64,000 bases of DNA from Pseudorhodoferax sp. Leaf267 (GTDB lineage Bacteria > Pseudomonadota > Gammaproteobacteria > Burkholderiales > Burkholderiaceae_C). Under the pieces are notes generated by a model. The model worked only from the letters and a program-made list of their open reading frames with translations. It had not been told where the DNA came from and did not search any database. The translations under genes were made by a program, and so were the position numbers. The DNA is taken from contig NZ_LMMV01000001.1 of the NCBI RefSeq assembly GCF_001422405.1, positions 745,275 through 809,274 on the forward strand, read 5' to 3'. Each line of letters begins with the position of its first letter. The first letter of the stretch is position 1. Positions 1-64,000 of this stretch are shown piece by piece.

Positions 1-142
1 TGAACCAGCGCGAGGCGCCGACACGGGCGCGTTCGAGCAGGTGGGAGGCGCGCTTGCGAATGGCCGTGGTCGTGCGCAGCGCGGCGGCCGCGCCCTCGGC
101 GTGTTGCGTGTCCAGCTCGGAGCTGATGCCTTCGAACGTCAT
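1..142 (-). CDS. DUF1688 (URC4/urg3-like) protein, N-terminal part only
   Basis: Only the first 47 codons lie in the window; the rest runs off the left edge. The visible protein begins MTFEGISSELDTQHAEGAAA and continues with an Ile-Arg-Lys-Arg segment of the kind found at the start of DUF1688 proteins. That family is known as URC4/urg3 in the yeast-type uracil catabolism pathway, where its exact reaction is not settled. The start at 142-140 is set by a strong GGAGG ribosome-binding site on the minus strand. The neighbour upstream in the same direction is a GTP cyclohydrolase II-like gene, the usual partner (URC1). The family call rests on a short stretch plus this context. Confidence 0.65.
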   Translation of the reverse strand, partial: MTFEGISSELDTQHAEGAAAALRTTTAIRKRASHLLERARVGASRWF

Positions 143-206
143 GCGAAAACCTCCGTGCTGCGCACTGCGGTGCGAGCTGGCTTGGGGCGGCCCGGTGCAG
201 ATGTCA
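142..206 (-). repeat. Second tandem copy of the short ATGA-junction repeat (65 bp)
   Basis: Read on the minus strand, this unit runs from a TGA at 206 to the A that completes the ATG of the DUF1688 gene. It shares the GCACCGCAG core and the CGCAG block with the adjacent copy at 207-269, and it ends with GGAGG seven bases before the ATG. It therefore supplies the ribosome-binding site of the downstream gene. Its left half is more diverged than that of the other copies. Confidence 0.7.
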
Positions 207-266
207 TGGGGGTACCTTCGCACTGCGTGCTGCGGTGCTGAGCCTCTTCAGGCGGCCGTGCGAGGC

Positions 267-269
<3 letters not shown>
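207..269 (-). repeat. Copy of the 63-bp ATGA-junction repeat
   Basis: Read on the minus strand, the unit starts exactly at the TGA stop of the GTP cyclohydrolase II-like gene (269-267). It ends 63 bp later, just before another TGA that is preceded by A. It contains TGAGCCTCGC, GGCCGCC, GCACCGCAG and GAAGGTA blocks. The same blocks, in the same order, recur at 60871-60939 and 61387-61449. It is followed directly by a second, more diverged copy at 142-206. Confidence 0.8.
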
Positions 270-1526
<1,257 letters not shown>

Positions 1527-1614
1527 GATGGTTCCTTGGGGTTCGATTCAATGTAGCGATGCGGCATGCACGTGACAAGCTCGCACACTCTATGCCACAA
1601 CGGGGCCGGCCCGC

Positions 1615-2661
1615 TCATGGACGTGGCAGCGCGAACGGCGGCGCGCCGGGCGCTGGCTCGTGCCGCAACCGCTGCCAGATGGCCTGCAGCGCGCCGCGCG
1701 TGTCCATGGGGCCGGTGACCGCGACGGGCGCGACGGGCTGCCAGGCGGCGCTCGCCGAGGCGCGCTCGGCGATCAGGTACTGGAAGCTGTAGGCGGGCTC
1801 GGCGCCCATGCGCAGGTCCGACAGCACGAGCCGGTCGCCATCGGCCACGGCCTTCATGAAGCCGCTGGAGAACCACAGCAGCCGGGCCACGGGCGGTGTG
1901 TGCGCGAGCGCCTGCAGCGCCGCGGTCTCGCCGGCATACGGCTGGAACCGCATGGGCCCGTGGTCGGCCCACAGCGAGCGGTAGCCTTCCAGCATGCCAC
2001 CGGGCGTCATCACCACCACGCGCCACAACAGCGTGTTGAAGGGCATGGGCACCGAGAAGCGCGGTGCATCGGCCTGGCCCATGGCTGCCAGCGCAGCCTG
2101 CGCGTCGCGCTCGACCATCTGCTTGGCCAGCAGCGACCAGCCCAGGTAGGCGCTGCTCAGTACCAGGCCGGCGACCAGGAAGCGCTGGCCGATGGGCTTG
2201 GCGCCGACGACCAGGATGGCGATGAAGGCCACGAGCAGGGCCAGCGTGTAGCCCGGGTCGATGATGAAGATGCTGGACCACATGGTCGGGCGCAGCGGCA
2301 GCGGCCACCACAGCTGCGTGCCGTAGACCGTGAACGCGTCCAGCAGCGGGTGCGTGAGCAAGGCCAGCAGGATGGCGGCGAGCCAGCGGCGCGGTGCCTC
2401 GCGCACGGGCGCCCACCAGCGCCTGAGCAGCCACCACACGAGCAGCCCGAACACGAACAGAACGGGCAGCGCATGCGAAGGCCCGCGGTGCCAGGTGACG
2501 AGCGTCACGACGTCCACGCCCATCCACTTCATGGGCAGGCTGTCCAGGTCGGGCAGGGTGGCGAGCAAGGCGCCGGCCAGGGCGGCGCGCCGGCGGTGCG
2601 GTGCCGGCACAGCCAGCGCCGCCACGCTGCCGCCCAGCACGATTTGGGTGAGGGAATCCAT
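1615..2661 (-). CDS. Membrane-bound metal-dependent hydrolase family (YdjM/DUF457-like)
   Basis: The 348-residue protein starts MDSLTQIVLGG. It has the family landmarks LPDLDSLP and WHRGPSHALP near the N terminus and THPLLDAFTVYGTQ further on. These are the Asp/His-rich motifs of the YdjM-like inner-membrane putative hydrolases. Several hydrophobic segments alternate with these motifs in the first 220 residues; the C-terminal 130 residues look soluble. An in-frame ATG ten codons upstream exists, but homologues begin at the MDSLTQ position. The physiological substrate of the family is not established. The gene stands alone, divergent from the GAF gene. Confidence 0.8.
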   Translation of the reverse strand: MDSLTQIVLGGSVAALAVPAPHRRRAALAGALLATLPDLDSLPMKWMGVDVVTLVTWHRGPSHALPVLFVFGLLVWWLLRRWWAPVREAPRRWLAAILLALLTHPLLDAFTVYGTQLWWPLPLRPTMWSSIFIIDPGYTLALLVAFIAILVVGAKPIGQRFLVAGLVLSSAYLGWSLLAKQMVERDAQAALAAMGQADAPRFSVPMPFNTLLWRVVVMTPGGMLEGYRSLWADHGPMRFQPYAGETAALQALAHTPPVARLLWFSSGFMKAVADGDRLVLSDLRMGAEPAYSFQYLIAERASASAAWQPVAPVAVTGPMDTRGALQAIWQRLRHEPAPGAPPFALPRP

Positions 2662-2739
2662 CGGCCGCCAATGTAGCAGCGGGGGCCGCATACCCCTGGC
2701 TGCACTGCAGGGTTCGCGGACTGGCTAGACTGCGCAGCC

Positions 2740-3252
2740 ATGTACTTCGACTACAAACCCGACGACCTGGACGTCCAGATCTCGGAGCTGCTGGTCGCCA
2801 CCAGCGACTTCGCAGACCCTGATCTCCCGGCCCAGGTGACCGAGGTTCTGAAACTGCTGCGGGCGCGCCTGGACATGGACGTCGCCTTCGTCTCGCAGAT
2901 CGCGGACGGGCAGCGCACTTTCAAGGCGGTGGACAGCGGGCCGGACTTCGCACCACTGCAGGTCGGCATGTGCAATCCGATCGAAGAGAGCTGGTGCCAG
3001 CGGGTCGTCGAGGGGCGCCTGCCTGAGCGCATGGTCGACGCCGCGCCCTTCATCGCCGCCGGGCTGGCGCCGAATCCGGGCCTGCCCATCGGCACGCACC
3101 TGAGCACACCGGTGCGGCTGGCCGATGGCTCGGTCTACGGCACCCTGTGCTGCTTCAGCCGCGGCGTGCGCGCGGGCGCGGACATCGACCGCCTGCGCTA
3201 CACGGCTGGCCTGCTGGCGGCCAGGCTGTCGCCGGGCCAGGCCGCAGGCTAG
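2740..3252 (+). CDS. GAF domain protein
   Basis: A 170-residue cytoplasmic protein made of essentially one GAF domain (about residues 20-165). The recognisable pattern includes MDVAFVSQI, a central variable ligand-pocket region, and STPVRLADGSVYGTLCCFS, which is the conserved closing strand pair of GAF domains. No output domain (kinase, GGDEF or HTH) is attached. It may act as a stand-alone small-molecule or redox sensor, but nothing in the neighbourhood says what it senses. It is divergent from the hydrolase gene and convergent with the ABC permease genes. Confidence 0.8.
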   Translation: MYFDYKPDDLDVQISELLVATSDFADPDLPAQVTEVLKLLRARLDMDVAFVSQIADGQRTFKAVDSGPDFAPLQVGMCNPIEESWCQRVVEGRLPERMVDAAPFIAAGLAPNPGLPIGTHLSTPVRLADGSVYGTLCCFSRGVRAGADIDRLRYTAGLLAARLSPGQAAG

Positions 3253-3271
3253 GAGCGCGCGCCCGCGCTCG

Positions 3272-4630
3272 CTAGACGTGCAAAGGTCGGCGCAGCGCGC
3301 GCAGGCCGGCAAGCGCCAGCAGCGTTGCCACCAGGGCCAGCGCCGCGAGCTGGCGCCAGGCGATCGCCGCTGCAGAGGGTTGCTCCACAAAGCGCGGCTG
3401 CCGCGCGAAGTCCGCCGGCCCGAAGCGGCGCTCATCGAAAACATAGGGGTAGTAGAAGTGCCGCAGCTCGGCATGGAAGGCCGCGATGCGGTCCTGGTAG
3501 GCCAGCTGCGCGGGCAGGTCGGTGGCGGCCAGCCGGTGCAGCGCGGCCTGCGCGGCCACGGCCGGCAGCAGCCAGCCCAGCCGCTCGGTCCAGCGCTGGC
3601 GCGCCTGCAGGCCGGTGCGGTAGGCCTGCACACGGTCGGCCACATGCTCGTCGCCGAGCTGCTGGAAGGCGTAGTACCACTTCCAGTGAAAGCCCGCCGG
3701 GAGCGGCGCCGTGCCTTGCCACTGCGGATGGCTGCGGAAGAATTGCTGCATCGTGGCCTCGCGCGGCTCGTCCCAGGCGCCGTGGATCTCCTGGCGCTGG
3801 GCCAGCATGAGTTCCACGCCCTGGTGTACGGGCAGGGCGCGGGCCAGCGCGATGCTGGCCAGGGCAGGCAGCACCAACGTGAGCAGCGCCCAGCAGCCCA
3901 TCAGCGCCGTGGCGTTGGCCGTGGACGTCCAGCCGCGCGTGCCGACCACAAGCGACAGCCCGGCCCAGAAGGCCAGGTACAGCGCGACGATGGCCAGGGT
4001 GGCGGCGAAGCTGGGCAGCGGCAGGCCGGCGACGACGGCGGCCAACCCCAGCGGCAGCGCCAGGCAGGCGAAGGCAGAGGCCACGCGCAGCGCCGCGCGG
4101 CGCCACCAGAGCCGGCCGGCGGCGCCCGGCATGGCGCGCAGCATGGGCAACCGGCCTGACTCACGCTCCGACGACACGAGGTCGTGCAGCAGCGCGATCA
4201 CGAACAGCGGCGCCAGGTAGACCAGCACGAAGGCGAAGTCGAACGGGCCCGGCAGCGCCAGCTCGGGGTTGAAGGCCTCGCCCTCGTACAGCTGCGCCTG
4301 CAGCCCCAGCGCACGCACGCGCAGCACGTGCGGCGCCACGTCGCGCAGGCCCAGGGCGATGAAGGCCGCGCTGGCCGGCGGGTCGGCCGTGGCGTGGAAG
4401 CTGTAGTAGGCCGCGTAGCCCGCATCCCCGCTGCGCGCGATCTTGCGTTCGACTGCCGCCATGTCCTCGGCCTGCAGCGGGGCCAGGCGCGCGATGTCGG
4501 CGCGTTGGCGCCCGGTCTCGTGCAGGCCAGCCGCCAGCGCCAGGCTGGCCAGGGCCAGCAGCAACAGCAGCGCGCAGGCCGACAGGCGCGAGCGCAGCAT
4601 CAAGCGCCATTCGTGGGCGATCCAACTCAT
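3272..4630 (-). CDS. ABC-2 type permease, DUF3526 family (second permease)
   Basis: The 452-residue protein begins MSWIAHEWRLMLRSRL with a first membrane segment at about residues 15-38. A long periplasmic loop follows, then five or so further hydrophobic segments in the second half. The pattern, and the SSERESGRL sequence after the second membrane span, match ABC-2 permeases of the DUF3526 group. Its ATG overlaps the TGA of the upstream permease (ATGA at 4627-4630), so the two are probably translationally coupled. Together with the ATPase they form one exporter or importer next to a TonB receptor gene. The cargo is unknown. Confidence 0.8.
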   Translation of the reverse strand: MSWIAHEWRLMLRSRLSACALLLLLALASLALAAGLHETGRQRADIARLAPLQAEDMAAVERKIARSGDAGYAAYYSFHATADPPASAAFIALGLRDVAPHVLRVRALGLQAQLYEGEAFNPELALPGPFDFAFVLVYLAPLFVIALLHDLVSSERESGRLPMLRAMPGAAGRLWWRRAALRVASAFACLALPLGLAAVVAGLPLPSFAATLAIVALYLAFWAGLSLVVGTRGWTSTANATALMGCWALLTLVLPALASIALARALPVHQGVELMLAQRQEIHGAWDEPREATMQQFFRSHPQWQGTAPLPAGFHWKWYYAFQQLGDEHVADRVQAYRTGLQARQRWTERLGWLLPAVAAQAALHRLAATDLPAQLAYQDRIAAFHAELRHFYYPYVFDERRFGPADFARQPRFVEQPSAAAIAWRQLAALALVATLLALAGLRALRRPLHV

Positions 4631-6054
4631 CGTGTGCCCTTTCGAAGGTGGTTGGCCAGCAGCGGCAGCAGGGCCGCGAGTGCGGCAGCCCACAGCAGCA
4701 GCACCAGCGCGGGGCGCAGCGCGCGGCTGCGCATGTCGGCCGTTGGTTCGGCCTGGTAGTGGAACGCCGGGAAGCCCTGCCACAGCGCGCGGTCCACGCG
4801 GTTGTTGCGCGTGGGGTTGCGGTCGTCGGCGTAGCGCAGCTGCTCGGCCTGCAGCCGGTTGAGCGACTGCACCAGACCGTAGCGGTAGGCCTCGCCCTGG
4901 TCCAGAAAGCGCTTGTAGCTGGCCAGGTCGGTGCCAGCGGCGGCCATCGACAGCGTGCGCAGTGCGACGATGGGGCTGGCGATGCCCCATGTGGCGACCA
5001 GCGCGCCCTGTTCGGCCTGAAGCCTGAACGCGGCCTCGGCATGGCGGTCGAACAGCGCGCTGGTGAGGCGCTCTCCCTCCATACCGACGATGCCCTTGTA
5101 GTTGACGCGCAGGTCCTCCACGCGCGCGACGCCGTACTGCGCCAGGATCTTCTGGCGAAAGCTGGCGAAGTACGGGTCGTCGGGGTTGTGGCTGTCGCCG
5201 AGCGCAGCGAGTTCGCGTGCGACGGCGATGTCGGTCTCCAGTCGCGTGGGCAGTGGTTTGGCGACCTGTGCCGCCTCGGGCAGCAGGCGGGGCAGCAGGA
5301 TCACGGTGACCGTCCACAGCGCGAGCAGGCCCAGCAGCGCATCGCGACGGCGCTGCAGCGCACCCGACACCAGCACGATGGCGGTCGACCACAGCAGCAA
5401 CCACAGCGCATGGCCGGCCAGCAGCAGCGCGGCGGCCTGGGCCTGGCCCTGCGTCGCGGCGATCCAGCCCAGCGCCACGGCGGCCGGCAGCAGCAAGGCC
5501 ATCGCCAACCCCGCCATGGCCAGCAGCTTGCCGGCCAGGATGGCCCAGGCACTCACGCCCTGCGCCAGCAGCACACGCAAGGTGCCGGCTTCGCGCTCGC
5601 GCGCCAGCGCCGCATGGCCGACGAAGACCAGCAGCAGCGGCGCCAGCACCTGCAGCACGAAGGCCGGCGTGAGCTGGCCGAAGCGCTGCAGCAGCGAGGA
5701 CTGCCGCACGTCGCCGAAGTTGGCGCTGTTCTGGCGGTGGCCCTCCAGGAACAGCGTGTGGCCAGTGAAGCCGTCGATGCCGCTGTCGAACGCGGCCAGC
5801 GGGCTCAGCGGGCGGAACACGAACTGCCCGTAGTGCACCATGCGGTGCGGGTGCCGGTCGGGCTGGGCCTGGAACTCCTCGTCGACCTGAGCCTGGTAGC
5901 GCGCGCGTTCGGCCTGGACCGTGCGCTGGCGTTCATGGGCCGTGAGCGCGGCCGTGCACGACAGCACCAGCAACAAGACAAGTCCGAGCACCGCGACGCG
6001 GTCGCGTGCCATGCAGCGCCATTCCTCGCGGGCGATGCGCCAGGCCGCCTTCAT
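4627..6054 (-). CDS. ABC-2 type permease (first permease)
   Basis: A 475-residue membrane protein starting MKAAWRIAREEWRCMARDR. It has an N-terminal span, a periplasmic domain of about 130 residues, then a cluster of spans around 170-300 that includes AREREAGTLRVLLAQG, the cytoplasmic loop typical of ABC-2 permeases. It overlaps the ATPase gene by ATGA at 6051-6054 and the next permease by ATGA at 4627-4630. It is similar in layout to the following DUF3526 permease, so the pair probably forms the two membrane halves of one transporter. Confidence 0.8.
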   Translation of the reverse strand: MKAAWRIAREEWRCMARDRVAVLGLVLLLVLSCTAALTAHERQRTVQAERARYQAQVDEEFQAQPDRHPHRMVHYGQFVFRPLSPLAAFDSGIDGFTGHTLFLEGHRQNSANFGDVRQSSLLQRFGQLTPAFVLQVLAPLLLVFVGHAALAREREAGTLRVLLAQGVSAWAILAGKLLAMAGLAMALLLPAAVALGWIAATQGQAQAAALLLAGHALWLLLWSTAIVLVSGALQRRRDALLGLLALWTVTVILLPRLLPEAAQVAKPLPTRLETDIAVARELAALGDSHNPDDPYFASFRQKILAQYGVARVEDLRVNYKGIVGMEGERLTSALFDRHAEAAFRLQAEQGALVATWGIASPIVALRTLSMAAAGTDLASYKRFLDQGEAYRYGLVQSLNRLQAEQLRYADDRNPTRNNRVDRALWQGFPAFHYQAEPTADMRSRALRPALVLLLWAAALAALLPLLANHLRKGTR

Positions 6055-6791
6055 ACGGCCGCCTCCTGTGCATAGCGCCTGTGCAGCGCGCGCACGTCGA
6101 AGCGCTCGGCACCCGTGGCCGCCACTTCCTCGGCCAGGCGCCCGGCGCCGATGAAGCCGATGCGGTCGGCGATGTCGGCCGCGCTCAACAGGTCGTGCGT
6201 GACCATCAGGATGGCCACGCCCTGGTCGCGCAGCACGCCCAGCAGGCGGTGGAACTCGGCCGTGGCCTGCGGGTCGAGACCCGAGGTGGGCTCGTCCAGC
6301 AACAGGGCCGGCACATGGCGCGCCAGGGCCAACGCGATGGCCACCTTCTGCCGCATGCCCTTCGAGAAGCCGGACACGCGCCGGCCATGGGCGGCGGCGT
6401 CCAGGCCCGCGGCCGTGAGCGCGGCGTCGATGGTGGCCTGCGGCGCGGGCTGCTCGGCCAGGGCCAGCAGGTAGGCCAGGTTCTCGCGCGCGCTCAGGTG
6501 CTCGTACAGCGCCACGCTTTCGGGGATGTAGGCGATCTGCCGGCGCGCCGCGGCCGGGTCGCTCGCGGGGTCGGCATCCGCCACGCGCAGGCGGCCCGCA
6601 CCGGGCTGCACAAAGCCCAGGAACAGGCTCAGCGTGGTGGTTTTGCCGGCACCGTTGGCGCCGAGCAGCGCGTAGATCTCGCCGGCATGCACCTGCAGGT
6701 CCAGCGAGTGCAGGATGGTGCGCCCGCCGTAGCCGGCGCGCACGCCACTGGCCTGCAGCACGGGGTGGGGGGGTGGAGTGGTGGTGGTCAT
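6051..6791 (-). CDS. ABC transporter ATP-binding protein
   Basis: The 246-residue nucleotide-binding subunit has Walker A GANGAGKT at residues 44-51, the signature VSGFSKGMRQK, and Walker B ALLLDEPTSGLDP. The overall form is that of the CcmA/NosF-like ATPases that partner ABC-2 permeases. It lies seven bases downstream of the TonB receptor stop and overlaps the first permease gene by ATGA, so receptor, ATPase and both permeases are likely one transcript. The substrate cannot be read from the sequence. Confidence 0.9.
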   Translation of the reverse strand: MTTTTPPPHPVLQASGVRAGYGGRTILHSLDLQVHAGEIYALLGANGAGKTTTLSLFLGFVQPGAGRLRVADADPASDPAAARRQIAYIPESVALYEHLSARENLAYLLALAEQPAPQATIDAALTAAGLDAAAHGRRVSGFSKGMRQKVAIALALARHVPALLLDEPTSGLDPQATAEFHRLLGVLRDQGVAILMVTHDLLSAADIADRIGFIGAGRLAEEVAATGAERFDVRALHRRYAQEAAV

Positions 6792-6797
6792 GGTCGT

Positions 6798-8936
6798 TCA
6801 GAACCTGGCTTGCAGGCCCAGCGTCACGCTGCGTGCCGTGCCGGGCGTGACCCACAGCCGGCTGTAGGAGCTGGTGTAGGTGGTCTTGTCGAACAGGTTG
6901 TCCACGTCCAGCGACAGGCGGAGCAGGGGGTTCAGCCGCCAGTAGCCGACCAGCTTGGCCGTGGTGTAGGCCGGCAGTTCGAACGCGGGCGTGCCGGCAT
7001 TGGCCTCGGCCTGCGTGCGGGCCTGGCCCAGGCGGCGGCCCATGTGAGTCACGCCGCCGCCGATGCCGTAGCGCTGGCCGTTGGCCAGCGCGTCGTCGTA
7101 CACGGCCAGCAGGCTGCCGTTCACGCGCGGCACGTTCAGCAGCCGGCCGCCCACCTCCAGAGTGTTGTCGCGCAGGATCTCCACGTCGTTGAGTACCAGG
7201 CTGGCGTTCACGCGCCAGTGAGTGGTCAATTGACCCGCCAGGTCCAGCTCCAGCCCGCGGCTGCGCACCTCACCGGTGGCGATCGAGAACCCGGGGTTGG
7301 CCGGGTCGGCGGTGGTCACATTGCGCTTGCGGATGTCGAACAGCGCGGCGGTCGCGCCCATGCGGCGGTCAGCGCTTTCCCACTTGGCGCCGAGCTCCAG
7401 CGAGCGGCCGGTCTCGGGGTCGAAGCCCTGCGCGGCCGCGTTGGAGCCGGTGTTGGGCCGGAAGGAGCGGCCGGTGTTCGCGTACAGCGTCCATTGGTCC
7501 GCGGGCAGCCACGAGACACCGATGCGCGGCGAGGTGGCCGACGGGTCCTGCCGCGCTGTGTTGCCGGTCAGCCGGTTGTGCAGCGACTGGTCGTAGCGGT
7601 CCACGCGCACGCCGCCCACGAGCCGCCAGGCGGGCGTGAGCTTGATCGCGTCCTGCACGTAGAAGGCGGTGTTGCGCTGCTTTTCCAGCGTACTGGTGTT
7701 GGGGCCGGGCGTGGGCAGCGCCTGGCCGTAGACGGGGTTGCGGATGTCGATGGCGTTGGCCGCCGTGGCCGTGGGGCTGGCGCGCAGGGCCAGGGTGTCC
7801 ATCTCGAAGCGGAAAGCTTCCACGCCCAGCAGCAGTTCGTGTTCCACCGCGCCCGTGGCGACCACGCCCTGCAGCTCGGCCTGCACGGCGATGTCGTCGG
7901 AGCTGTAGTCGCGAAAGCGGCGCTGGCGCGTGAGCGTGCCATCGGCGCGCAGGGCCGAGGCCTCGGTGGAGTAACCCTCGATGCCGGTGTCGCGGTACGA
8001 CAGGCCGAAGCGGCTGCGCCAGGCGGCGTTCCACTCGTGCGACAGGATCAGCTGGTGCGTCTGGTTGGTGACGGTCACGTCGCCATCGGCAGGCTCGCCC
8101 AGGAAGCGGCTGCGTGGGATGGCGCCCAGCCGGTTGTCCACGGCCACCACGCCACGGTCCAAGGGCGTGGCATGGCGCAAATACTCGCCCGCGTACTCGA
8201 GCATCGTGTCGCGGCCCAGGCGCCAGGTGAAGGCCGGCGCGATCACGTGGCGTTGCGCGTTCACATGGTCGCGAAAGCTGTCCTTGTCCTCCACGGCGAT
8301 GTTGAGCCGGTAAGCAAGGTTCTGACCGATGGGGCCGGTGCTGTCGAACGCGCCACGCTTCAAGCCGTGGCTGCCGACATAGCCCTCGACCGCGTTCGCG
8401 GCCTTCCACAGCGGGCGCTTGGAGACCACGTTCAGAGTGCCGCCCGGCTCGCTGCTGCCGTACAGCGCGGCTGCCGGGCCCTTGAGGAACTCGATGCGCT
8501 CCACGCCGGCCAGGTCGCGCGGCGCGTTGAAGCCGCGGTTGGACGAGAAGCCGTTGAGCAGGGTGGCCATGCCGGTGTTCTCGTTGCCGGGCAGGCCGCG
8601 GATGGAGACGTTGTCCCACAGGCCGCCGAAATTGTTCTGCCGCGAAACGCCGCCCACGTAGTCGAGCACGTCGTCGAGCCGGGTCGCGCCCAGGTCGTCG
8701 ATGGCCTGGCGCGTGACGATGCGCACGGACTGCGGCAGCTCGCGCAGCGGCAGCTCGGTCTTGGCGCCGGCGGCTTCCTCGGCGTGGTAGGCGCCAGAGG
8801 CCGTGCGGCCGACGACTTCGACGGTGGAGAGTGTGGCGGGCGTGGTCTGCGCGAGCGCCGGGTGGGCGATGCAGGCCGCAACGGCCAGGGTGACGGGCGC
8901 AGGCGCGCGCCGCGTGGAGCGAAAAAGTGGAGACAT
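6798..8936 (-). CDS. TonB-dependent outer-membrane receptor (siderophore type)
   Basis: The 712-residue protein starts MSPLFRSTRR and has a cleavable signal peptide ending near AHPALAQ. The plug domain follows, with ELPLRELPQSVRIVTRQ, DVLDYVGGVSRQN and the RGLPGNE segment typical of siderophore receptors. The remainder reads as a 22-strand barrel ending in SVTLGLQARF, with a terminal aromatic. A longer in-frame start 30 codons upstream would block the signal peptide and was not used. The ABC-2 transporter genes follow immediately, an arrangement seen with receptors for metal chelates. The ligand is unknown. Confidence 0.9.
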   Translation of the reverse strand: MSPLFRSTRRAPAPVTLAVAACIAHPALAQTTPATLSTVEVVGRTASGAYHAEEAAGAKTELPLRELPQSVRIVTRQAIDDLGATRLDDVLDYVGGVSRQNNFGGLWDNVSIRGLPGNENTGMATLLNGFSSNRGFNAPRDLAGVERIEFLKGPAAALYGSSEPGGTLNVVSKRPLWKAANAVEGYVGSHGLKRGAFDSTGPIGQNLAYRLNIAVEDKDSFRDHVNAQRHVIAPAFTWRLGRDTMLEYAGEYLRHATPLDRGVVAVDNRLGAIPRSRFLGEPADGDVTVTNQTHQLILSHEWNAAWRSRFGLSYRDTGIEGYSTEASALRADGTLTRQRRFRDYSSDDIAVQAELQGVVATGAVEHELLLGVEAFRFEMDTLALRASPTATAANAIDIRNPVYGQALPTPGPNTSTLEKQRNTAFYVQDAIKLTPAWRLVGGVRVDRYDQSLHNRLTGNTARQDPSATSPRIGVSWLPADQWTLYANTGRSFRPNTGSNAAAQGFDPETGRSLELGAKWESADRRMGATAALFDIRKRNVTTADPANPGFSIATGEVRSRGLELDLAGQLTTHWRVNASLVLNDVEILRDNTLEVGGRLLNVPRVNGSLLAVYDDALANGQRYGIGGGVTHMGRRLGQARTQAEANAGTPAFELPAYTTAKLVGYWRLNPLLRLSLDVDNLFDKTTYTSSYSRLWVTPGTARSVTLGLQARF

Positions 8937-9060
8937 GGAAAAAGCACGAAGAGCCGTGCCACGCACGAACGGCGGGCCAGGCGTGAGCCGAACAGCCGCA
9001 GCAGCGCCTGGGCGCCGCACGGCCACGAGAAGGAGGTGGGGTGCCGCCGGGAGCGGCGGC

Positions 9061-9432
9061 TCAGCTCAGTGCGTGCGGTGGATCGCGTGCCGCGAAAGGC
9101 CAGCGGCCTTCACCCGTCGGCGCGCCGATGCAGCGCTGCGGCCGTGCGTGCGTGGGTTCGCCCTGTGGCGTGGCCACGCCGCGGGGCGGCGCATCGGGCC
9201 CGGCCAGCCCGGCGTGGACCATGGACCAGGCGCAAACCGTCGCGCTGTGCTGCCCGTCTTCACCGTGCTCGCGGTCGGCCGCTGTCGCCAGCTCCACCAG
9301 CGTCTGCGGTGCCAAGGCCTCGCGCAGGTGGCCGGCCTCGTGCAGCGGCACAGCGACCACCGTGTGCAGGAACACGGTGGCCAGCAGGAACCGGAGCAGC
9401 AGGCGGCGTAGCGACATGGGGGCGTGGATCAT
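9061..9432 (-). CDS. Small predicted membrane or secreted protein upstream of the TonB receptor
   Basis: A 123-residue open frame starts MIHAPMSLRRLLLRFLLATV, so the first 30 residues form a signal peptide or membrane anchor. Two histidines (HEAGHL) follow, and then a region rich in Pro, His and Gly with cysteines in VCAWSMVHA and RCIGAP. Small proteins of this layout (DUF2946-like) often precede TonB receptors for metals. That resemblance is only in general form, and the family is not certain. An alternative start lies five codons inside at 9417. Confidence 0.55.
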   Translation of the reverse strand: MIHAPMSLRRLLLRFLLATVFLHTVVAVPLHEAGHLREALAPQTLVELATAADREHGEDGQHSATVCAWSMVHAGLAGPDAPPRGVATPQGEPTHARPQRCIGAPTGEGRWPFAARDPPHALS

Positions 9433-9467
9433 AGCGAGCCGCCGTGGCAGGGCCCGCGGCAGCCGCT

Positions 9468-10361
9468 TCAGCTGTCCGCGTGCTGCGCGATCAGCCGCGA
9501 CACGGCCTCGGATTCTTCGTGCGCGATCCAGTGCGAGGCGTTTGGAAAGCGCTGCACGCGCAGGTCGGGCACGACGCGCTCCAGGCCTTGCGCGCAGCCC
9601 GGCAGCAGGTAGCGGTCGCGCTCGCCCCACAGCAGCAGCGTGGGCGCACGCACCACCAGTGCGCTTTCGTCCAGCGTCGGCAAAGCGGGCTCGCCGGGCA
9701 GCGGCGGGAACAGCGTGCCGGCGCGGTAGTAGTTCAGCGCGGCGTCCAGCGCGCCGGGCTGCGACCAGGCGGCGACATAGCGGCTGCACGTGTCGGCATC
9801 GAACCAGGCGGGCAGGCTGCCGTCCTCCTCGCGCAGGCCATCGATGAGGTGCGCGCAGCCGTCGCGCGCCAGCCGATGCGCGGCGTCTGGCCGGCGGTAC
9901 TCATGGATGTACTGGCTGGCCGCGGCCTGGGCCGGCGAGTCGCGCAGCTCGCGCAGGAAGATGGCCGGGTGCACGGCATTGAGGATGACGAGCCGGCGCA
10001 CGCGCTCGGGATGCTGGATGGCCAGCGTGTAGGCGATGGCACCGCCCCAGTCATGGCCGACGAGCGTGAAGTCCCGGTAACCCAACGATTCGGCCAGCGC
10101 CACGATGTCGGCCGCCAGGCGCGGGGCCCGGTAGTCCTTCAGCTCGGGGGGCTTGTCCGACAGGTTGACGCCGCGCGTGTCGGGGGCCACCACGAAATGC
10201 GTGTGGCCCAGCGCGCCCAGCTGGTGCTGCCAGGCGAACCAGAACTCCGGAAAGCCGTGCAGCAGCACGATCAGCGGCCTGCCGGGCTGGCCACTGCTGG
10301 CGTAGTGCAGCCGGATGCCGTTGACCTGCGCGTACTGCGTGGTAACGGCTGCAGCGCTCAC
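9468..10361 (-). CDS. Alpha/beta hydrolase, epoxide hydrolase-like
   Basis: The 297-residue protein shows HGFPEFW at residues 35-41 (oxyanion-hole region), GHDWGG at 102-107 with Asp104 as the probable nucleophile, and NASHWIAHE near the end with the catalytic His. An Asp nucleophile in GHDWGG is the hallmark of the epoxide hydrolase and haloalkane dehalogenase branch of the fold. The start is a GTG overlapping the TGA of the upstream HerA-like gene (GTGA at 10358-10361), so the two genes are probably co-translated. The substrate is not predictable. Confidence 0.85.
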
Positions 10362-11875
10362 CGCTTGCGCCCGCCGAAGATCCCGCCCAGCACGCCGCGC
10401 AGGATCTCGTTGCCCACCTTGGTGCCCATGGTGCGCACCGTGGACTTGGCCATGGTCTGCACCAGGCCGTCGCGCTTGCCGCCGCGCGGGCCGGTGCTGC
10501 CGAACAGCAACTCGTTGAGCCCGCCCATCAAGCCGCCGCCGTCGGCCTGCTGGGTGGCGGCCTTGCTCTGTGCCTGCGCGGCGCCGGCCGCAGCCTCCTC
10601 GGTGCGGCCCTTGAGCTTCTCGTAGGCCGATTCGCGGTCCACCGTCTTTTCGTAGACACCGGCCACCAGCGAGTTCTGCAGCAGCACCTGGCGCTGCGCG
10701 GCGGTGATCGGGCCGATCTGGCTGCCCGGCGGCAGCATGTAGACGCGCTCGGTGATGCCGGGGCGTCCCTTGGGGTCCAGCAGGCTCACCAGGGCCTCGC
10801 CCACCGCCAGCTCGGTGATCGCGGCCTCGATGTCCAGTCCGGGCTTGGGGCGCATGGTGGAGGCGGTCGCCTTCACGGCCTTCTGGTCGCGTGGTGTGAA
10901 CGCGCGCAGCGCATGCTGCACGCGGTTGCCGAGCTGGGCCAGTACGGTGTCCGGGATGTCCAGCGGGTTCTGTGTCACGAAGTACACCCCTACGCCCTTG
11001 GAGCGCACCAGCCGCACCACCAGCTCGATGCGCTCGACCAGCACCTTGGGCGCCTCGTTGAACAGCAGATGCGCCTCGTCGAAGAAGAACACCAGCTTGG
11101 GCTTCTCCGGGTCGCCGATCTCGGGCAACTGCTCGAACAGCTCGGACAGCATCCACAGCAAAAAGGTGGCGTACAGCCGCGGCGAATTCATGAGCTTGTC
11201 GGCCGCCAGCACGTTGACCACGCCCTGGCCGACCTCGTTGGTCTGCATGAAGTCGTTGATGTCCAGCATGGGCTCGCCGAAGAACCTGTCGCCGCCCTGG
11301 CCCTCGATCTGCAACAGGCCGCGCTGGATGGCGCCCACGCTGGCCGCGCTGATGTTGCCGTACTCGGTCGTGAAGGTCTTGGCGTTCTCGCCCACGTGCT
11401 GGAGCATGGCGCGCAGGTCCTTGAGGTCCAGCAGCAGCATGCCGTTGTCGTCGGCGATCTTGAAAACCAGGTTCAGCACGCCGGCCTGGGTCTCGTTGAG
11501 GTTCAGCATGCGGGCCAGCAGCAGCGGCCCCATGTCGGAAATGGTGGCGCGCACCGGGTGGCCCTGCTCGCCGAACACGTCCCACAGCTGCACCGGGCAG
11601 GCCAGCGGGGCAGGGGGCTCGATGCCGCGCTCGGCCAGGATGGCGGCCATCTTGGGGTTGGTGCCCCCGGGCTGGCTGATGCCGGTGAGGTCGCCCTTCA
11701 CGTCGGCCATGAAGACTGGCACGCCGATCCTGGAAAAGCCTTCGGCCAGGGTTTGCAGGCTCACGGTCTTGCCGGTGCCGGTGGCGCCGGTGATCAGGCC
11801 GTGGCGGTTCGCGAGGCCGGGGAGCAGTTCGCAGTGGGTGTTGGTGTTCTTGGCAATCAGCAGTGGCTCGGCCAT
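10358..11875 (-). CDS. HerA-like/YjgR family ATPase (DUF853)
   Basis: This 505-residue protein has Walker A GATGTGKT at residues 30-37, a Walker [14 protein letters not shown] near residue 265, and an AGDLTG-like VKGDLTG segment. That is the layout of the YjgR/DUF853 helicase HerA-like family. An Ala/Gln-rich linker at about 420-445 precedes a short C-terminal region ending GGIFGGRKR. Members are widespread in proteobacteria, but their role is not established; a DNA-translocase or nucleic-acid ATPase function is inferred from HerA. It is divergent from yebC and followed by an alpha/beta hydrolase with a GTGA overlap. Confidence 0.88.
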
Positions 11876-11941
11876 GGCAGGCTCCCGGGGAATGGAAAAG
11901 TAAAATCGCGCAGAGATTAAATCAAACCAGAGGGGCTATTC

Positions 11942-12661
11942 GTGGCGGGACACAGCAAATGGGCGAACATCCAGCACCGCAAGGGGCGGCAGGATGAGAA
12001 ACGCGGCAAGATCTGGACTCGCATCATCCGTGAGATCACGGTGGCCGCCCGCCAGGGTGGCGGCGACCTGGGTGCCAACCCGCGCCTGCGGCTGGCCGTG
12101 GACAAGGCCAAGGCCGCCAACATGCCAGCGGACCGCGTCAAGTACAACATCGACAAGGCCACCGGCAACGCCGAAGGCGTGCACTACGAGGAAATCCGCT
12201 ACGAGGGCTACGGCATCGCCGGCGCGGCCATCATCGTGGACACCATGACCGACAACCACGTGCGCACCGTGGCCGAGGTGCGCCACGCCTTCAGCAAGTA
12301 CGGCGGCAACATGGGCACGAACGGATCGGTGGCGTTCCAGTTCAAGCACTGCGGCCAGATCGTGCTGGCGCCGGGCGCCGATGAAGACAAGGTCATGGAA
12401 CTCGCACTGGAAGCCGGCGCCGAGGACGTGATCACCGACGAGGACGGCACCATCGAGGTGCTGACGCCTTACACCGAGCTCGAAACCGTCAAGAATGCGC
12501 TGGAGGCCGCAGGCTTCAAGCCGGAGATCGCCGAAGTGACCATGCGCGCAGAGAACACCATCGAGCTGGCCGGCGAAGACGCCGAGCGCATGCAAAAACT
12601 CATCGACGTCCTGGAAGACCTGGACGACGTGCAGAACGTCTACCACAACGCACAACTATGA
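11942..12661 (+). CDS. yebC: YebC/PmpR family protein
   Basis: A 239-residue protein beginning [20 protein letters not shown], the invariant N terminus of the YebC/PmpR family. The start codon is GTG (11942), preceded by GAGGGG. Members act as DNA-binding regulators in some species. Others in the family are now linked to easing ribosome stalling at proline-rich stretches, so the exact role here is open. Acidic residues dominate the C-terminal third, as usual. The stop TGA at 12659 is also the first codon of an 86-bp spacer leading into purD. Confidence 0.95.
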
Positions 12662-12744
12662 ACCCCCCCGCTCTGCACTTCGTGTCGTCGCTGCCCCCCG
12701 AGGGGGCGCTCGACCTCCTAGAGGCGGCTCGTCGGAGGTCGCCA
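12659..12744 (+). repeat. 86-bp spacer between yebC and purD with TGA...ATGA architecture
   Basis: The spacer begins with the yebC stop TGA, contains a C-run/G-run hairpin (CCCCCCGAGGGGGC at about 12695-12708) and ends with CGGAGG eight bases before the purD ATG. Its last base is the A of that ATG, so the next three bases again read TGA. The C-rich opening and the hairpin resemble intergenic repeats common in Comamonadaceae genomes. That comparison is from memory and was not searched. It differs in sequence from the 63-bp repeats elsewhere in the window but has the same stop-to-start layout. Confidence 0.6.
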
Positions 12745-14033
12745 TGAAAGTCCTCGTCATCGGCGGCGGCGGCCGCGAACATGCACTGGCCTGGAAGCTG
12801 GCCCAGTCTGCCCGCGTGACCAAGGTCTACGTGGCTCCCGGCAACGGCGGCACGGCCCTGGACGAGCGCCTGGTCAACCTGCCCATCACCGACGTGGTGG
12901 CCCTGCGCGAATGGGCGCAGAAGGAACACGTCGCGCTCGCCGTGGTCGGTCCCGAAGGCCCGTTGGCGGCCGGCGTGGTGGACGAGTTCCGCGCGCACGG
13001 ACTGCGCATCTTCGGCCCGACCAAGGCCGCGGCGCAGCTGGAAAGCTCCAAGGCCTTCTCCAAGGCCTTCATGCAGCGCCACAAGATTCCCACCGCTGAA
13101 TACCAGACCTTCACCGACCCCGCGCAGGCCCATGCCTACGTGGACGCCAAGGGCGCGCCCATCGTGGTCAAGGCCGACGGCCTGGCCGCCGGCAAGGGCG
13201 TGGTCGTGGCGACCACGCTGGCCGAGGCCCATGAGGCGATCGACTTCATGCTGGTGGACAACACGCTGGGCGTGACGCACAACGCCGGCGGTGCGCGCGT
13301 GGTGATCGAGGAGTTCCTGCAGGGCGAGGAGGCCAGCTTCATCGTGCTGTGCGACGGCAAGAATGTGACCGCGCTGGCCACCAGCCAGGACCACAAGCGC
13401 TTGCAGGACGGCGACCAGGGCCCGAACACGGGCGGCATGGGCGCCTATTCGCCCGCGCCCGTGGTCACGGCCGACGTGCACGCGCGCGCCATGCGCGAGA
13501 TCATCCTGCCCACCATCCGCGGCATGGAAAAGGACGGCATCGCCTACACCGGCTTCCTGTACGCCGGCCTCATGATCGACGCCAAGGGCAAGCCCAAGAC
13601 GCTGGAGTTCAACTGCCGCCTGGGGGACCCCGAGACCCAGCCGCTGCTGATGCGCCTGAAGTCCGACCTGTTCGAGGTGCTGTGGGCCGCCACGGAGCCC
13701 GGCGCGCACGGCAAGCTGGACCAGGTCGAGCTGGAATGGGACCGCCGCATCGCGCTGGGGGTGGTGCTGGCCGCGCACGGCTACCCCATGTCGCCGCGCA
13801 AGGGCGATGCGATCACGGGCCTGCCGCCGGCCGAGCCCGACGCCATGGTGTTCCATGCGGGCACCGAGCCCAAGGACGACGCCACGGTGACCAGCGGTGG
13901 CCGCGTGCTGTGCGTGACCGTGCTGGCCGACAAGGTCAAGCTGGCGCAGCAACGCGCCTACGAAGTGGTGCGTGGCATCCACTTCGACGGCATGCAGTAC
14001 CGCCGCGACATCGGCCACCGCGCAGTCAAATGA
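12744..14033 (+). CDS. purD: Phosphoribosylamine-glycine ligase
   Basis: A 429-residue ATP-grasp enzyme that joins glycine to phosphoribosylamine in the second step of purine synthesis. It starts [20 protein letters not shown] and contains the GAR synthetase landmarks [29 protein letters not shown] and [18 protein letters not shown]. Length and motif order are normal. The ribosome-binding site is CGGAGG within the preceding repeat-like spacer. Its TGA overlaps the hemF start by ATGA at 14030-14033. Confidence 0.97.
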
Positions 14034-14944
14034 CGCTCCCGGCAAGCGGCTTCGCCGCCTGGCTGCGCGGCCTGCAGGACGAGATCACCACGCAGGCCGC
14101 TGCCATCGACGGCGGCACGTTCCGCTCCGACCCCTGGACCAAGGCGGCCGACGAGCCGCTGCAGGGCGAGGGCATCACGCGCATCCTGGAGAACGGCGCC
14201 GTGTTCGAGCGCGCGGGCTGCGGCTTCTCGCATGTGCGCGGCCCCAGGCTGCCGCCGTCTGCCACGCAGCACCGGCCGCAACTGGCCGGCGCACCGTTCG
14301 AGGCCATGGGCCTTTCGCTGGTCTTCCACCCGCGCAACCCCTATGCGCCCACGGTGCACATGAACGTGCGCATGATCTCCGCCGGCCACCCGGGCGAAGA
14401 GCCCGTGTGCTGGTTCGGCGGCGGCATGGACCTCACGCCCATCTACGGCTTCGACGAGGACGCGCAGCACTTCCACGCGGCGTGCCGCGATGCGCTGGCC
14501 CCCTATGGCGAGGACAAGTACGCGCGCTTCAAGCCCTGGTGTGACGAGTACTTCTTTCTCAAGCACCGGCAGGAGGCCCGCGGCATCGGCGGCATCTTCT
14601 TCGACGATTTCGCCGAGCTGGGCCAGGCACGCAGCATGGCCATGACGCAGGCCGTCGGCGCGGCCTTCCTGGGTGCCTACCTGCCGATCCTGCAGCGGCG
14701 CAAGGACATGCCCTACGGCGAGCGCGAGCGTGCGTTCCAGCTCTACCGGCGTGGCCGCTACGTGGAATTCAATCTGGTGTGGGACCGCGGCACGCATTTC
14801 GGTCTGCAGTCGGGCGGGCGCACCGAGTCCATCCTGCTGTCCATGCCGCCGCTGGCGGCCTGGTCGTACCAGCACCAGAGCGAGCCCGGCTCGGCCGAGG
14901 CCATGTTGGCCACGCATTTCCTGGTGCCGCGCGCTTGGGCCTGA
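14030..14944 (+). CDS. hemF: Oxygen-dependent coproporphyrinogen III oxidase
   Basis: The 304-residue enzyme oxidatively decarboxylates coproporphyrinogen III to protoporphyrinogen IX in haem synthesis. Family motifs are clear: [48 protein letters not shown] and [29 protein letters not shown] (the last given here only to its key parts GTHFGLQSG and ILLSMPP). The start overlaps the purD stop as ATGA. The stop overlaps the likely TTG start of nadD. Presence of HemF fits an aerobic life style. Confidence 0.97.
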
Positions 14945-15546
14945 ACCCTGCCGGCGTACGGCGCGTGGGCGTTTACGGTGGCGCGTTCGACCCGCCGCAC
15001 GTCACGCACGTCGCGCTGGCCCAGGCTGCCGTGCGCCAGTTGCAGCTCGATGCGCTGCACATCCTGCCCACGGGCCAGGCCTGGCACCGCGCGCAGCAGA
15101 CCAGTGCCGCGCAGCACCGCTTGGCCATGGCGCAGCTGGCGTTCGCGCAGGTGCAGGGCGCGGTGGTCGATGCGCGTGAGATCGAGCGGCACGGCCCCAG
15201 CTATACCGTGGACAGCCTGAGGGAATTGCAAACGCTGTATCCTCGCGCCCTTTTGCACTTGATCATCGGGGCCGATCAGGCGCGCGCACTGGAGCAGTGG
15301 CACGCCTGGCAGGACATCGTGGCGATGGCGGTGCTGGTCATTGCGGCGCGCATCGATGCCGCCGAGCCGCTCGAACCCGAGGCGCCACCAGGCGCCAGAT
15401 ACCACTACTTACAACTCGCGCCGGTCGACACCAGCGCCACCCACATTCGCCAACGCGTGGCCAGCGGACAGGGCATCGCCCATCTGGTCCCTGACGCCGT
15501 TGCGCGCTATATTGCCCAACACCACCTCTACCACACCGCTCGATGA
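14935..15546 (+). CDS. nadD: Nicotinate-nucleotide adenylyltransferase
   Basis: The protein has the nucleotidylyltransferase signature [19 protein letters not shown] at its N terminus, then [12 protein letters not shown] and [18 protein letters not shown], ending with the ISSTxIR-like [11 protein letters not shown]. It makes deamido-NAD from nicotinate mononucleotide. The start is uncertain: no ATG exists near the motif. TTG at 14935 (203 residues), CTG at 14941 overlapping the hemF stop, or GTG at 14965 are possible; TTG is chosen because it gives the usual short lead before the signature. The stop overlaps rsfS by ATGA. Confidence 0.93.
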
Positions 15547-16307
15547 ACACTGGAACCACCTCGGAATCTGTCGCCAAGAAGGACACGCAAAAGCTGCAAC
15601 GCTCCATCGTCGATGGGCTCGAAGACGTCAAGGCGCAGGACATCCAGGTGTTCAACACCGAGCATCTGTCCCCGCTGTTCGAACGCGTCATCGTCGCTTC
15701 GGGCACGTCCAACCGGCAGACGCGTGCCCTGGCTGCCAGCGTGCGTGATGCGGTGCGCGAGGCCGGCTTCAACAAGCCGCGCATCGAGGGTGAGGAGAAC
15801 GGCGAGTGGATCATCGTGGACTGCGGCGTCGCCGTCGTGCACATCATGCAGCCCGCGATCCGCCAGTACTACCACCTCGAGGAGTTGTGGGGCGAGAAGC
15901 CCATCCGCCTGAAGTTCGGCGCGGTCAAGCCCGCGGCGCCGGTCAAGGAAGTCGAGAAGGCCCCGGCCAAGAAGGCAGCCGCCAAGAAGGTCGTGGCCAA
16001 GACCGCGGGCGGCAGGTCCGTCAACGGCCGCACGGCGGCCAAGCTGGCACGCAAGCCCGAGGTCGAGTACGCACCGCCCAGGCCCGAGGTCGACTCCGGC
16101 GTGAAGAAGGCACCGGCCAGGAAGGCCGCCGCCAAGTCCGCTGCGCCGGCCAAGGCCCCGGCGAAGAAAGCGGCGGCCAAGTCACCGGGCAACACGCCCG
16201 TGAAGACCGTCGTCGTCAAGCCCAAGGCCCCCGTGGCCAAGAAGGCGGCGGCCAAATCCGCCCCGGCCCGCAAGGCCCCTGCCAAGAAGGCCGCGCCGCG
16301 CGCCTGA
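15543..16307 (+). CDS. rsfS: Ribosome silencing factor with long Lys/Ala/Pro-rich tail
   Basis: Residues about 14-126 are a complete RsfS domain, including VASGTSNRQTRALA, GEWIIVDCGVAVVHIM and REYYxLEELW (here RQYYHLEELW). RsfS binds ribosomal protein L14 on the large subunit and blocks subunit joining when nutrients run low. From about residue 129 to the end at 254 the protein becomes a low-complexity basic tail built of PAKKAAAKK-type units, resembling histone H1-like tails. Ordinary RsfS ends near residue 110-130. The gene overlaps nadD by ATGA and is followed six bases later by rlmH. Confidence 0.93.
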   Translation: MNTGTTSESVAKKDTQKLQRSIVDGLEDVKAQDIQVFNTEHLSPLFERVIVASGTSNRQTRALAASVRDAVREAGFNKPRIEGEENGEWIIVDCGVAVVHIMQPAIRQYYHLEELWGEKPIRLKFGAVKPAAPVKEVEKAPAKKAAAKKVVAKTAGGRSVNGRTAAKLARKPEVEYAPPRPEVDSGVKKAPARKAAAKSAAPAKAPAKKAAAKSPGNTPVKTVVVKPKAPVAKKAAAKSAPARKAPAKKAAPRA

Positions 16308-16313
16308 TCGCGT

Positions 16314-16793
16314 GTGAAGCTCGTCATCGTGGCCGTGGGCCTGCGCGTGCCCGACTGGGCGCAGACGGCCTACGACGACTACGCCAAGCGTTTTCCGGCT
16401 GAGTTGCGCGTGGACCTGCGCGCGGTCAAGGCCGAGCCACGCGGCTCGCGCACCGTGCCGCAGATGCAGACCGCCGAGCGCGAACGCATCGAGGCCGCCA
16501 TCGTCTCTGCGGCCGGCCGCAACGCACGCGTGGTCGCGCTCGATGAGCGTGGCACGACGCTGACCACCCAGGCACTGGCCACGCGTTTGTCGACCTGGCA
16601 GCTCGAAGGCGATGACGTGGCCCTCGTCATCGGCGGGCCCGACGGCCTGGAGCCCGCGTTCCGCCAGGCCGCGCACGAGCGCATCCGCCTGTCGGACATG
16701 ACACTACCCCATGCCATGGCCCGCGTGCTGCTGATCGAGCAGCTCTACCGCGCCTGGTCCATCAACGCCAACCACCCTTACCACCGCGAATAG
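16314..16793 (+). CDS. rlmH: 23S rRNA pseudouridine-1915 N3-methyltransferase
   Basis: The 159-residue SPOUT methyltransferase acts on 23S rRNA position 1915 of the assembled ribosome. It begins with GTG and reads [22 protein letters not shown]. It contains [26 protein letters not shown] and [23 protein letters not shown], then NHPYHRE at the C terminus, all diagnostic of RlmH. An overlapping GTG two bases upstream is in another frame. It follows rsfS closely, as in most proteobacteria. An ABC exporter gene separates it from maf. Confidence 0.96.
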
Positions 16794-16805
16794 CGAGACG
16801 AGCGC

Positions 16806-18676
<1,871 letters not shown>

Positions 18677-18680
<4 letters not shown>

Positions 18681-19279
18681 CAGATTTTGTCTACCTAGCC
18701 TCGCAAAGCCCGCGCCGGCGCCAGTTGCTGGACCAGCTGGGCGTGCACCACGAGCTGCTGCTGGCCGATGCCACGGAAGACGCCGAGACGCTGGAGGCCG
18801 TGCACGGCCGCGAGGCCCCCGCGCGCTACGTGCAACGCGTGACGGGCCTCAAGCTCGACGCCGCCGTGGCGCGGCACCGCACGCGCGGCCTGCCACCCGC
18901 GCCCATCCTGTGCGCCGACACCACGGTCGCGCTGGGCCCGGCCATCCTGGGCAAGCCCGAGGACGCGGCTGACGCGGCGCGCATGCTGCGCGAGCTGTCG
19001 GGCCAGGACCACCGCGTGCTGACGGCCGTGGCGCTGCAGCATGGCGACCGGCGGGTGCAGGCGCTCAGCGTGTCCCACGTGCGATTCGCGCCGCTCAGCG
19101 AGGCGCAGATCGCCAGCTACGTAGCGGGCGGCGAGCCGCTGGGCAAGGCCGGCGCCTATGCCGTGCAGGGCAGGGCGGCGGCCTTCATCTCGGCCATGCG
19201 CGGCAGCTACAGCGGCATCATGGGCCTGCCGATGTTCGAGACCGCGCAGCTCCTGCGCCAGGCGGGATTCGACCTGTAG
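18677..19279 (+). CDS. maf: Maf family nucleoside triphosphate pyrophosphatase
   Basis: The 200-residue protein starts with [18 protein letters not shown], the SxSPRR motif of Maf proteins. It continues with [18 protein letters not shown] and a C-terminal [14 protein letters not shown]. Maf proteins hydrolyse non-canonical or regular nucleoside triphosphates to monophosphates and pyrophosphate. The motif set favours the dTTP/UTP or general Maf branch, but the subtype is not secure. AAGGAG precedes the ATG, which overlaps the exporter stop. The usual next gene rng is 11 kb further on. Confidence 0.92.
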
Positions 19280-19462
19280 TTGTCTCGGCCGCCTGTGGAT
19301 ATCGTTGGGGACAGGCACGGGACCCCGGTGCACGCAGCCAGTGCCCATGCGGGTTGCGGACACGGTGCTTGTATTTCGGGCAGCGGCAGCGAAGCCGCTT
19401 CATATTCCCGATCGGTCACTTTCGATTGACATCCAGCCGGATCGGCCTCGAAATGCCCGCTA

Positions 19463-19523
19463 GGTAATTTTGAAGGGCGGGTATGGCGGATATCGAGTCA
19501 TCCTTACCGAGCGGTAATTTTGA
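19463..19523 (+). promoter_or_regulatory. Direct repeats GGTAATTTTGA at the hipB start
   Basis: Two exact 11-bp copies of GGTAATTTTGA lie at 19463-19473 and 19513-19523, 50 bp apart (about five helical turns), in the same orientation. They flank the ATG of the XRE-type hipB gene at 19483. HipB-like antitoxins bind repeated operators around their own promoter, so these are plausible autoregulatory sites. A TTGACA at 19426-19431 could be a -35 element, with no convincing -10. Confidence 0.5.
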
Positions 19524-19758
19524 CACCGCTGGCCAGCCCGTGCGCTCGTCGGCCGAACTCGGCGCCTTGCTGCGCACGCACCGCAAGCAGCAAGCCCTCA
19601 CGCAGCTCGACATGGCGGGCCTGGGCAATACCGGCAACCGCTTCATCGTCGAGCTGGAGAACGGCAAGCCCACGGTGCAGTTGCAAAAGGTGCTGGACCT
19701 GGTGCACCTGCTGGGGCTGGAACTGGTCCTGCGGCCCAAGGCGGGCAAGGGCTGCTGA
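19483..19758 (+). CDS. hipB: HipB-like XRE family antitoxin/regulator
   Basis: The 91-residue protein has a helix-turn-helix domain from about residue 24 to 80: SSAELGALLRTHRKQQALTQ, then GNRFIVELENGKPTVQLQKV, and ends LLGLELVLRPK. This is the standard HipB fold that binds DNA and pairs with HipA kinase. If ATG 19483 is the start, residues 1-20 are an unusual lead that contains one of the two direct repeats. A GTG at 19549 would give a more typical N terminus. It is followed at once by hipA, which is broken here, so it may now act only as a regulator. Confidence 0.82.
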   Translation: MADIESSLPSGNFDTAGQPVRSSAELGALLRTHRKQQALTQLDMAGLGNTGNRFIVELENGKPTVQLQKVLDLVHLLGLELVLRPKAGKGC

Positions 19759-21012
19759 TGGCCGAGCGCCCACGCGGCTGGACGTCTACTTCGGCGACGC
19801 CTGCGTCGGCAGCGTGCACGACAGCAGCCCGCTGAGCTTCGTCTACACACCCGAGTGGCTGGCGCGGCCCCAGGCCATGGCAATGGCCGCGATCGCGCTG
19901 CAGGCCGGGCCACAAAGCGGCGCGCCGGTCGAGGCCTTCTTCGAAAACCTGCTGCCCGAGGGTGAGCTGCGCCACTACCTGGCCGACCAGAGGAAAGCCT
20001 CCACGCTGTTCTCGCTGCTGCTGGCCGTGGCGGGCGACACGGCCGGCGCCTTCGTGATCCTGCCGGCCGGCCAGCCACCCGGGCCGGCCCGCTACGACGC
20101 CACGACCTGGCAGGCGCTGGCCCAGCGGCTGCAATCGGCTTCCGCTACCGCCACCGACCTGGGTGTTGCCGGTGCCCGCATCTCGCTGGCCGGTGCGCAA
20201 GACAAGACCAGCCTGGCGATCTGGGACGATGGCATCCCGCGCCTGCCGCGTGGCACGTCGCCCGGCACCCACATCCTCAAGCCCGACATCCGGCGCCTGG
20301 CCAAGGTCTGGCATTCGGCGGCAACGAGACGCTGGTCATGCGCGCGGCCGCGCTGTGCGGACTGCCCACGGCCGAGGTGTTCTACGAGCCGCTCACCCAG
20401 TCCTGCGTGGTGCGCCGCTCCGACCGCACGGCGCAGGCCGACGGCAGCCTGGCGCGCGTCGTGCAGTACGACCTGTGCCAGCTGGCGGGCACGGTGTCCG
20501 ACCGCAAATACGAGAAGGAGGGCGGCCCCGGCCTCGCGGCATGCGCCGAGCTGGTGCGCCGCTACAGCAGCCAGCCGGCCGTGGACCTGCGCCAGCTCGT
20601 GCGCTGGGTGTTCTTCAACCTCTACACAGGCAACAACGACAGCCACGCCAAGAACCTGTCGATCTACTACCTGCCGGGGCAGGGTGTGCGGCTGACGCCG
20701 TTCTACGACCTGATGTGCACGCGGCTGTACCCGGGGCTGTCGCCCGAGTTCGCGTTCGCGATCGGGGGCGAGGTGCGGCCGGGGGCCTTGCAGCGGGCGC
20801 ATGTGGAGGCCATGGCCGCGGCCTTGCGCATGCAGCCGCGCTTCGTGCTGCAGCAGGCGGCGCAGATGGCGGACACCGTTCCGGGCGCGATGGCGCAGGC
20901 GGTGGCGCAGATCGCGCCCTTGCTGCCGGCGGGGGCGCTGAGCCTGGCGGAGCGGCTGCAGCAGTTCGTGGCGACCACGACGAAGAACACCGCCGCGCGC
21001 CTACAGGGCTGA
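19758..21012 (+). pseudogene. hipA: HipA-like Ser/Thr kinase toxin, two frameshifts
   Basis: The region encodes all of a HipA-type kinase but in three reading frames. The ATG at 19758 overlaps the hipB stop. Within about 15 bases the frame must shift (a C run at about 19769-19772 looks one base short) to reach RLDVYFGDACVGSVHD and the FENLLPEGELR and GTHILKPDI segments. Near 20310-20330 a second shift leads into NETLVMRAAALCG, VVRRSDRT, NNDSHAKNLS (catalytic loop) and FYDLMCTRLYPG. Catalytic motifs are otherwise intact, so the lesions are recent or are sequencing errors. As it stands no active kinase is made. Confidence 0.82.
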
Positions 21013-21016
21013 CTTA

Positions 21017-21128
21017 CTCCCTCGCCCCTCTGGGGAGAGGGTTGGGGTGAGGGGCCGACGGTGGCACAAGTGCGACTTTTCCACCGCCGCCCGCCCTCAC
21101 CCCAGCCCTCTCCCAGAGGGAGAGGGAG
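21017..21128. repeat. Inverted pair of REP-like elements between convergent genes
   Basis: A unit at about 21017-21054 (CTCCCTCGCCCCTCTGGGGA... ending TGGGGTGAGGGG) is repeated in opposite orientation at about 21090-21128 (CCCTCACCCCAGCCCTCTCC...). The two arms can pair across a 36-bp centre. Composition and placement after two convergent genes match REP/BIME elements, which often serve as transcription or mRNA-stability boundaries. Confidence 0.75.
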
Positions 21129-21137
21129 CCAGACAGG

Positions 21138-22589
21138 TCAGCCCCCGGGCGCGAACGGCAGCAGCACCACCTTGCCCGGATTCAGGATGTTCTTCGGGTC
21201 CAGCGCCTGCTTCACGCGCCGCATGATGTCCACGGCCGCCTCGCCGTGCTCCTCGGCCAGGTAGCCGATCTTGTGCAGGCCCACGCCGTGCTCGCCCGTG
21301 CAGGTGCCGCCATGCGCCATGGCGCGGCGCGTGAGGCGCTGGCTCAGGGCCTCGGCCACTTCGCGCTCGGCCTCGTTGGCCGGGTCGACCAGGATCAGGC
21401 AGTGGAAGTTGCCATCGCCCACATGGCCGAAGATCGGCGCGACGAGGCCCGAGGCTTCCAGGTCGGCCCGTGTCTCCTCGATGCACTCGGCCAGCCTGGA
21501 CACCGGCACGCAGGCGTCCGTGGTCAACGAACGCGACCCCGGCCGCAGCTGCAGCACGGCGAAGTAGGCATGGTGCCGCGGCGTCCACAGCGCCGAGCGC
21601 TCTTCCTCGCGCGTGGCCATCTTGAAGTCGCCGCCGCCGCAGTCGCGCACGATCTGCTGCATCTGCTCGGCCTGGGCGGCGGCCTCGCCGGCCGCGCCGC
21701 CGAACTCCAGGAACAGCGTGGGCGCCTCGGCCAGGCTGGTCTTGCTGTGCCGGTTGATCGCGCGGATGGTCAGCGCGTCCAGCATCTCGGCGCGTGCCAG
21801 CGGCAGGCCCAGTTGAACGGCCTGGATCACGGCGTCCACGGCGCTCTTGATGTCGGGGAAGTTGGCCACGGCCGCCAGCACTTCCTCGGGCCGCGGGTGC
21901 AGGCGCACGGTCGCCTCGGTCACGATGCCCAGCGTGCCTTCGGAGCCGCAGTACAGCTGCGTGAGGTTGTAGCCCGCCGACGACTTGCGAGCGTGCGAGG
22001 CCGTGCGGATGATCGCGCCCTCGGCCGTCACCACCGTGAGGCTCAGGACGTTGTCGCGCATCGTGCCGTAGCGCACCGTGTTCGTGCCCGATGCGGCCGT
22101 CGCCACCATGCCGCCGATGCTGGCGTTGGCGCCCGGATCGACCGAGAAGAAGAAGCCCGAATGCGCCAGCTCGGCGTTCAGCGCCATGCGCGTGACGCCG
22201 GCCTGCACGGTGGCCGTCATGTCCTCGGGCCGCACGGCCAGCACCTGGTCCATGCGCGACAGATCGATGCACACGCCGCCGTGGACGGCCAGCACATGGC
22301 CCTCGATCGACGAGCCCACGCCGAACGCAATCACGGGCACGCCCTGCGCGGCGCAGGTCTTCACGGCAAAGGCCACGTCTTCGCTGGACAGTGCAAACAC
22401 CACGGCATCGGGCGGCGTGGGCGCGTAGTGCGACTCGTCGGCACCGTGCTGCGCGAGGATGCTGGCGTTCTGCGTGAAGCGCTCGCCGAAGTGCTGCTGC
22501 AGCGCGGCGCGCACCGCCTCGGGCAGCGGGCGCCGTGTGGCGCTGGGGGAAACCATGTCGGATCGTTGGGGGTTTGCCAGTACGCTCAT
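21138..22589 (-). CDS. FAD-binding 2-hydroxy-acid dehydrogenase (D-lactate/glycolate type)
   Basis: A 483-residue flavoenzyme. An FAD-binding type 4 domain spans about residues 60-230, with the pyrophosphate-binding SSIEGHVLAVHGGVCIDLSR and PGANASIGGMVATAASGTN segments. A C-terminal oxidase domain includes the metal/substrate histidines in IFGHVGDGNFH and GTCTGEHGVG. This is the layout of D-lactate dehydrogenase (LDHD) and of GlcD. The substrate is likely a D-2-hydroxy acid. No iron-sulfur or GlcE/F partners are adjacent, which favours a single-subunit D-lactate dehydrogenase. It is transcribed divergently from a LysR gene, the probable regulator. Confidence 0.88.
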   Translation of the reverse strand: MSVLANPQRSDMVSPSATRRPLPEAVRAALQQHFGERFTQNASILAQHGADESHYAPTPPDAVVFALSSEDVAFAVKTCAAQGVPVIAFGVGSSIEGHVLAVHGGVCIDLSRMDQVLAVRPEDMTATVQAGVTRMALNAELAHSGFFFSVDPGANASIGGMVATAASGTNTVRYGTMRDNVLSLTVVTAEGAIIRTASHARKSSAGYNLTQLYCGSEGTLGIVTEATVRLHPRPEEVLAAVANFPDIKSAVDAVIQAVQLGLPLARAEMLDALTIRAINRHSKTSLAEAPTLFLEFGGAAGEAAAQAEQMQQIVRDCGGGDFKMATREEERSALWTPRHHAYFAVLQLRPGSRSLTTDACVPVSRLAECIEETRADLEASGLVAPIFGHVGDGNFHCLILVDPANEAEREVAEALSQRLTRRAMAHGGTCTGEHGVGLHKIGYLAEEHGEAAVDIMRRVKQALDPKNILNPGKVVLLPFAPGG

Positions 22590-22703
22590 TGCCTGCCTCG
22601 TGTGTCGTCAGGGCTGCGACTCTATGCCAAGCGCGCCGCGCTGGCCCATGCCGAATCGAGTGCCCGCCATCTGGCAAAGCGATTGCCTCATCAGGAACCC
22701 CCT

Positions 22704-23654
22704 GTGGAACTGCGACAGCTCAAGTACTTCCTGGCCGTGGCCGACAGCGGCAGCCTGTCGCGCGCCGCACTCGAAGTCTTCATCGCCCAGTCGGCCCTCA
22801 GCAAGCAGATCGGCGAGCTGGAGCAGGAACTCGGCGTGCAGCTGCTCAACCGCAGCCGCACCGGCGTCACCATGACCGAGGCGGGCAAGACCTTCTACGC
22901 CTACGCGCAGGCCATCTTGAAGCAGCTGGGCGATGCCCGGGCCGCTGTGCGCTCGTCGCCGCAGTCCATCGTCGGCGCCGTGGTGCTGGCCTTTCCGCAG
23001 AGCGTGTCGGCCGAGCTGACCTTGCCGCTCCCGCTGATCCGCGCTGCGCGCGAGCAACTGCCCGGCGTGTCGCTGCACCTGAACGAGGAGCTGACCGGCA
23101 ACATGCTGGACCGGCTGCGCCAGGGCCACATCGACCTGGCGATCTTCTCGCCCGTCGAGGGCCAGCCCGACATGGTGTTCCTGCCCTTCGTGGAGGAAGA
23201 GCTGTACCTGCTGCGCGGCGTGGAGCCCCTGGACGGCCTGCCCGACGAGGGGGACGTGGACCTGGCCAGCGTGGCGCGCCACGCCGTCATCATGCCCACG
23301 CTGCAGCACCACCACTGCACGCGCGCGCCCTACACGGCGGCGCTGGAGCGCGCCGGCCTGCCGCTCAAGCTGGCGACCGAAATCAACTCCGTCCACATCC
23401 TGAAAGCCGCGGTCGAGGCCGGCATGGCGCCCACGGTGATGCCGCATGCGCTGGCTACGAACGAGATCGCCCAGGGCCGCATGCGCGCGCACCGCATCCG
23501 GCCCGAACGTGCCTCGCGCATCCTCGCGGTGTGCCACTGCAGCCAGATCCCGATGACCAACGCCAAGAAGGCCGTGTGCGACCTGGTCTTCAGCGCGGCC
23601 CGCCAACTGTGCGCCGATGGCCGGTGGATAGGCGCCACCTACATAGGCCCGTGA
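22704..23654 (+). CDS. LysR family transcriptional regulator
   Basis: The 316-residue protein starts at GTG 22704 with ELRQLKYFLAVADSGSLSRA, the canonical LysR helix-turn-helix beginning. It includes QSALSKQIGELEQELGVQLLNR, and the effector domain covers about residues 90-300. The sequence EPP just before the GTG is not expected in the family, supporting this start. The 114-bp gap to the divergent dehydrogenase gene probably holds its operator. It could also act on the esterase and TRAP genes downstream. The inducer is unknown. Confidence 0.9.
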   Translation: MELRQLKYFLAVADSGSLSRAALEVFIAQSALSKQIGELEQELGVQLLNRSRTGVTMTEAGKTFYAYAQAILKQLGDARAAVRSSPQSIVGAVVLAFPQSVSAELTLPLPLIRAAREQLPGVSLHLNEELTGNMLDRLRQGHIDLAIFSPVEGQPDMVFLPFVEEELYLLRGVEPLDGLPDEGDVDLASVARHAVIMPTLQHHHCTRAPYTAALERAGLPLKLATEINSVHILKAAVEAGMAPTVMPHALATNEIAQGRMRAHRIRPERASRILAVCHCSQIPMTNAKKAVCDLVFSAARQLCADGRWIGATYIGP

Positions 23655-23660
23655 AAACCC

Positions 23661-23700
23661 TCGCCATCTCGTTGCGAGATAGCGCAGTCTCGATTCGCTA
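23661..23700 (+). terminator. Hairpins after the LysR gene
   Basis: ATCTCG at 23666-23671 pairs with CGAGAT at 23675-23680 across a TTG loop. TAGCG at 23680-23684 pairs with CGCTA at 23696-23700. These two adjoining stems follow the LysR stop by about ten bases. There is no T run, so termination is possible but not certain. Confidence 0.4.
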
Positions 23701-23779
23701 GTTCCGCAGGGCCACGCTTTCGGCGACATTGCCGACGCCACACGGATCACCGCCTGGCACCCACAGAATGGAGACAGAC

Positions 23780-25375
23780 ATGAGCACGGACTTCAAGCCA
23801 GGGCAGGGCGCCCCGATCCGCATCACCGCATTGGCCGCGCTGCTGGCCCTTTCGGCGTGCGGCGGCAGCGACGACGACACGCGCCCCATCGCCGAGAGCT
23901 GCACCACGCTTGCCGGCAAGACGCTGGGCAACGGCAGCGCCACCATCACCGCGGCCGAACTGCAGGCCGCCACACCTGCCACCGGCGCCACGGCCCAGGC
24001 CATGCCGGCCTACTGCAAGCTCAGCGTCGCGGCGCGCGACACCGGCCTCAAGATGGGCCTGTGGCTGCCCACCGAGGGCTGGAACGGCAAGCTGCTGATG
24101 CAGGGCGGCGGCGGCTTCGACGGCGCGATCGCGGCGCCCACGGCCAACCTGCTGCTGGCCCACATGAGCCCCTCGGTCGTCGGCGAGCGCTACGCCGTGA
24201 TGGCCACCAACGGCGGCCACGAGGCGGCCGAGAACGCCAATGGCGCGTTCGCGCTCGACGCGACCAAGCTGCAGGAGTTCGCGCAGACCTCCGAACACCG
24301 CGCGCTGCCCTGGGGCAAGGAACTGGTCAACACCGCCTACGGCAAGGCGCCCACGCGCAGCTACTTCGAGGGCTGCTCGATGGGTGGGCACGACGCGATG
24401 ATGCTGTCGCAGCGCTACCCCGAGGACTTCGACGGCATCGTGGCGCGCGCGCCGGCCGGCAACATCATGGGCCTGTTCCCCGCGTTCAGCCGGCTGTCGA
24501 TCACCGTGCGCAACCCGGCCAACCGGCTCACGCCCGCCAAGCAGACGCTGGTGGCCGATGCGGCGCTGGCGCAATGCGACGGGCTGGACGGCCTGGCCGA
24601 CGGCATCATCTCCAAGCCCGCCGCCTGCCAGCCCAACCTGTCGGCGCTGCGCTGCGCGGGCGGCGCCGATGCGGGCGACGGCTGCCTGTCCGATGCGCAG
24701 CTCGCCACCGTCGCGCTGGTCACCAGCCCCTACGCGAGCGCCGATGGCGCCTACACCCACCCGGGCTACAACCATGGCCTGGAGAACAGCCCCGTGGGCT
24801 GGGGCCAGTACATCTGGCCCAACGCGGCCGGGCAGTCGGTGCAGGGCGGTTTTGCCGATGGCTTCGTGCGCGGCTTCATCACGCGGGACCTGGCCTACGA
24901 CACCAACCTGTGGAACCCCAACGACTGGCTGCCGCGCATGGCCGAAGTCGCCACGCTGTTCCAGGCCTTCAACCCCGACCTGTCGGGCATGCGCGCGCGC
25001 AACGCCAAGCTGATCATGTGGAACGGCACGAACGACAGCTCGGTCACCTCGCGCGACATGGGCCGTTACTACCAGGCCACCGTGGCGCGCATGGGCCAGG
25101 CCGCGGTCGACCAGACGCTGGAGGCATTCGAGGCGCCCGGCGTGGGCCACTGCGGCGGCGGCCCCGGTGCCGACCATGTGGACCTCGTGAAGTCGCTGGA
25201 CACCTGGGTCACGGCCGGCACGCCGCCGTCAAGCCAGAACCTGGTGCAGGCGCGCAAGACCGCCACCGGCGACGTGGCGCTCACGCGGCCGCTGTGCAAG
25301 TACCCCACCACACCGCGCTACAAGGGCACGGGCGACGTCAACAGCGCGGCCAGCTTCGCCTGCGTGAGCGATTAG
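23780..25375 (+). CDS. Tannase/feruloyl esterase family lipoprotein
   Basis: The 531-residue protein starts MSTDFKPGQG with GGAGAC upstream. It has a lipoprotein signal ending LLALSAC (Cys27), so it should be anchored in the cell envelope. The esterase core has the nucleophile motif GCSMGG with Ser200, a DxxS/D region near LIMWNGTNDSSV, and the catalytic His in PGVGHCGGG. This is the fold of tannases, feruloyl esterases and MHETase, which cleave aromatic acid esters. The TRAP transporter just downstream could import the released acid. The exact ester is not predictable. Confidence 0.87.
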   Translation: MSTDFKPGQGAPIRITALAALLALSACGGSDDDTRPIAESCTTLAGKTLGNGSATITAAELQAATPATGATAQAMPAYCKLSVAARDTGLKMGLWLPTEGWNGKLLMQGGGGFDGAIAAPTANLLLAHMSPSVVGERYAVMATNGGHEAAENANGAFALDATKLQEFAQTSEHRALPWGKELVNTAYGKAPTRSYFEGCSMGGHDAMMLSQRYPEDFDGIVARAPAGNIMGLFPAFSRLSITVRNPANRLTPAKQTLVADAALAQCDGLDGLADGIISKPAACQPNLSALRCAGGADAGDGCLSDAQLATVALVTSPYASADGAYTHPGYNHGLENSPVGWGQYIWPNAAGQSVQGGFADGFVRGFITRDLAYDTNLWNPNDWLPRMAEVATLFQAFNPDLSGMRARNAKLIMWNGTNDSSVTSRDMGRYYQATVARMGQAAVDQTLEAFEAPGVGHCGGGPGADHVDLVKSLDTWVTAGTPPSSQNLVQARKTATGDVALTRPLCKYPTTPRYKGTGDVNSAASFACVSD

Positions 25376-25462
25376 ACTTCGGCCCCCCGGTCAGGCCGCG
25401 GCCAGGTGCCGCGACCGCTGTGCTCCTTTTTCCTGCTGTTTCCGAGACATCACGAGGTTTCC

Positions 25463-26452
25463 ATGACGATGATCCGCCGTTCCCTGCTCGCCCTGTCCGC
25501 TGCCCTGGCGGTTGGCGCCCCCCTCACGTCTGCCCAGGCGCAGCAGCCGCGCGAGATCAAGATCGGCTACGCGCTGGCCGTCAACTCGCACTTCGGTGCC
25601 GGCGCCCAGGCCTGGTCCGACTCGGTCGAGAAGGCCACGAACAACACCTTCAAGTTCAAGCACTTCCCCTCCAGCGCGCTGGGTGGCGAGCGCGAGCTGA
25701 TCGAAGGCCTGTCGCTGGGCACGGTGGAGGCGGTCATCGTCTCCAACGGCGCGGTCAGCAACTTCGTGCCGGACGCCGGCGTGATGGACGTGCCCTTCCT
25801 GTTCCGCGACACGGCCCATGCCCGCAATGTGCTGGACGGCAAGTTCGGCGAAGACCTGCTGGCCAAGTTCAAGGGCCGCGGCCTGATCGCGCTGGCCTGG
25901 GGCGAGCAGGGCTTTCGCCACCTGACCAACAGCAAGCGCCCGGTCGCCAAGCCCGAAGACGCCAAGGGCCTGAAGATCCGCGTGACCGAGAACCAGACCC
26001 ACATCACGGCCTTCCGCCAGCTCGGCATCGCACCCACGCCCATGTCGTGGCCCGAAGTGATTGGCGCGCTGCAGCAAGGCATCATCGACGGCCAGGAGAA
26101 CCCGATCTCCGTCATCGTCTCGGCCAAGCTGTGGCAGGTGCAGAAGTACATGACGCTGTCCGGCCATGTCTATGCGCCCATGGCGCTGATCGTCTCGCCC
26201 GCGCTGTGGAACAGCCTGAACGACGCACAGAAGAAGGCCTTCACCGATGGCGCGCGTGCCGGCGGCCTGGCCTCGCGCAAGTTCGTCGACGACGTGGAGA
26301 AGAGCGGCGTCGATGAGATCAAGAGCCACGGCGTGGCGGTGGTGACCGAGGTCGACAAGGCCGCCTTCCGCAAGGCGCTGGAGCCGGCCTACAAGCAATT
26401 CGCGACCAAGTTCGGCCAGAAGACGCTGGACGACATCGCGGCCGTCAAGTGA
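25463..26452 (+). CDS. dctP: TRAP transporter substrate-binding protein
   Basis: The 329-residue protein has a Sec signal peptide ending near LTSAQAQ, then REIKIGYALAVNSHFGAGAQ. The DctP family motifs LGGERELIEGLSLGTVEAV, GEQGFRHLTNSKRPV, KIRVTENQTH and EVIGALQQGIIDGQENP are all present. The arginine of KIRVTEN is the carboxylate-binding residue of the family, so the ligand is an organic acid. It heads a dctP-dctQ-dctM set and overlaps dctQ by GTGA. The start ATG follows CACGAGG. Confidence 0.95.
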   Translation: MTMIRRSLLALSAALAVGAPLTSAQAQQPREIKIGYALAVNSHFGAGAQAWSDSVEKATNNTFKFKHFPSSALGGERELIEGLSLGTVEAVIVSNGAVSNFVPDAGVMDVPFLFRDTAHARNVLDGKFGEDLLAKFKGRGLIALAWGEQGFRHLTNSKRPVAKPEDAKGLKIRVTENQTHITAFRQLGIAPTPMSWPEVIGALQQGIIDGQENPISVIVSAKLWQVQKYMTLSGHVYAPMALIVSPALWNSLNDAQKKAFTDGARAGGLASRKFVDDVEKSGVDEIKSHGVAVVTEVDKAAFRKALEPAYKQFATKFGQKTLDDIAAVK

Positions 26453-26961
26453 GCAAGGCGGAACGCGTTCTGGTGGCCGGCAACCGCTGGCTGCTGATCG
26501 TGATGCTGCTCACCATGGCCTGCATCGTGTTCGCCAACGTGGTGCTGCGCTACACCACGGGCGAGTCCATTGTCTGGGGCGAAGAGATTTCGCGCCAGCT
26601 CATGATCTGGGTCACCTTCCTCGGGGCAGGATTGGTGCTGCGCTTCGGCGGCCACGTGGCGGTGGACAGCCTGCACGCCGCTGTGCAGCCACCGCTGGCG
26701 CGCGTGATCCGCTCCGTCATCGTGGTCGGCATCGGCATCTTCTGCCTGGTCATGACGTACTTCTCGTCCTTGTACGTGTGGGCGACGCGCTTTCAGACGA
26801 CGGCCGCGACCGATATCTCGATCTCGTGGATCTACCTGGCCATGCCCATCGGCTTCGTGCTGCTGTTCGTGCACCTGATGTTCATCGCGCGCCGCTTCAT
26901 CGCCACCGGCCAATACGCCGAGTCCGACGAGCTTGACGCCGACAGCGCCGCATCCTTGTAA
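26449..26961 (+). CDS. dctQ: TRAP transporter small permease
   Basis: A 170-residue membrane protein with four hydrophobic segments, at about residues 10-32, 45-65, 82-103 and 124-145. VFANVVLRYTTGESIVWGEE and RQLMIWVTFLGAGLVLRFGGHV are characteristic of DctQ subunits. The start is GTG and overlaps the dctP stop. It pairs with the large permease DctM to form the sodium-driven importer. Confidence 0.92.
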   Translation: MSKAERVLVAGNRWLLIVMLLTMACIVFANVVLRYTTGESIVWGEEISRQLMIWVTFLGAGLVLRFGGHVAVDSLHAAVQPPLARVIRSVIVVGIGIFCLVMTYFSSLYVWATRFQTTAATDISISWIYLAMPIGFVLLFVHLMFIARRFIATGQYAESDELDADSAASL

Positions 26962-26964
26962 ATC

Positions 26965-28248
26965 ATGAGTCTCACGCTGTTCATTGCGGCCATCGTGCTG
27001 ATGGCCCTGGGGTTCCCCATCGCGTTCGCGCTGGCGATCGCAGCCTCGCTGGCGGTCTTCGTCGGCGGGCGTTATCCGCAGCTCATCGTGTTCAAGGAGA
27101 TGTTCACGGGCATCGACAGCTTCCCGCTGATGGCCGTGCCCTTCTTCATCCTGGCGGCCGAGCTCATGAGCGGCGGCGCGCTCACGCAGGTGCTGCTGCG
27201 CTTCGCGGCGCAGTTCGTCGGCCATCTGCGCGGCGGGTTGGGCTATGCCAACGTGCTGTCGCTCACGCTGTTCTCGGGCATCTCGGGCTCGGCGCTGGCC
27301 GATGCGGCAGGGCCGGGCTCCATGGCCGTCAAGATGATGGAGAAGGCCGGCTACTCGCGCGCCTATGCCGCCTCGCTCACGGCCAGCACGGCCATCGTCG
27401 GGCCCATCATTCCGCCATCCATCGCGATGATCATCTACGCCATGCAGGACGAGCAGGTCTCGGTCGGCGGTCTGTTCATGGCCGGCTTCGTGCCCGGCGC
27501 GCTGATCGCGCTGGCCATGGCCTTCGTGAACTGGCGCGTGTGCAACCAGCGCGGCTACCGCTCGCACGAGGCCCGGCCCTCGGGCCGCGAGATGTGGATC
27601 AACAGCATCAAGGCCATCCCGGCGCTGCTGCTGATCTTCGTGATCCTGGTCGGCATCCGCTTCGGCATCTTCACGCCCACCGAGGCCTCGGTCGTGGCCG
27701 TGTTCTACGCGCTCATCTGCGGCAAGTGGATCTACCGCACGCTGGAGTGGAAGGCGCTGCCGGCCATCGCCTCGCGCTCGGCACTGCTCACCGCCTCGGT
27801 GCTGCTGGTCATGGCCACGTCCTCGGCCTTCGCCTGGGTGCTCACGGTGGAGGGCATCCCGCAGATGATGTCGCAGATGGTGATGGGCTGGAACCTGCCG
27901 CCCGTGGCCTTCCTGCTGGTGGTGAACGTGCTCTTGCTGCTGTTCGGCATCTTCATGGAGCCGCTGCCCGGCATCATGATCCTGGTGCCCATCCTGGCGC
28001 CGATCTCGGCTGCGCTGGGCATCGACCCCACGCACTTCGCCATGGTGGTGATCGTCAACCTCACGCTGGGCATGATCACGCCGCCCGTGGGCGGGCTGCT
28101 GTTCGTCGTGTCGGTGGCCACCCGCGTGCCGATGGCGGCGCTGGCGCGCGAGCTGCCGCCGTTCCTGGTCGCGCATCTGGTGGTGCTGCTGCTCATCACC
28201 TTCGTGCCGGCGATCTCGACCTGGCTGCCGCATACGCTGGGCTTCTGA
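26965..28248 (+). CDS. dctM: TRAP transporter large permease
   Basis: The 427-residue integral membrane protein has about twelve spans. It contains DctM landmarks such as PLMAVPFFILAAELMSGG, LFSGISGSALADAAGPG, STAIVGPIIPPSIAMIIY and TLGMITPPVGGLLFVVS. It forms the ion-coupled translocation channel with DctQ and takes the acid delivered by DctP. Size and motif order are normal, and the gene follows dctQ after three bases. Confidence 0.94.
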   Translation: MSLTLFIAAIVLMALGFPIAFALAIAASLAVFVGGRYPQLIVFKEMFTGIDSFPLMAVPFFILAAELMSGGALTQVLLRFAAQFVGHLRGGLGYANVLSLTLFSGISGSALADAAGPGSMAVKMMEKAGYSRAYAASLTASTAIVGPIIPPSIAMIIYAMQDEQVSVGGLFMAGFVPGALIALAMAFVNWRVCNQRGYRSHEARPSGREMWINSIKAIPALLLIFVILVGIRFGIFTPTEASVVAVFYALICGKWIYRTLEWKALPAIASRSALLTASVLLVMATSSAFAWVLTVEGIPQMMSQMVMGWNLPPVAFLLVVNVLLLLFGIFMEPLPGIMILVPILAPISAALGIDPTHFAMVVIVNLTLGMITPPVGGLLFVVSVATRVPMAALARELPPFLVAHLVVLLLITFVPAISTWLPHTLGF

Positions 28249-28346
28249 GGCCAGCCACGGGACTACACTGGCAGCGCGCGGCAGGGATCGGATCCCACCG
28301 CGGCTGCCCATCCGTTGTGCGAGACCCCGAAGACCGAGGAGCCGAT

Positions 28347-28652
28347 GTGAAGACTGCCAAGCCAGCCAAGCCTGCCACCACCCGGCGCACCGCCACCGCC
28401 CAGCGCGCCGCTGCCCCCGAAGCGGAGCCCAAGGCCGATGCGCTGCTGCCCAACCTGACGCGCGACGCGCTCGGCGAAGTCACCGAGACCCTGGAGTTCA
28501 TGTGGTCCGCCACGCAGGCCGTGTTCGGCGACCAGGCCAAGCCGGAGCACGCGATCGCGTTGCTGCCCTACGCGCTGGACGCGCTGGAGGTGCGGCGCCT
28601 GCTGGCCGAGGAGGCCAGCCGGCAGCAGGCGAAAACGCCCGCCAAGCGCTGA
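28347..28652 (+). CDS. Small basic/acidic protein of unknown function
   Basis: A 101-residue protein from GTG 28347, preceded by CGAGGAG. The first 30 residues are a Lys/Ala/Pro/Thr-rich tail (KTAKPAKPATTRRT). Residues 35-95 form a helical region with GEVTETLEFMWSATQAVFG and LLPYALDALEVRRLLAEEAS. It ends in another KTPAKR tag. The composition recalls phasin-like or nucleoid-associated accessory proteins, but no family was recognised. It follows the TRAP genes by about 100 bases and may be independent. Confidence 0.6.
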   Translation: MKTAKPAKPATTRRTATAQRAAAPEAEPKADALLPNLTRDALGEVTETLEFMWSATQAVFGDQAKPEHAIALLPYALDALEVRRLLAEEASRQQAKTPAKR

Positions 28653-28739
28653 TCCACGTGCCGGCGCTGCGCTTGTCGATTCCGGCCCGGCCGGTGCGTC
28701 GTGCATGCAGAGGGACGTCCTCTGTTTCATAGGTCCACC

Positions 28740-29183
28740 ATGTCCAACACCGTCAGACTCCACCGCGTGCTGCGCTCGCCCGCAGACCGCATCTACCGCG
28801 CCTTCCTCGATGCCGACGCCTTGTCCAAGTGGTTGCCGCCGCACGGCTTCATCGGCAAGGTGCACCAGATGGACGCGCAGGTCGGCGGCAGCTACCGGAT
28901 GTCGTTCACGAACTTCTCGAACGGCCAGTCGCATGCCTTCGGCGGCACCTACCTGGAGCTGGTGCCCGGCCAGCGCCTGCGCTACACCGCCCGGTTCGAC
29001 GACGCCAACCTGCCGGGCGAGATGCAGACCACCATCGTGCTGACGCCGGTCTCGGTCGGCACCGAGCTGCTCGCCACGCAGGAAGGGATCCCGGCGCTGA
29101 TCCCGGTCGAGGGCTGCTACCTGGGCTGGCAGGAGTCGCTGACGCTGCTCGCGCAGCTCGTCGAAGCCGAGATCCCGGGTTGA
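28740..29183 (+). CDS. SRPBCC (AHSA1-like) domain protein
   Basis: The 147-residue protein starts MSNTVRLHRVLRSPADRIYRAF, then DADALSKWLPPHGF, GGSYRMSF and GGTYLELVPGQRLRY, and ends with a long helix containing GWQESLTLLAQLVE. This is the AHSA1/activator-of-Hsp90-like branch of the START/SRPBCC fold, which binds hydrophobic ligands. An in-frame ATG 13 codons upstream gives an atypical lead and was not chosen. Function in bacteria is generally unknown. Confidence 0.88.
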   Translation: MSNTVRLHRVLRSPADRIYRAFLDADALSKWLPPHGFIGKVHQMDAQVGGSYRMSFTNFSNGQSHAFGGTYLELVPGQRLRYTARFDDANLPGEMQTTIVLTPVSVGTELLATQEGIPALIPVEGCYLGWQESLTLLAQLVEAEIPG

Positions 29184-29205
29184 CGGCCCAGCCACGCTGC
29201 GCCTG

Positions 29206-30255
29206 ATGCCGGCCGAGGACGGCACCGTCCACGGCGGGCCGGACGCACGCGGCGCGGCCGCACACGATTTCTCGACCAACGCCAACGGCTGCGGGCCATG
29301 CCCCGTGGTGCAGGGCGCCGTGCAGCGCGCCGACCCCACGCGCTACCCCGACCCGGCCTACACCGCGCTGTGCGCGCAGCTCGGCAGCCTGCACGGCGTG
29401 GCGCCTGGGCGCATCGTCGTGGCGGGCAGTGCCAGCGAGTTCATCGTGCGCATGACGGCGGCCGTGGCTGTGAACGGTGGCGCCGTCGAGGTGCCTGCGC
29501 TGGCCTATGGCGACTACGCCCGGGCGGCCCGCGCGCAGGGCCTGGCCGTGCACCAGGGGCCGCAGGGCGGCGCGCCGCCCGTGCTGGCCTGGGCCTGCGA
29601 TCCGTCCTCGCCGCTGGGCCAGCCACAGGCCGGCCTGGCCAGGCGCGTCGCGGCCTGGCCGCCCGGCGTGCCGCTGGTGCTCGATTGCGCCTATGCGCCG
29701 CTGCGTCTGTCTGGCGCGTCAAGCCTGCAGCCCGATGCGCTGGACCGCACCTGGCAGCTCTGGTCACCGAACAAGGCCATGGGCCTCACGGGCGTGCGCG
29801 GCGCCTATGCCATCGCGCCCGTGCATGGCGCGCAAGGCCTGGCCCTGCAGCTGCGCCGGCTCGCGCCGTCGTGGCCGCTGGGTGCGCATGCCGTCGCCAT
29901 GCTGCAGGCCTGGGCCACGGCAGCCGCCCAGGCCTGGCTGTCCGACAGCCTGGCGCGGCTGCGTGTCTGGAAGGCGCGCCAGACGGCGCTGTGCACTTCG
30001 CTGGGCTGGCAGCCGCTGGCCAGCGACACCAACTACTTCTGCGCGCGCCTGCCGCAGGGCACGGACAGTGCCGCGCGCCTGCACGCGCTGCGCGCACAGG
30101 GCGTGCAACTGCGTGACTGCGCGTCCTTCGGCCTGCCCGGCCATGTGCGCCTGGCGGTGCTGCCACCGGCCAGCCAGGACGCACTGGCGCGCGCCTGGAG
30201 AGAGTCCGCTTACGATGCGTCTTCCGAGAATTCGAACAACGAGGAGTCGCCATGA
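29206..30255 (+). CDS. PLP-dependent class I/II aminotransferase (CobC/HisC-like)
   Basis: The 349-residue enzyme has the fold-type I pattern: DFSTNANGCGPCP near the start, RYPDPAYTALCAQLG, and the PLP lysine in WSPNKAMGLTGVRGAYA (Lys190). The C-terminal region is LRDCASFGLPGHVRLAVL. The N-terminal and C-terminal motifs resemble threonine-phosphate decarboxylase (CobC/CobD) and histidinol-phosphate aminotransferase. No other cobalamin or histidine gene is nearby, so the substrate stays open. Its stop overlaps a short ATG frame that runs into rng. Confidence 0.82.
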   Translation: MPAEDGTVHGGPDARGAAAHDFSTNANGCGPCPVVQGAVQRADPTRYPDPAYTALCAQLGSLHGVAPGRIVVAGSASEFIVRMTAAVAVNGGAVEVPALAYGDYARAARAQGLAVHQGPQGGAPPVLAWACDPSSPLGQPQAGLARRVAAWPPGVPLVLDCAYAPLRLSGASSLQPDALDRTWQLWSPNKAMGLTGVRGAYAIAPVHGAQGLALQLRRLAPSWPLGAHAVAMLQAWATAAAQAWLSDSLARLRVWKARQTALCTSLGWQPLASDTNYFCARLPQGTDSAARLHALRAQGVQLRDCASFGLPGHVRLAVLPPASQDALARAWRESAYDASSENSNNEESP

Positions 30256-30322
30256 CCACCACCAGGCCGCAGCCGCTGCCGCGCCATCGCGCCATCCTGT
30301 CCATGCCGCAACGGACCGCCCC

Positions 30323-31834
30323 ATGCAGCAGGACATCCTGATCAACTGGTCGCCCCAGGAAACCCGCGTCGCCATCGTCGAGCACGGGGCCGTGCAGGAG
30401 CTGCACGTCGAGCGCTCGCTGGAACGCGGCCTCGTCAGCAACGTCTACCTGGGCAAGGTCGCGCGCGTGCTGCCCGGCATGCAGTCCACCTTCATCGACA
30501 TCGGTCTGGAGCGCGCGGCCTTCCTGCACGTGGCCGACCTGCTGCCCAGCGCCGCCGGCGTGCGTGGCGAGGGCGAGCCGGCGCAGTCTTCACAGCAGCC
30601 GCGCGCGGCGTCCACCGGCCAGGTGCCCATCGAGCGCCAGGTCTTCGAAGGCCAGTCGCTGATGGTGCAGGTCATCAAGGACCCGATCGGCACCAAGGGC
30701 GCTCGCCTGTCCACGCAGATCAGCATCGCCGGGCGCCTGTTGGTGTTTTTGCCGCAGGACGAGCATGTCGGCGTGTCGCAGAAGATCCCGGCCGCGCAGC
30801 GCGACGACCTGCGGCGCCGGCTGCAGGCCCTGGTCGGCGAGCCGGCCACGGGCGGCGGTGGCGGCTTCATCCTGCGCACCAATGGCGAGGACGCCACCGA
30901 CGCCGAGCTGGCCGACGACATCGCCTACCTGCGCAAGGCCTGGGCCCGCATCAAGCTGGCCGCGCAGAAGCAGCCGGCACCCTCGCTGCTGCACCAGGAC
31001 CTGGACCTGCTGCAGCGCGTGCTGCGCGACCTGGTCAACGAAGAGACGCAGACCATCCGCCTGGACTCGCGCGAGCAGTTCGCAAAGCTGGCCGCCTTCG
31101 GCCGCGAGTTCATGCCCGCCGCCGTGCACAAGCTGCAGCACTACAAGGGCGAGCGGCCCATCTTCGACCTGTTCTCCATCGACGACGAGATCGCCAAGGC
31201 GCTGGGCCGGCGCGTGGACCTCAAATCCGGCGGCTACCTGATCGTGGACCAGACCGAGGCGCTGACCACGGTGGACGTGAACACCGGCGGCTACGTGGGT
31301 GCGCGCAACTTCGACGACACCATCTTCAAGACCAATCTGGAGGCGGCCGGTGCCATCGCGCGCCAGCTGCGGCTGCGCAACCTGGGCGGCATCATCATCG
31401 CGGACTTCATCGACATGGCGCCGCAGGAGCACCGCGATGCCGTGCTGGCCGAGTTCCGCAAGCAGCTCGGCCGCGACCGCGTGAAGACCACGGCAGGCGG
31501 CTTCTCGCAGCTGGGCCTGGTGGAGATGACGCGCAAGCGCACGCGTGAGTCGCTGGCGCACATCCTGTGCGAGCCTTGCGAGATCTGCCGCGGCACGGGC
31601 GCCGTGAAGACCGCGCGCAGCGTGACCTACGACATCCTGCGCGAGATCCTGCGCGAGGCCCGCCAGTTCAACCCGCGCGAGTTCCGCGTGATCGCCTCGC
31701 CCAAGGTGGTCGAGCTGTTCCTGGACGAGGAGAGCCAGCACCTGGCCGGGCTGTCGGACTTCATCGGCAAGCCGATCTCGCTGCAGAGTGAGAGTGCGAT
31801 GGGGCCGGAGCAGTACGACATCGTCCTCCTCTGA
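30323..31834 (+). CDS. rng: Ribonuclease G
   Basis: A 503-residue endoribonuclease with an N-terminal S1 domain (GNVYLGKV-like SNVYLGKVARVLPGMQSTFIDIG) and the RNase E/G catalytic core. The core includes TVDVNTGGYVGARN, IIIADFIDMAPQEHR and the zinc-link cysteines in CEPCEICRGTG. The long C-terminal scaffold of RNase E is absent, so this is RNase G, which trims the 16S rRNA 5' end and some mRNAs. An insert rich in Gln, Ser and Ala at about residues 74-95 interrupts the S1 region. It is normally next to maf but lies 11 kb away here. Confidence 0.94.
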   Translation: MQQDILINWSPQETRVAIVEHGAVQELHVERSLERGLVSNVYLGKVARVLPGMQSTFIDIGLERAAFLHVADLLPSAAGVRGEGEPAQSSQQPRAASTGQVPIERQVFEGQSLMVQVIKDPIGTKGARLSTQISIAGRLLVFLPQDEHVGVSQKIPAAQRDDLRRRLQALVGEPATGGGGGFILRTNGEDATDAELADDIAYLRKAWARIKLAAQKQPAPSLLHQDLDLLQRVLRDLVNEETQTIRLDSREQFAKLAAFGREFMPAAVHKLQHYKGERPIFDLFSIDDEIAKALGRRVDLKSGGYLIVDQTEALTTVDVNTGGYVGARNFDDTIFKTNLEAAGAIARQLRLRNLGGIIIADFIDMAPQEHRDAVLAEFRKQLGRDRVKTTAGGFSQLGLVEMTRKRTRESLAHILCEPCEICRGTGAVKTARSVTYDILREILREARQFNPREFRVIASPKVVELFLDEESQHLAGLSDFIGKPISLQSESAMGPEQYDIVLL

Positions 31835-31860
31835 GGGCGACGCCCGCCAGGCGCGCCGGC

Positions 31861-32046
31861 CTACTTCGCCCCTGGTGACCCCGGTGGTGCGGGCGAGGCC
31901 GGCGCCGAGGCCGCCGCCTTCGCGCTGTCGGCAATGCCCGGGCTGCCCGCCGTGGCGCTGCGGTTGTGCAGGCCGCAGCCGGTGCAGGCCAACGCGGCGG
32001 CCAGCCAGAGCAGGGCCCGTGCGCGCTTGAAATGGTGCAGGTTCAT
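31861..32046 (-). CDS. Small lipoprotein
   Basis: The 61-residue protein starts MNLHHFKRARALLWLAAALA and then CTGCGLHNRS, with lipobox Cys at 21 or 24. The rest is Ser/Ala/Pro-rich. It resembles entericidin- or LptM-like small lipoproteins in size and form only. It lies 17 bases after the stop of the large molybdenum enzyme gene on the same strand and may be carried on the same transcript. A weak AAGGGAT lies before the ATG. Confidence 0.6.
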   Translation of the reverse strand: MNLHHFKRARALLWLAAALACTGCGLHNRSATAGSPGIADSAKAAASAPASPAPPGSPGAK

Positions 32047-32063
32047 CGTGATCCCTTTCGGCG

Positions 32064-34406
32064 TTATTGCGCCGTGGCCAGCTGTGAGCCCAGCGGCAGT
32101 TGCCGGATGCGCCGGCCCGTCGCTGCCGCAATGGCATTCATGAGCGCGGGCGCGACCACGGGCACGCCCGGCTCGCCCACGCCGCCCATGGGCACGTCGT
32201 AGGCCGAGGGCATGATGTGCACCACGATCTTCCTGGGTGCAGCGTTCATGCGCGCCACCTCGAACTGGTGGAAGTTGTCCTGCTGCACGCGCCCGTTCTT
32301 GAAGGTGATCTCGCTCATCACGGCCTGGCTGATGCCCATCACGCAGGCGCCCTCGATCTGCGAGCGCACGCGGTCCGGGTTCACCGTGGGGCCGCAGTCC
32401 ACGGCCACGTCGACGCGCGGGATCGTAAGCTCGCCCTTGGCGTCGACGCCGACCTCGACCACAGCAGCCACATAGGTCACGAAGCTGTAGTGCGCCGCCA
32501 GCCCCAGGCCCTGGCCGCCGGGCAGCTTGCGGCCCCACTTGGCCTCCTGCGTCACGCGCTCGATCACGCGGCGCAGCCGGCCGGTGTCGACCGGGTAGCG
32601 CTCGGGCGACTCGCCGTGGTTCCACATGTCGCTGAGTTTGGTCGGGTCGATGCGGCGGTCGGTGCCCAGCATCTCGATCAGGAAGTCGCGGTGGTCCTTG
32701 CCCTGGGCCTGGGCCACCTCGGCCAGGAAGGACTGCGAGGCAAACACATGCTGGATGTTGTTGACCGAGCGCAGCCAGCCGATGCGTGCATGCGCCACCG
32801 CCTCGGCATTCTCGATGCGCACGTTGGGGATGGCATAGGGCAGGCCGACCAGGCCCATGCCCAGCTCGAACGGGGCCAGCGTCTTCGGGTCGGGCGCGAA
32901 GATGGAGACGATGGTCGGCTCGGCCGTGCGGTGCAGCCAGGCCGTGACCTTGCCGCTGGCGTCCAGGCCCGCCTCCAGGTGCTGCGCACACACCGTGTGC
33001 AGGTAGTCGTGGTGCAGGTCGTCCTCGCGGGTCCAGGTCAGCTTGACGGGCTGGCCGCCCATTTCCCTGGAGACCAGCGCCGCCTCGACGATGAAGTCGG
33101 CCTTGGACTTGCGCCCGAAGCCGCCGCCCAGCAGCGTCACGTTCACGGTCACCTTCTCGGCCGGCAGGCCCAGCCGTTTCATCACGCGCTCGCGCGCGGC
33201 CTGCGGTGCCTGGGTGCAGGCCCAGACCTCGCAGGCGCCGTTGACGATGCGCGCCGTGGCGGCCGGGGCCTCCATGGACGCATGGGCCAGGTGCGGCACG
33301 TAGTAGCTGGCCTCGACCTTCTTCGCGGCCTGCGACAGCGCGGCATAGGCGTCACCATCGTTGCGCACCACCTTGGCACCGGTCTTGAGAACGGCCGCCT
33401 CCAGCTCGGCGCGGTAGGCGGCCGAGTCGTAGCGCGCGTGCGGGCCATCGTCCCAGTTGATCTTGAGCAGGCTGCGGCCCTTGATGGCGGCCCAGGTGTC
33501 CTTCCCCACCACGACGATGCCGCCGATGGGCTGGAACTCCGAGGGCGGCGGCGCGCCGTCCAGCGCATAGACCTTGACCACGCCCGGCACCTTGAGCGCC
33601 TCGGTGGCGTCGAAGTCCTTTACCTTGCCGCCCATCACGGGCGGGCGCGCGATCACGGCGTACAGCATGCCGGGCAGGCGCGTGTCGATGCCGTACTGGG
33701 TCGTGCCCGTGGCAATGGCCAGGCCGTCCACCAGCGAGGCGTCTTCCTTGCCGATGTAGCGGAACGCGCTCGGGTCCTTGAGCTTCAGGCTCATCGCGGC
33801 AGGCACCTCGAGCCGAGAAGCGGCCAGCGCCAGCGCGCCGTAGCCCAGCTTGCGGCCACTCGGCGTGTGCACCACCTCGTGGTTGCGCGCGCGCACCGAT
33901 TCGACGGGCACCTTCCAGCGCGCGGCGGCGGCTTGCTCGAGCATGGTGCGGGCACTGGCGCCGCAGCGGCGCATGGGGTCGAACCAATGCCGGATGCTGC
34001 GCGAGCCGTCCGTGTCCTGGTTGCCGTACTTGGCCTCGTCCCCGGGCGCCTGCATGACGCGCACGCGCTTCCAGTCGGCTTCGAGCTCGTCGGCCACGAT
34101 GCGCGGGATGCTGGTGCGCACGCCCTGGCCCATCTCGGAGCGGTTCACCACCACCGTGACGATGCCGTCGGGCGCAATCGAGACGAAGAGCTTGGGACTG
34201 TCGCGCAGGCCCTGTGGCATGGCGTCGCCGCCGTATTTTTTGGGCTCCTGCGCGGCGGCTCCCAGGGGCTGCAGGCCCACGACCAGCACCAGGCCGGTGA
34301 GCGAACCGGCCTTCAGGAAGCTGCGGCGGCTGTTGCCGGCGGTTGAGGCTTGGGCGGGCGTGATGTAGCCGGACAGGGCCTCGAAGGTGTCGAGCGGGGC
34401 GGTCAT
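32064..34406 (-). CDS. Molybdenum hydroxylase large subunit (isoquinoline 1-oxidoreductase beta type)
   Basis: The 780-residue protein has a twin-arginine signal ([20 protein letters not shown] at about residues 25-44), so the enzyme is exported folded. It has the molybdopterin-cytosine-dinucleotide binding architecture of the IorB group: [25 protein letters not shown], and the catalytic glutamate in GGVGEPGVP near the C terminus. It overlaps its [2Fe-2S] subunit gene by ATGA at 34403-34406. Members oxidise N-heterocycles or aldehydes and pass electrons to a cytochrome. No cytochrome is adjacent. Confidence 0.9.
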
Positions 34407-34867
34407 GCTGCGTCCCCCATGCCGGCGGCGCTCTTGATGGCGCTACGGATGCGCGTGTAGGTGCCGCAGCGGCAGATGTTGCCGCTCATGGCGGCGTCGA
34501 TGTCCGCGTCGCTCGGCTTGGGGTTGGTCTGCAGCAGCGCCGTGGCGCTCATGATCTGGCCCGACTGGCAGTAGCCGCATTGCGCGACACCGATCTTCAT
34601 CCACGCGGCCTGGACAGCCTTGCCGGCCCTGCTGGCGCCAACGGCCTCGATGGTGGTGACCTTCTTGCCTGCGGCGGCCGACAGTGGGGTCTGGCAGGCC
34701 CGCACCGGTGCGCCATCGAGGTGCACGGTGCAGGCACCGCACAAGGCCATGCCGCAACCGAACTTCGTACCGGTGAGCCCGAGGTGGTCCCGCAGGACCC
34801 ACAGCAAGGGCGTGTCCTCGGGCGCCGCGACCTGCGTCGCCTTGCCGTTGACGGTCAGAGAGGTCAT
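34403..34867 (-). CDS. [2Fe-2S] subunit of the molybdenum hydroxylase (IorA type)
   Basis: The 154-residue protein carries both iron-sulfur sites of the family. Cys38, Cys43, Cys46 and Cys58 form the plant-ferredoxin-type cluster; Cys97, Cys100, Cys132 and Cys134 form the second. It lacks a signal peptide and is expected to travel with the Tat-exported large subunit. It is the first gene of a two-gene operon with no FAD subunit, as in isoquinoline 1-oxidoreductase. GGAGACC precedes the ATG. Confidence 0.93.
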
Positions 34868-34950
34868 CGTGGTCTCCTTCTTCGTGGGAAGGCGATCTTA
34901 GACCTCGCATGGCGGCCGTGGGGCCGATCTGCGGCCGTGGCCGCAGGCTG

Positions 34951-35202
34951 TTACTCCTGTCGATCGGTCACCGGCTGGTGGTCCGGCGGCTTGCGCCCGG
35001 TCAGCTGTTGCAGCTCGTCGATGCGCACGGAGGCCTGGGCCTTGGACAGCGAACCGTCGAACGGCTCCTTGGCCTCCTCGCTGAGGGTCGTCAGGTAGGA
35101 GCGCTGGGCCCCCGTCATGGGTTCATCGCCGGTGACCCAGGTCGATGGGTCCTTCTCCATGTTGCCTTCGTCGGCGATGGCTTGTGTCTGCTTGTCGGTC
35201 AT
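34951..35202 (-). CDS. DUF3072 protein
   Basis: The 83-residue protein begins MTDKQTQAIADEGNMEKDPS. It contains the DUF3072 core TWVTGDEPMTGAQRSYLTTL followed by SLSKAQASVRIDELQQLTGR. It is small, soluble and hydrophilic. DUF3072 proteins are common in soil bacteria and have no known role. A start 14 codons upstream is in frame, but AGGAATTC lies just before the chosen ATG. Confidence 0.85.
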   Translation of the reverse strand: MTDKQTQAIADEGNMEKDPSTWVTGDEPMTGAQRSYLTTLSEEAKEPFDGSLSKAQASVRIDELQQLTGRKPPDHQPVTDRQE

Positions 35203-35279
35203 CAGAATTCCTGTGGCGGGTGTTGCCAACGGCCGGTCGGGCAAAGGCCCTCACAGTCGGTGGAAGAGGGTTCTAGCGG

Positions 35280-35405
35280 CTACTTGCGGTCGGGCGCAGC
35301 CGGCGGTTTGGCGCCGAGTTGGGACAGGCCAGGCCACAGGGCAACCTGCGACATCTTTTGTCCCTGCTGAAAGGCCAGCGCGAACCACAGCGAGAAATTC
35401 ATCAT
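35280..35405 (-). CDS. Short hypothetical protein
   Basis: A 41-residue frame starts MMNFSLWFALAFQQGQKMSQ, with AGGAGC nine bases before the first ATG. The N-terminal 20 residues are hydrophobic and could insert in the membrane; the rest is VALWPGLSQLGAKPPAAPDRK-like and basic. No family was recognised. Support is the good ribosome-binding site and its position between two operons on opposite strands. Confidence 0.4.
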   Translation of the reverse strand: MMNFSLWFALAFQQGQKMSQVALWPGLSQLGAKPPAAPDRK

Positions 35406-35632
35406 GGGAAGCTCCTGTTCTCCGAGGAGCACAGCATGCGGCGCGCGGCCGCACCGGGCGCGTAGGCCGCAGCCCGGTCCCCCTGTCGGGCCGCGCAAGT
35501 GCGTCGCCTAGGCCGTGGCCGCTGCGCAGCGCCAGCCTGTCGCGGGTTTCAGACCCGCTGCGACGGCGCGCCGTCCGACACTGGCCCGCACAGGCGCCCT
35601 CGAAGAATGCAGCACACCAAGGAGTAGCCAGC

Positions 35633-36208
35633 ATGCCAGCGAGCCAACCCGGGTCTGCCTCGCAGAGCCCCACACCGTTCCGACCTTCCACGCACAGCAT
35701 CGACATCACGGTGAACGGCGCCGTGCAGCGGCTGCAGGTCGAGGCCTGGGTGACGCTGCTAGACCTGCTGCGCGACAAGCTGCGGCTCACGGGCACCAAG
35801 AAGGGCTGCGACCACGGCCAATGCGGTGCCTGCACCGTGCTCGTGGATGGCGAGCGTGTGCTGTCGTGCCTGTCGCTGGCCGTGATGCGCGACGGCTGCG
35901 AGGTCACGACCGTCGAAGGGCTGGCCGATGGCGACACCCTGCATCCGCTGCAGCGCGCCTTCATCCAGCACGACGCATTGCAATGCGGCTACTGCACGCC
36001 CGGCCAGCTGTGCTCGGCCGTTGGCCTGGTCCGCGAAGGCCAGGCCAGGACGCTGGACGACGTGCGCGAACTTATGAGCGGCAACCTGTGCCGCTGCGGG
36101 GCCTACGTGCAGATCGCGCAGGCGGTGGCCGAGGTCGCGCTGGGCCAGCCGCATGCGCGCGGCGAGCGCGCCCACACAGCAGTCGTCACCGGCACGGTGC
36201 CGGCATGA
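35633..36208 (+). CDS. paoA: [2Fe-2S] subunit of a PaoABC/YagTSR-like aldehyde oxidoreductase
   Basis: The 191-residue protein has clusters at Cys59, Cys64, Cys67, Cys79 and at Cys118, Cys121, Cys153, Cys155. TGTKKGCDHGQCGACTVLV and QCGYCTPGQLCSAV are nearly the same as in E. coli PaoA. It is the first gene of a three-gene operon (AAGGAG before the ATG) and overlaps the FAD subunit by ATGA. Unlike E. coli PaoA it shows no twin-arginine signal; its 20-residue lead is Ser/Pro-rich. The enzyme would then be cytoplasmic. Confidence 0.9.
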   Translation: MPASQPGSASQSPTPFRPSTHSIDITVNGAVQRLQVEAWVTLLDLLRDKLRLTGTKKGCDHGQCGACTVLVDGERVLSCLSLAVMRDGCEVTTVEGLADGDTLHPLQRAFIQHDALQCGYCTPGQLCSAVGLVREGQARTLDDVRELMSGNLCRCGAYVQIAQAVAEVALGQPHARGERAHTAVVTGTVPA

Positions 36209-37251
36209 ACGGCTTCGACTACAGCGTCGCCACCGACGTCGACGCCTTGCTGCAGCAGATGGCAGCACCGGGCGCTGCGGCGGTTGACGCCAGCAAGCTG
36301 ATTGCCGGCGGCACCAACCTGCTCGATCTCATGAAGGAAAACCTGGTGCGCCCGCGCCAGATCGTGGACCTGAACCGGCTGCCGCCGCAGGCCATCGAAC
36401 GGCTGCCGGACGGTGCGTTCCGCCTGGGCGCGCTGGCGCGCAATGCCGCCACCGCTTACCACCCCGAACTGCGCGAACAGCTGCCACTGCTGTCCACGGC
36501 CATCCTGGCTGGCGCGTCGGCGCAGATCCGCAACATGGCCAGCAACGGCGGCAACCTCATGCAGCGCACGCGCTGCCATTACTTCTACGACGCCGGCGTG
36601 CCTTGCAACAAGCGCGCGCCGGGCACGGGGTGCCCCGCCCTCGACGGCCTGGCGCGCCAGCACGCGATCGTCGGCGCCAGCGACCACTGCATCGCCACGC
36701 ACCCATCCGACATGTGCGTGGCGCTGGCGGCGCTGGAGGCCGTGGTGCACGTGCGCTCGGTGCGCGGTGCACGGCAGATTGCGTTTGCCGACTTCCATCG
36801 CCTGCCCGGCGACCAGCCCGAGCTCGACAACACGCTGGCGCCGGACGAACTGATCGAGGCGATCGTCGTGCCGCCGTCGCAGCACTACGCGGCGCACTCG
36901 GCCTATCTCAAGCTGCGCGAGCGGCTGTCGTATGCGTTCGCGCTGGTGTCGGTGGCCGCGGCGCTGGACCTGGACGCGGACGGGCGCATCCGCAGTGCGC
37001 GCATCGCGCTGGGGGGCGTCGCGCACAAGCCCTGGCGCGACCCGTCGGCCGAGGCCTTGCTGGTCGGTGCACCCGCGACGACGGCCAGCTTCGACCGTGC
37101 GGCGGCGCAGCTGCTGCAGGGTGCGCAGGCCCAGGGCGTGGGGCCGGGCAGCAATGCCTTCAAGATTCCGATGGCGCGCCGCGCCGTCGTGCGTGCGCTG
37201 GCAACCGCTGCGCTTGGCACCGTGACCAACACCGGGGACAACCTGCCATGA
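36205..37251 (+). CDS. paoB: FAD-binding subunit of the PaoABC-like enzyme
   Basis: The 348-residue protein has the FAD-binding type 5 motifs AGGTNLLDLMKENL and GASAQIRNMASNGGNLMQRTRC (the key part being QIRNMASNGGNL). It also has the extra cysteine loop CHYFYDAGVPCNKRAPGTGC that holds a [4Fe-4S] cluster in PaoB-type subunits. DHCIATHPSDMCVALAAL follows. It transfers electrons from the [2Fe-2S] subunit to an acceptor. It overlaps its neighbours on both sides by ATGA. Confidence 0.92.
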   Translation: MNGFDYSVATDVDALLQQMAAPGAAAVDASKLIAGGTNLLDLMKENLVRPRQIVDLNRLPPQAIERLPDGAFRLGALARNAATAYHPELREQLPLLSTAILAGASAQIRNMASNGGNLMQRTRCHYFYDAGVPCNKRAPGTGCPALDGLARQHAIVGASDHCIATHPSDMCVALAALEAVVHVRSVRGARQIAFADFHRLPGDQPELDNTLAPDELIEAIVVPPSQHYAAHSAYLKLRERLSYAFALVSVAAALDLDADGRIRSARIALGGVAHKPWRDPSAEALLVGAPATTASFDRAAAQLLQGAQAQGVGPGSNAFKIPMARRAVVRALATAALGTVTNTGDNLP

Positions 37252-39584
37252 ACCGCGACGACATCGATGTGCAACCCGTCGCCGAGCCAGGCACGGGCTA
37301 CGTGCGCAAGGGCGACGCGGTCGCACGCGTCGACGGCCGCGCCAAGGTGACGGGCGGGGCCCGTTACGCCGCTGAACACCTGACGGAGGACATGGCCTTC
37401 GGCGTGGTGGTCAACAGCACCATCGCCAAAGGACGCATCGTCGCCATGCACCTGGACGAGGCACTGGCCGTGCCAGGCGTTGCGCAGATCCTCTCGCACG
37501 CCAACCGGCCCAACACCCGCAAGCTCGACCTGTTCTACAAGGACATGACGGCGCCCGCCGGCTCGCCGTTCAAGCCCTTCCACAGCGACGCCATCTTCTA
37601 CAGCGGACAGCCCGTGGCGCTGGTGCTGGCCGACACCTTCGAGGCGGCGCGCTACGCGGCATCGCTGGTGCGCGTGGACTACGAACAGCAGCCGCACGAG
37701 ACGCATCTGCTGGCCAACCTGGAGCGCGGCTACAAGCCGAGCCGGCTCAAGGCCGGCTTCTCGCCGCCGCCGGCCGCAACCGGCGACGCCGAGGCGGCAT
37801 TCGACGCCGCCCTGGTGAAAGTCGACAGCACCTACTACGCCGGTGTCGAGCACCACAACCCCATGGAGATGCACGCCACCACCGTGCTGCGCGCGCGCGA
37901 CGGCCACCTGACCATCTACGACAAGAGCCAGAGCTCGCAGAACAGCCGCTGGATGGTCTCGCAGGTGTTCGGGCTGTCCAAGGACCAGGTGACGGTGCGC
38001 AACCCCTTCGTCGGCGGCGCGTTCGGCTCGGGCCTGCGGCCGCAGTACAACCTGATCCTCGCAGTGATGGCGGCGCTGCGGCTCGAGCGCTCGGTGCGCG
38101 TGGTGCTCTCGCGCCAGCAGATGTTCACCTTCGGCCACCGGCCCGAGACCTGGCAGCGCGTGCGGCTGGCCGCCGATGCGCAGGGCAGGCTGCAATCCGT
38201 CATGCACGAGGCCATCGCCGAGACCTCGCGGCTCGAAGACTATGTCGAGGTCGTCGTGAACTGGTCGGGCCAGCTCTACAAGTGCGAGAACGTCAAGCTG
38301 GCCTACCAGGTCGTGCAGCTCGACCATTACAGCCCGATCGACATGCGCGCACCCGGCGCCGCGCACGGCGTGCACGCGCTGGAGGTGGCGATGGACGAGC
38401 TGGCCTACGCGCTGCGAATGGACCCGCTCGCGCTGCGCCTTGCAAACTACAGCGAGCGCGACGAAGCGCAGGACCTGCCGTATTCCACCAAGGAGCTGCG
38501 CGCATGCTACGAACAGGGCGCGGCGCGCTTCGGCTGGAGCCAGCGGCCCATGGCGCCGCGCAGCATGCGCGAGGGCAACGAGCTGATCGGCTGGGGGATG
38601 GCCACCGGCCAGTGGGACGCGATGCAGATGTTCGCGCGCGCCAGTGCCGTGCTGCATGCGGACGGGCGGCTGGTGGTCAGCAGCGCGGCCAGTGACATCG
38701 GCACGGGCACCTACACGGTCATGGCGCAGATCGCCGCGCATGCCATGGGCCTGCCGCTGGAGCAGGTGGTGTTCCGCCTGGGTGACTCGACCCTGCCCGT
38801 GGCGCCGATCGAAGGCGGCTCCTCGCACGTGGCCACCGTGGGCTCTGCGGTCGAAGGCGTGTGCGAAAAGCTGCAGCGCACGCTGTTCGGCATGGCGCTG
38901 TCACTGCCCGGCAAGCCCTTTGCCCGCGCGCGCTTCGCCGACATCCGGTTTCGCGACGGCGCGATGTGTTTCGACGGGGCCAGCGGCCCGGTGGCCGTTG
39001 CGCTATCGACCGTGCTCGCGCAGGCCGGGCTCGACCATCTGCAGGAAAAGTACCTGATGCTGCCCAACATCCTCAAGCAGAGGAAGTACGTGCGCGCCAC
39101 GCACTCTGCGGTGTTCTGCGAGGTGCGGGTGGACGAGGACTTCGGCACGGTCCGCGTCACGCGTGTGGTGAGCGCGATCGCTGCGGGCCGCATCATGAAC
39201 CCGCAGTTGGCCCGCAGCCAGATCCTGGGCGGCGTGGTCTGGGGCATCAGCCAGGCGCTGCACGAGGAAACGCATGCCGACCACCGGCTGGGGCGGTTCA
39301 TGAACCACAGCTTTGCCGAGTACCACGTGGCAGCGAACGCCGACATCCACGACATCGATGTGATCTTCGTGAACGAAGACGACCGCATCGTGAGCCGGCT
39401 GGGCGCCAAGGGCGTGGGCGAGATCGGCCTGGTGGGCGTCGCCGCCGCCGTGGCCAACGCCATCTTTCACGCAACCGGGCGCCGCGTGCGGTCCACGCCA
39501 ATGACGCCGGACAAGGTCATGGCGCCGTCGCAAGAGTGGGCGGCAGGGGACAGCGGCATCGGCATCGGGGCAGTGCAGACGTGA
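37248..39584 (+). CDS. paoC: Molybdenum-binding subunit of the PaoABC-like aldehyde oxidoreductase
   Basis: The 778-residue catalytic subunit begins with VDGRAKVTGGARYAAEH. It contains the molybdopterin-binding NPFVGGAFGSGLRPQ, the HNPMEMHAT substrate-channel segment, the ASDIGTGTYTVMAQIAA glutamine-loop region and the catalytic Glu in KGVGEIGLVG near residue 725. Family members of this type oxidise aromatic aldehydes to acids. Length and motifs are complete. No dedicated XdhC/PaoD maturation factor is found in the window, so it must be supplied from elsewhere. Confidence 0.92.
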   Translation: MNRDDIDVQPVAEPGTGYVRKGDAVARVDGRAKVTGGARYAAEHLTEDMAFGVVVNSTIAKGRIVAMHLDEALAVPGVAQILSHANRPNTRKLDLFYKDMTAPAGSPFKPFHSDAIFYSGQPVALVLADTFEAARYAASLVRVDYEQQPHETHLLANLERGYKPSRLKAGFSPPPAATGDAEAAFDAALVKVDSTYYAGVEHHNPMEMHATTVLRARDGHLTIYDKSQSSQNSRWMVSQVFGLSKDQVTVRNPFVGGAFGSGLRPQYNLILAVMAALRLERSVRVVLSRQQMFTFGHRPETWQRVRLAADAQGRLQSVMHEAIAETSRLEDYVEVVVNWSGQLYKCENVKLAYQVVQLDHYSPIDMRAPGAAHGVHALEVAMDELAYALRMDPLALRLANYSERDEAQDLPYSTKELRACYEQGAARFGWSQRPMAPRSMREGNELIGWGMATGQWDAMQMFARASAVLHADGRLVVSSAASDIGTGTYTVMAQIAAHAMGLPLEQVVFRLGDSTLPVAPIEGGSSHVATVGSAVEGVCEKLQRTLFGMALSLPGKPFARARFADIRFRDGAMCFDGASGPVAVALSTVLAQAGLDHLQEKYLMLPNILKQRKYVRATHSAVFCEVRVDEDFGTVRVTRVVSAIAAGRIMNPQLARSQILGGVVWGISQALHEETHADHRLGRFMNHSFAEYHVAANADIHDIDVIFVNEDDRIVSRLGAKGVGEIGLVGVAAAVANAIFHATGRRVRSTPMTPDKVMAPSQEWAAGDSGIGIGAVQT

Positions 39585-39687
39585 GGAGCGATGCGTCCGG
39601 GCTGACACGTACGGCGCCGGAACGTGCAAGCGATCCCGCGCCCGGACAGGCGGGGATCGCAACGGGGCCTGCTGCAGCTTTAGAAGT

Positions 39688-39912
39688 TCACCGCGACCAT
39701 TCGCGCTTGGGCCGCTGTTGGACCTGGACATCGACGGCACGTTGCACCACGGGCCGGCCGTTCTCGTCGGTGTCGACCATGTCCTCCAGGCCGATGTCCT
39801 TGACTTCGCCGCCCGTCTCCTTCTCCAGATCGCCGAGCACGGCGCCGATCTTCTTCTCGGCCCGGTCCACCGCGGGAGTATCGGGGCTGGCGCCCCCTGG
39901 TCTTGTGAGCAT
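39688..39912 (-). CDS. Small hypothetical protein
   Basis: A 74-residue acidic frame starts MLTRPGGASPDTPAVDRAEK. It includes IGAVLGDLEKETGGEVKDI and LEDMVDTDENGRPVVQRAVD, and ends with a basic RPKREWSR tag. A longer start 21 codons upstream (39975) is also in frame. No family was recognised. It lies between the paoC end and the hemerythrin gene. Codon use looks like its neighbours. Confidence 0.5.
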   Translation of the reverse strand: MLTRPGGASPDTPAVDRAEKKIGAVLGDLEKETGGEVKDIGLEDMVDTDENGRPVVQRAVDVQVQQRPKREWSR

Positions 39913-40006
39913 GTTGAAGCCCTGTGTTGTGATGGCCCCATCGTGACGCTTGCGCGGCAGCGCCGTGTCATCCACGGGCCAGCCTTGGCGTAGTCCGCCT
40001 GGCGCG

Positions 40007-40492
40007 TCAGGCCGCGGCGGTGTGCTCTTCCATCAGCGCTTCCTTGCGCGCCTGCAGTTCGTCGCGCATGGCCACCAGGTCCAGGCCGCGGGCGGCGCGC
40101 GCCTTGACGAAGATCTCGCTGCGCTCTTCCTTCACGTGGTGGTCGATGTACTCGCCCAGAACGATGACCTTGGCGTCCCACTTCGGGTCGCTCTCATCGC
40201 CGTCTTCGATCTGGGCGATGAGGTCCTTGGCGGTCGAATGCTCGACCTCGGCTTCGTCCAGCAGATCGGCGTCCTTCAGGGCCGAGCGTAGGGCGGGGTA
40301 GAAGATTTCCTCCTCGATCTGCGCATGCACGGTCAGTTCGCGGCAGATCTGGTCGGCAAGTGCGCGCTTCTTCTGCACGGTGGCCTGGGCTTTGGAATGG
40401 GTCAGCTCCTCGAACTCCTTGAACATCTTCTTGACGTTGCGGTGGTCGGCATCGAGCAGCGTGCAGGCATCGGGGGTGTGGCGGGTGGTCAT
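40007..40492 (-). CDS. Hemerythrin HHE domain protein
   Basis: The 161-residue, mostly helical protein has the HHE pattern of the non-haem di-iron site: DADHRNVKKMFKEFEE, VHAQIEEEIFYPAL, VEHSTAKDLIAQIED and YIDHHVKEERSEIF. Such stand-alone bacterial hemerythrins bind oxygen, nitric oxide or act in stress responses. GAGGACACC precedes the ATG. It is divergent from the PQQ-dehydrogenase fusion gene across 273 bp in which no clear promoter was recognised. Confidence 0.9.
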   Translation of the reverse strand: MTTRHTPDACTLLDADHRNVKKMFKEFEELTHSKAQATVQKKRALADQICRELTVHAQIEEEIFYPALRSALKDADLLDEAEVEHSTAKDLIAQIEDGDESDPKWDAKVIVLGEYIDHHVKEERSEIFVKARAARGLDLVAMRDELQARKEALMEEHTAAA

Positions 40493-40765
40493 CGTGGTGT
40501 CCTCTTCGGGTTGTGGAGGTCTTTAGATTGGCGCACTTGCGGGCACGTGGTCGTAGGCGCTGTGCGTGGCTGTCGGGGTTGATGCGGCAGAGGGCGCGTC
40601 AGCTGCGATGCCGTCGTGCCTGCCAGCCAGGGCGCACAAGCGGGCGCGCCTGGCGAGCCCCCCCTCGGTCCTACGCAGCGCCGTCGGCCCAGCCGACACG
40701 CAGGCTCCACGCGCCTTCGGACACTGCAGGCCACACCCCCCCTTCACCCCAACTTTCGAAGCCCC

Positions 40766-42568
40766 ATGCCCCATCAATCGATCCAACTTCTGCGCCGTAC
40801 GGCCGTGGCCGCCGTGGCTGCAGGCCTTGCCATGGCTGCGCTCGCCCAGCAGGGCGACGGCACCGACGTGCCCATCCGCACCAATGTTTTCAAGCCCGCC
40901 AAGGTCGACCTGACGCACGAGCGCCTGGCGGCCATCCAGGCGCCGGCAGGCTTCGGCGTCACCGTGTTCGCCAATGGCCTGAAGAATGCGCGCATCTTGG
41001 CCGTCGCGCCCGATGGCACGGTCTACGTGAGCCGGCGCGACCAGGGCGATGTGGTGATGCTGCGCGACCAGGATGGTGACGGCCGCGCCGACGACGGCGG
41101 GCGCATCGTGGCGAACCGTGCTGGCGCGCATGGACTGGCGATCCGCGACGGCAGCCTGTACATCGCCACGGTCAAGGAGATCTTCAAGGCACCGATCAAG
41201 CCCGATGGCACGCTGGGCGAGTTGGAGATGCTGATCGGCGACCTGCCCGATTCGGGCCAGCACCCGAACCGCACCATCGCGTTCGGGCCGGACGGCATGC
41301 TCTACATCAGCGTGGGCTCGACCTGCAACGCGTGCAACGAGTCCAACCCGGAGAACGCCACGCTGCTGCGCGCAACCCCGGACGGCAAGAGCCGCACGAT
41401 CTTCGCGAGTGGCCTGCGCAACACCATCGGCTTCGGCTGGGAGCCACGCACGGGCGCGCTGTGGGGCATGGACCACGGCATCGACTTCCTGGGCGATGAC
41501 GTGCAGCCCGAGGAGCTCAACCGCATCGAGCGTGGCAGGCAGTACGGTTGGCCGCACATTTGGGGTGCGGGTGGCGTCAATCCGCAAAGCACGCCGGTCG
41601 GCGAGATCAGCAAGGAACAGTGGAAGGCGCTCAGCACGCCGATGGTGCTGGGCTATACGGCGCATGCCGCACCGATGCAGATGCTGTTCTACCCCGGCGG
41701 CTCCTTCCCGGCGGAGTACACCGGTGACGCCTTCGTCGCCATGCGGGGCTCATGGAACCGCAACCCGGCCTCGGGCTACGAGATCTTGCGGGTGCGCTTT
41801 GCCGACGGGCAGCCGCAGAAGTTCGAGCCCTTCGTCACCGGCTTTCTGACCGACGGCGGCCGTACGCACATCGCGCGGCCGGTCGGGCTGGCGGTGGCGA
41901 AGGACGGCGCGCTGTTGATGTCCGACGATGCTAACGGCACGATCTACCGCGTGGCCTACCGCGGCGGTGCCGGGCAGATGGCCGCAGCCGCCACCCCGCC
42001 AGCCGGGCCCATGCAACAGCAGGCCATGCGTGGCGGCGGCGTGCCGCTGGCCAAGGACCGCGAGGAGACGCGCGCCGCAGGCGCCATCACCGTCACCTCG
42101 GCCACCATCGCGCCGCAGGCGGCGATCCCGGCCAAGCACAGTGAATACGCCGACGGCGTCTCGCCGCAGCTGACGTGGACGGCCGTCGCGGGCGCGCGCT
42201 CCTACGCCATCGTGATGGAGGACCCGGACGCCAGGCCCGTGACGCCGTTCGTGCACTGGCTGGCGTGGAACATCCCGGCCAGCGTGACGCACCTGCCCGA
42301 GGGTCTGCAGGAGCAGCTGCGCCTGACCGAGCCCGATGGCGTGCTGCAGGGCGCCACCACGCGCGGCTCACCCGGCTACTACGGCCCGCGCCCGCCCGTG
42401 ATGGACGCGCCGCACCGCTATCACTTCCAGGTGTTCGCGCTGGACACCATGCTGCAGGTGCCGCCCGGCGCCGACCGTGACCAGCTGCTGGCCGCCATGC
42501 GCGGCCACGTGGTGGCGCAGGGCGAGCTCGTGGGCACCTTCCAGCAGCAGGTCAAGCCGCCCAAGTGA
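40766..42568 (+). CDS. Secreted PQQ-type sugar dehydrogenase fused to a PEBP (YbhB/YbcL) domain
   Basis: A 600-residue protein with a signal peptide ending near AMAALAQ. Residues about 45-400 form a six-bladed propeller of the PQQ-dependent glucose/sorbosone dehydrogenase family: GLKNARILAVAPDGTVYVSRR, HPNRTIAFGPDGMLYISVGS and ASGLRNTIGFGWEP. After a Gln/Ala/Pro linker, residues about 450-596 are a phosphatidylethanolamine-binding (YbhB/YbcL) domain with AIVMEDPDARPVTPFVHWL and GSPGYYGPRPP. Each half is usually a separate protein. No haem motif is attached. The ribosome-binding site is weak. Confidence 0.88.
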   Translation: MPHQSIQLLRRTAVAAVAAGLAMAALAQQGDGTDVPIRTNVFKPAKVDLTHERLAAIQAPAGFGVTVFANGLKNARILAVAPDGTVYVSRRDQGDVVMLRDQDGDGRADDGGRIVANRAGAHGLAIRDGSLYIATVKEIFKAPIKPDGTLGELEMLIGDLPDSGQHPNRTIAFGPDGMLYISVGSTCNACNESNPENATLLRATPDGKSRTIFASGLRNTIGFGWEPRTGALWGMDHGIDFLGDDVQPEELNRIERGRQYGWPHIWGAGGVNPQSTPVGEISKEQWKALSTPMVLGYTAHAAPMQMLFYPGGSFPAEYTGDAFVAMRGSWNRNPASGYEILRVRFADGQPQKFEPFVTGFLTDGGRTHIARPVGLAVAKDGALLMSDDANGTIYRVAYRGGAGQMAAAATPPAGPMQQQAMRGGGVPLAKDREETRAAGAITVTSATIAPQAAIPAKHSEYADGVSPQLTWTAVAGARSYAIVMEDPDARPVTPFVHWLAWNIPASVTHLPEGLQEQLRLTEPDGVLQGATTRGSPGYYGPRPPVMDAPHRYHFQVFALDTMLQVPPGADRDQLLAAMRGHVVAQGELVGTFQQQVKPPK

Positions 42569-42589
42569 GGTCGGGCGCGGCCGAAGCGC

Positions 42590-42796
42590 CTAGTCGAGCG
42601 TGAAGCCGACCTTCAGGCTGACCTGCCAGTGCGCGACCTTGCCATCGACGACATGGCCGCGCGTTTCGGTGACGGTGAACCAATGGATGTTGCGCACCGT
42701 CTCATGCGCCTTGGCGATGGCGGTCTGCACGGCATCCTCGATGCTGGTGGGCGATGAGCCGGTCAGCTCGAGCGACTTGTAGACATGGTTGGACAT
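42590..42796 (-). CDS. Dodecin flavin-binding protein
   Basis: The 68-residue protein reads [20 protein letters not shown], then [20 protein letters not shown] and [15 protein letters not shown]. This is a full-length dodecin, which forms a hollow dodecamer storing FMN or riboflavin. Trp39 sits where the flavin-stacking tryptophan is expected. It is a single gene convergent with the PQQ-PEBP gene. Confidence 0.95.
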
Positions 42797-42936
42797 GGGT
42801 TGTCTCCAGAAGTTTTTGGTGGAAGGCCGGGGCCATCTTAGGGCGCTTCAGGACAGGCGGGGCAGCTGGTACCAGCCCCACGGCCACGCTTTTGGGCTGA
42901 TAGAAGGGCAAGCTCGCGCGGCACATGCGCCGCCCA

Positions 42937-45615
42937 TCAGCGCGCGTCGCCGGTCAGGACGAACGCAGCCCAGGCGCGCGGGTCGCTGTCGGTGGCGCGC
43001 AGGGCGAGCGTGGCCGACTGGAAGGCGGCGGCGCGCGTGGTGCCAGGCTGGGTCCAGGCGTCGTGGAACAGGCGCATCCACTGCGTCGTGCTGTCGGAAT
43101 ACACGCGCCACAGTGTGGACAAGGTGCAGGCCGCGCCAGACTGCAGCAGCGCGCGTGTGAGGCCCAGCAATTCGTCGCCCTGCGGGGCGGCCTGGCGACC
43201 CGTCTCGCAGGCGCTGAGCACCGCCAGCTCGCAACGCAGCTGCAGCGCCAGGATGTCGTGTGCGGTCAGCGTGCCGCCGGCGAGCTCCACGCCCGAGGCC
43301 AGCGGGTCGTCGGCGTCGTAGGCGCCGTGGCAGGCCAGGTGAACGAGTGGGGCGCTGGCCGCATCGCGCAGCACCTCGGCGCGCGCCAGCTGTGCGCGCG
43401 CCTGGGCGTGGTGGAGCCGGGCGACCTCGTTGGTCTCGGCCTGGAATTCCTCGATGTCCGTGGCCTCGTCGGCATAGCTGCCGACCAGGGGCTCGCCCGC
43501 CGGCCCGGCGGCTTGCGCCCGGCTGCGCACCGAGGCCAGAACGGCCAGCGAGGGCGCGTAGGCCACGGCCACCTGCGCGATGAGCGGCGCGCCCTGCAGG
43601 TGCAGCGCGTGCAGCGGCAGGCCGTGCAGCGGCCCATGGGCCACGATGCACAAGGTGTCGATGCCGGCCAGCTGGTCGGCGAAGGGGCCGAACAGCGTGT
43701 CGCCGAACGCCTGCCAGGCGTGGACGGGGCGGGGCTCGCCGTCGCCCGACAGCACGTTGCGCGCGAACGGCTGCAGCAAGCCGGCCTGCAGACGCGCTGC
43801 GTCGATGTCGAGGTGGCGCACGCGTGGCGCCGCGCCAGGGGCCAGCCAGGCGGCGACGATGCGCTGCGGTGTGACGAACAGGCTCAGGCTGGCGCTGCGC
43901 GGACCCACATCCAGCGCCAGCGCCTGCAGCGCAGCCTGGCCGGGTGGCGCAGTGCGGCGCAGGGCGACATGGCGGCGGCCGGCCTCGCTGGCCAGTGCCA
44001 TGCGGGTCCACAGCGCATCCAGCGCCGCACGCGTGTCGCGCTGCTCGGCCAGGCGCGTCGGTTCCAGGTCGGCGTCCAGCGTCGGCGCCGCGTCGGGCGC
44101 GGTGGCGGGCAGCGTCCAGCGCAGCTGCGCGATCAGGCGGGCTTCCTGTTCGAGATCGCCCGGCGCAAGGCCTGGCTGCGGCGGCAGCGGGCGCAGGCCC
44201 ATCATGTCCAGGAACAGTCGGGCGCGGCCGTGCTCCATGGCCTGCAGCACCGCCCAGCCGCGCGCATCGTGCGCAGCGGCATCGGCGGGCTGCAACCGGC
44301 TGAGCGCATCGATGTGCAGCGCATGGGCTTCGGCGTTGGGCCCGGTCTCGTGGGCGCGGCGCGCGCGTGTCTCGGTGCCGGCCAGCAGGCGCTCGCAGGC
44401 GTCGCAAGCCACGGAATAGCACTGGGCGGCCTGCGCCCATTCGCCGAGGCTGGCATGCTGGCGGCCGAGCGCCACCTGGGCCTGGCGGCAGTGGTCGGGG
44501 TCGACGTCCGGCGTCAGGATGTCGACGACGTCGCGCAGGATGGGGATGGCCAGCGCCGGCACGAACATGGGGTCGGACAGGCTGACCACGGTGTGGGCCA
44601 GGGCGAGCTGCACGCGGGCGTAGTCGTAGGGCGCGGTGTCGCGCCGCAGCACCTGGCCGGCGTCGCGCAACAGGTCCAGGGCCTCGTCGAAGTGATCGCC
44701 GTCGCCCACGCGTGTGCGGTCGGCAGCGATGCTTGCCCGCACGCGCGCCAGCCGCGCGGCCTGCACGGGCGTACCGTGCTGCAGGGCCATGGTGTGGGCG
44801 ATCTCTGCCAGCGCGGCGGCCTCGCGCAGCGCGGCGACAGGGCCGGCCCCGCCCGGCAGCGCGGCCTGCCGGGCCATCCCGACCGCCAGGGTCTGCAGCA
44901 GGTTTTGCTGCTGCAGGGGATCGAACACGCCGAAGACCTCGGCCTCGAGCATGCCGCGCAGCACCGCGACGCCGGCCTGCAGCGCATGGCCCGAGCGGTC
45001 CAGCACGTCTTCGATGTCGGCGACGGCAAGGTTGTAGCGCGCCTGCAGCCGCAGCTGCGCGTTGGTGCTCCAGGCGATGGCATCGTGCAGCGCCGCACGG
45101 CCCTGCGCGAGGTTGGAGGCCGGGTCGCCGGCCACGCGGCGGGTGTAGAGCAAGCCGAATTCCATGGCGGACTCGGCGCGCTGGTCGGCTGTCAGGTGCT
45201 CTGCCAATGCCGCGGCGGCACCGGCCATCTGCAACGCCTGCTCGATGTTGCCGGCGCGCGTGCCGGTCACGCGGGTGTCCCAGCATGTCGACAGTGCCAT
45301 GAGCACCTGCCAGCGTTCATCGCCCCGCGCGCCGTGCAGTGCTTCGCCATAGGCGGCGATGGCCAGCTCCAGGTCGGGCGCCGCGCCGCGGTGGTGCAGG
45401 TCGCCGCACAGCTTCCACAGCCGCGCGGCCAGCGCATGCTGGCCGCGCGCTGCCAGCGCCTGGGCCAGCGTGGCCGCCTCGACCAGCATCACTGCGTCGC
45501 TCTGGTCCGCAGCCATGAAGGCTTGCCAGCGGTCGGCAAGGCCCGGCTCCTGCTGGCGCAACCGGGTGAGCAGGGTCGCTGTGGACTCCTGGGTTCCGAC
45601 GTCGATGCCTGGCAT
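42937..45615 (-). CDS. CHAT domain (caspase-like) protease with helical repeat region
   Basis: The 892-residue protein has an alpha-helical, repeat-rich N-terminal part (about residues 30-480) that looks like degenerate TPR units. A C-terminal CHAT protease domain follows. The catalytic pair is plain: His763 in HLACHGAYDADDP and Cys803 in VLSACETG. The closing GAACTLSTLWRVYSDSTTQW and WAAFVLTGD blocks are typical of the family. CHAT proteases cleave partner proteins in stress or defence responses. GGAGGGG precedes the ATG, 39 bases after a small gene on the same strand. A LexA-like box lies upstream of the pair. Confidence 0.92.
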   Translation of the reverse strand: MPGIDVGTQESTATLLTRLRQQEPGLADRWQAFMAADQSDAVMLVEAATLAQALAARGQHALAARLWKLCGDLHHRGAAPDLELAIAAYGEALHGARGDERWQVLMALSTCWDTRVTGTRAGNIEQALQMAGAAAALAEHLTADQRAESAMEFGLLYTRRVAGDPASNLAQGRAALHDAIAWSTNAQLRLQARYNLAVADIEDVLDRSGHALQAGVAVLRGMLEAEVFGVFDPLQQQNLLQTLAVGMARQAALPGGAGPVAALREAAALAEIAHTMALQHGTPVQAARLARVRASIAADRTRVGDGDHFDEALDLLRDAGQVLRRDTAPYDYARVQLALAHTVVSLSDPMFVPALAIPILRDVVDILTPDVDPDHCRQAQVALGRQHASLGEWAQAAQCYSVACDACERLLAGTETRARRAHETGPNAEAHALHIDALSRLQPADAAAHDARGWAVLQAMEHGRARLFLDMMGLRPLPPQPGLAPGDLEQEARLIAQLRWTLPATAPDAAPTLDADLEPTRLAEQRDTRAALDALWTRMALASEAGRRHVALRRTAPPGQAALQALALDVGPRSASLSLFVTPQRIVAAWLAPGAAPRVRHLDIDAARLQAGLLQPFARNVLSGDGEPRPVHAWQAFGDTLFGPFADQLAGIDTLCIVAHGPLHGLPLHALHLQGAPLIAQVAVAYAPSLAVLASVRSRAQAAGPAGEPLVGSYADEATDIEEFQAETNEVARLHHAQARAQLARAEVLRDAASAPLVHLACHGAYDADDPLASGVELAGGTLTAHDILALQLRCELAVLSACETGRQAAPQGDELLGLTRALLQSGAACTLSTLWRVYSDSTTQWMRLFHDAWTQPGTTRAAAFQSATLALRATDSDPRAWAAFVLTGDAR

Positions 45616-45654
45616 GGATGGCCCCTCCTGCGGGCCATCATGCCACCGGCAGGC

Positions 45655-45960
45655 TCAGCGCAATGCGACGTGGAAGTAGGCGCTGGGCAGGTCGCCCAGC
45701 CCCTGCAGCCCCAGCTGGCGGGCAGCGGTGTTGGCCAGGCGCCAGCGCAAGGCAAGTGTCTGCGCTGACGGGTCTTCGTCATGGCCTTCCTCGGCCAGCG
45801 CGACCACGGCGCGCAGCGTCTGTGCCACGCCCTCGGCCGAGCCGAGCCGGCGCTCCAGCGCGCGGCCGTAGCGCACCTCGGCCGCGATGCGCTCGCGGTC
45901 GGGCAGTTCGGGGTAGTCGCACAGGGCGACGGTGTAGGTGGTCTCGGTGGTGGTGTCCAT
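45655..45960 (-). CDS. Small protein encoded upstream of the CHAT protease
   Basis: The 101-residue protein begins MDTTTETTYTVALCDYPELP. It is largely helical, with ERIAAEVRYGRALERRLGSA and TLRAVVALAEEG, and ends GDLPSAYFHVALR. It has no signal peptide and no recognised family. AGGA precedes the ATG. Its position as first gene of a two-gene unit suggests it is the partner, inhibitor or target of the CHAT protease. That is inference from gene order only. Confidence 0.7.
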   Translation of the reverse strand: MDTTTETTYTVALCDYPELPDRERIAAEVRYGRALERRLGSAEGVAQTLRAVVALAEEGHDEDPSAQTLALRWRLANTAARQLGLQGLGDLPSAYFHVALR

Positions 45961-45983
45961 GGTGTGTCCTCTGTGCTCAATGA

Positions 45984-45999
45984 CTGGTTGAATGTACAG
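45984..45999 (-). promoter_or_regulatory. LexA-like (SOS) box upstream of the CHAT operon
   Basis: The sequence CTGG-N8-ACAG at 45984-45999 (ACTGGTTGAATGTACAGT with flanks) departs from the CTGT-N8-ACAG consensus at one base. It ends 24 bases before the ATG of the small gene and overlaps a TACTGT that could be a -10 element on the minus strand. A perfect box of the same type occurs at 49060-49075. Confidence 0.5.
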
Positions 46000-46132
46000 T
46001 ATTTCGGCGTTCGGGCAAGCGTTGCTGCAGGCACCCGCCGCAGCGGTTCAACGTCCCCTAAGATGCCGATGCGCGCGCGCCTGGCGCGGCGCACGATGTC
46101 CTTATCGCGTTGCGCATTTCCCGGGTCACCAC

Positions 46133-47029
46133 ATGCACGAGCCCCTGCCGTCCACGCCTTCCATGCCCAGGCCATGGGCGCGCCGCGGCGTCCTGGGGGC
46201 CTTGCTCGCCGGCCTGGCCGGCGTGGCCATGGCGCAGGACGCGCCGGTCCGCGAGCGACTGATGCGCGAGTACCAGGCGCTGCGTGCACAGCTGGCCAGC
46301 AGCCCGCTGGGCCAGCCCCTGCTGATCAGCTCCTCGGAGGCGGATGCCGAACTGCGCGGCCAGGTGCATGCGGTGGTGGACACGGCATTCGCCGACCTCT
46401 GCGCCGCACTGAGCCGGCCGCAGGCCTGGTGCGAGATCCTCGTGCTGCACCTGAACACCAAGCGCTGCGTGGCGGGCGACGGCAGCAGCGGCAGCACCAA
46501 CCTGGCGATGGCCGTCACACGCAAGCACGACCATGCGGCCAAGGACGCGTTCCTGCTGGACTTCCGCTGGGACCGCGTGCAGGCCGGGCCCGACGCGCTG
46601 CAGATCGTCATGACCGCGCCCGAAGGCCCACTGGGCACGGCCAACTACCGCATCGTGCTGGACGCCATCGCGCTGCCCGGCGGCAAGAGCTTTCTGTCGT
46701 TCGCCTATGCCTGCCGGTTCAGCACGGCGGCGCGCCTTGGCATGCGCACCTACCTCTCGACCTTCGGCCGCGACAAGGTCGGCTTCACCAAGGTCGAGGG
46801 CCAGGGCGAAGACGTCTATGTGGGTGGCATGCGCGGCGTGATCGAGCGCACGGCCATGCGCTACTACCTTGCGATCGAGGCCTGGTTCGCGGCCAGCCGC
46901 GCCCCGGCCACGCGGCAGCGTGAGCTGCGCATGCAGCGCTGGTTCGAGGCCACCGAGCGCTACCCGCGCCAGCTGCACGAGACCGACCTGGCCGAGTACC
47001 TGGCGGGCAAGCGGCAGGCGGTCCCCTGA
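46133..47029 (+). CDS. Secreted protein of unknown function
   Basis: The 298-residue protein has a twin-arginine-like or Sec signal (WARRGVLGALLAGLAGVAMA, then QDA). The mature part contains EILVLHLNTKRCVAGDGSSG, AFLLDFRWDRVQAGPDAL, FLSFAYACRFSTAARLGMRT and, near the end, an amphipathic region MRYYLAIEAWFAA. It appears to be a conserved uncharacterised exported protein; no catalytic motif was recognised. An in-frame start 47 codons upstream would bury the signal and was rejected. Confidence 0.7.
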   Translation: MHEPLPSTPSMPRPWARRGVLGALLAGLAGVAMAQDAPVRERLMREYQALRAQLASSPLGQPLLISSSEADAELRGQVHAVVDTAFADLCAALSRPQAWCEILVLHLNTKRCVAGDGSSGSTNLAMAVTRKHDHAAKDAFLLDFRWDRVQAGPDALQIVMTAPEGPLGTANYRIVLDAIALPGGKSFLSFAYACRFSTAARLGMRTYLSTFGRDKVGFTKVEGQGEDVYVGGMRGVIERTAMRYYLAIEAWFAASRAPATRQRELRMQRWFEATERYPRQLHETDLAEYLAGKRQAVP

Positions 47030-47056
47030 GCCGCGCTGCCGCAAGGCGGCGGCCGA

Positions 47057-47081
47057 CGGGCCGGGCGTTGCACCCGGCCCG
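47057..47081. terminator. GC-rich hairpin between convergent genes
   Basis: GGGCCGGG at 47058-47065 pairs with CCCGGCCC at 47073-47080 across a 7-base loop. It lies between two convergent genes, about 28 bases after the secreted-protein stop and 9 before the ggt stop. There is no T run on either strand, but the place suits a two-way boundary. Confidence 0.5.
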
Positions 47082-47089
47082 GCCCGCGA

Positions 47090-48814
<1,725 letters not shown>

Positions 48815-49057
48815 CTTGCTTCCTTGTTCTGTGGTGTCGTGGGCGCAAGCCGTGTCTGGAGAGGTGACCCGCCCGTGTGTCGCGTGCGGTGAAGTGCGTG
48901 GGTGCAGGGCCTCCTGTGGTCGCGTGAAGTCGTGGGACGTGCGCACCATTTTGGGGAGACGGGAGCGTTACGTCGATGCATGTTTGCGGGATGGCGTGGC
49001 CGGCCGCTTGGTGTTAGACGAACGTCCAGGGCGGGCGCGATGGGCATCGCCTGCCTA

Positions 49058-49077
49058 TACTGTTCATAAATACAGTT
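49058..49077 (+). promoter_or_regulatory. LexA SOS box and -10 element of the radical SAM gene
   Basis: TACTGTTCATAAATACAGTT contains a perfect CTGT-N8-ACAG palindrome at 49060-49075. The -10-like TATACT (49056-49061) overlaps its left edge, so bound LexA would block the promoter. The ATG at 49099 follows with CGGAGG before it. The rest of the 284-bp gap back to ggt holds no other clear signal. Confidence 0.85.
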
Positions 49078-49098
49078 TCGTGTTCGGAGGAATTCCCC

Positions 49099-50196
49099 AT
49101 GGCACCACCCACTGTCGTGAATGTCCCGATCGAGGCCATCAAAGGCCGAGGCGCCGCCACGCGCATTGCGCACCGCTTTTCGAAGGATGCGCGCGACGGC
49201 TTCGATGACGGCTGGGGCGGGCTGGACGAGCGCCTGGCCGACGCGGGCGCAGCCGTGCCGACCGAGCTGATCTGGGAGACGGCGCGCAGCGCAATCTCAC
49301 GCAACCAGTCGCCCGACATCTATTTCGAGCAGTCCATCAACCCCTACCGTGGCTGCGAGCACGGCTGCATCTACTGCTTCGCACGGCCCACGCACAGCTA
49401 CCTCAACATGTCGCCCGGGCTGGACTTCGAGACCAGGATCATCGCCAAGCGCAACATCGCCGCGCTGCTGCGCGCCGAGCTCGCATCACCGCGCTATGTG
49501 CCCCAGGGCCTCGTGATCGGCACGGTGACCGATTGCTACCAGCCGCTGGAGCGCGAGTTGCGGCTGACCCGCTCGCTGATCGAAACGCTGGGCGAGGCGC
49601 GGCACGCGTTCTCGCTGATCACGAAATCCAGCGGTGTCGAGCGCGACCTGGACCTGCTGGCGCCGTTGGCCGCGCAGCGTCTGGCCGCCGTCTACATCAC
49701 CGTGACCACGCTGGATGGTGACATTGCGCGCACGCTGGAGCCGCGGGCCGCGGCGCCGCACCGCCGACTGCGCACCATCCGCGCGCTGGCCGATGCGGGC
49801 GTGCCGGTGGGCGTGAGCGTGGCGCCGCAGATCCCGTTCATCACCGAAGACATGGAGCAGGTGCTGGCCGCGGCCTGGGACGCGGGCGCGCGCAGTGCGT
49901 TCTACACCGTGCTGCGCCTGCCCTGGGAGGTGGCGCCGCTGTTCCGCGAGTGGCTGGCGCTGCACTTCCCGGACCGGGCCGAGCGCGTGATGGCGCGTGT
50001 GCAGGACATGCGGGGCGGGCGCGACTACGACAGCGACTTTTCCACGCGCATGAAGGGCAGCGGCATCTGGGCGGAGCTGATCCGCCAACGCTTCGAGAAA
50101 GCGTGCGCGCGGCTCGGTTTCAACCGCGAGCGCGCGGGCTCCGATCTGTCGCTGTTCCGCCGCCCCACGCTGGATGGGCAGCAGGCGCTGTTCTGA
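49099..50196 (+). CDS. PA0069 family radical SAM protein, likely SOS-induced
   Basis: The 365-residue protein carries the radical SAM motif CEHGCIYC (Cys86, Cys90, Cys93) after SISPNP-like EQSINPYRG. Family segments YLNMSPGLDFETRI, GTVTDCYQPLERE and SLITKSSGVERDLDLL follow, with a C-terminal arginine-rich region. PA0069-type proteins are distant relatives of spore photoproduct lyase. Their reaction is unknown. A consensus LexA box over the promoter links it to the DNA-damage response, which fits a repair-related role. It is convergent with fghA. Confidence 0.92.
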   Translation: MAPPTVVNVPIEAIKGRGAATRIAHRFSKDARDGFDDGWGGLDERLADAGAAVPTELIWETARSAISRNQSPDIYFEQSINPYRGCEHGCIYCFARPTHSYLNMSPGLDFETRIIAKRNIAALLRAELASPRYVPQGLVIGTVTDCYQPLERELRLTRSLIETLGEARHAFSLITKSSGVERDLDLLAPLAAQRLAAVYITVTTLDGDIARTLEPRAAAPHRRLRTIRALADAGVPVGVSVAPQIPFITEDMEQVLAAAWDAGARSAFYTVLRLPWEVAPLFREWLALHFPDRAERVMARVQDMRGGRDYDSDFSTRMKGSGIWAELIRQRFEKACARLGFNRERAGSDLSLFRRPTLDGQQALF

Positions 50197-51060
50197 CTAC
50201 AGGCCCAGCTGCGCGGCGTGGTGCCGCAGGTGGTCGTCGACGAAGCTCTGGATGAAGTAGTAGCCGTGGTCGTAGCCTGCGTGGCGGCGCAGCGTCAGCG
50301 GCTGGCCCACGGCCGAGCAGGCGGCCTCGAAGGCTTCGGGATGCAACTGCTCGGCCAGGAATTTGTCGGCCAGGCCCTGGTCGATCAGGATGCCGGCCGG
50401 GTAGGGCGCCGCAAGCTGGCCCTGCATCAGCAGGCTCGCGTCATGCGCCGCCCAGGCCTTGCGGTCCGGCCCCAGGTAGCCGCTGAAGGCCTTCTCACCC
50501 CACGGGCACTGCGTCGGCGCGCAGATCGGCGCGAAGGCCGACAGCGACTGGAAGCGGCCCGGATGCTTGAGTGCCAAGGTCAGCGCACCGTGCCCGCCCA
50601 TGGAGTGGCCGAACAGCCCGAGGCGCTGATCGTCGATGGCGAAATGCTGCGCCACCAGCGGCAGCAGTTCACGCAGCAGCCAGCTCTCGGTGCGCCAGTG
50701 CTTCGCCCAGGGCGCAGCCGTGGCGTCGAGGTAGAAGCCGGCGCCCACGCCGAAATCCCAATTCTCGGCCTCGCCCGGCACCTGCGCGCCGCGCGGGCTG
50801 GTGTCCGGCGTGATCAGCGCCAGACCCAGCTCGGCAGCCAGCTTCTGCGCGCCGGCCTTGGTCGCGAAGGTCTCTTCAGTGCAGGTCAGTCCCGCCAGAT
50901 AGAGCAGAGCGGGCACCGGGCCTCGCGCGGCCTGCGGCGGCAGGAACACACCGAAGCGCATCGGCAGGCCGACCTGCGCCGAGGCATGTTCGTAGAAGCC
51001 CTGTACGCCGCCGAAGGCGCGGTGTTCGGACAGTGTCTTCACGCCCGAGGCTTCAGTCAT
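50197..51060 (-). CDS. fghA: S-formylglutathione hydrolase
   Basis: The 287-residue serine esterase hydrolyses S-formylglutathione to glutathione and formate. It shows [12 protein letters not shown]-like [20 protein letters not shown] (first 20 residues of that block), [14 protein letters not shown] and the nucleophile motif GHSMGG with Ser153. A late [14 protein letters not shown] supplies the histidine. Its start lies inside the end of the upstream alcohol dehydrogenase gene (8-base overlap), so the two are one operon for formaldehyde removal. Confidence 0.95.
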
Positions 51061-52162
51061 ACAGGACCACGCCCCGGATCGACTCGCCGCTCTTCATCAG
51101 GTCGAAGCCCTTGTTGATGTCCTGGAGCGGCATGGTGTGCGTGATCAGGTCGTCGATGTTGATCTTGCCCTCCATGTACCAGTCCACGATCCTGGGCACG
51201 TCGGTGCGGCCGCGTGCGCCGCCGAAGGCCGAGCCTTCCCACTTGCGGCCCGTGACCAGCTGGAACGGCCGCGTGCTGATCTCGGCGCCGGCCTCGGCCA
51301 CGCCGATGATGATGCTGCGGCCCCAGCCCTTGTGCGTGCACTCCAGCGCCTGGCGCATGACCTGGGTGTTGCCGATGCACTCGAAGCTGTAGTCGGCGCC
51401 GCCGTCGGTCAGCTGCACGATGGCATCGACCACGTTGGGCACTTCCTTGGGGTTGATGAAGTGCGTCATGCCGAACCTGCGCGCCATCTCCTGGCGGGCC
51501 GGGTTGATGTCCACGCCGATGATCTTGTCGGCGCCGACCATCTTGGCGCCCTGGATCACGTTCAGGCCGATGCCGCCCAGGCCGAACACGACCACGTTGG
51601 CGCCGGCCTCCACCTTGGCCGTGAACAGCACGGCTCCGATGCCGGTCGTCACGCCGCAACCGATGTAGCAGACCTTGTCGAAGGGTGCGTCCTCGCGGAT
51701 CTTGGCCAGCGAGATCTCGGGCGCCACCGTGTAGTTGCTGAACGTGCTGGTGCCCATGTAGTGGAAGATGGGCTTGCCGTCCAGGCTGAAGCGGCTGGTG
51801 GCGTCGGGCATCAGGCCCTTGCCCTGCGTGCCGCGGATCAGCTGGCACAAATTGGTCTTGCGCGACAGGCAGAACTTGCACTGGCGGCACTCCGGCGTGT
51901 AGAGCGGGATGACGTGGTCGCCCTTCTTGAGCGTCGTCACACCGGGCCCCACATCGACCACGATGCCTGCGCCCTCGTGGCCCAGGATGGCCGGGAAGAT
52001 GCCCTCGGGGTCGGCGCCCGACAGCGTGTAGTAGTCGGTGTGGCAGATGCCCGTGGCCTTGATCTCGACCAGCACCTCGCCGAACTTCGGGCCCTCCAGG
52101 TCCACGGTCTCGATCGTCAGCGGAGCACCGGATTTCCAGGCGACGGCGGCTTTGGTTTTCAT
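51053..52162 (-). CDS. frmA: S-(hydroxymethyl)glutathione dehydrogenase (class III alcohol dehydrogenase)
   Basis: The 369-residue zinc enzyme oxidises the glutathione-formaldehyde adduct with NAD. Catalytic zinc ligands are Cys40, His62 (GHEGAGIV) and a later Cys in [13 protein letters not shown]. Structural zinc is held by Cys92, Cys95, Cys98 and Cys106. The Rossmann motif is [15 protein letters not shown]. It is the first gene of the operon with fghA. No frmR-type repressor gene is adjacent. Confidence 0.96.
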
Positions 52163-52217
52163 GGCGGTAAGTCCTGACGTAATAGGGAGTCGGGCACTAT
52201 AAACGCCGCCCCAAATG

Positions 52218-52246
52218 CACGATGCAGGCGCGAGGCCTGCATCGTG
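52218..52246 (-). terminator. Strong hairpin after dnaJ
   Basis: CACGATGCAGGC at 52218-52229 pairs perfectly over 12 bases with GCCTGCATCGTG at 52235-52246, with a 5-base loop. It starts four bases past the dnaJ stop on the minus strand. The T run after it is short (CATTTGG), so it is a probable but imperfect intrinsic terminator. Confidence 0.7.
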
Positions 52247-52249
52247 GGA

Positions 52250-53398
52250 TCAAGCGCTGAAGAACTTCTTCAGCCTGTCGGTCCAGGAATCGCCGGACGG
52301 CGAATGCTTGCCGCCACCCTTCTTGAGCGACTCTTCCAGCTCGCGCATCAGCTTGCGCTGGTGTTCGGTCAGCTTGACCGGCGTCTCCACCGTGATGTGG
52401 CAGTACAGGTCGCCCGGATAGCTGTCGCGCACGCCCTTGATGCCCTTGCCGCGCAGGCGGAACTGCTTGCCGGCCTGCGTGCCTTCTGGGATGTCGATCG
52501 CGGCCTTGCCAGCCAGCGTGGGCACCTCGATCTCGCCACCGAGGGCGGCCGTGACGAAGCTGACCGGCACCGAGCAGTGCAGGTCGCCCCCGTCACGCTC
52601 GAAGATGTCGTGCTTCTTGATCCGCATCTCGATGTACAGATCGCCCGGTGGCCCGCCGTTGGAGCCTGGCTCGCCGTTGCCGACGCTGCGGATGCGCATG
52701 CCGTCGTCGATGCCGGCGGGGATCTTCACTTCCAGCGTCTTTTGTTTCTTCAGCTTGCCCTGGCCCTGGCAGGCCGTGCAAGGCTCGGGAATGATCTTGC
52801 CCGAGCCGCGGCAGGTGGGGCAGGTCTGTTGTACGCTGAAGAAGCCCTGGCGCATCTGCACGGCACCCTGGCCGTTGCAGGTGGTGCAGGTCTTGGGCTG
52901 CGTGCCGGGCTTGGCGCCGCTGCCGTGGCAGGTCTCGCAGTTCTCCCAGCTCGGGATGCGGATCTGCGCGTCCTTGCCACGCGCCGCCTCTTCCAGCGTG
53001 ATCTCCATCGCGTAGGACAGGTCGCTGCCGCGGAACACCTGGCGGCCGCCGCCGGCCCCGGCGCGCCCGCGCTGCTGGCCGAACATGTCGCCGAAGATGT
53101 CGCCGAAGGCTTCCGCAAAACCGCCGAAGCCTTCCGCGCCCGGGCCGCCGGGCCCGCGCATGTTGGGGTCGACACCAGCATGGCCGTATTGGTCGTAGGC
53201 CGCACGCTTGTGCGGATCGGCCAGCATCTCGTAGGCCTCCTTGGCCTCCTTGAACTTCTCTTCGGCGTTCTTGGCGGTGTCACCCTGGTTGCGGTCCGGG
53301 TGGTGCTTCATCGCCAGCTTGCGATACGCCTTCTTGATCTCGTCTTCCGAGGCGTTCTTGGGAACGCCAAGGGTTTCGTAATAGTCGCGTTTGGACAT
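52250..53398 (-). CDS. dnaJ: Chaperone DnaJ
   Basis: The 382-residue co-chaperone stimulates DnaK ATPase and delivers unfolded clients. It has the J domain with HHPDRNQ, a Gly/Phe-rich stretch at about residues 75-115, and four CxxCxGxG zinc modules ([32 protein letters not shown]) between about residues 150 and 220. The usual C-terminal client-binding domains follow. It is the last gene of grpE-dnaK-dnaJ, separated from dnaK by a hairpin-containing gap of 89 bases. Confidence 0.97.
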
Positions 53399-53429
53399 GT
53401 TGGTTCTGCCGCGGCAAGATGGAACACGA

Positions 53430-53465
53430 GCGCCGCGTCGGCCCCTTGGGGGATCGACGCGGCGC
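53430..53465 (-). other. Hairpin between dnaK and dnaJ
   Basis: GCGCCGCGTC at 53430-53439 pairs with GACGCGGCGC at 53456-53465 around a 16-base loop. Its place in the dnaK-dnaJ gap, with no T run, suits partial termination or an mRNA-stability element that sets less DnaJ than DnaK. Confidence 0.55.
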
Positions 53466-53487
53466 GCTGCGGATCAGGCCGGCAGGG

Positions 53488-55452
<1,965 letters not shown>

Positions 55453-55515
55453 GTTGTTTCTCCTGCGAGTCTGAAAAGTGGGTGTGGTGCCGTTACGGCG
55501 CCAGCTGTTGCTAAC

Positions 55516-55541
55516 GTGTGGATAAGCCTGTGCGATTCAAG
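55516..55541 (-). promoter_or_regulatory. Possible weak sigma-32 promoter before dnaK
   Basis: On the minus strand CTTGAAT (55541-55535) resembles the sigma-32 -35 box, and CCACAC (55521-55516) could be a poor -10. The match is clearly weaker than the promoter before grpE, so this is offered only as a possible internal start. Confidence 0.25.
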
Positions 55542-55567
55542 GGGTCAACCCGTGGATTCGGTGCGGT

Positions 55568-56140
55568 TTATTGCGGCGCGGCGACGGTGACGAGCGCAGG
55601 GCGCAGCACGCGCTCGGCGATCAGGTAGCCCTTTTGCAGCACGGTGACCACGCTGTTCGGTTCCTGCTGCACGCCGGGCGCCAGCGGCACGACGCTGATG
55701 GCCTGATGCTGGTGCGGGTCGAACTTGTCACCGGGCGCCGGATCGATGGCGATGACCTTGTTGCGCTCCAGCGCACTCTTGAGCTGGCGCAGCGTGGCTT
55801 CGGCGCCCTCGCGGATCTGCTCGGGCGTGGCGTCCTTGTGGGCCAGGCCGGTCTCCAGGCTGTCCATGACGGGCAGGAGGCTGTCGGCGAAGCTCTCGAC
55901 CGCGAACTTGCGCGATTTCGAGATCTCCTCATCCGCACGGCGGCGCGCGTTCTCGGCCTCGGCCTTGGCGCGCAGGAACTGGTCTGCGAGTTCGCCGCTC
56001 TTGGCCTTCAGCGTGGCCAGCTCGGCCTGGGCCTGCGCCAGCGCGTCGGCTTCGTTGGCGAACATGGCGGCCTCGCGTTCCTCGGGGCTTTGCGGCGCTT
56101 CGGCGCCAGGCTTTTCGTTGGGTTGGATGGGTTCGGTCAT
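55568..56140 (-). CDS. grpE: Nucleotide exchange factor GrpE
   Basis: The 190-residue protein starts [16 protein letters not shown]. It has an acidic lead, a long coiled-coil helix (about residues 40-90, [20 protein letters not shown]), then [20 protein letters not shown] and the beta domain with [13 protein letters not shown] and [14 protein letters not shown]-like [20 protein letters not shown]. It releases ADP from DnaK. It is the first gene of the heat-shock cluster, and a sigma-32 type promoter lies 38-65 bases upstream of the ATG. An in-frame start ten codons earlier was not used. Confidence 0.96.
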
Positions 56141-56177
56141 GCGGTGTGGAAGGTCAAGAATTGCTGACAACGGCGCT

Positions 56178-56205
56178 AGCTGGGGATTGACCCTGGTCTT
56201 TCAAG
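56178..56205 (-). promoter_or_regulatory. Sigma-32 heat-shock promoter of grpE-dnaK-dnaJ
   Basis: On the minus strand CTTGAAA (56205-56199) and CCCCAGCT (56185-56178) are separated by 13 bases. This fits the RpoH consensus CTTGAAA-N11-16-CCCCATNT closely. It lies just upstream of grpE, the first gene of the cluster. Confidence 0.85.
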
Positions 56206-56284
56206 GGTCGCGCTGGCTGCCACGAGAAAAAATTAGGCGATGTGCGGCGGCCCAGCCGTCAGCCGAAGCGCAAAACTGCGGTCG

Positions 56285-56309
56285 AAAAAAAGCCGGCATC
56301 TGCCGGCCT
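56285..56309 (-). terminator. Intrinsic terminator of the FKBP gene
   Basis: On the minus strand GCCGGCA/TGCCGGC (56307-56301 and 56298-56292) form a 7-base stem with a 2-base loop or slightly shorter stem with a larger loop. A run of seven T (56291-56285) follows. It lies 18 bases after the FKBP stop and separates that gene from grpE. Confidence 0.9.
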
Positions 56310-56326
56310 TACGGAGCGCGGGGCGC

Positions 56327-56680
56327 TCAGGCAGAGACGCCGAGCAACTCCACGTCGAACTTCAGCGTCGCGTTCGGAGGGATCACGCCGCCAGCGCCGC
56401 GCGCGCCGTAGCCCAGCTCCGCCGGGATGATCAGCGTGCGCTTGCCGCCGACCTGCATGCCGGCCACGCCTTCGTCCCAGCCGCGGATCACCATGCCGGC
56501 GCCCAGCGAGAACACGAAGGGGTCGTTGCGGTCCTTGCTGGAATCGAACTTGGCGCCTTGCGTGCCGTCGTTGTAGAGCCAGCCCGTGTAGTGCACGGTG
56601 ACGCTCTTGCCTTTGACGGCCGTGTCGCCGTTGCCCAGGACGGTGTCTTCGTATTGCAGGCCGGAAGCGGTGGTGGTCAT
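56327..56680 (-). CDS. FKBP-type peptidyl-prolyl isomerase
   Basis: The 117-residue single-domain isomerase has no signal peptide, so it acts in the cytoplasm. It shows VTVHYTGWLYNDGTQGAKFD, FVFSLGAGMVIRGWDEGVAG and GGKRTLIIPAELGYGARGAG, then IPPNATLKFDVELL, the complete FKBP core with its aromatic pocket. It has its own terminator before grpE and GGAAACC before the ATG. Confidence 0.95.
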   Translation of the reverse strand: MTTTASGLQYEDTVLGNGDTAVKGKSVTVHYTGWLYNDGTQGAKFDSSKDRNDPFVFSLGAGMVIRGWDEGVAGMQVGGKRTLIIPAELGYGARGAGGVIPPNATLKFDVELLGVSA

Positions 56681-56782
56681 GCGGTTTCCTTGGGTCGGAT
56701 GCTACCGATGTTGTAGCGAAAGGAGCGCGCCGGCCGTGGTGTGCAGCTGCAAACGGCCAGGTGGCGCGCGCGGAGCCGGCGA

Positions 56783-57970
56783 TTATGCCAGCAGGCCCCG
56801 GCGGCCCAGGTCGCGCATCAGCGCGCCGATGCCGTAGGTCCAGGGGGTGACCTTGTCCGAGTGGTTGACGCGGTTGGCCAGGCGGCCCAGGCGCGGCGTA
56901 GCCACGGTCACGGTGTCTCCCACCACATGCGTGAAGCCCTGGCCGGGGCCGTGGCGGTCCTGCGTGGGCGCGAACATGGTGCCCAGGAACAGCACCAGCC
57001 CGTCCGGGTACTGGTGGTTCTCACCGATGGCCTGGCCGGCCAGGTCCAGCGGGTCGCGGCTGATTTTCGAGAGGCTGCTCGCGCCTTCCATGGTGAAGCC
57101 TTCTTCGCCGGTCACGCGCATGGCGAGGTCGCAGCGCCGCACGTCGTCGATGCCGAACTTGTCGTCGAAGAGGCGGATGAATGGCCCGATGGCGCAGGAG
57201 GCGTTGTTGTCCTTGGCCTTGCCCAGCAGCAGCGCGCTGCGGCCCTCGAAGTCGCGCAAGTTCACGTCGTTGCCCAGGGCCGCACCCTTGACGCGGCCGT
57301 TGCTGTCGATGGCCAGCACGATCTCGGGCTCGGGGTTGTTCCAGACACTGCCGGGGTGGATGCCGACCTCGGCGCCCGTGCCGACCGCGCTCAAGGGCTG
57401 CGACTTGGTGAAGATCTCGGCGTCCGGGCCGATGCCCACCTCCAGGTACTGCGACCAGGCGCCTTGGGCGATCAGAACCTCCTTGAGCTTCGCTGCCTCG
57501 GCCGAGCCCGGGCGGATGCTGGCCAGGTTGTCGCCGATCACGCCGACCACGGCGGCGCGCACGGCTTCGGCCCTGCCTGCGTCGCCGCGCGCCTGTTCCT
57601 CGATCACGCGTTCCAGCATGGACGCGACGAAGGTCACGCCGGCCGCCTTGATGGCCTGCAGGTCGCATGGCGCCAGCAGCCAGGGTTGGCTGGTGTGGCG
57701 TGCATTCCAGGCCGAGTTCTTCAGCACCGCCTGGGTGTCGGCGATGCGCTCGCCGCCGTGTGCCCGCACGGCGGCGGCCGGGTCGTCGTGCTCCAGCAGC
57801 GCGCTGCACGTGGCGTCCAGCCGGGACAGGTCGTACACGCCATCGGCGCGCACCTGCACCAGCACGGCACCCAGGCCCTCCTGCCACACGCGGCCGATCA
57901 GCACGGCGTCCTCGTGGTCTTCGGGCAGCAAGGCGTCAGCCTGCAGGTGTTCTTGCATCGATGTCTCCAT
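56783..57970 (-). CDS. Fumarylacetoacetate hydrolase family protein
   Basis: The 395-residue protein has the FAH-family core in its C-terminal half, with metal and substrate residues in EPEIVLAIDSNGRVKGAALGN and NDVNLRDFEGRSALLLGKAK. The N-terminal 150 residues are a separate domain seen in sugar-acid type FAH enzymes (such as 2-keto-3-deoxy-acid dehydratases or hydrolases). The substrate is thus a 2-keto acid, not specified. Its start overlaps the end of the HxlR regulator gene by 35 bases on the same strand, so the regulator is upstream in one operon. Confidence 0.85.
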   Translation of the reverse strand: METSMQEHLQADALLPEDHEDAVLIGRVWQEGLGAVLVQVRADGVYDLSRLDATCSALLEHDDPAAAVRAHGGERIADTQAVLKNSAWNARHTSQPWLLAPCDLQAIKAAGVTFVASMLERVIEEQARGDAGRAEAVRAAVVGVIGDNLASIRPGSAEAAKLKEVLIAQGAWSQYLEVGIGPDAEIFTKSQPLSAVGTGAEVGIHPGSVWNNPEPEIVLAIDSNGRVKGAALGNDVNLRDFEGRSALLLGKAKDNNASCAIGPFIRLFDDKFGIDDVRRCDLAMRVTGEEGFTMEGASSLSKISRDPLDLAGQAIGENHQYPDGLVLFLGTMFAPTQDRHGPGQGFTHVVGDTVTVATPRLGRLANRVNHSDKVTPWTYGIGALMRDLGRRGLLA

Positions 57971-58409
57971 TCAACGGGGAAGGTGGTGGAACGCTTTTCT
58001 TGGTCTGGCCAGCGGCCCACTTGTGGGCAAAGGCCGGCAGTTCGTTCAGGCGCCTGGCCAGGTCGGCGCCCAGGGGGGTGATGACGTAGCCGTCCGGCCC
58101 GTGGGTGACGAGTTCGGCCGCGCGCAGTTCCTTCAGGCGTGTGTTCAAGGTGTTCGGCGTCACGCCACCCACGCTGTCCTGCAGCAGGCGGAAGGTCTGG
58201 GCATGGCCGTCCCGCAAGGCCCACAGCACGCGCAGGGCGTAGCGGGCTTCGAGCAGCGCCAGCAACTGGAACACTGCGGGCTTGTCGCGCGGTGTCACGC
58301 CGCGGTGCCCCACGAACGGGCTGGGGCAGGGCGTGGGGCGGCGGCGGGCATCGGCAAATTGTGCCAGCGCTGTATCGAACTGCGCCAGGGCTGTACCCGA
58401 GTGCAACAC
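57936..58409 (-). CDS. HxlR family transcriptional regulator
   Basis: The winged-helix HxlR core reads FQLLALLEARYALRVLWALR, then LQDSVGGVTPNTLNTRLKEL and GYVITPLGADLARRL. With the GTG at 58409 the protein is 157 residues, but its first 32 residues include a tandem TALAQFD/TALAQFA repeat encoded by two 21-bp DNA repeats. A GTG at 58313 or 58298 would give a normal HxlR length and leave those repeats as upstream DNA. It sits in operon with the FAH gene and is divergent from prpE. Confidence 0.85.
   Translation of the reverse strand: MLHSGTALAQFDTALAQFADARRRPTPCPSPFVGHRGVTPRDKPAVFQLLALLEARYALRVLWALRDGHAQTFRLLQDSVGGVTPNTLNTRLKELRAAELVTHGPDGYVITPLGADLARRLNELPAFAHKWAAGQTKKSVPPPSPLNGDIDARTPAG
58354..58395. 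repeat. Tandem 21-bp repeats in the hxlR-prpE promoter region
   Basis: Two adjoining 21-bp units, 58354-58374 and 58375-58395, both end in GCCAG(C/G)GCTGTA and share the TGYGCCAG core. Two helical turns of spacing suit a dimeric regulator such as HxlR. They lie 90-130 bases before prpE. Confidence 0.55.
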
Positions 58410-58487
58410 CTACTTGCACGGCGCGCGGCGCGACGTGCATGCTCGCCGGCTCTGGCCAGCGCGCCCGCGCCAACACAAGGAAAACCG

Positions 58488-60398
58488 ATGTCCGTCTACG
58501 CCGAGTTCCACCGTCGCTCCATCGAGGACCGCGACGCCTTCTGGGCCCAGCAAGCCGAGTGGATCACCTGGCAGACGCCGCCGCAGACCATCTGCGACCA
58601 CAGCCAGCCGCCGTTCACGCGCTGGTTCGCAGGCGGCACGACCAACCTGTGCCACAACGCCGTGGACCGGCACCTGGCCGCGCGCGCCGACCAGGATGCG
58701 CTGATCTTCGTGTCGACCGAAGTCGGCATCGAGAAGACCTATACCTACCGCGCGCTGCACGACGAGGTGCAGCGTATGGCGGCCACGCTGCAGAGCCTGG
58801 GGATCACGACCGGCGACCGCGTGCAGATCTACATGCCCATGGTGCCCGAGGCCGTGTTCGCGATGCTGGCCTGCACGCGCATCGGCGCCATCCATTCCGT
58901 GGTCTTCGGCGGCTTCGCATCGGGCTCGCTGGCCTCGCGCATCGAGGACGCCGAGCCCAAGCTCATCGTCAGCGCCGATGCGGGCTCGCGCGGCGGCAAG
59001 GTAATTCCGTACAAGCCCTTGCTGGACGAGGCGATCCGGCTGTCGCGCCACAAGCCCGCAGCCGTGCTGCTGGTCGACCGCGGCCTGGCGCCCATGGAGC
59101 GGGTGGCCGGCCGCGACCACGACTACGCCACGCTGCGCCAGCAGCATCGGGACGCCCAGGTGCCCTGTGTGTGGGTGGATGCCACACATACCAGCTACAC
59201 GCTGTACACCAGCGGCACCACCGGCAAGCCCAAAGGCGTGCAGCGCGACACGGGTGGATACGCCGTGGCGCTGGCCGCCAGCCTGCCGCACATCTTCATG
59301 GGCAAACCCGGCGAGACCTTCTTTTGCACCAGCGACATCGGCTGGGTCGTGGGCCACAGCTACATCGTCTACGGCCCGCTGATCGGTGGCATGGCGACCA
59401 TCCTGTACGAGGGCTTGCCCACGCGCGGACTGGACGGCGAGGCCAACCCGGCAATCTGGTGGTCGCTGGTCGAGAAATACAAGGTCTCGGTGATGTTCAG
59501 CGCGCCGACCGCCGTGCGCGTGCTGAAGAAGCAGGATCCGGCCGCGCTGAAGCAGCACGACGTCTCCAGCCTGAAGGCCTTGTTCCTGGCCGGCGAGCCG
59601 CTGGACGAGCCCACGGGCCGCTGGATCGCCGACGCGCTGGGCGTGCCCATCATCGACAACTACTGGCAGACCGAGACCGGCTGGCCGCTCATGACCATTG
59701 CCAACGGCGTGGAAAAACGCGCCAGCAAGTTCGGCAGCCCGGGCGTGCCCATGTATGGCTTCGACGTGCGGCTGCTGGACGAGGCCACGGGCGAAGAGCT
59801 GACCGAGCCGGGGCGCAAGGGCGTCGTCGTGGTGCAGGGGCCCACGCCGCCCGGATTCATGCAGACGGTGTGGCGCGACGATGCGCGTTTCGTCAAGACC
59901 TACTGGCAGAGCATTCCTGGCCGAGAGGTCTACAGCACGTTCGACTGGGGCGTGCGCGACGCCGACGGCTACTACTTCATCCTGGGCCGCACCGACGACG
60001 TGATCAACGTGGCCGGCCACCGGCTGGGCACGCGCGAGATCGAGGAGGCCGTCTCCAGCCACCCGAACGTGGCCGAGGTCGCCGTGGTCGGCGTGGCCGA
60101 CGCGCTCAAGGGCCAGGTGGCGATGGCCTTCATCGTGGCGCGCGATGCGGCCGGCCTGGACGATGCCGCTGCGCGGCTGCAATTGGAGGGCGAGGTCATG
60201 CGGGTCGTGGATGGCCAGCTCGGCGCGCTGGCCCGGCCGGCGCGCGTGCTGGTCGTGAACACCTTGCCCAAGACGCGCAGCGGCAAGCTGCTGCGCCGCG
60301 CGATCCAGGCGGTCTGCGAGCAGCGCGACACGGGCGACCTGACGACCATGGAAGACCCGGCGGCGCTGGAGCAGATCCGCGCGCTCATGGCGCGTTGA
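58488..60398 (+). CDS. prpE: Propionyl-CoA synthetase
   Basis: The 636-residue AMP-forming acyl-CoA synthetase activates propionate (and acetate less well). It has YTLYTSGTTGKPKGVQRDTG, DIGWVVGHSYIVYGPL and YWQTETGWPL, with RTDDVINVAGHRLGTREIEE and the catalytic lysine in LPKTRSGKLLRR. VFGGFASGSLASRIEDAEPK and the PrpE-like N terminus YAEFHRRSIED distinguish it from Acs. ACAAGGA precedes the ATG. No prpBCD genes are nearby. It ends at a long hairpin. Confidence 0.92.
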   Translation: MSVYAEFHRRSIEDRDAFWAQQAEWITWQTPPQTICDHSQPPFTRWFAGGTTNLCHNAVDRHLAARADQDALIFVSTEVGIEKTYTYRALHDEVQRMAATLQSLGITTGDRVQIYMPMVPEAVFAMLACTRIGAIHSVVFGGFASGSLASRIEDAEPKLIVSADAGSRGGKVIPYKPLLDEAIRLSRHKPAAVLLVDRGLAPMERVAGRDHDYATLRQQHRDAQVPCVWVDATHTSYTLYTSGTTGKPKGVQRDTGGYAVALAASLPHIFMGKPGETFFCTSDIGWVVGHSYIVYGPLIGGMATILYEGLPTRGLDGEANPAIWWSLVEKYKVSVMFSAPTAVRVLKKQDPAALKQHDVSSLKALFLAGEPLDEPTGRWIADALGVPIIDNYWQTETGWPLMTIANGVEKRASKFGSPGVPMYGFDVRLLDEATGEELTEPGRKGVVVVQGPTPPGFMQTVWRDDARFVKTYWQSIPGREVYSTFDWGVRDADGYYFILGRTDDVINVAGHRLGTREIEEAVSSHPNVAEVAVVGVADALKGQVAMAFIVARDAAGLDDAAARLQLEGEVMRVVDGQLGALARPARVLVVNTLPKTRSGKLLRRAIQAVCEQRDTGDLTTMEDPAALEQIRALMAR

Positions 60399-60400
60399 GC

Positions 60401-60456
60401 GCCCGGCGTGCGTGGACCGCACGCTGGGGTAACCCCCTGAGAGACGCACGCCGGGC
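60401..60456 (+). terminator. Long hairpin after prpE
   Basis: GCCCGGCGTGCGT at 60401-60413 pairs perfectly with ACGCACGCCGGGC at 60444-60456. The 30-base interior holds a GGGGTAACCCC palindrome. It starts two bases after the prpE stop and lies before the sox regulator. No T run follows. Confidence 0.65.
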
Positions 60457-60467
60457 CCGCGGCCAAC

Positions 60468-60500
60468 ATATCAGTCATTGCTTATGGACGGATATCTGAT
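60468..60500 (+). promoter_or_regulatory. Putative operator over the arsR/sox regulator start
   Basis: ATATCAG at 60468-60474 and ATATCTGAT at 60492-60500 give both a direct repeat (ATATC, 24 bp apart) and an inverted repeat (ATCAG...CTGAT). The block covers the region just before the ATG at 60499. ArsR-family repressors usually bind such AT-rich dyads over their own promoter. Confidence 0.5.
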
Positions 60501-60873
60501 GAAGCCCTTGCTCAGCGCATCGCAGGACGTGGACCCGGGCCGGGTGTTCGAACTCGCAGCCGAGCTGTTCGGCGTGCTGTCCACGCCGATGCGGCTGCGC
60601 ATCCTGTCGGCACTGTGCGGCGGCGAGCGCTCGGTCTGGCAACTGCTCGAGCAGGTCGACACCACGCAGCCCAACCTGTCGCAGCACCTCAACGTGCTGT
60701 ACCGCTCGGGGCTGCTGGCGCGGCGCAAGGAAGGCACGCAGGTGCTCTACCGCGTGCAGAGCGAGCGCGCCGTGATGCTGTGCCGCGCCGTCTGCACGCA
60801 GATCGCCATCGAGGTCGACGAGCCGGTGCAGGTGCCGACATCCGAACGCCTGGTGGGGCGGGCCGTGCCATGA
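60499..60873 (+). CDS. soxR: ArsR-family regulator of the sox cluster, possible persulfide sensor
   Basis: The winged-helix repressor reads VFELAAELFGVLSTPMRLRI, then QPNLSQHLNVLYRSGLLARR (recognition helix) and GTQVLYRV. Counting from ATG 60499, Cys40 and Cys95/Cys99 occupy positions like those of the dithiol pair in SqrR/BigR-type persulfide-sensing repressors. ArsR-type SoxR repressors control sox genes elsewhere. Upstream starts at ATG 60484 and TTG 60478 are possible but fall inside the putative operator. Its TGA is the first codon of a repeat copy leading into soxC. Confidence 0.82.
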   Translation: MKPLLSASQDVDPGRVFELAAELFGVLSTPMRLRILSALCGGERSVWQLLEQVDTTQPNLSQHLNVLYRSGLLARRKEGTQVLYRVQSERAVMLCRAVCTQIAIEVDEPVQVPTSERLVGRAVP

Positions 60874-60939
60874 GCCTCGCCCAGCCGCCCGAAGACACGC
60901 ATCACCGCAGCGCGCAGCGCGACGGTATTCCTGGGAGCC
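60871..60939 (+). repeat. Copy of the ATGA-junction repeat at the arsR-soxC boundary (69 bp)
   Basis: The unit starts at the arsR stop TGA and runs 69 bases to another TGA at 60940. It has TGAGCCTCGC, CCGCCCGAAG, TCACCGCAG, CGCAGCGCGA and GGTATTCC blocks in the same order as the copy at 207-269. Read from the ATG at 60870 it is open and encodes an N-terminal extension of SoxC (SLAQPPEDTHHRSAQRDGIP...). The former soxC start was probably ATGACGCGGG at the second junction, now CTGACG. Confidence 0.75.
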
Positions 60940-61386
60940 TGACGCGGGCGCCCGAGGGTTTTCTCAATGCTGCGCAGATCCGCGAGGTGCGGGCGGGCCG
61001 GCGCAGCTTCCTGGCCGGCGCGATGGCGGCAGCACTGGCCGGCGGCGCACGCGCAGCCGGCGAGGGCGACCAGGAGATCCTGGAGCTGCCCGAGCACAGC
61101 AAGGCTCTGGGCCAGCCCGTCGCCGCGCGTGGCTACGGCCAGCCCAGCGTATGGGAGCAAAACCTGCAGCGCCGCGAGAGCCCGGGCCTCACGCGCGTGC
61201 GCCGGTCCAGCGTGAGTTTCTGCCCGCTGCAGGGGCTGTTCGGCATCGTCACGCCCAGCGGGCTGCACGTCGAACGACACCACCAGGGCTGGTGGGACAT
61301 CGACCCGTCGCGCCACCGGCTGATGCTCAACGGCAGCGACGCCACCATGCTCCAGCGCCCCATGGTGTTCACGATGGACGCGCTCA

Positions 61387-61449
61387 CTGGACTACCTTCG
61401 GCCTGACGGCCTGCGGTGCGAGCGCCTTCGGGCGGCCGGGCGGCGCTCA
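61387..61449 (-). repeat. Inverted copy of the 63-bp repeat inserted inside soxC
   Basis: Read on the minus strand it starts TGAGCGCCGC and holds GGCCGCCCGAAGG, GCACCGCAG and GAAGGTAGTCCAG, ending before another TGAGCGC. The bases GCGCTCA occur at both ends (61380-61386 and 61443-61449), which is a 7-bp target duplication. Removing 63 bases restores the conserved SoxC reading DALMRLPSVSR. Confidence 0.85.
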
Positions 61450-62289
61450 TGCGCCTGCCCAGCGTGAGCCGCATGCACTTCATCGAATGCGGCGCCAACA
61501 CCGGCATGGAATGGGGCAACGTCGCCGTGCCCACGGTGCAGTACACGCACGGCATGCTCAGCTGTAGCGAGTACACGGGCGTGCCCTTGCGCGTGCTGCT
61601 GGAGATGTGCGGTGCCGACTTCAAGCGCGGGCGCTTCGTGCTGGCCGAGGGCGCCGATGGTTCGGGCATGACGCGCACCATTGCCATCGAGCAGGTTCTG
61701 AACGACGAAGTGTTGGTCGCTTACGGCCAGAACGGCGAGATGCTGCGGCCCGAGAACGGCTACCCGCTGCGCCTGGTCGTGCCGGGCGTGCAGGGTGTCA
61801 GCTGGGTCAAGTACCTGCGCCGCATCGAGCTGGGCGATCTTCCCTGGGCGACCAAGGACGAGGCTATCCACTACATCGACCTGATGCCCGACGGCCGGCA
61901 CCGGCAGTACACCTCGGTGCAGGAGGTCAAGAGCGTGATCACCTCGCCCAGCGGCGGCCAGATGGTGCTGGAGAAAGGCTTTCACAACATCACCGGCCTG
62001 GCCTGGAGCGGGCGCGGCAAGGTCCGGCGCGTTGACGTCGCGGTGGATGGCGGGCGCAACTGGCGGCCGGCGCGGCTGCAGGCGCCGGTGCTGTCCAAAT
62101 GCCTCACACGGTTCCAGTGCAACTGGGCCTGGCACGGCGAGGCCGCCCTGCTGATGAGCCGCGCCGTCGACGAGACCGGCCATGTGCAGCCGACCTATGC
62201 GGCCCTGCGCCAGCGGCGCGGCACGCGCAGCATCTACCACAACAACGCGAGCCAGACCTGGCTGGTGGAGCCTGGCGGCGAGGTGCGCA

Positions 62290-63336
62290 ATGTCCAGCTG
62301 TCGTGATGCGCTGCTGCTGGCGTGCGCCTTGGCCGGCACGGCTGCGCTGGCGCAGGCAACGCGCTTTGACGGCATCGGCCGCGGTGCCACGCCGGCCGAG
62401 GTTGCGGCCTGGGACATCGACGTGCGGCCGGACTTGCAGGGCCTGCCGCGAGGGCAGGACACGGTGCGGCGCGGCGAGCAGATCTGGGAGGCGCAGTGCG
62501 CGTTCTGCCACGGCAGCTTCGGCGAGAGCAACGAAGTCTTCCCGCCCCTGGTGGGCGGCACCACGCCCGATGACATCCGCCAGGGCCGCGTCGCCGGCCT
62601 GCTGCCCGGCGCCAACACGCCAGTGCGCACGACCATGATGAAGGTGGCCCACGTCTCCACGCTGTGGGACTACATCCGCCGCGCCATGCCGTGGACCGCG
62701 CCCCGGTCGCTGACGGTGGACGAGGTCTATGCCGTGACGGCCTACATGCTGAACCTGGCACACGTGCTGCCCGACGACGGCGCGCTGTCGGACCGCAACA
62801 TGCGCGAGGTGCAGCAGCGCATGCCGAACCGCGAGGGCATGGACACGCGCCATGCCATGTGGCCGGGCCAGGCGTTCGGCGCGCTGTCGAAGCCCGACGT
62901 GCAGGGCTCGGACTGCATGCGCGACTGCCCGGGCCAGGCCCACGTGGCCGGCCGTCTGCCGGACCATGCACGTGACGCGCATGGCAACCTGGCCGAACAG
63001 TCGCGCGGCATCGGTGCCACGCGCGGTGTGCAGACCACGGCACAGGCGCAGGGCGCAACGCCTGTCCCCGCCACCGAAGGCGCGGCGCTGATGCCCATGC
63101 TGCAGAGGAACGCGTGCCTGGCCTGCCATGCCATGGACGCGAGGCTGGTCGGCCCCTCGTTCCGCGAGATCACAGCCCGTCACGCGGGCCAGGCCGATGC
63201 CGCTGCCTACTTGGCCGGCAAGACCCAGGCCGGCAGCCAGGGCGCGTGGGGCAATGTGCCCAAGCCCGCCCAGACCCTGCCCGAGGCCGATGCCCGGCGG
63301 ATCGCGCAGTGGCTGGCGGCAGGGGCCGCGCCATGA
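62290..63336 (+). CDS. soxD: Sulfane dehydrogenase cytochrome subunit SoxD
   Basis: The 348-residue exported cytochrome has a signal peptide (ALLLACALAGTAALA) and two c-type haem sites, CAFCH at residues 70-74 and CLACH at 276-280. It forms the Sox(CD) complex with SoxC and takes electrons from the outer sulfur of SoxY-bound cysteine persulfide. WDIDVRPDLQGLPRGQDTVR and AYMLNLAHVLPDD are SoxD-like. The start overlaps the soxC frame by 17 bases. The gene is intact although soxC is broken. Confidence 0.93.
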   Translation: MSSCRDALLLACALAGTAALAQATRFDGIGRGATPAEVAAWDIDVRPDLQGLPRGQDTVRRGEQIWEAQCAFCHGSFGESNEVFPPLVGGTTPDDIRQGRVAGLLPGANTPVRTTMMKVAHVSTLWDYIRRAMPWTAPRSLTVDEVYAVTAYMLNLAHVLPDDGALSDRNMREVQQRMPNREGMDTRHAMWPGQAFGALSKPDVQGSDCMRDCPGQAHVAGRLPDHARDAHGNLAEQSRGIGATRGVQTTAQAQGATPVPATEGAALMPMLQRNACLACHAMDARLVGPSFREITARHAGQADAAAYLAGKTQAGSQGAWGNVPKPAQTLPEADARRIAQWLAAGAAP

Positions 63337-63402
63337 CAAAGCCTTCTGCGGCCCTGGCCCGCACCCGGTTACTAGAATCCCCGCCCTTCACTAGGAGCCC
63401 CC

Positions 63403-63873
63403 ATGGAACGTCGTGAATTCATGAACAAGAGCACCGGCGCCGCGGCGTTGGGCCTGGCGGTCGGCAGCGGCCTGCTGCCCGCCACGGCTGCAGCGCAGGA
63501 TGCAGCCGGCTGGAACAAGGCGGCCTTCGACTCGAAGTCGCTGGCCGAGGCCGTGAAGGCACTGGGCGGTGGCACGGCGGTCGAGAGCAAGGACCTGGTA
63601 CTGCAGGCGCCCGAGATCGCCGAGAACGGTGCCGTGGTGCGCATCGGCGCGCAGAGCAACCTGGCCTCCACGACGCAGATCGCGCTGGTCGTCGAGAAGA
63701 ACCCGAACGCCCTTGCCGCGCTGTTCGACCTGCCGGCCGGCACCGATGCCAACGTGTCGACCAACGTGAAGATGGGGCAGTCGTCCAACGTCTACGCAGT
63801 GGCCAAGGCGGGCGACAAGTTCTACTACGCGGTCAAGGAAGTCAAGGTCACGCTCGGTGGCTGCGGCGGCTGA
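63403..63873 (+). CDS. soxY: Thiosulfate oxidation carrier protein SoxY
   Basis: The 156-residue protein carries sulfur intermediates on the C-terminal cysteine (Cys154 in the terminal GGCGG motif). The N terminus MERREFMNKSTGAAALGLAV is a twin-arginine signal, cut after ATAAAQ. Central SLAEAVKALGG and VVRIGAQSNLASTTQIALVV match SoxY. AGGAGCCCC precedes the ATG. It pairs with SoxZ directly downstream. Confidence 0.95.
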   Translation: MERREFMNKSTGAAALGLAVGSGLLPATAAAQDAAGWNKAAFDSKSLAEAVKALGGGTAVESKDLVLQAPEIAENGAVVRIGAQSNLASTTQIALVVEKNPNALAALFDLPAGTDANVSTNVKMGQSSNVYAVAKAGDKFYYAVKEVKVTLGGCGG

Positions 63874-63885
63874 AAGGAAGACGAG

Positions 63886-64000
63886 ATGAGCGATCCGATG
63901 CGAATCCGGGCCCAGGCCCAGGGCGACAAGACCACGGTGCGTGTGCTGGTCAGCCACGAGATGGAAAGCGGCCAGCGCCGTGACGCGGCCGGCAAGCTGA
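63886..64000 (+). CDS. soxZ: Thiosulfate oxidation carrier complex protein SoxZ, N-terminal part
   Basis: The first 38 codons are visible, to the right edge: MSDPMRIRAQAQGDKTTVRV, then LVSHEMESGQRRDAAGKL. This matches the SoxZ N terminus (MRIRAxxxGDxTxVRxLxxHPMExG). SoxZ has no signal peptide and is co-exported with SoxY. AAGGAAGACGAG precedes the ATG. soxA, soxX and soxB would be expected beyond the edge. Confidence 0.92.
   Translation, partial: MSDPMRIRAQAQGDKTTVRVLVSHEMESGQRRDAAGKL

Follow-up and report, generated by a model that had tools for sequence, protein, structure and literature searches.

The window, i.e. the whole stretch of 64,000 nucleotides of Pseudorhodoferax sp. Leaf267 DNA analysed here, begins with two successive minus-strand genes, namely a GTP cyclohydrolase-like gene (URC), which ends in a TGA stop at 269-267, and a DUF1688 gene, which starts with an ATG at 142-140. 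The gap between them consists of two tandem repeat units and no other sequence (Table 1). Their 3' ends read GAAGGTACCCCCA (unit 1) and GGAGGTTTTCGCA (unit 2), each directly followed by TGA, and the two units align without gaps over 36 nucleotides at 75% identity. An earlier sequence-only reading had described units of 63 and 65 bp that fill this gap, with the upstream TGA placed first and a GAAGG or GGAGG followed by an A joined to TGA placed last, and both the tandem arrangement and the layout are exactly as it had them. Unit 1 continues in frame into unit 2 to form a single 43-codon ORF, which overlaps the upstream TGA with its ATG and the ATG of the DUF1688 gene with its own TGA.

Table 1. 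Features of the repeat loci in the window, with the basis of each assignment
Feature	Position	Strand	Basis
DUF1688 gene start, extends past window edge	1..142	-	Pfam PF07958, E 5.3e-141
43-codon ORF spanning units 1 and 2	139..270	-	translation
Repeat unit 2, 65 bp, last base is the A of the DUF1688 ATG	142..206	-	covariance model, 66.6 bits
GGAGG Shine-Dalgarno-like motif ahead of DUF1688	150..154	-	sequence
Hairpin 2 of unit 2, stem 165-162 with 158-155	155..165	-	sequence; family covariation
Repeat unit 1, 63 bp, opens with the upstream gene's TGA stop	207..269	-	sequence and genome/profile matches
GAAGG Shine-Dalgarno-like motif, unit 1	215..219	-	sequence
Hairpin 2 of unit 1, stem 230-227 with 223-220	220..230	-	sequence; family covariation
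Hairpin 1 of unit 1, stem 268-262 with 246-240	240..268	-	sequence; family covariation
Upstream GTP cyclohydrolase-like gene (URC)	267..1526	-	Pfam PF12471/PF00925 (GTP_CH_N, GTP_cyclohydro2)
Repeat copy after ArsR-like gene, in frame into soxC-like gene, 3' RTG lost	60871..60933	+	profile match, translation
Repeat copy antisense within soxC-like gene, at antisense ATGA	61387..61449	-	profile match, congener comparison

Two further copies, which the same reading had placed at 60871-60939 and 61387-61449, are genuine copies of the repeat. Both lie in the gene at 60870-62306, which we take to be soxC-like and whose later part matches the Pfam Oxidored_molyb domain (molybdopterin oxidoreductase). 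This gene has one unit as its N-terminus and is interrupted by the second, antisense unit, with which its frame stops at 61406, and is hence split in the window's genome. Two congeners are uninterrupted at the site of the antisense copy (MDELMRLPSVSR and MDELMRLPAVSR). On the antisense strand their sequence at this point is CGCATGAGC, in which an A once more directly precedes the TGA.

The unit recurs in the window's 6.53 Mb genome (G000) far beyond chance, with 16 blastn matches at E≤1, 12 matches at E≤1e-3 in a further search, and 38 matches at E≤1e-3 in a covariance-model search, six weak ones among which look by eye like another repeat. Within the window itself, the CRCCGCAG core occurs at chance level only. 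The unit is present in all six Pseudorhodoferax genomes, i.e. that of the window and five congeners (G001-G005), the latter with 20 to 50 covariance-model matches apiece. The wider samples were searched with stricter scoring filters, with the loss of weak matches, and counts include the window's own genome: at E≤1e-9 the unit was found in 65 of 150 genomes of the family Comamonadaceae (60 of 141 genera), and it was recovered from two of 120 genomes in a sample of the order and two of 274 in a sample of the class, in each case both from the same family (Comamonadaceae). A scan of named genomes returned seven stretches, from six Pseudorhodoferax and one unclassified Burkholderiales MAG. The window has no match in Rfam at gathering score, and the literature, mainly open-access, yielded no account of the Pseudorhodoferax repeat. 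No matches to the unit were present among 50,697 phage records; positions 10786-10815 of a viral contig (L317, IMGVR_UViG_3300020472_003935) exactly match a pattern of the unit's 5' half, which may be host flank. A different dispersed repeat, with a CCCCCT(C/T)GGGGGGCAGCGA-like core, is seen at 12688-12706 of the window (minus strand) and at G000:C2:64931, C2:21158, C1:184441, C4:79456, C26:167339 and C24:177318. It has the unit's GGCCGCCC hairpin core in six weak matches, whose flanking coding strand is opposite, and is possibly the BRE of Hot et al.

ATGA-type gene overlaps are usually taken as signs of translational coupling, and it is at such overlaps that most copies of the unit lie. Of 133 mapped copies from the six Pseudorhodoferax genomes, the 124 that reached 38 bits were classified. 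The copy set was drawn from the listed matches of the other genomes down to E 1.3e-6 and from own-genome matches up to E 1e-3 (20 stretches were taken around weaker ones, eight of which were used). Genes were called with a home-made codon model trained on the window, with plasmid annotations as an independent check. The upstream gene is on the same strand as the unit in 122/124 copies and the downstream gene in 116/124, and the upstream stop falls exactly on the unit's first TGA in 101/124. Full same-strand junctions account for 96 of the 124, the remaining 28 not being simple junctions; among the 30 best copies (≥80 bits), 24 are full junctions and six are not, two of these six being tandem second units. 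Across 39 other genomes (37 genera by label), each represented by one copy, the best listed of the 65 positives, the upstream stop is at the first TGA in 37, and one of the exceptions is a tandem second unit. In all four annotated plasmid records with a match, the TGA of the unit is the annotated end of the upstream CDS; the downstream CDS starts 65 bp later in two and at the overlapping ATG in two. As a background, the two strands of the window hold 675 RTGA tetranucleotides and three possible gene overlaps among 27 close same-strand pairs. The location at ATGA junctions beyond chance that had been predicted from the window is supported, with 101/124 stops on the first TGA as against 3/675 RTGA that are possible overlaps. 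The junction as the target holds in part: 96/124 copies are full junctions, but the antisense ATGA inside the soxC-like gene is also occupied, which implies that RTGA itself is the target and not only the gene junction. The unit at G000:C12:496672-496742, whose 5' end is altered, lies inside a long open frame that continues through it, and may be an internal protein segment.

The same sites can be read without the unit in relatives. We queried 23 junctions (9 + 14, the nine being the first of 11 prepared) with their flanks joined as if unit-free; 18 were readable in relatives and five had no readable relative. At 18/18 readable junctions one or more congeners show the RTGA overlap minus that unit, in line with the expectation that relatives without the repeat retain an ATGA overlap. 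In 17 of these it is a bare overlap, and in the eighteenth (G005:C26:44921) a single unit comes after the RTGA in the relative, as against two in G005. At G000:C25:44867 small in-frame indels lie just upstream in the relatives. A frame check of 22 relative sites found the RTGA in all, its TGA closing an upstream frame that is open over 110 codons or more, and a downstream frame of at least 89 codons from the RTG in all but two: the URC site of G005 (2 codons, with the next ATG five bases on) and a site with 26 codons before a second unit. For instance, the URC pair is joined by a plain ATGA in G002, G003 and G004, differs by 5 bp in G005, and carries another unit, of 77 bp, in G001 at the same base as the units of the window. 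Likewise, the pair encoding LapB and a PfkB kinase (Pfam) is joined by a plain ATGA in G001-G004, and has one 62-bp unit in G000 and a 140-bp insert (63+77) in G005. The 77-bp units (L207 and L102) have extra sequence between the hairpins, that of L207 including a CCCCCTCAGGGGG hairpin, and occupy the same RTGA sites. At G000:C25:267697, G001, G003 and G005 have a different insertion of 95-98 bp at the same stop (L216, L217 and L218), which starts TGAGCGCGCAGGCGAGGGGCCCCG and is perhaps another junction repeat.

These comparisons bear on the direction of change. A tree of the LapB locus (2,914 columns) places the window's genome outside ((G001,G002),(G003,G004)),G005; G000 is therefore the outgroup of the other five, and sites filled only in G000 cannot be polarised by these relatives. 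Two other sites can: at G004:C1:185530 the unit is in G004 and G001, G002, G003 and G000 are plain, and at G005:C20:3728 it is in G005, with G001-G004 plain and G000 contiguous over 199 bases. With both sister and outgroup empty, gain is the simplest direction at either site. At the URC pair G002, the sister of G001, is empty, and the unit of G001 and those of the window would most simply be separate insertions at the same base, i.e. two events as opposed to one gain and three losses; however, unit 2 of the window and the unit of G001 have a core subtype in common, so that this is a matter of parsimony and not proof. At the LapB-kinase site one old insertion with a loss and two insertions are equally good accounts. 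At G003:C14:118804 the unit of G003, or an insertion of similar length, is also present in G001, G002 and G005, whose matches have 57-59 additional bases, roughly one unit. Its sister G004 (L243) has none, a pattern suggestive of exact loss or recombination.

The ends of the unit indicate what is duplicated upon insertion. In the 67 copies flanked by a purine (A or G) at either end, the left and right purines are uncorrelated (Fisher p=1.0), and a four-base RTGA duplication is rejected on this ground. Inspection of the empty sites by eye showed the left purine usually to be that of the relative, with G005:C20:3728 as an exception, and the right purine to follow the unit. Hence, at most TGA is repeated, and the purine of the new start codon is supplied by the unit. 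A duplication of TGA that preserves both stop and start, as posited by the sequence-only reading, stands insofar as TGA is at most repeated on both sides, with the amendment that the downstream purine is not a copy of that of the target. The TGA on either side of the unit may be a target duplication of the MITE type or may belong to the unit itself.

The lengths of the units follow a rule of frame. With the phase defined as the frame of the downstream gene relative to the unit's left RTG, the 96 junction copies comprise 62 of phase 0, 29 of phase 2 and two of phase 1, three being left without assignment. When the 93 assigned copies are grouped by related downstream flanks, the resulting 76 groups give 50, 23 and 1 for phases 0, 2 and 1, with two mixed, i.e. 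the third frame (phase 1) is seen in one of 74 single-phase groups. In the other genomes the corresponding counts are 7, 27 and 1 of 35 junctions, the phase-1 case being the first unit of a tandem; the phase-2 class thus makes up 29/96 junction copies in the genus and 27/35 in other genomes. Lengths are mostly 60 or 63 bp in phase 0, where the unit is fused in frame to the downstream gene (fusion), and 62 or 65 bp in phase 2, where it bridges the two genes (bridge). The right-hand TGA is kept in 23/24 bridge copies versus 23/48 fusion copies (p=5e-5, copies not grouped by relatedness). A bridge needs this TGA as its stop and a fusion does not, and the contrast in retention therefore suggests that the frame is read; to our mind it is the best evidence for this. 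We do not use the openness of the frame itself as evidence of coding, as the two other frames are also open in 173/186 cases. In 14 of the 62 phase-0 copies, including the window copy at 60871-60933, there is no RTG 55-70 bases on, such that the unit is the N-terminus of the protein there. A Shine-Dalgarno-like motif is absent before 11 of 73 starts. The proposal that the unit hands the downstream gene a new ribosome-binding site agrees with the GAAGG/GGAGG-like motif that is usual in the unit, and has to be amended for the 14/62 fused copies in which the unit serves as the N-terminus instead.

An alignment of 103 distinct copies supports 14 pairs in three helices, which constitute two hairpins, the first with an inner helix. 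The pairs are formed in 94.6% of cells as opposed to 80.0% in shuffles, and double-change cells number 189 versus 53.5 in shuffles (0/500 shuffles being as high), while a slid-partner control gave 4 to 10. The model behind the alignment already included part of the helices, and relatedness among the copies likewise tilts the result in their favour; even so, the slid control and the exchanges of GC for CG and AU are strong. The hairpins may have a role in the RNA, in single-stranded DNA while the unit moves, or in both. Occlusion of the Shine-Dalgarno-like motif by hairpin 2 was considered and rejected on folds of two unit strings and the window junction: the outer A-U pair is without covariation and the tandem junction of the window folds otherwise.

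Taken together, we think it likely that the unit is a small non-autonomous mobile repeat that inserts at (A/G)TGA, nearly always at co-directional gene overlaps and in the orientation of the genes. After insertion the upstream gene would still terminate at the TGA of the target, and the unit would contribute a pair of hairpins, in most cases a GAAGG/GGAGG-like motif and, ahead of the second TGA, the purine for a new start codon. Ribosomes stopping at the upstream TGA would restart at the overlapping ATG or GTG and translate the 20-21 codons of the unit; with a fusion (60/63 bp) they would continue directly into the downstream gene, and with a bridge (62/65 bp) they would terminate at the TGA that shares bases with the downstream start codon and reinitiate there. 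The unit itself would be moved by an enzyme acting in trans. Dispersal, sites with and without the unit, its orientation and target, the two-frame rule and the covariation of the hairpins are observed directly, whereas we infer that the unit is translated, and that this coupling is the reason for which it is tolerated.

A variant of this explanation, compatible with it, is that insertion occurs at many RTGA or other sites without any targeting of junctions, and that only insertions at overlaps survive as harmless; we give this about an even chance. It would readily account for the antisense insertion within the soxC-like gene, which sits at an ATGA, and for the copy read through inside the long frame at G000:C12:496672. 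With 675 RTGA to three overlaps in 64 kb, either the filter or the targeting must be strong. However, the well-conserved copies are biased too, 24 of the 30 best being full junctions, though the copies are undated.

As to the mover, a REP-type hairpin mobilised by a RAYT (Y1 transposase) comes to mind from the short hairpin form of the repeat and a single PF01797 match in G000 (C1:1096843-1097127), but we regard this as very unlikely: Y1_Tnp is found in 44/65 unit-bearing versus 68/85 other genomes of the family (p=0.09, in the wrong direction), which leaves 21 of the 65 with the unit but no PF01797 hit at E≤1e-3, and the unit-rich G177 and G219 (22 matches each) are not among the genomes listed with one. 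The RAYT as mover is thus unsupported, there being no association across the 150 family genomes. A single Y1 match is likewise what many of the 112 family genomes that have one possess. We hold it to be very unlikely that ectopic gene conversion among homologous overlaps, and not transposition, has spread the copies, since, for all that tandem copies, shared cores and an apparent exact loss would suit such a process, the downstream flanks are unrelated between groups and many filled and empty pairs differ by precisely one unit. Extremely improbable is vertical inheritance of the unit as a cis-regulatory RNA that belongs to certain operons, with the unit-free sites as losses, for while it would accord with the two covarying hairpins, the Shine-Dalgarno-like motif and the semblance of a loss in G004 at G003:C14:118804, the unit is carried by unrelated gene pairs, 66/76 junction groups are seen once, and there are single-species units with both sister and outgroup empty.

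The reading we favour, i.e. a mobile repeat landing on RTGA, has several implications. The filled and empty operons of sister species, together with the two frames, amount to a natural experiment on whether it is termination-reinitiation that renders an insertion harmless, and also on how MIRU-like elements move. Moreover, the repeat presents a route by which existing proteins may acquire new N-termini, and the start sites of genes behind such units are to be annotated with care.

To our knowledge, mobile repeats that land on the stop/start overlaps of operons are known only from mycobacteria. These MIRUs (mycobacterial interspersed repetitive units), which Supply et al. are said to have described in 1997, reportedly come in tandem copies of 77-101 bp with DTGA as their target. 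We posit that repeats landing on overlaps have probably evolved separately in the Comamonadaceae, where they would be kept in the two frames passable to ribosomes, and where a change from 62 to 63 bp would switch a bridge peptide to an N-terminal extension, thereby generating new N-termini. Other short repeats resemble the unit in part. The BREs (Beta-proteobacterial repeat elements), as far as the accessible part of their description goes, are dispersed and tandem with variable copy number in Bordetella and Comamonadaceae, are about 90 bp long (75-91), and lie between convergent genes at 4/13 tabulated Bordetella loci (Hot et al., 2011; PMC3110155); by description they share dispersal, tandem arrangement and presence in the Comamonadaceae with the unit, but are longer, and that part reports no stop/start architecture for them. 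The SAS/ESAS of cluster K mycobacteriophages are 13 bp sequences at gene starts with a Shine-Dalgarno core, some with inverted repeats; they differ in lying in phage genomes, and the accessible text describes neither a TGA/RTGA target nor an ORF across the repeat (PMC3203893). The enterobacterial RU-1 to RU-3 are small mobile hairpin repeats with open frames that are sometimes fused in frame to genes, but they measure 103-168 bp, duplicate TA and lie in multiple intergenic regions, with no stop/start target in the portion of their description available (PMC2759123). The closest parallel is with the MIRUs, which in the available part of a 2025 review are mobile-looking, insert at start codons and have an ORF of their own coupled at a -4 nt spacing (PMC12548453). 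Compared by this described architecture, our repeat is likewise short and mobile-looking, with its own ORF coupled to the flanking gene. A DTGA-type overlap is occupied by 101/124 and 37/39 copies and is found unit-free, as RTGA, at 18/18 junctions; the bridge class has an ORF that overlaps its neighbouring genes at both ends, an arrangement from which the fusion class departs. The differences are another host phylum and a length of 60-65 bp versus 77-101 bp. As far as is known, the MIRU picture so far includes neither a fusion class (60/63 bp) nor sister species with precisely matching filled and empty sites, and both are added here. By analogy, then, the repeat would work like a MIRU in its bridge form, from which it is set apart by the phylum of its host.
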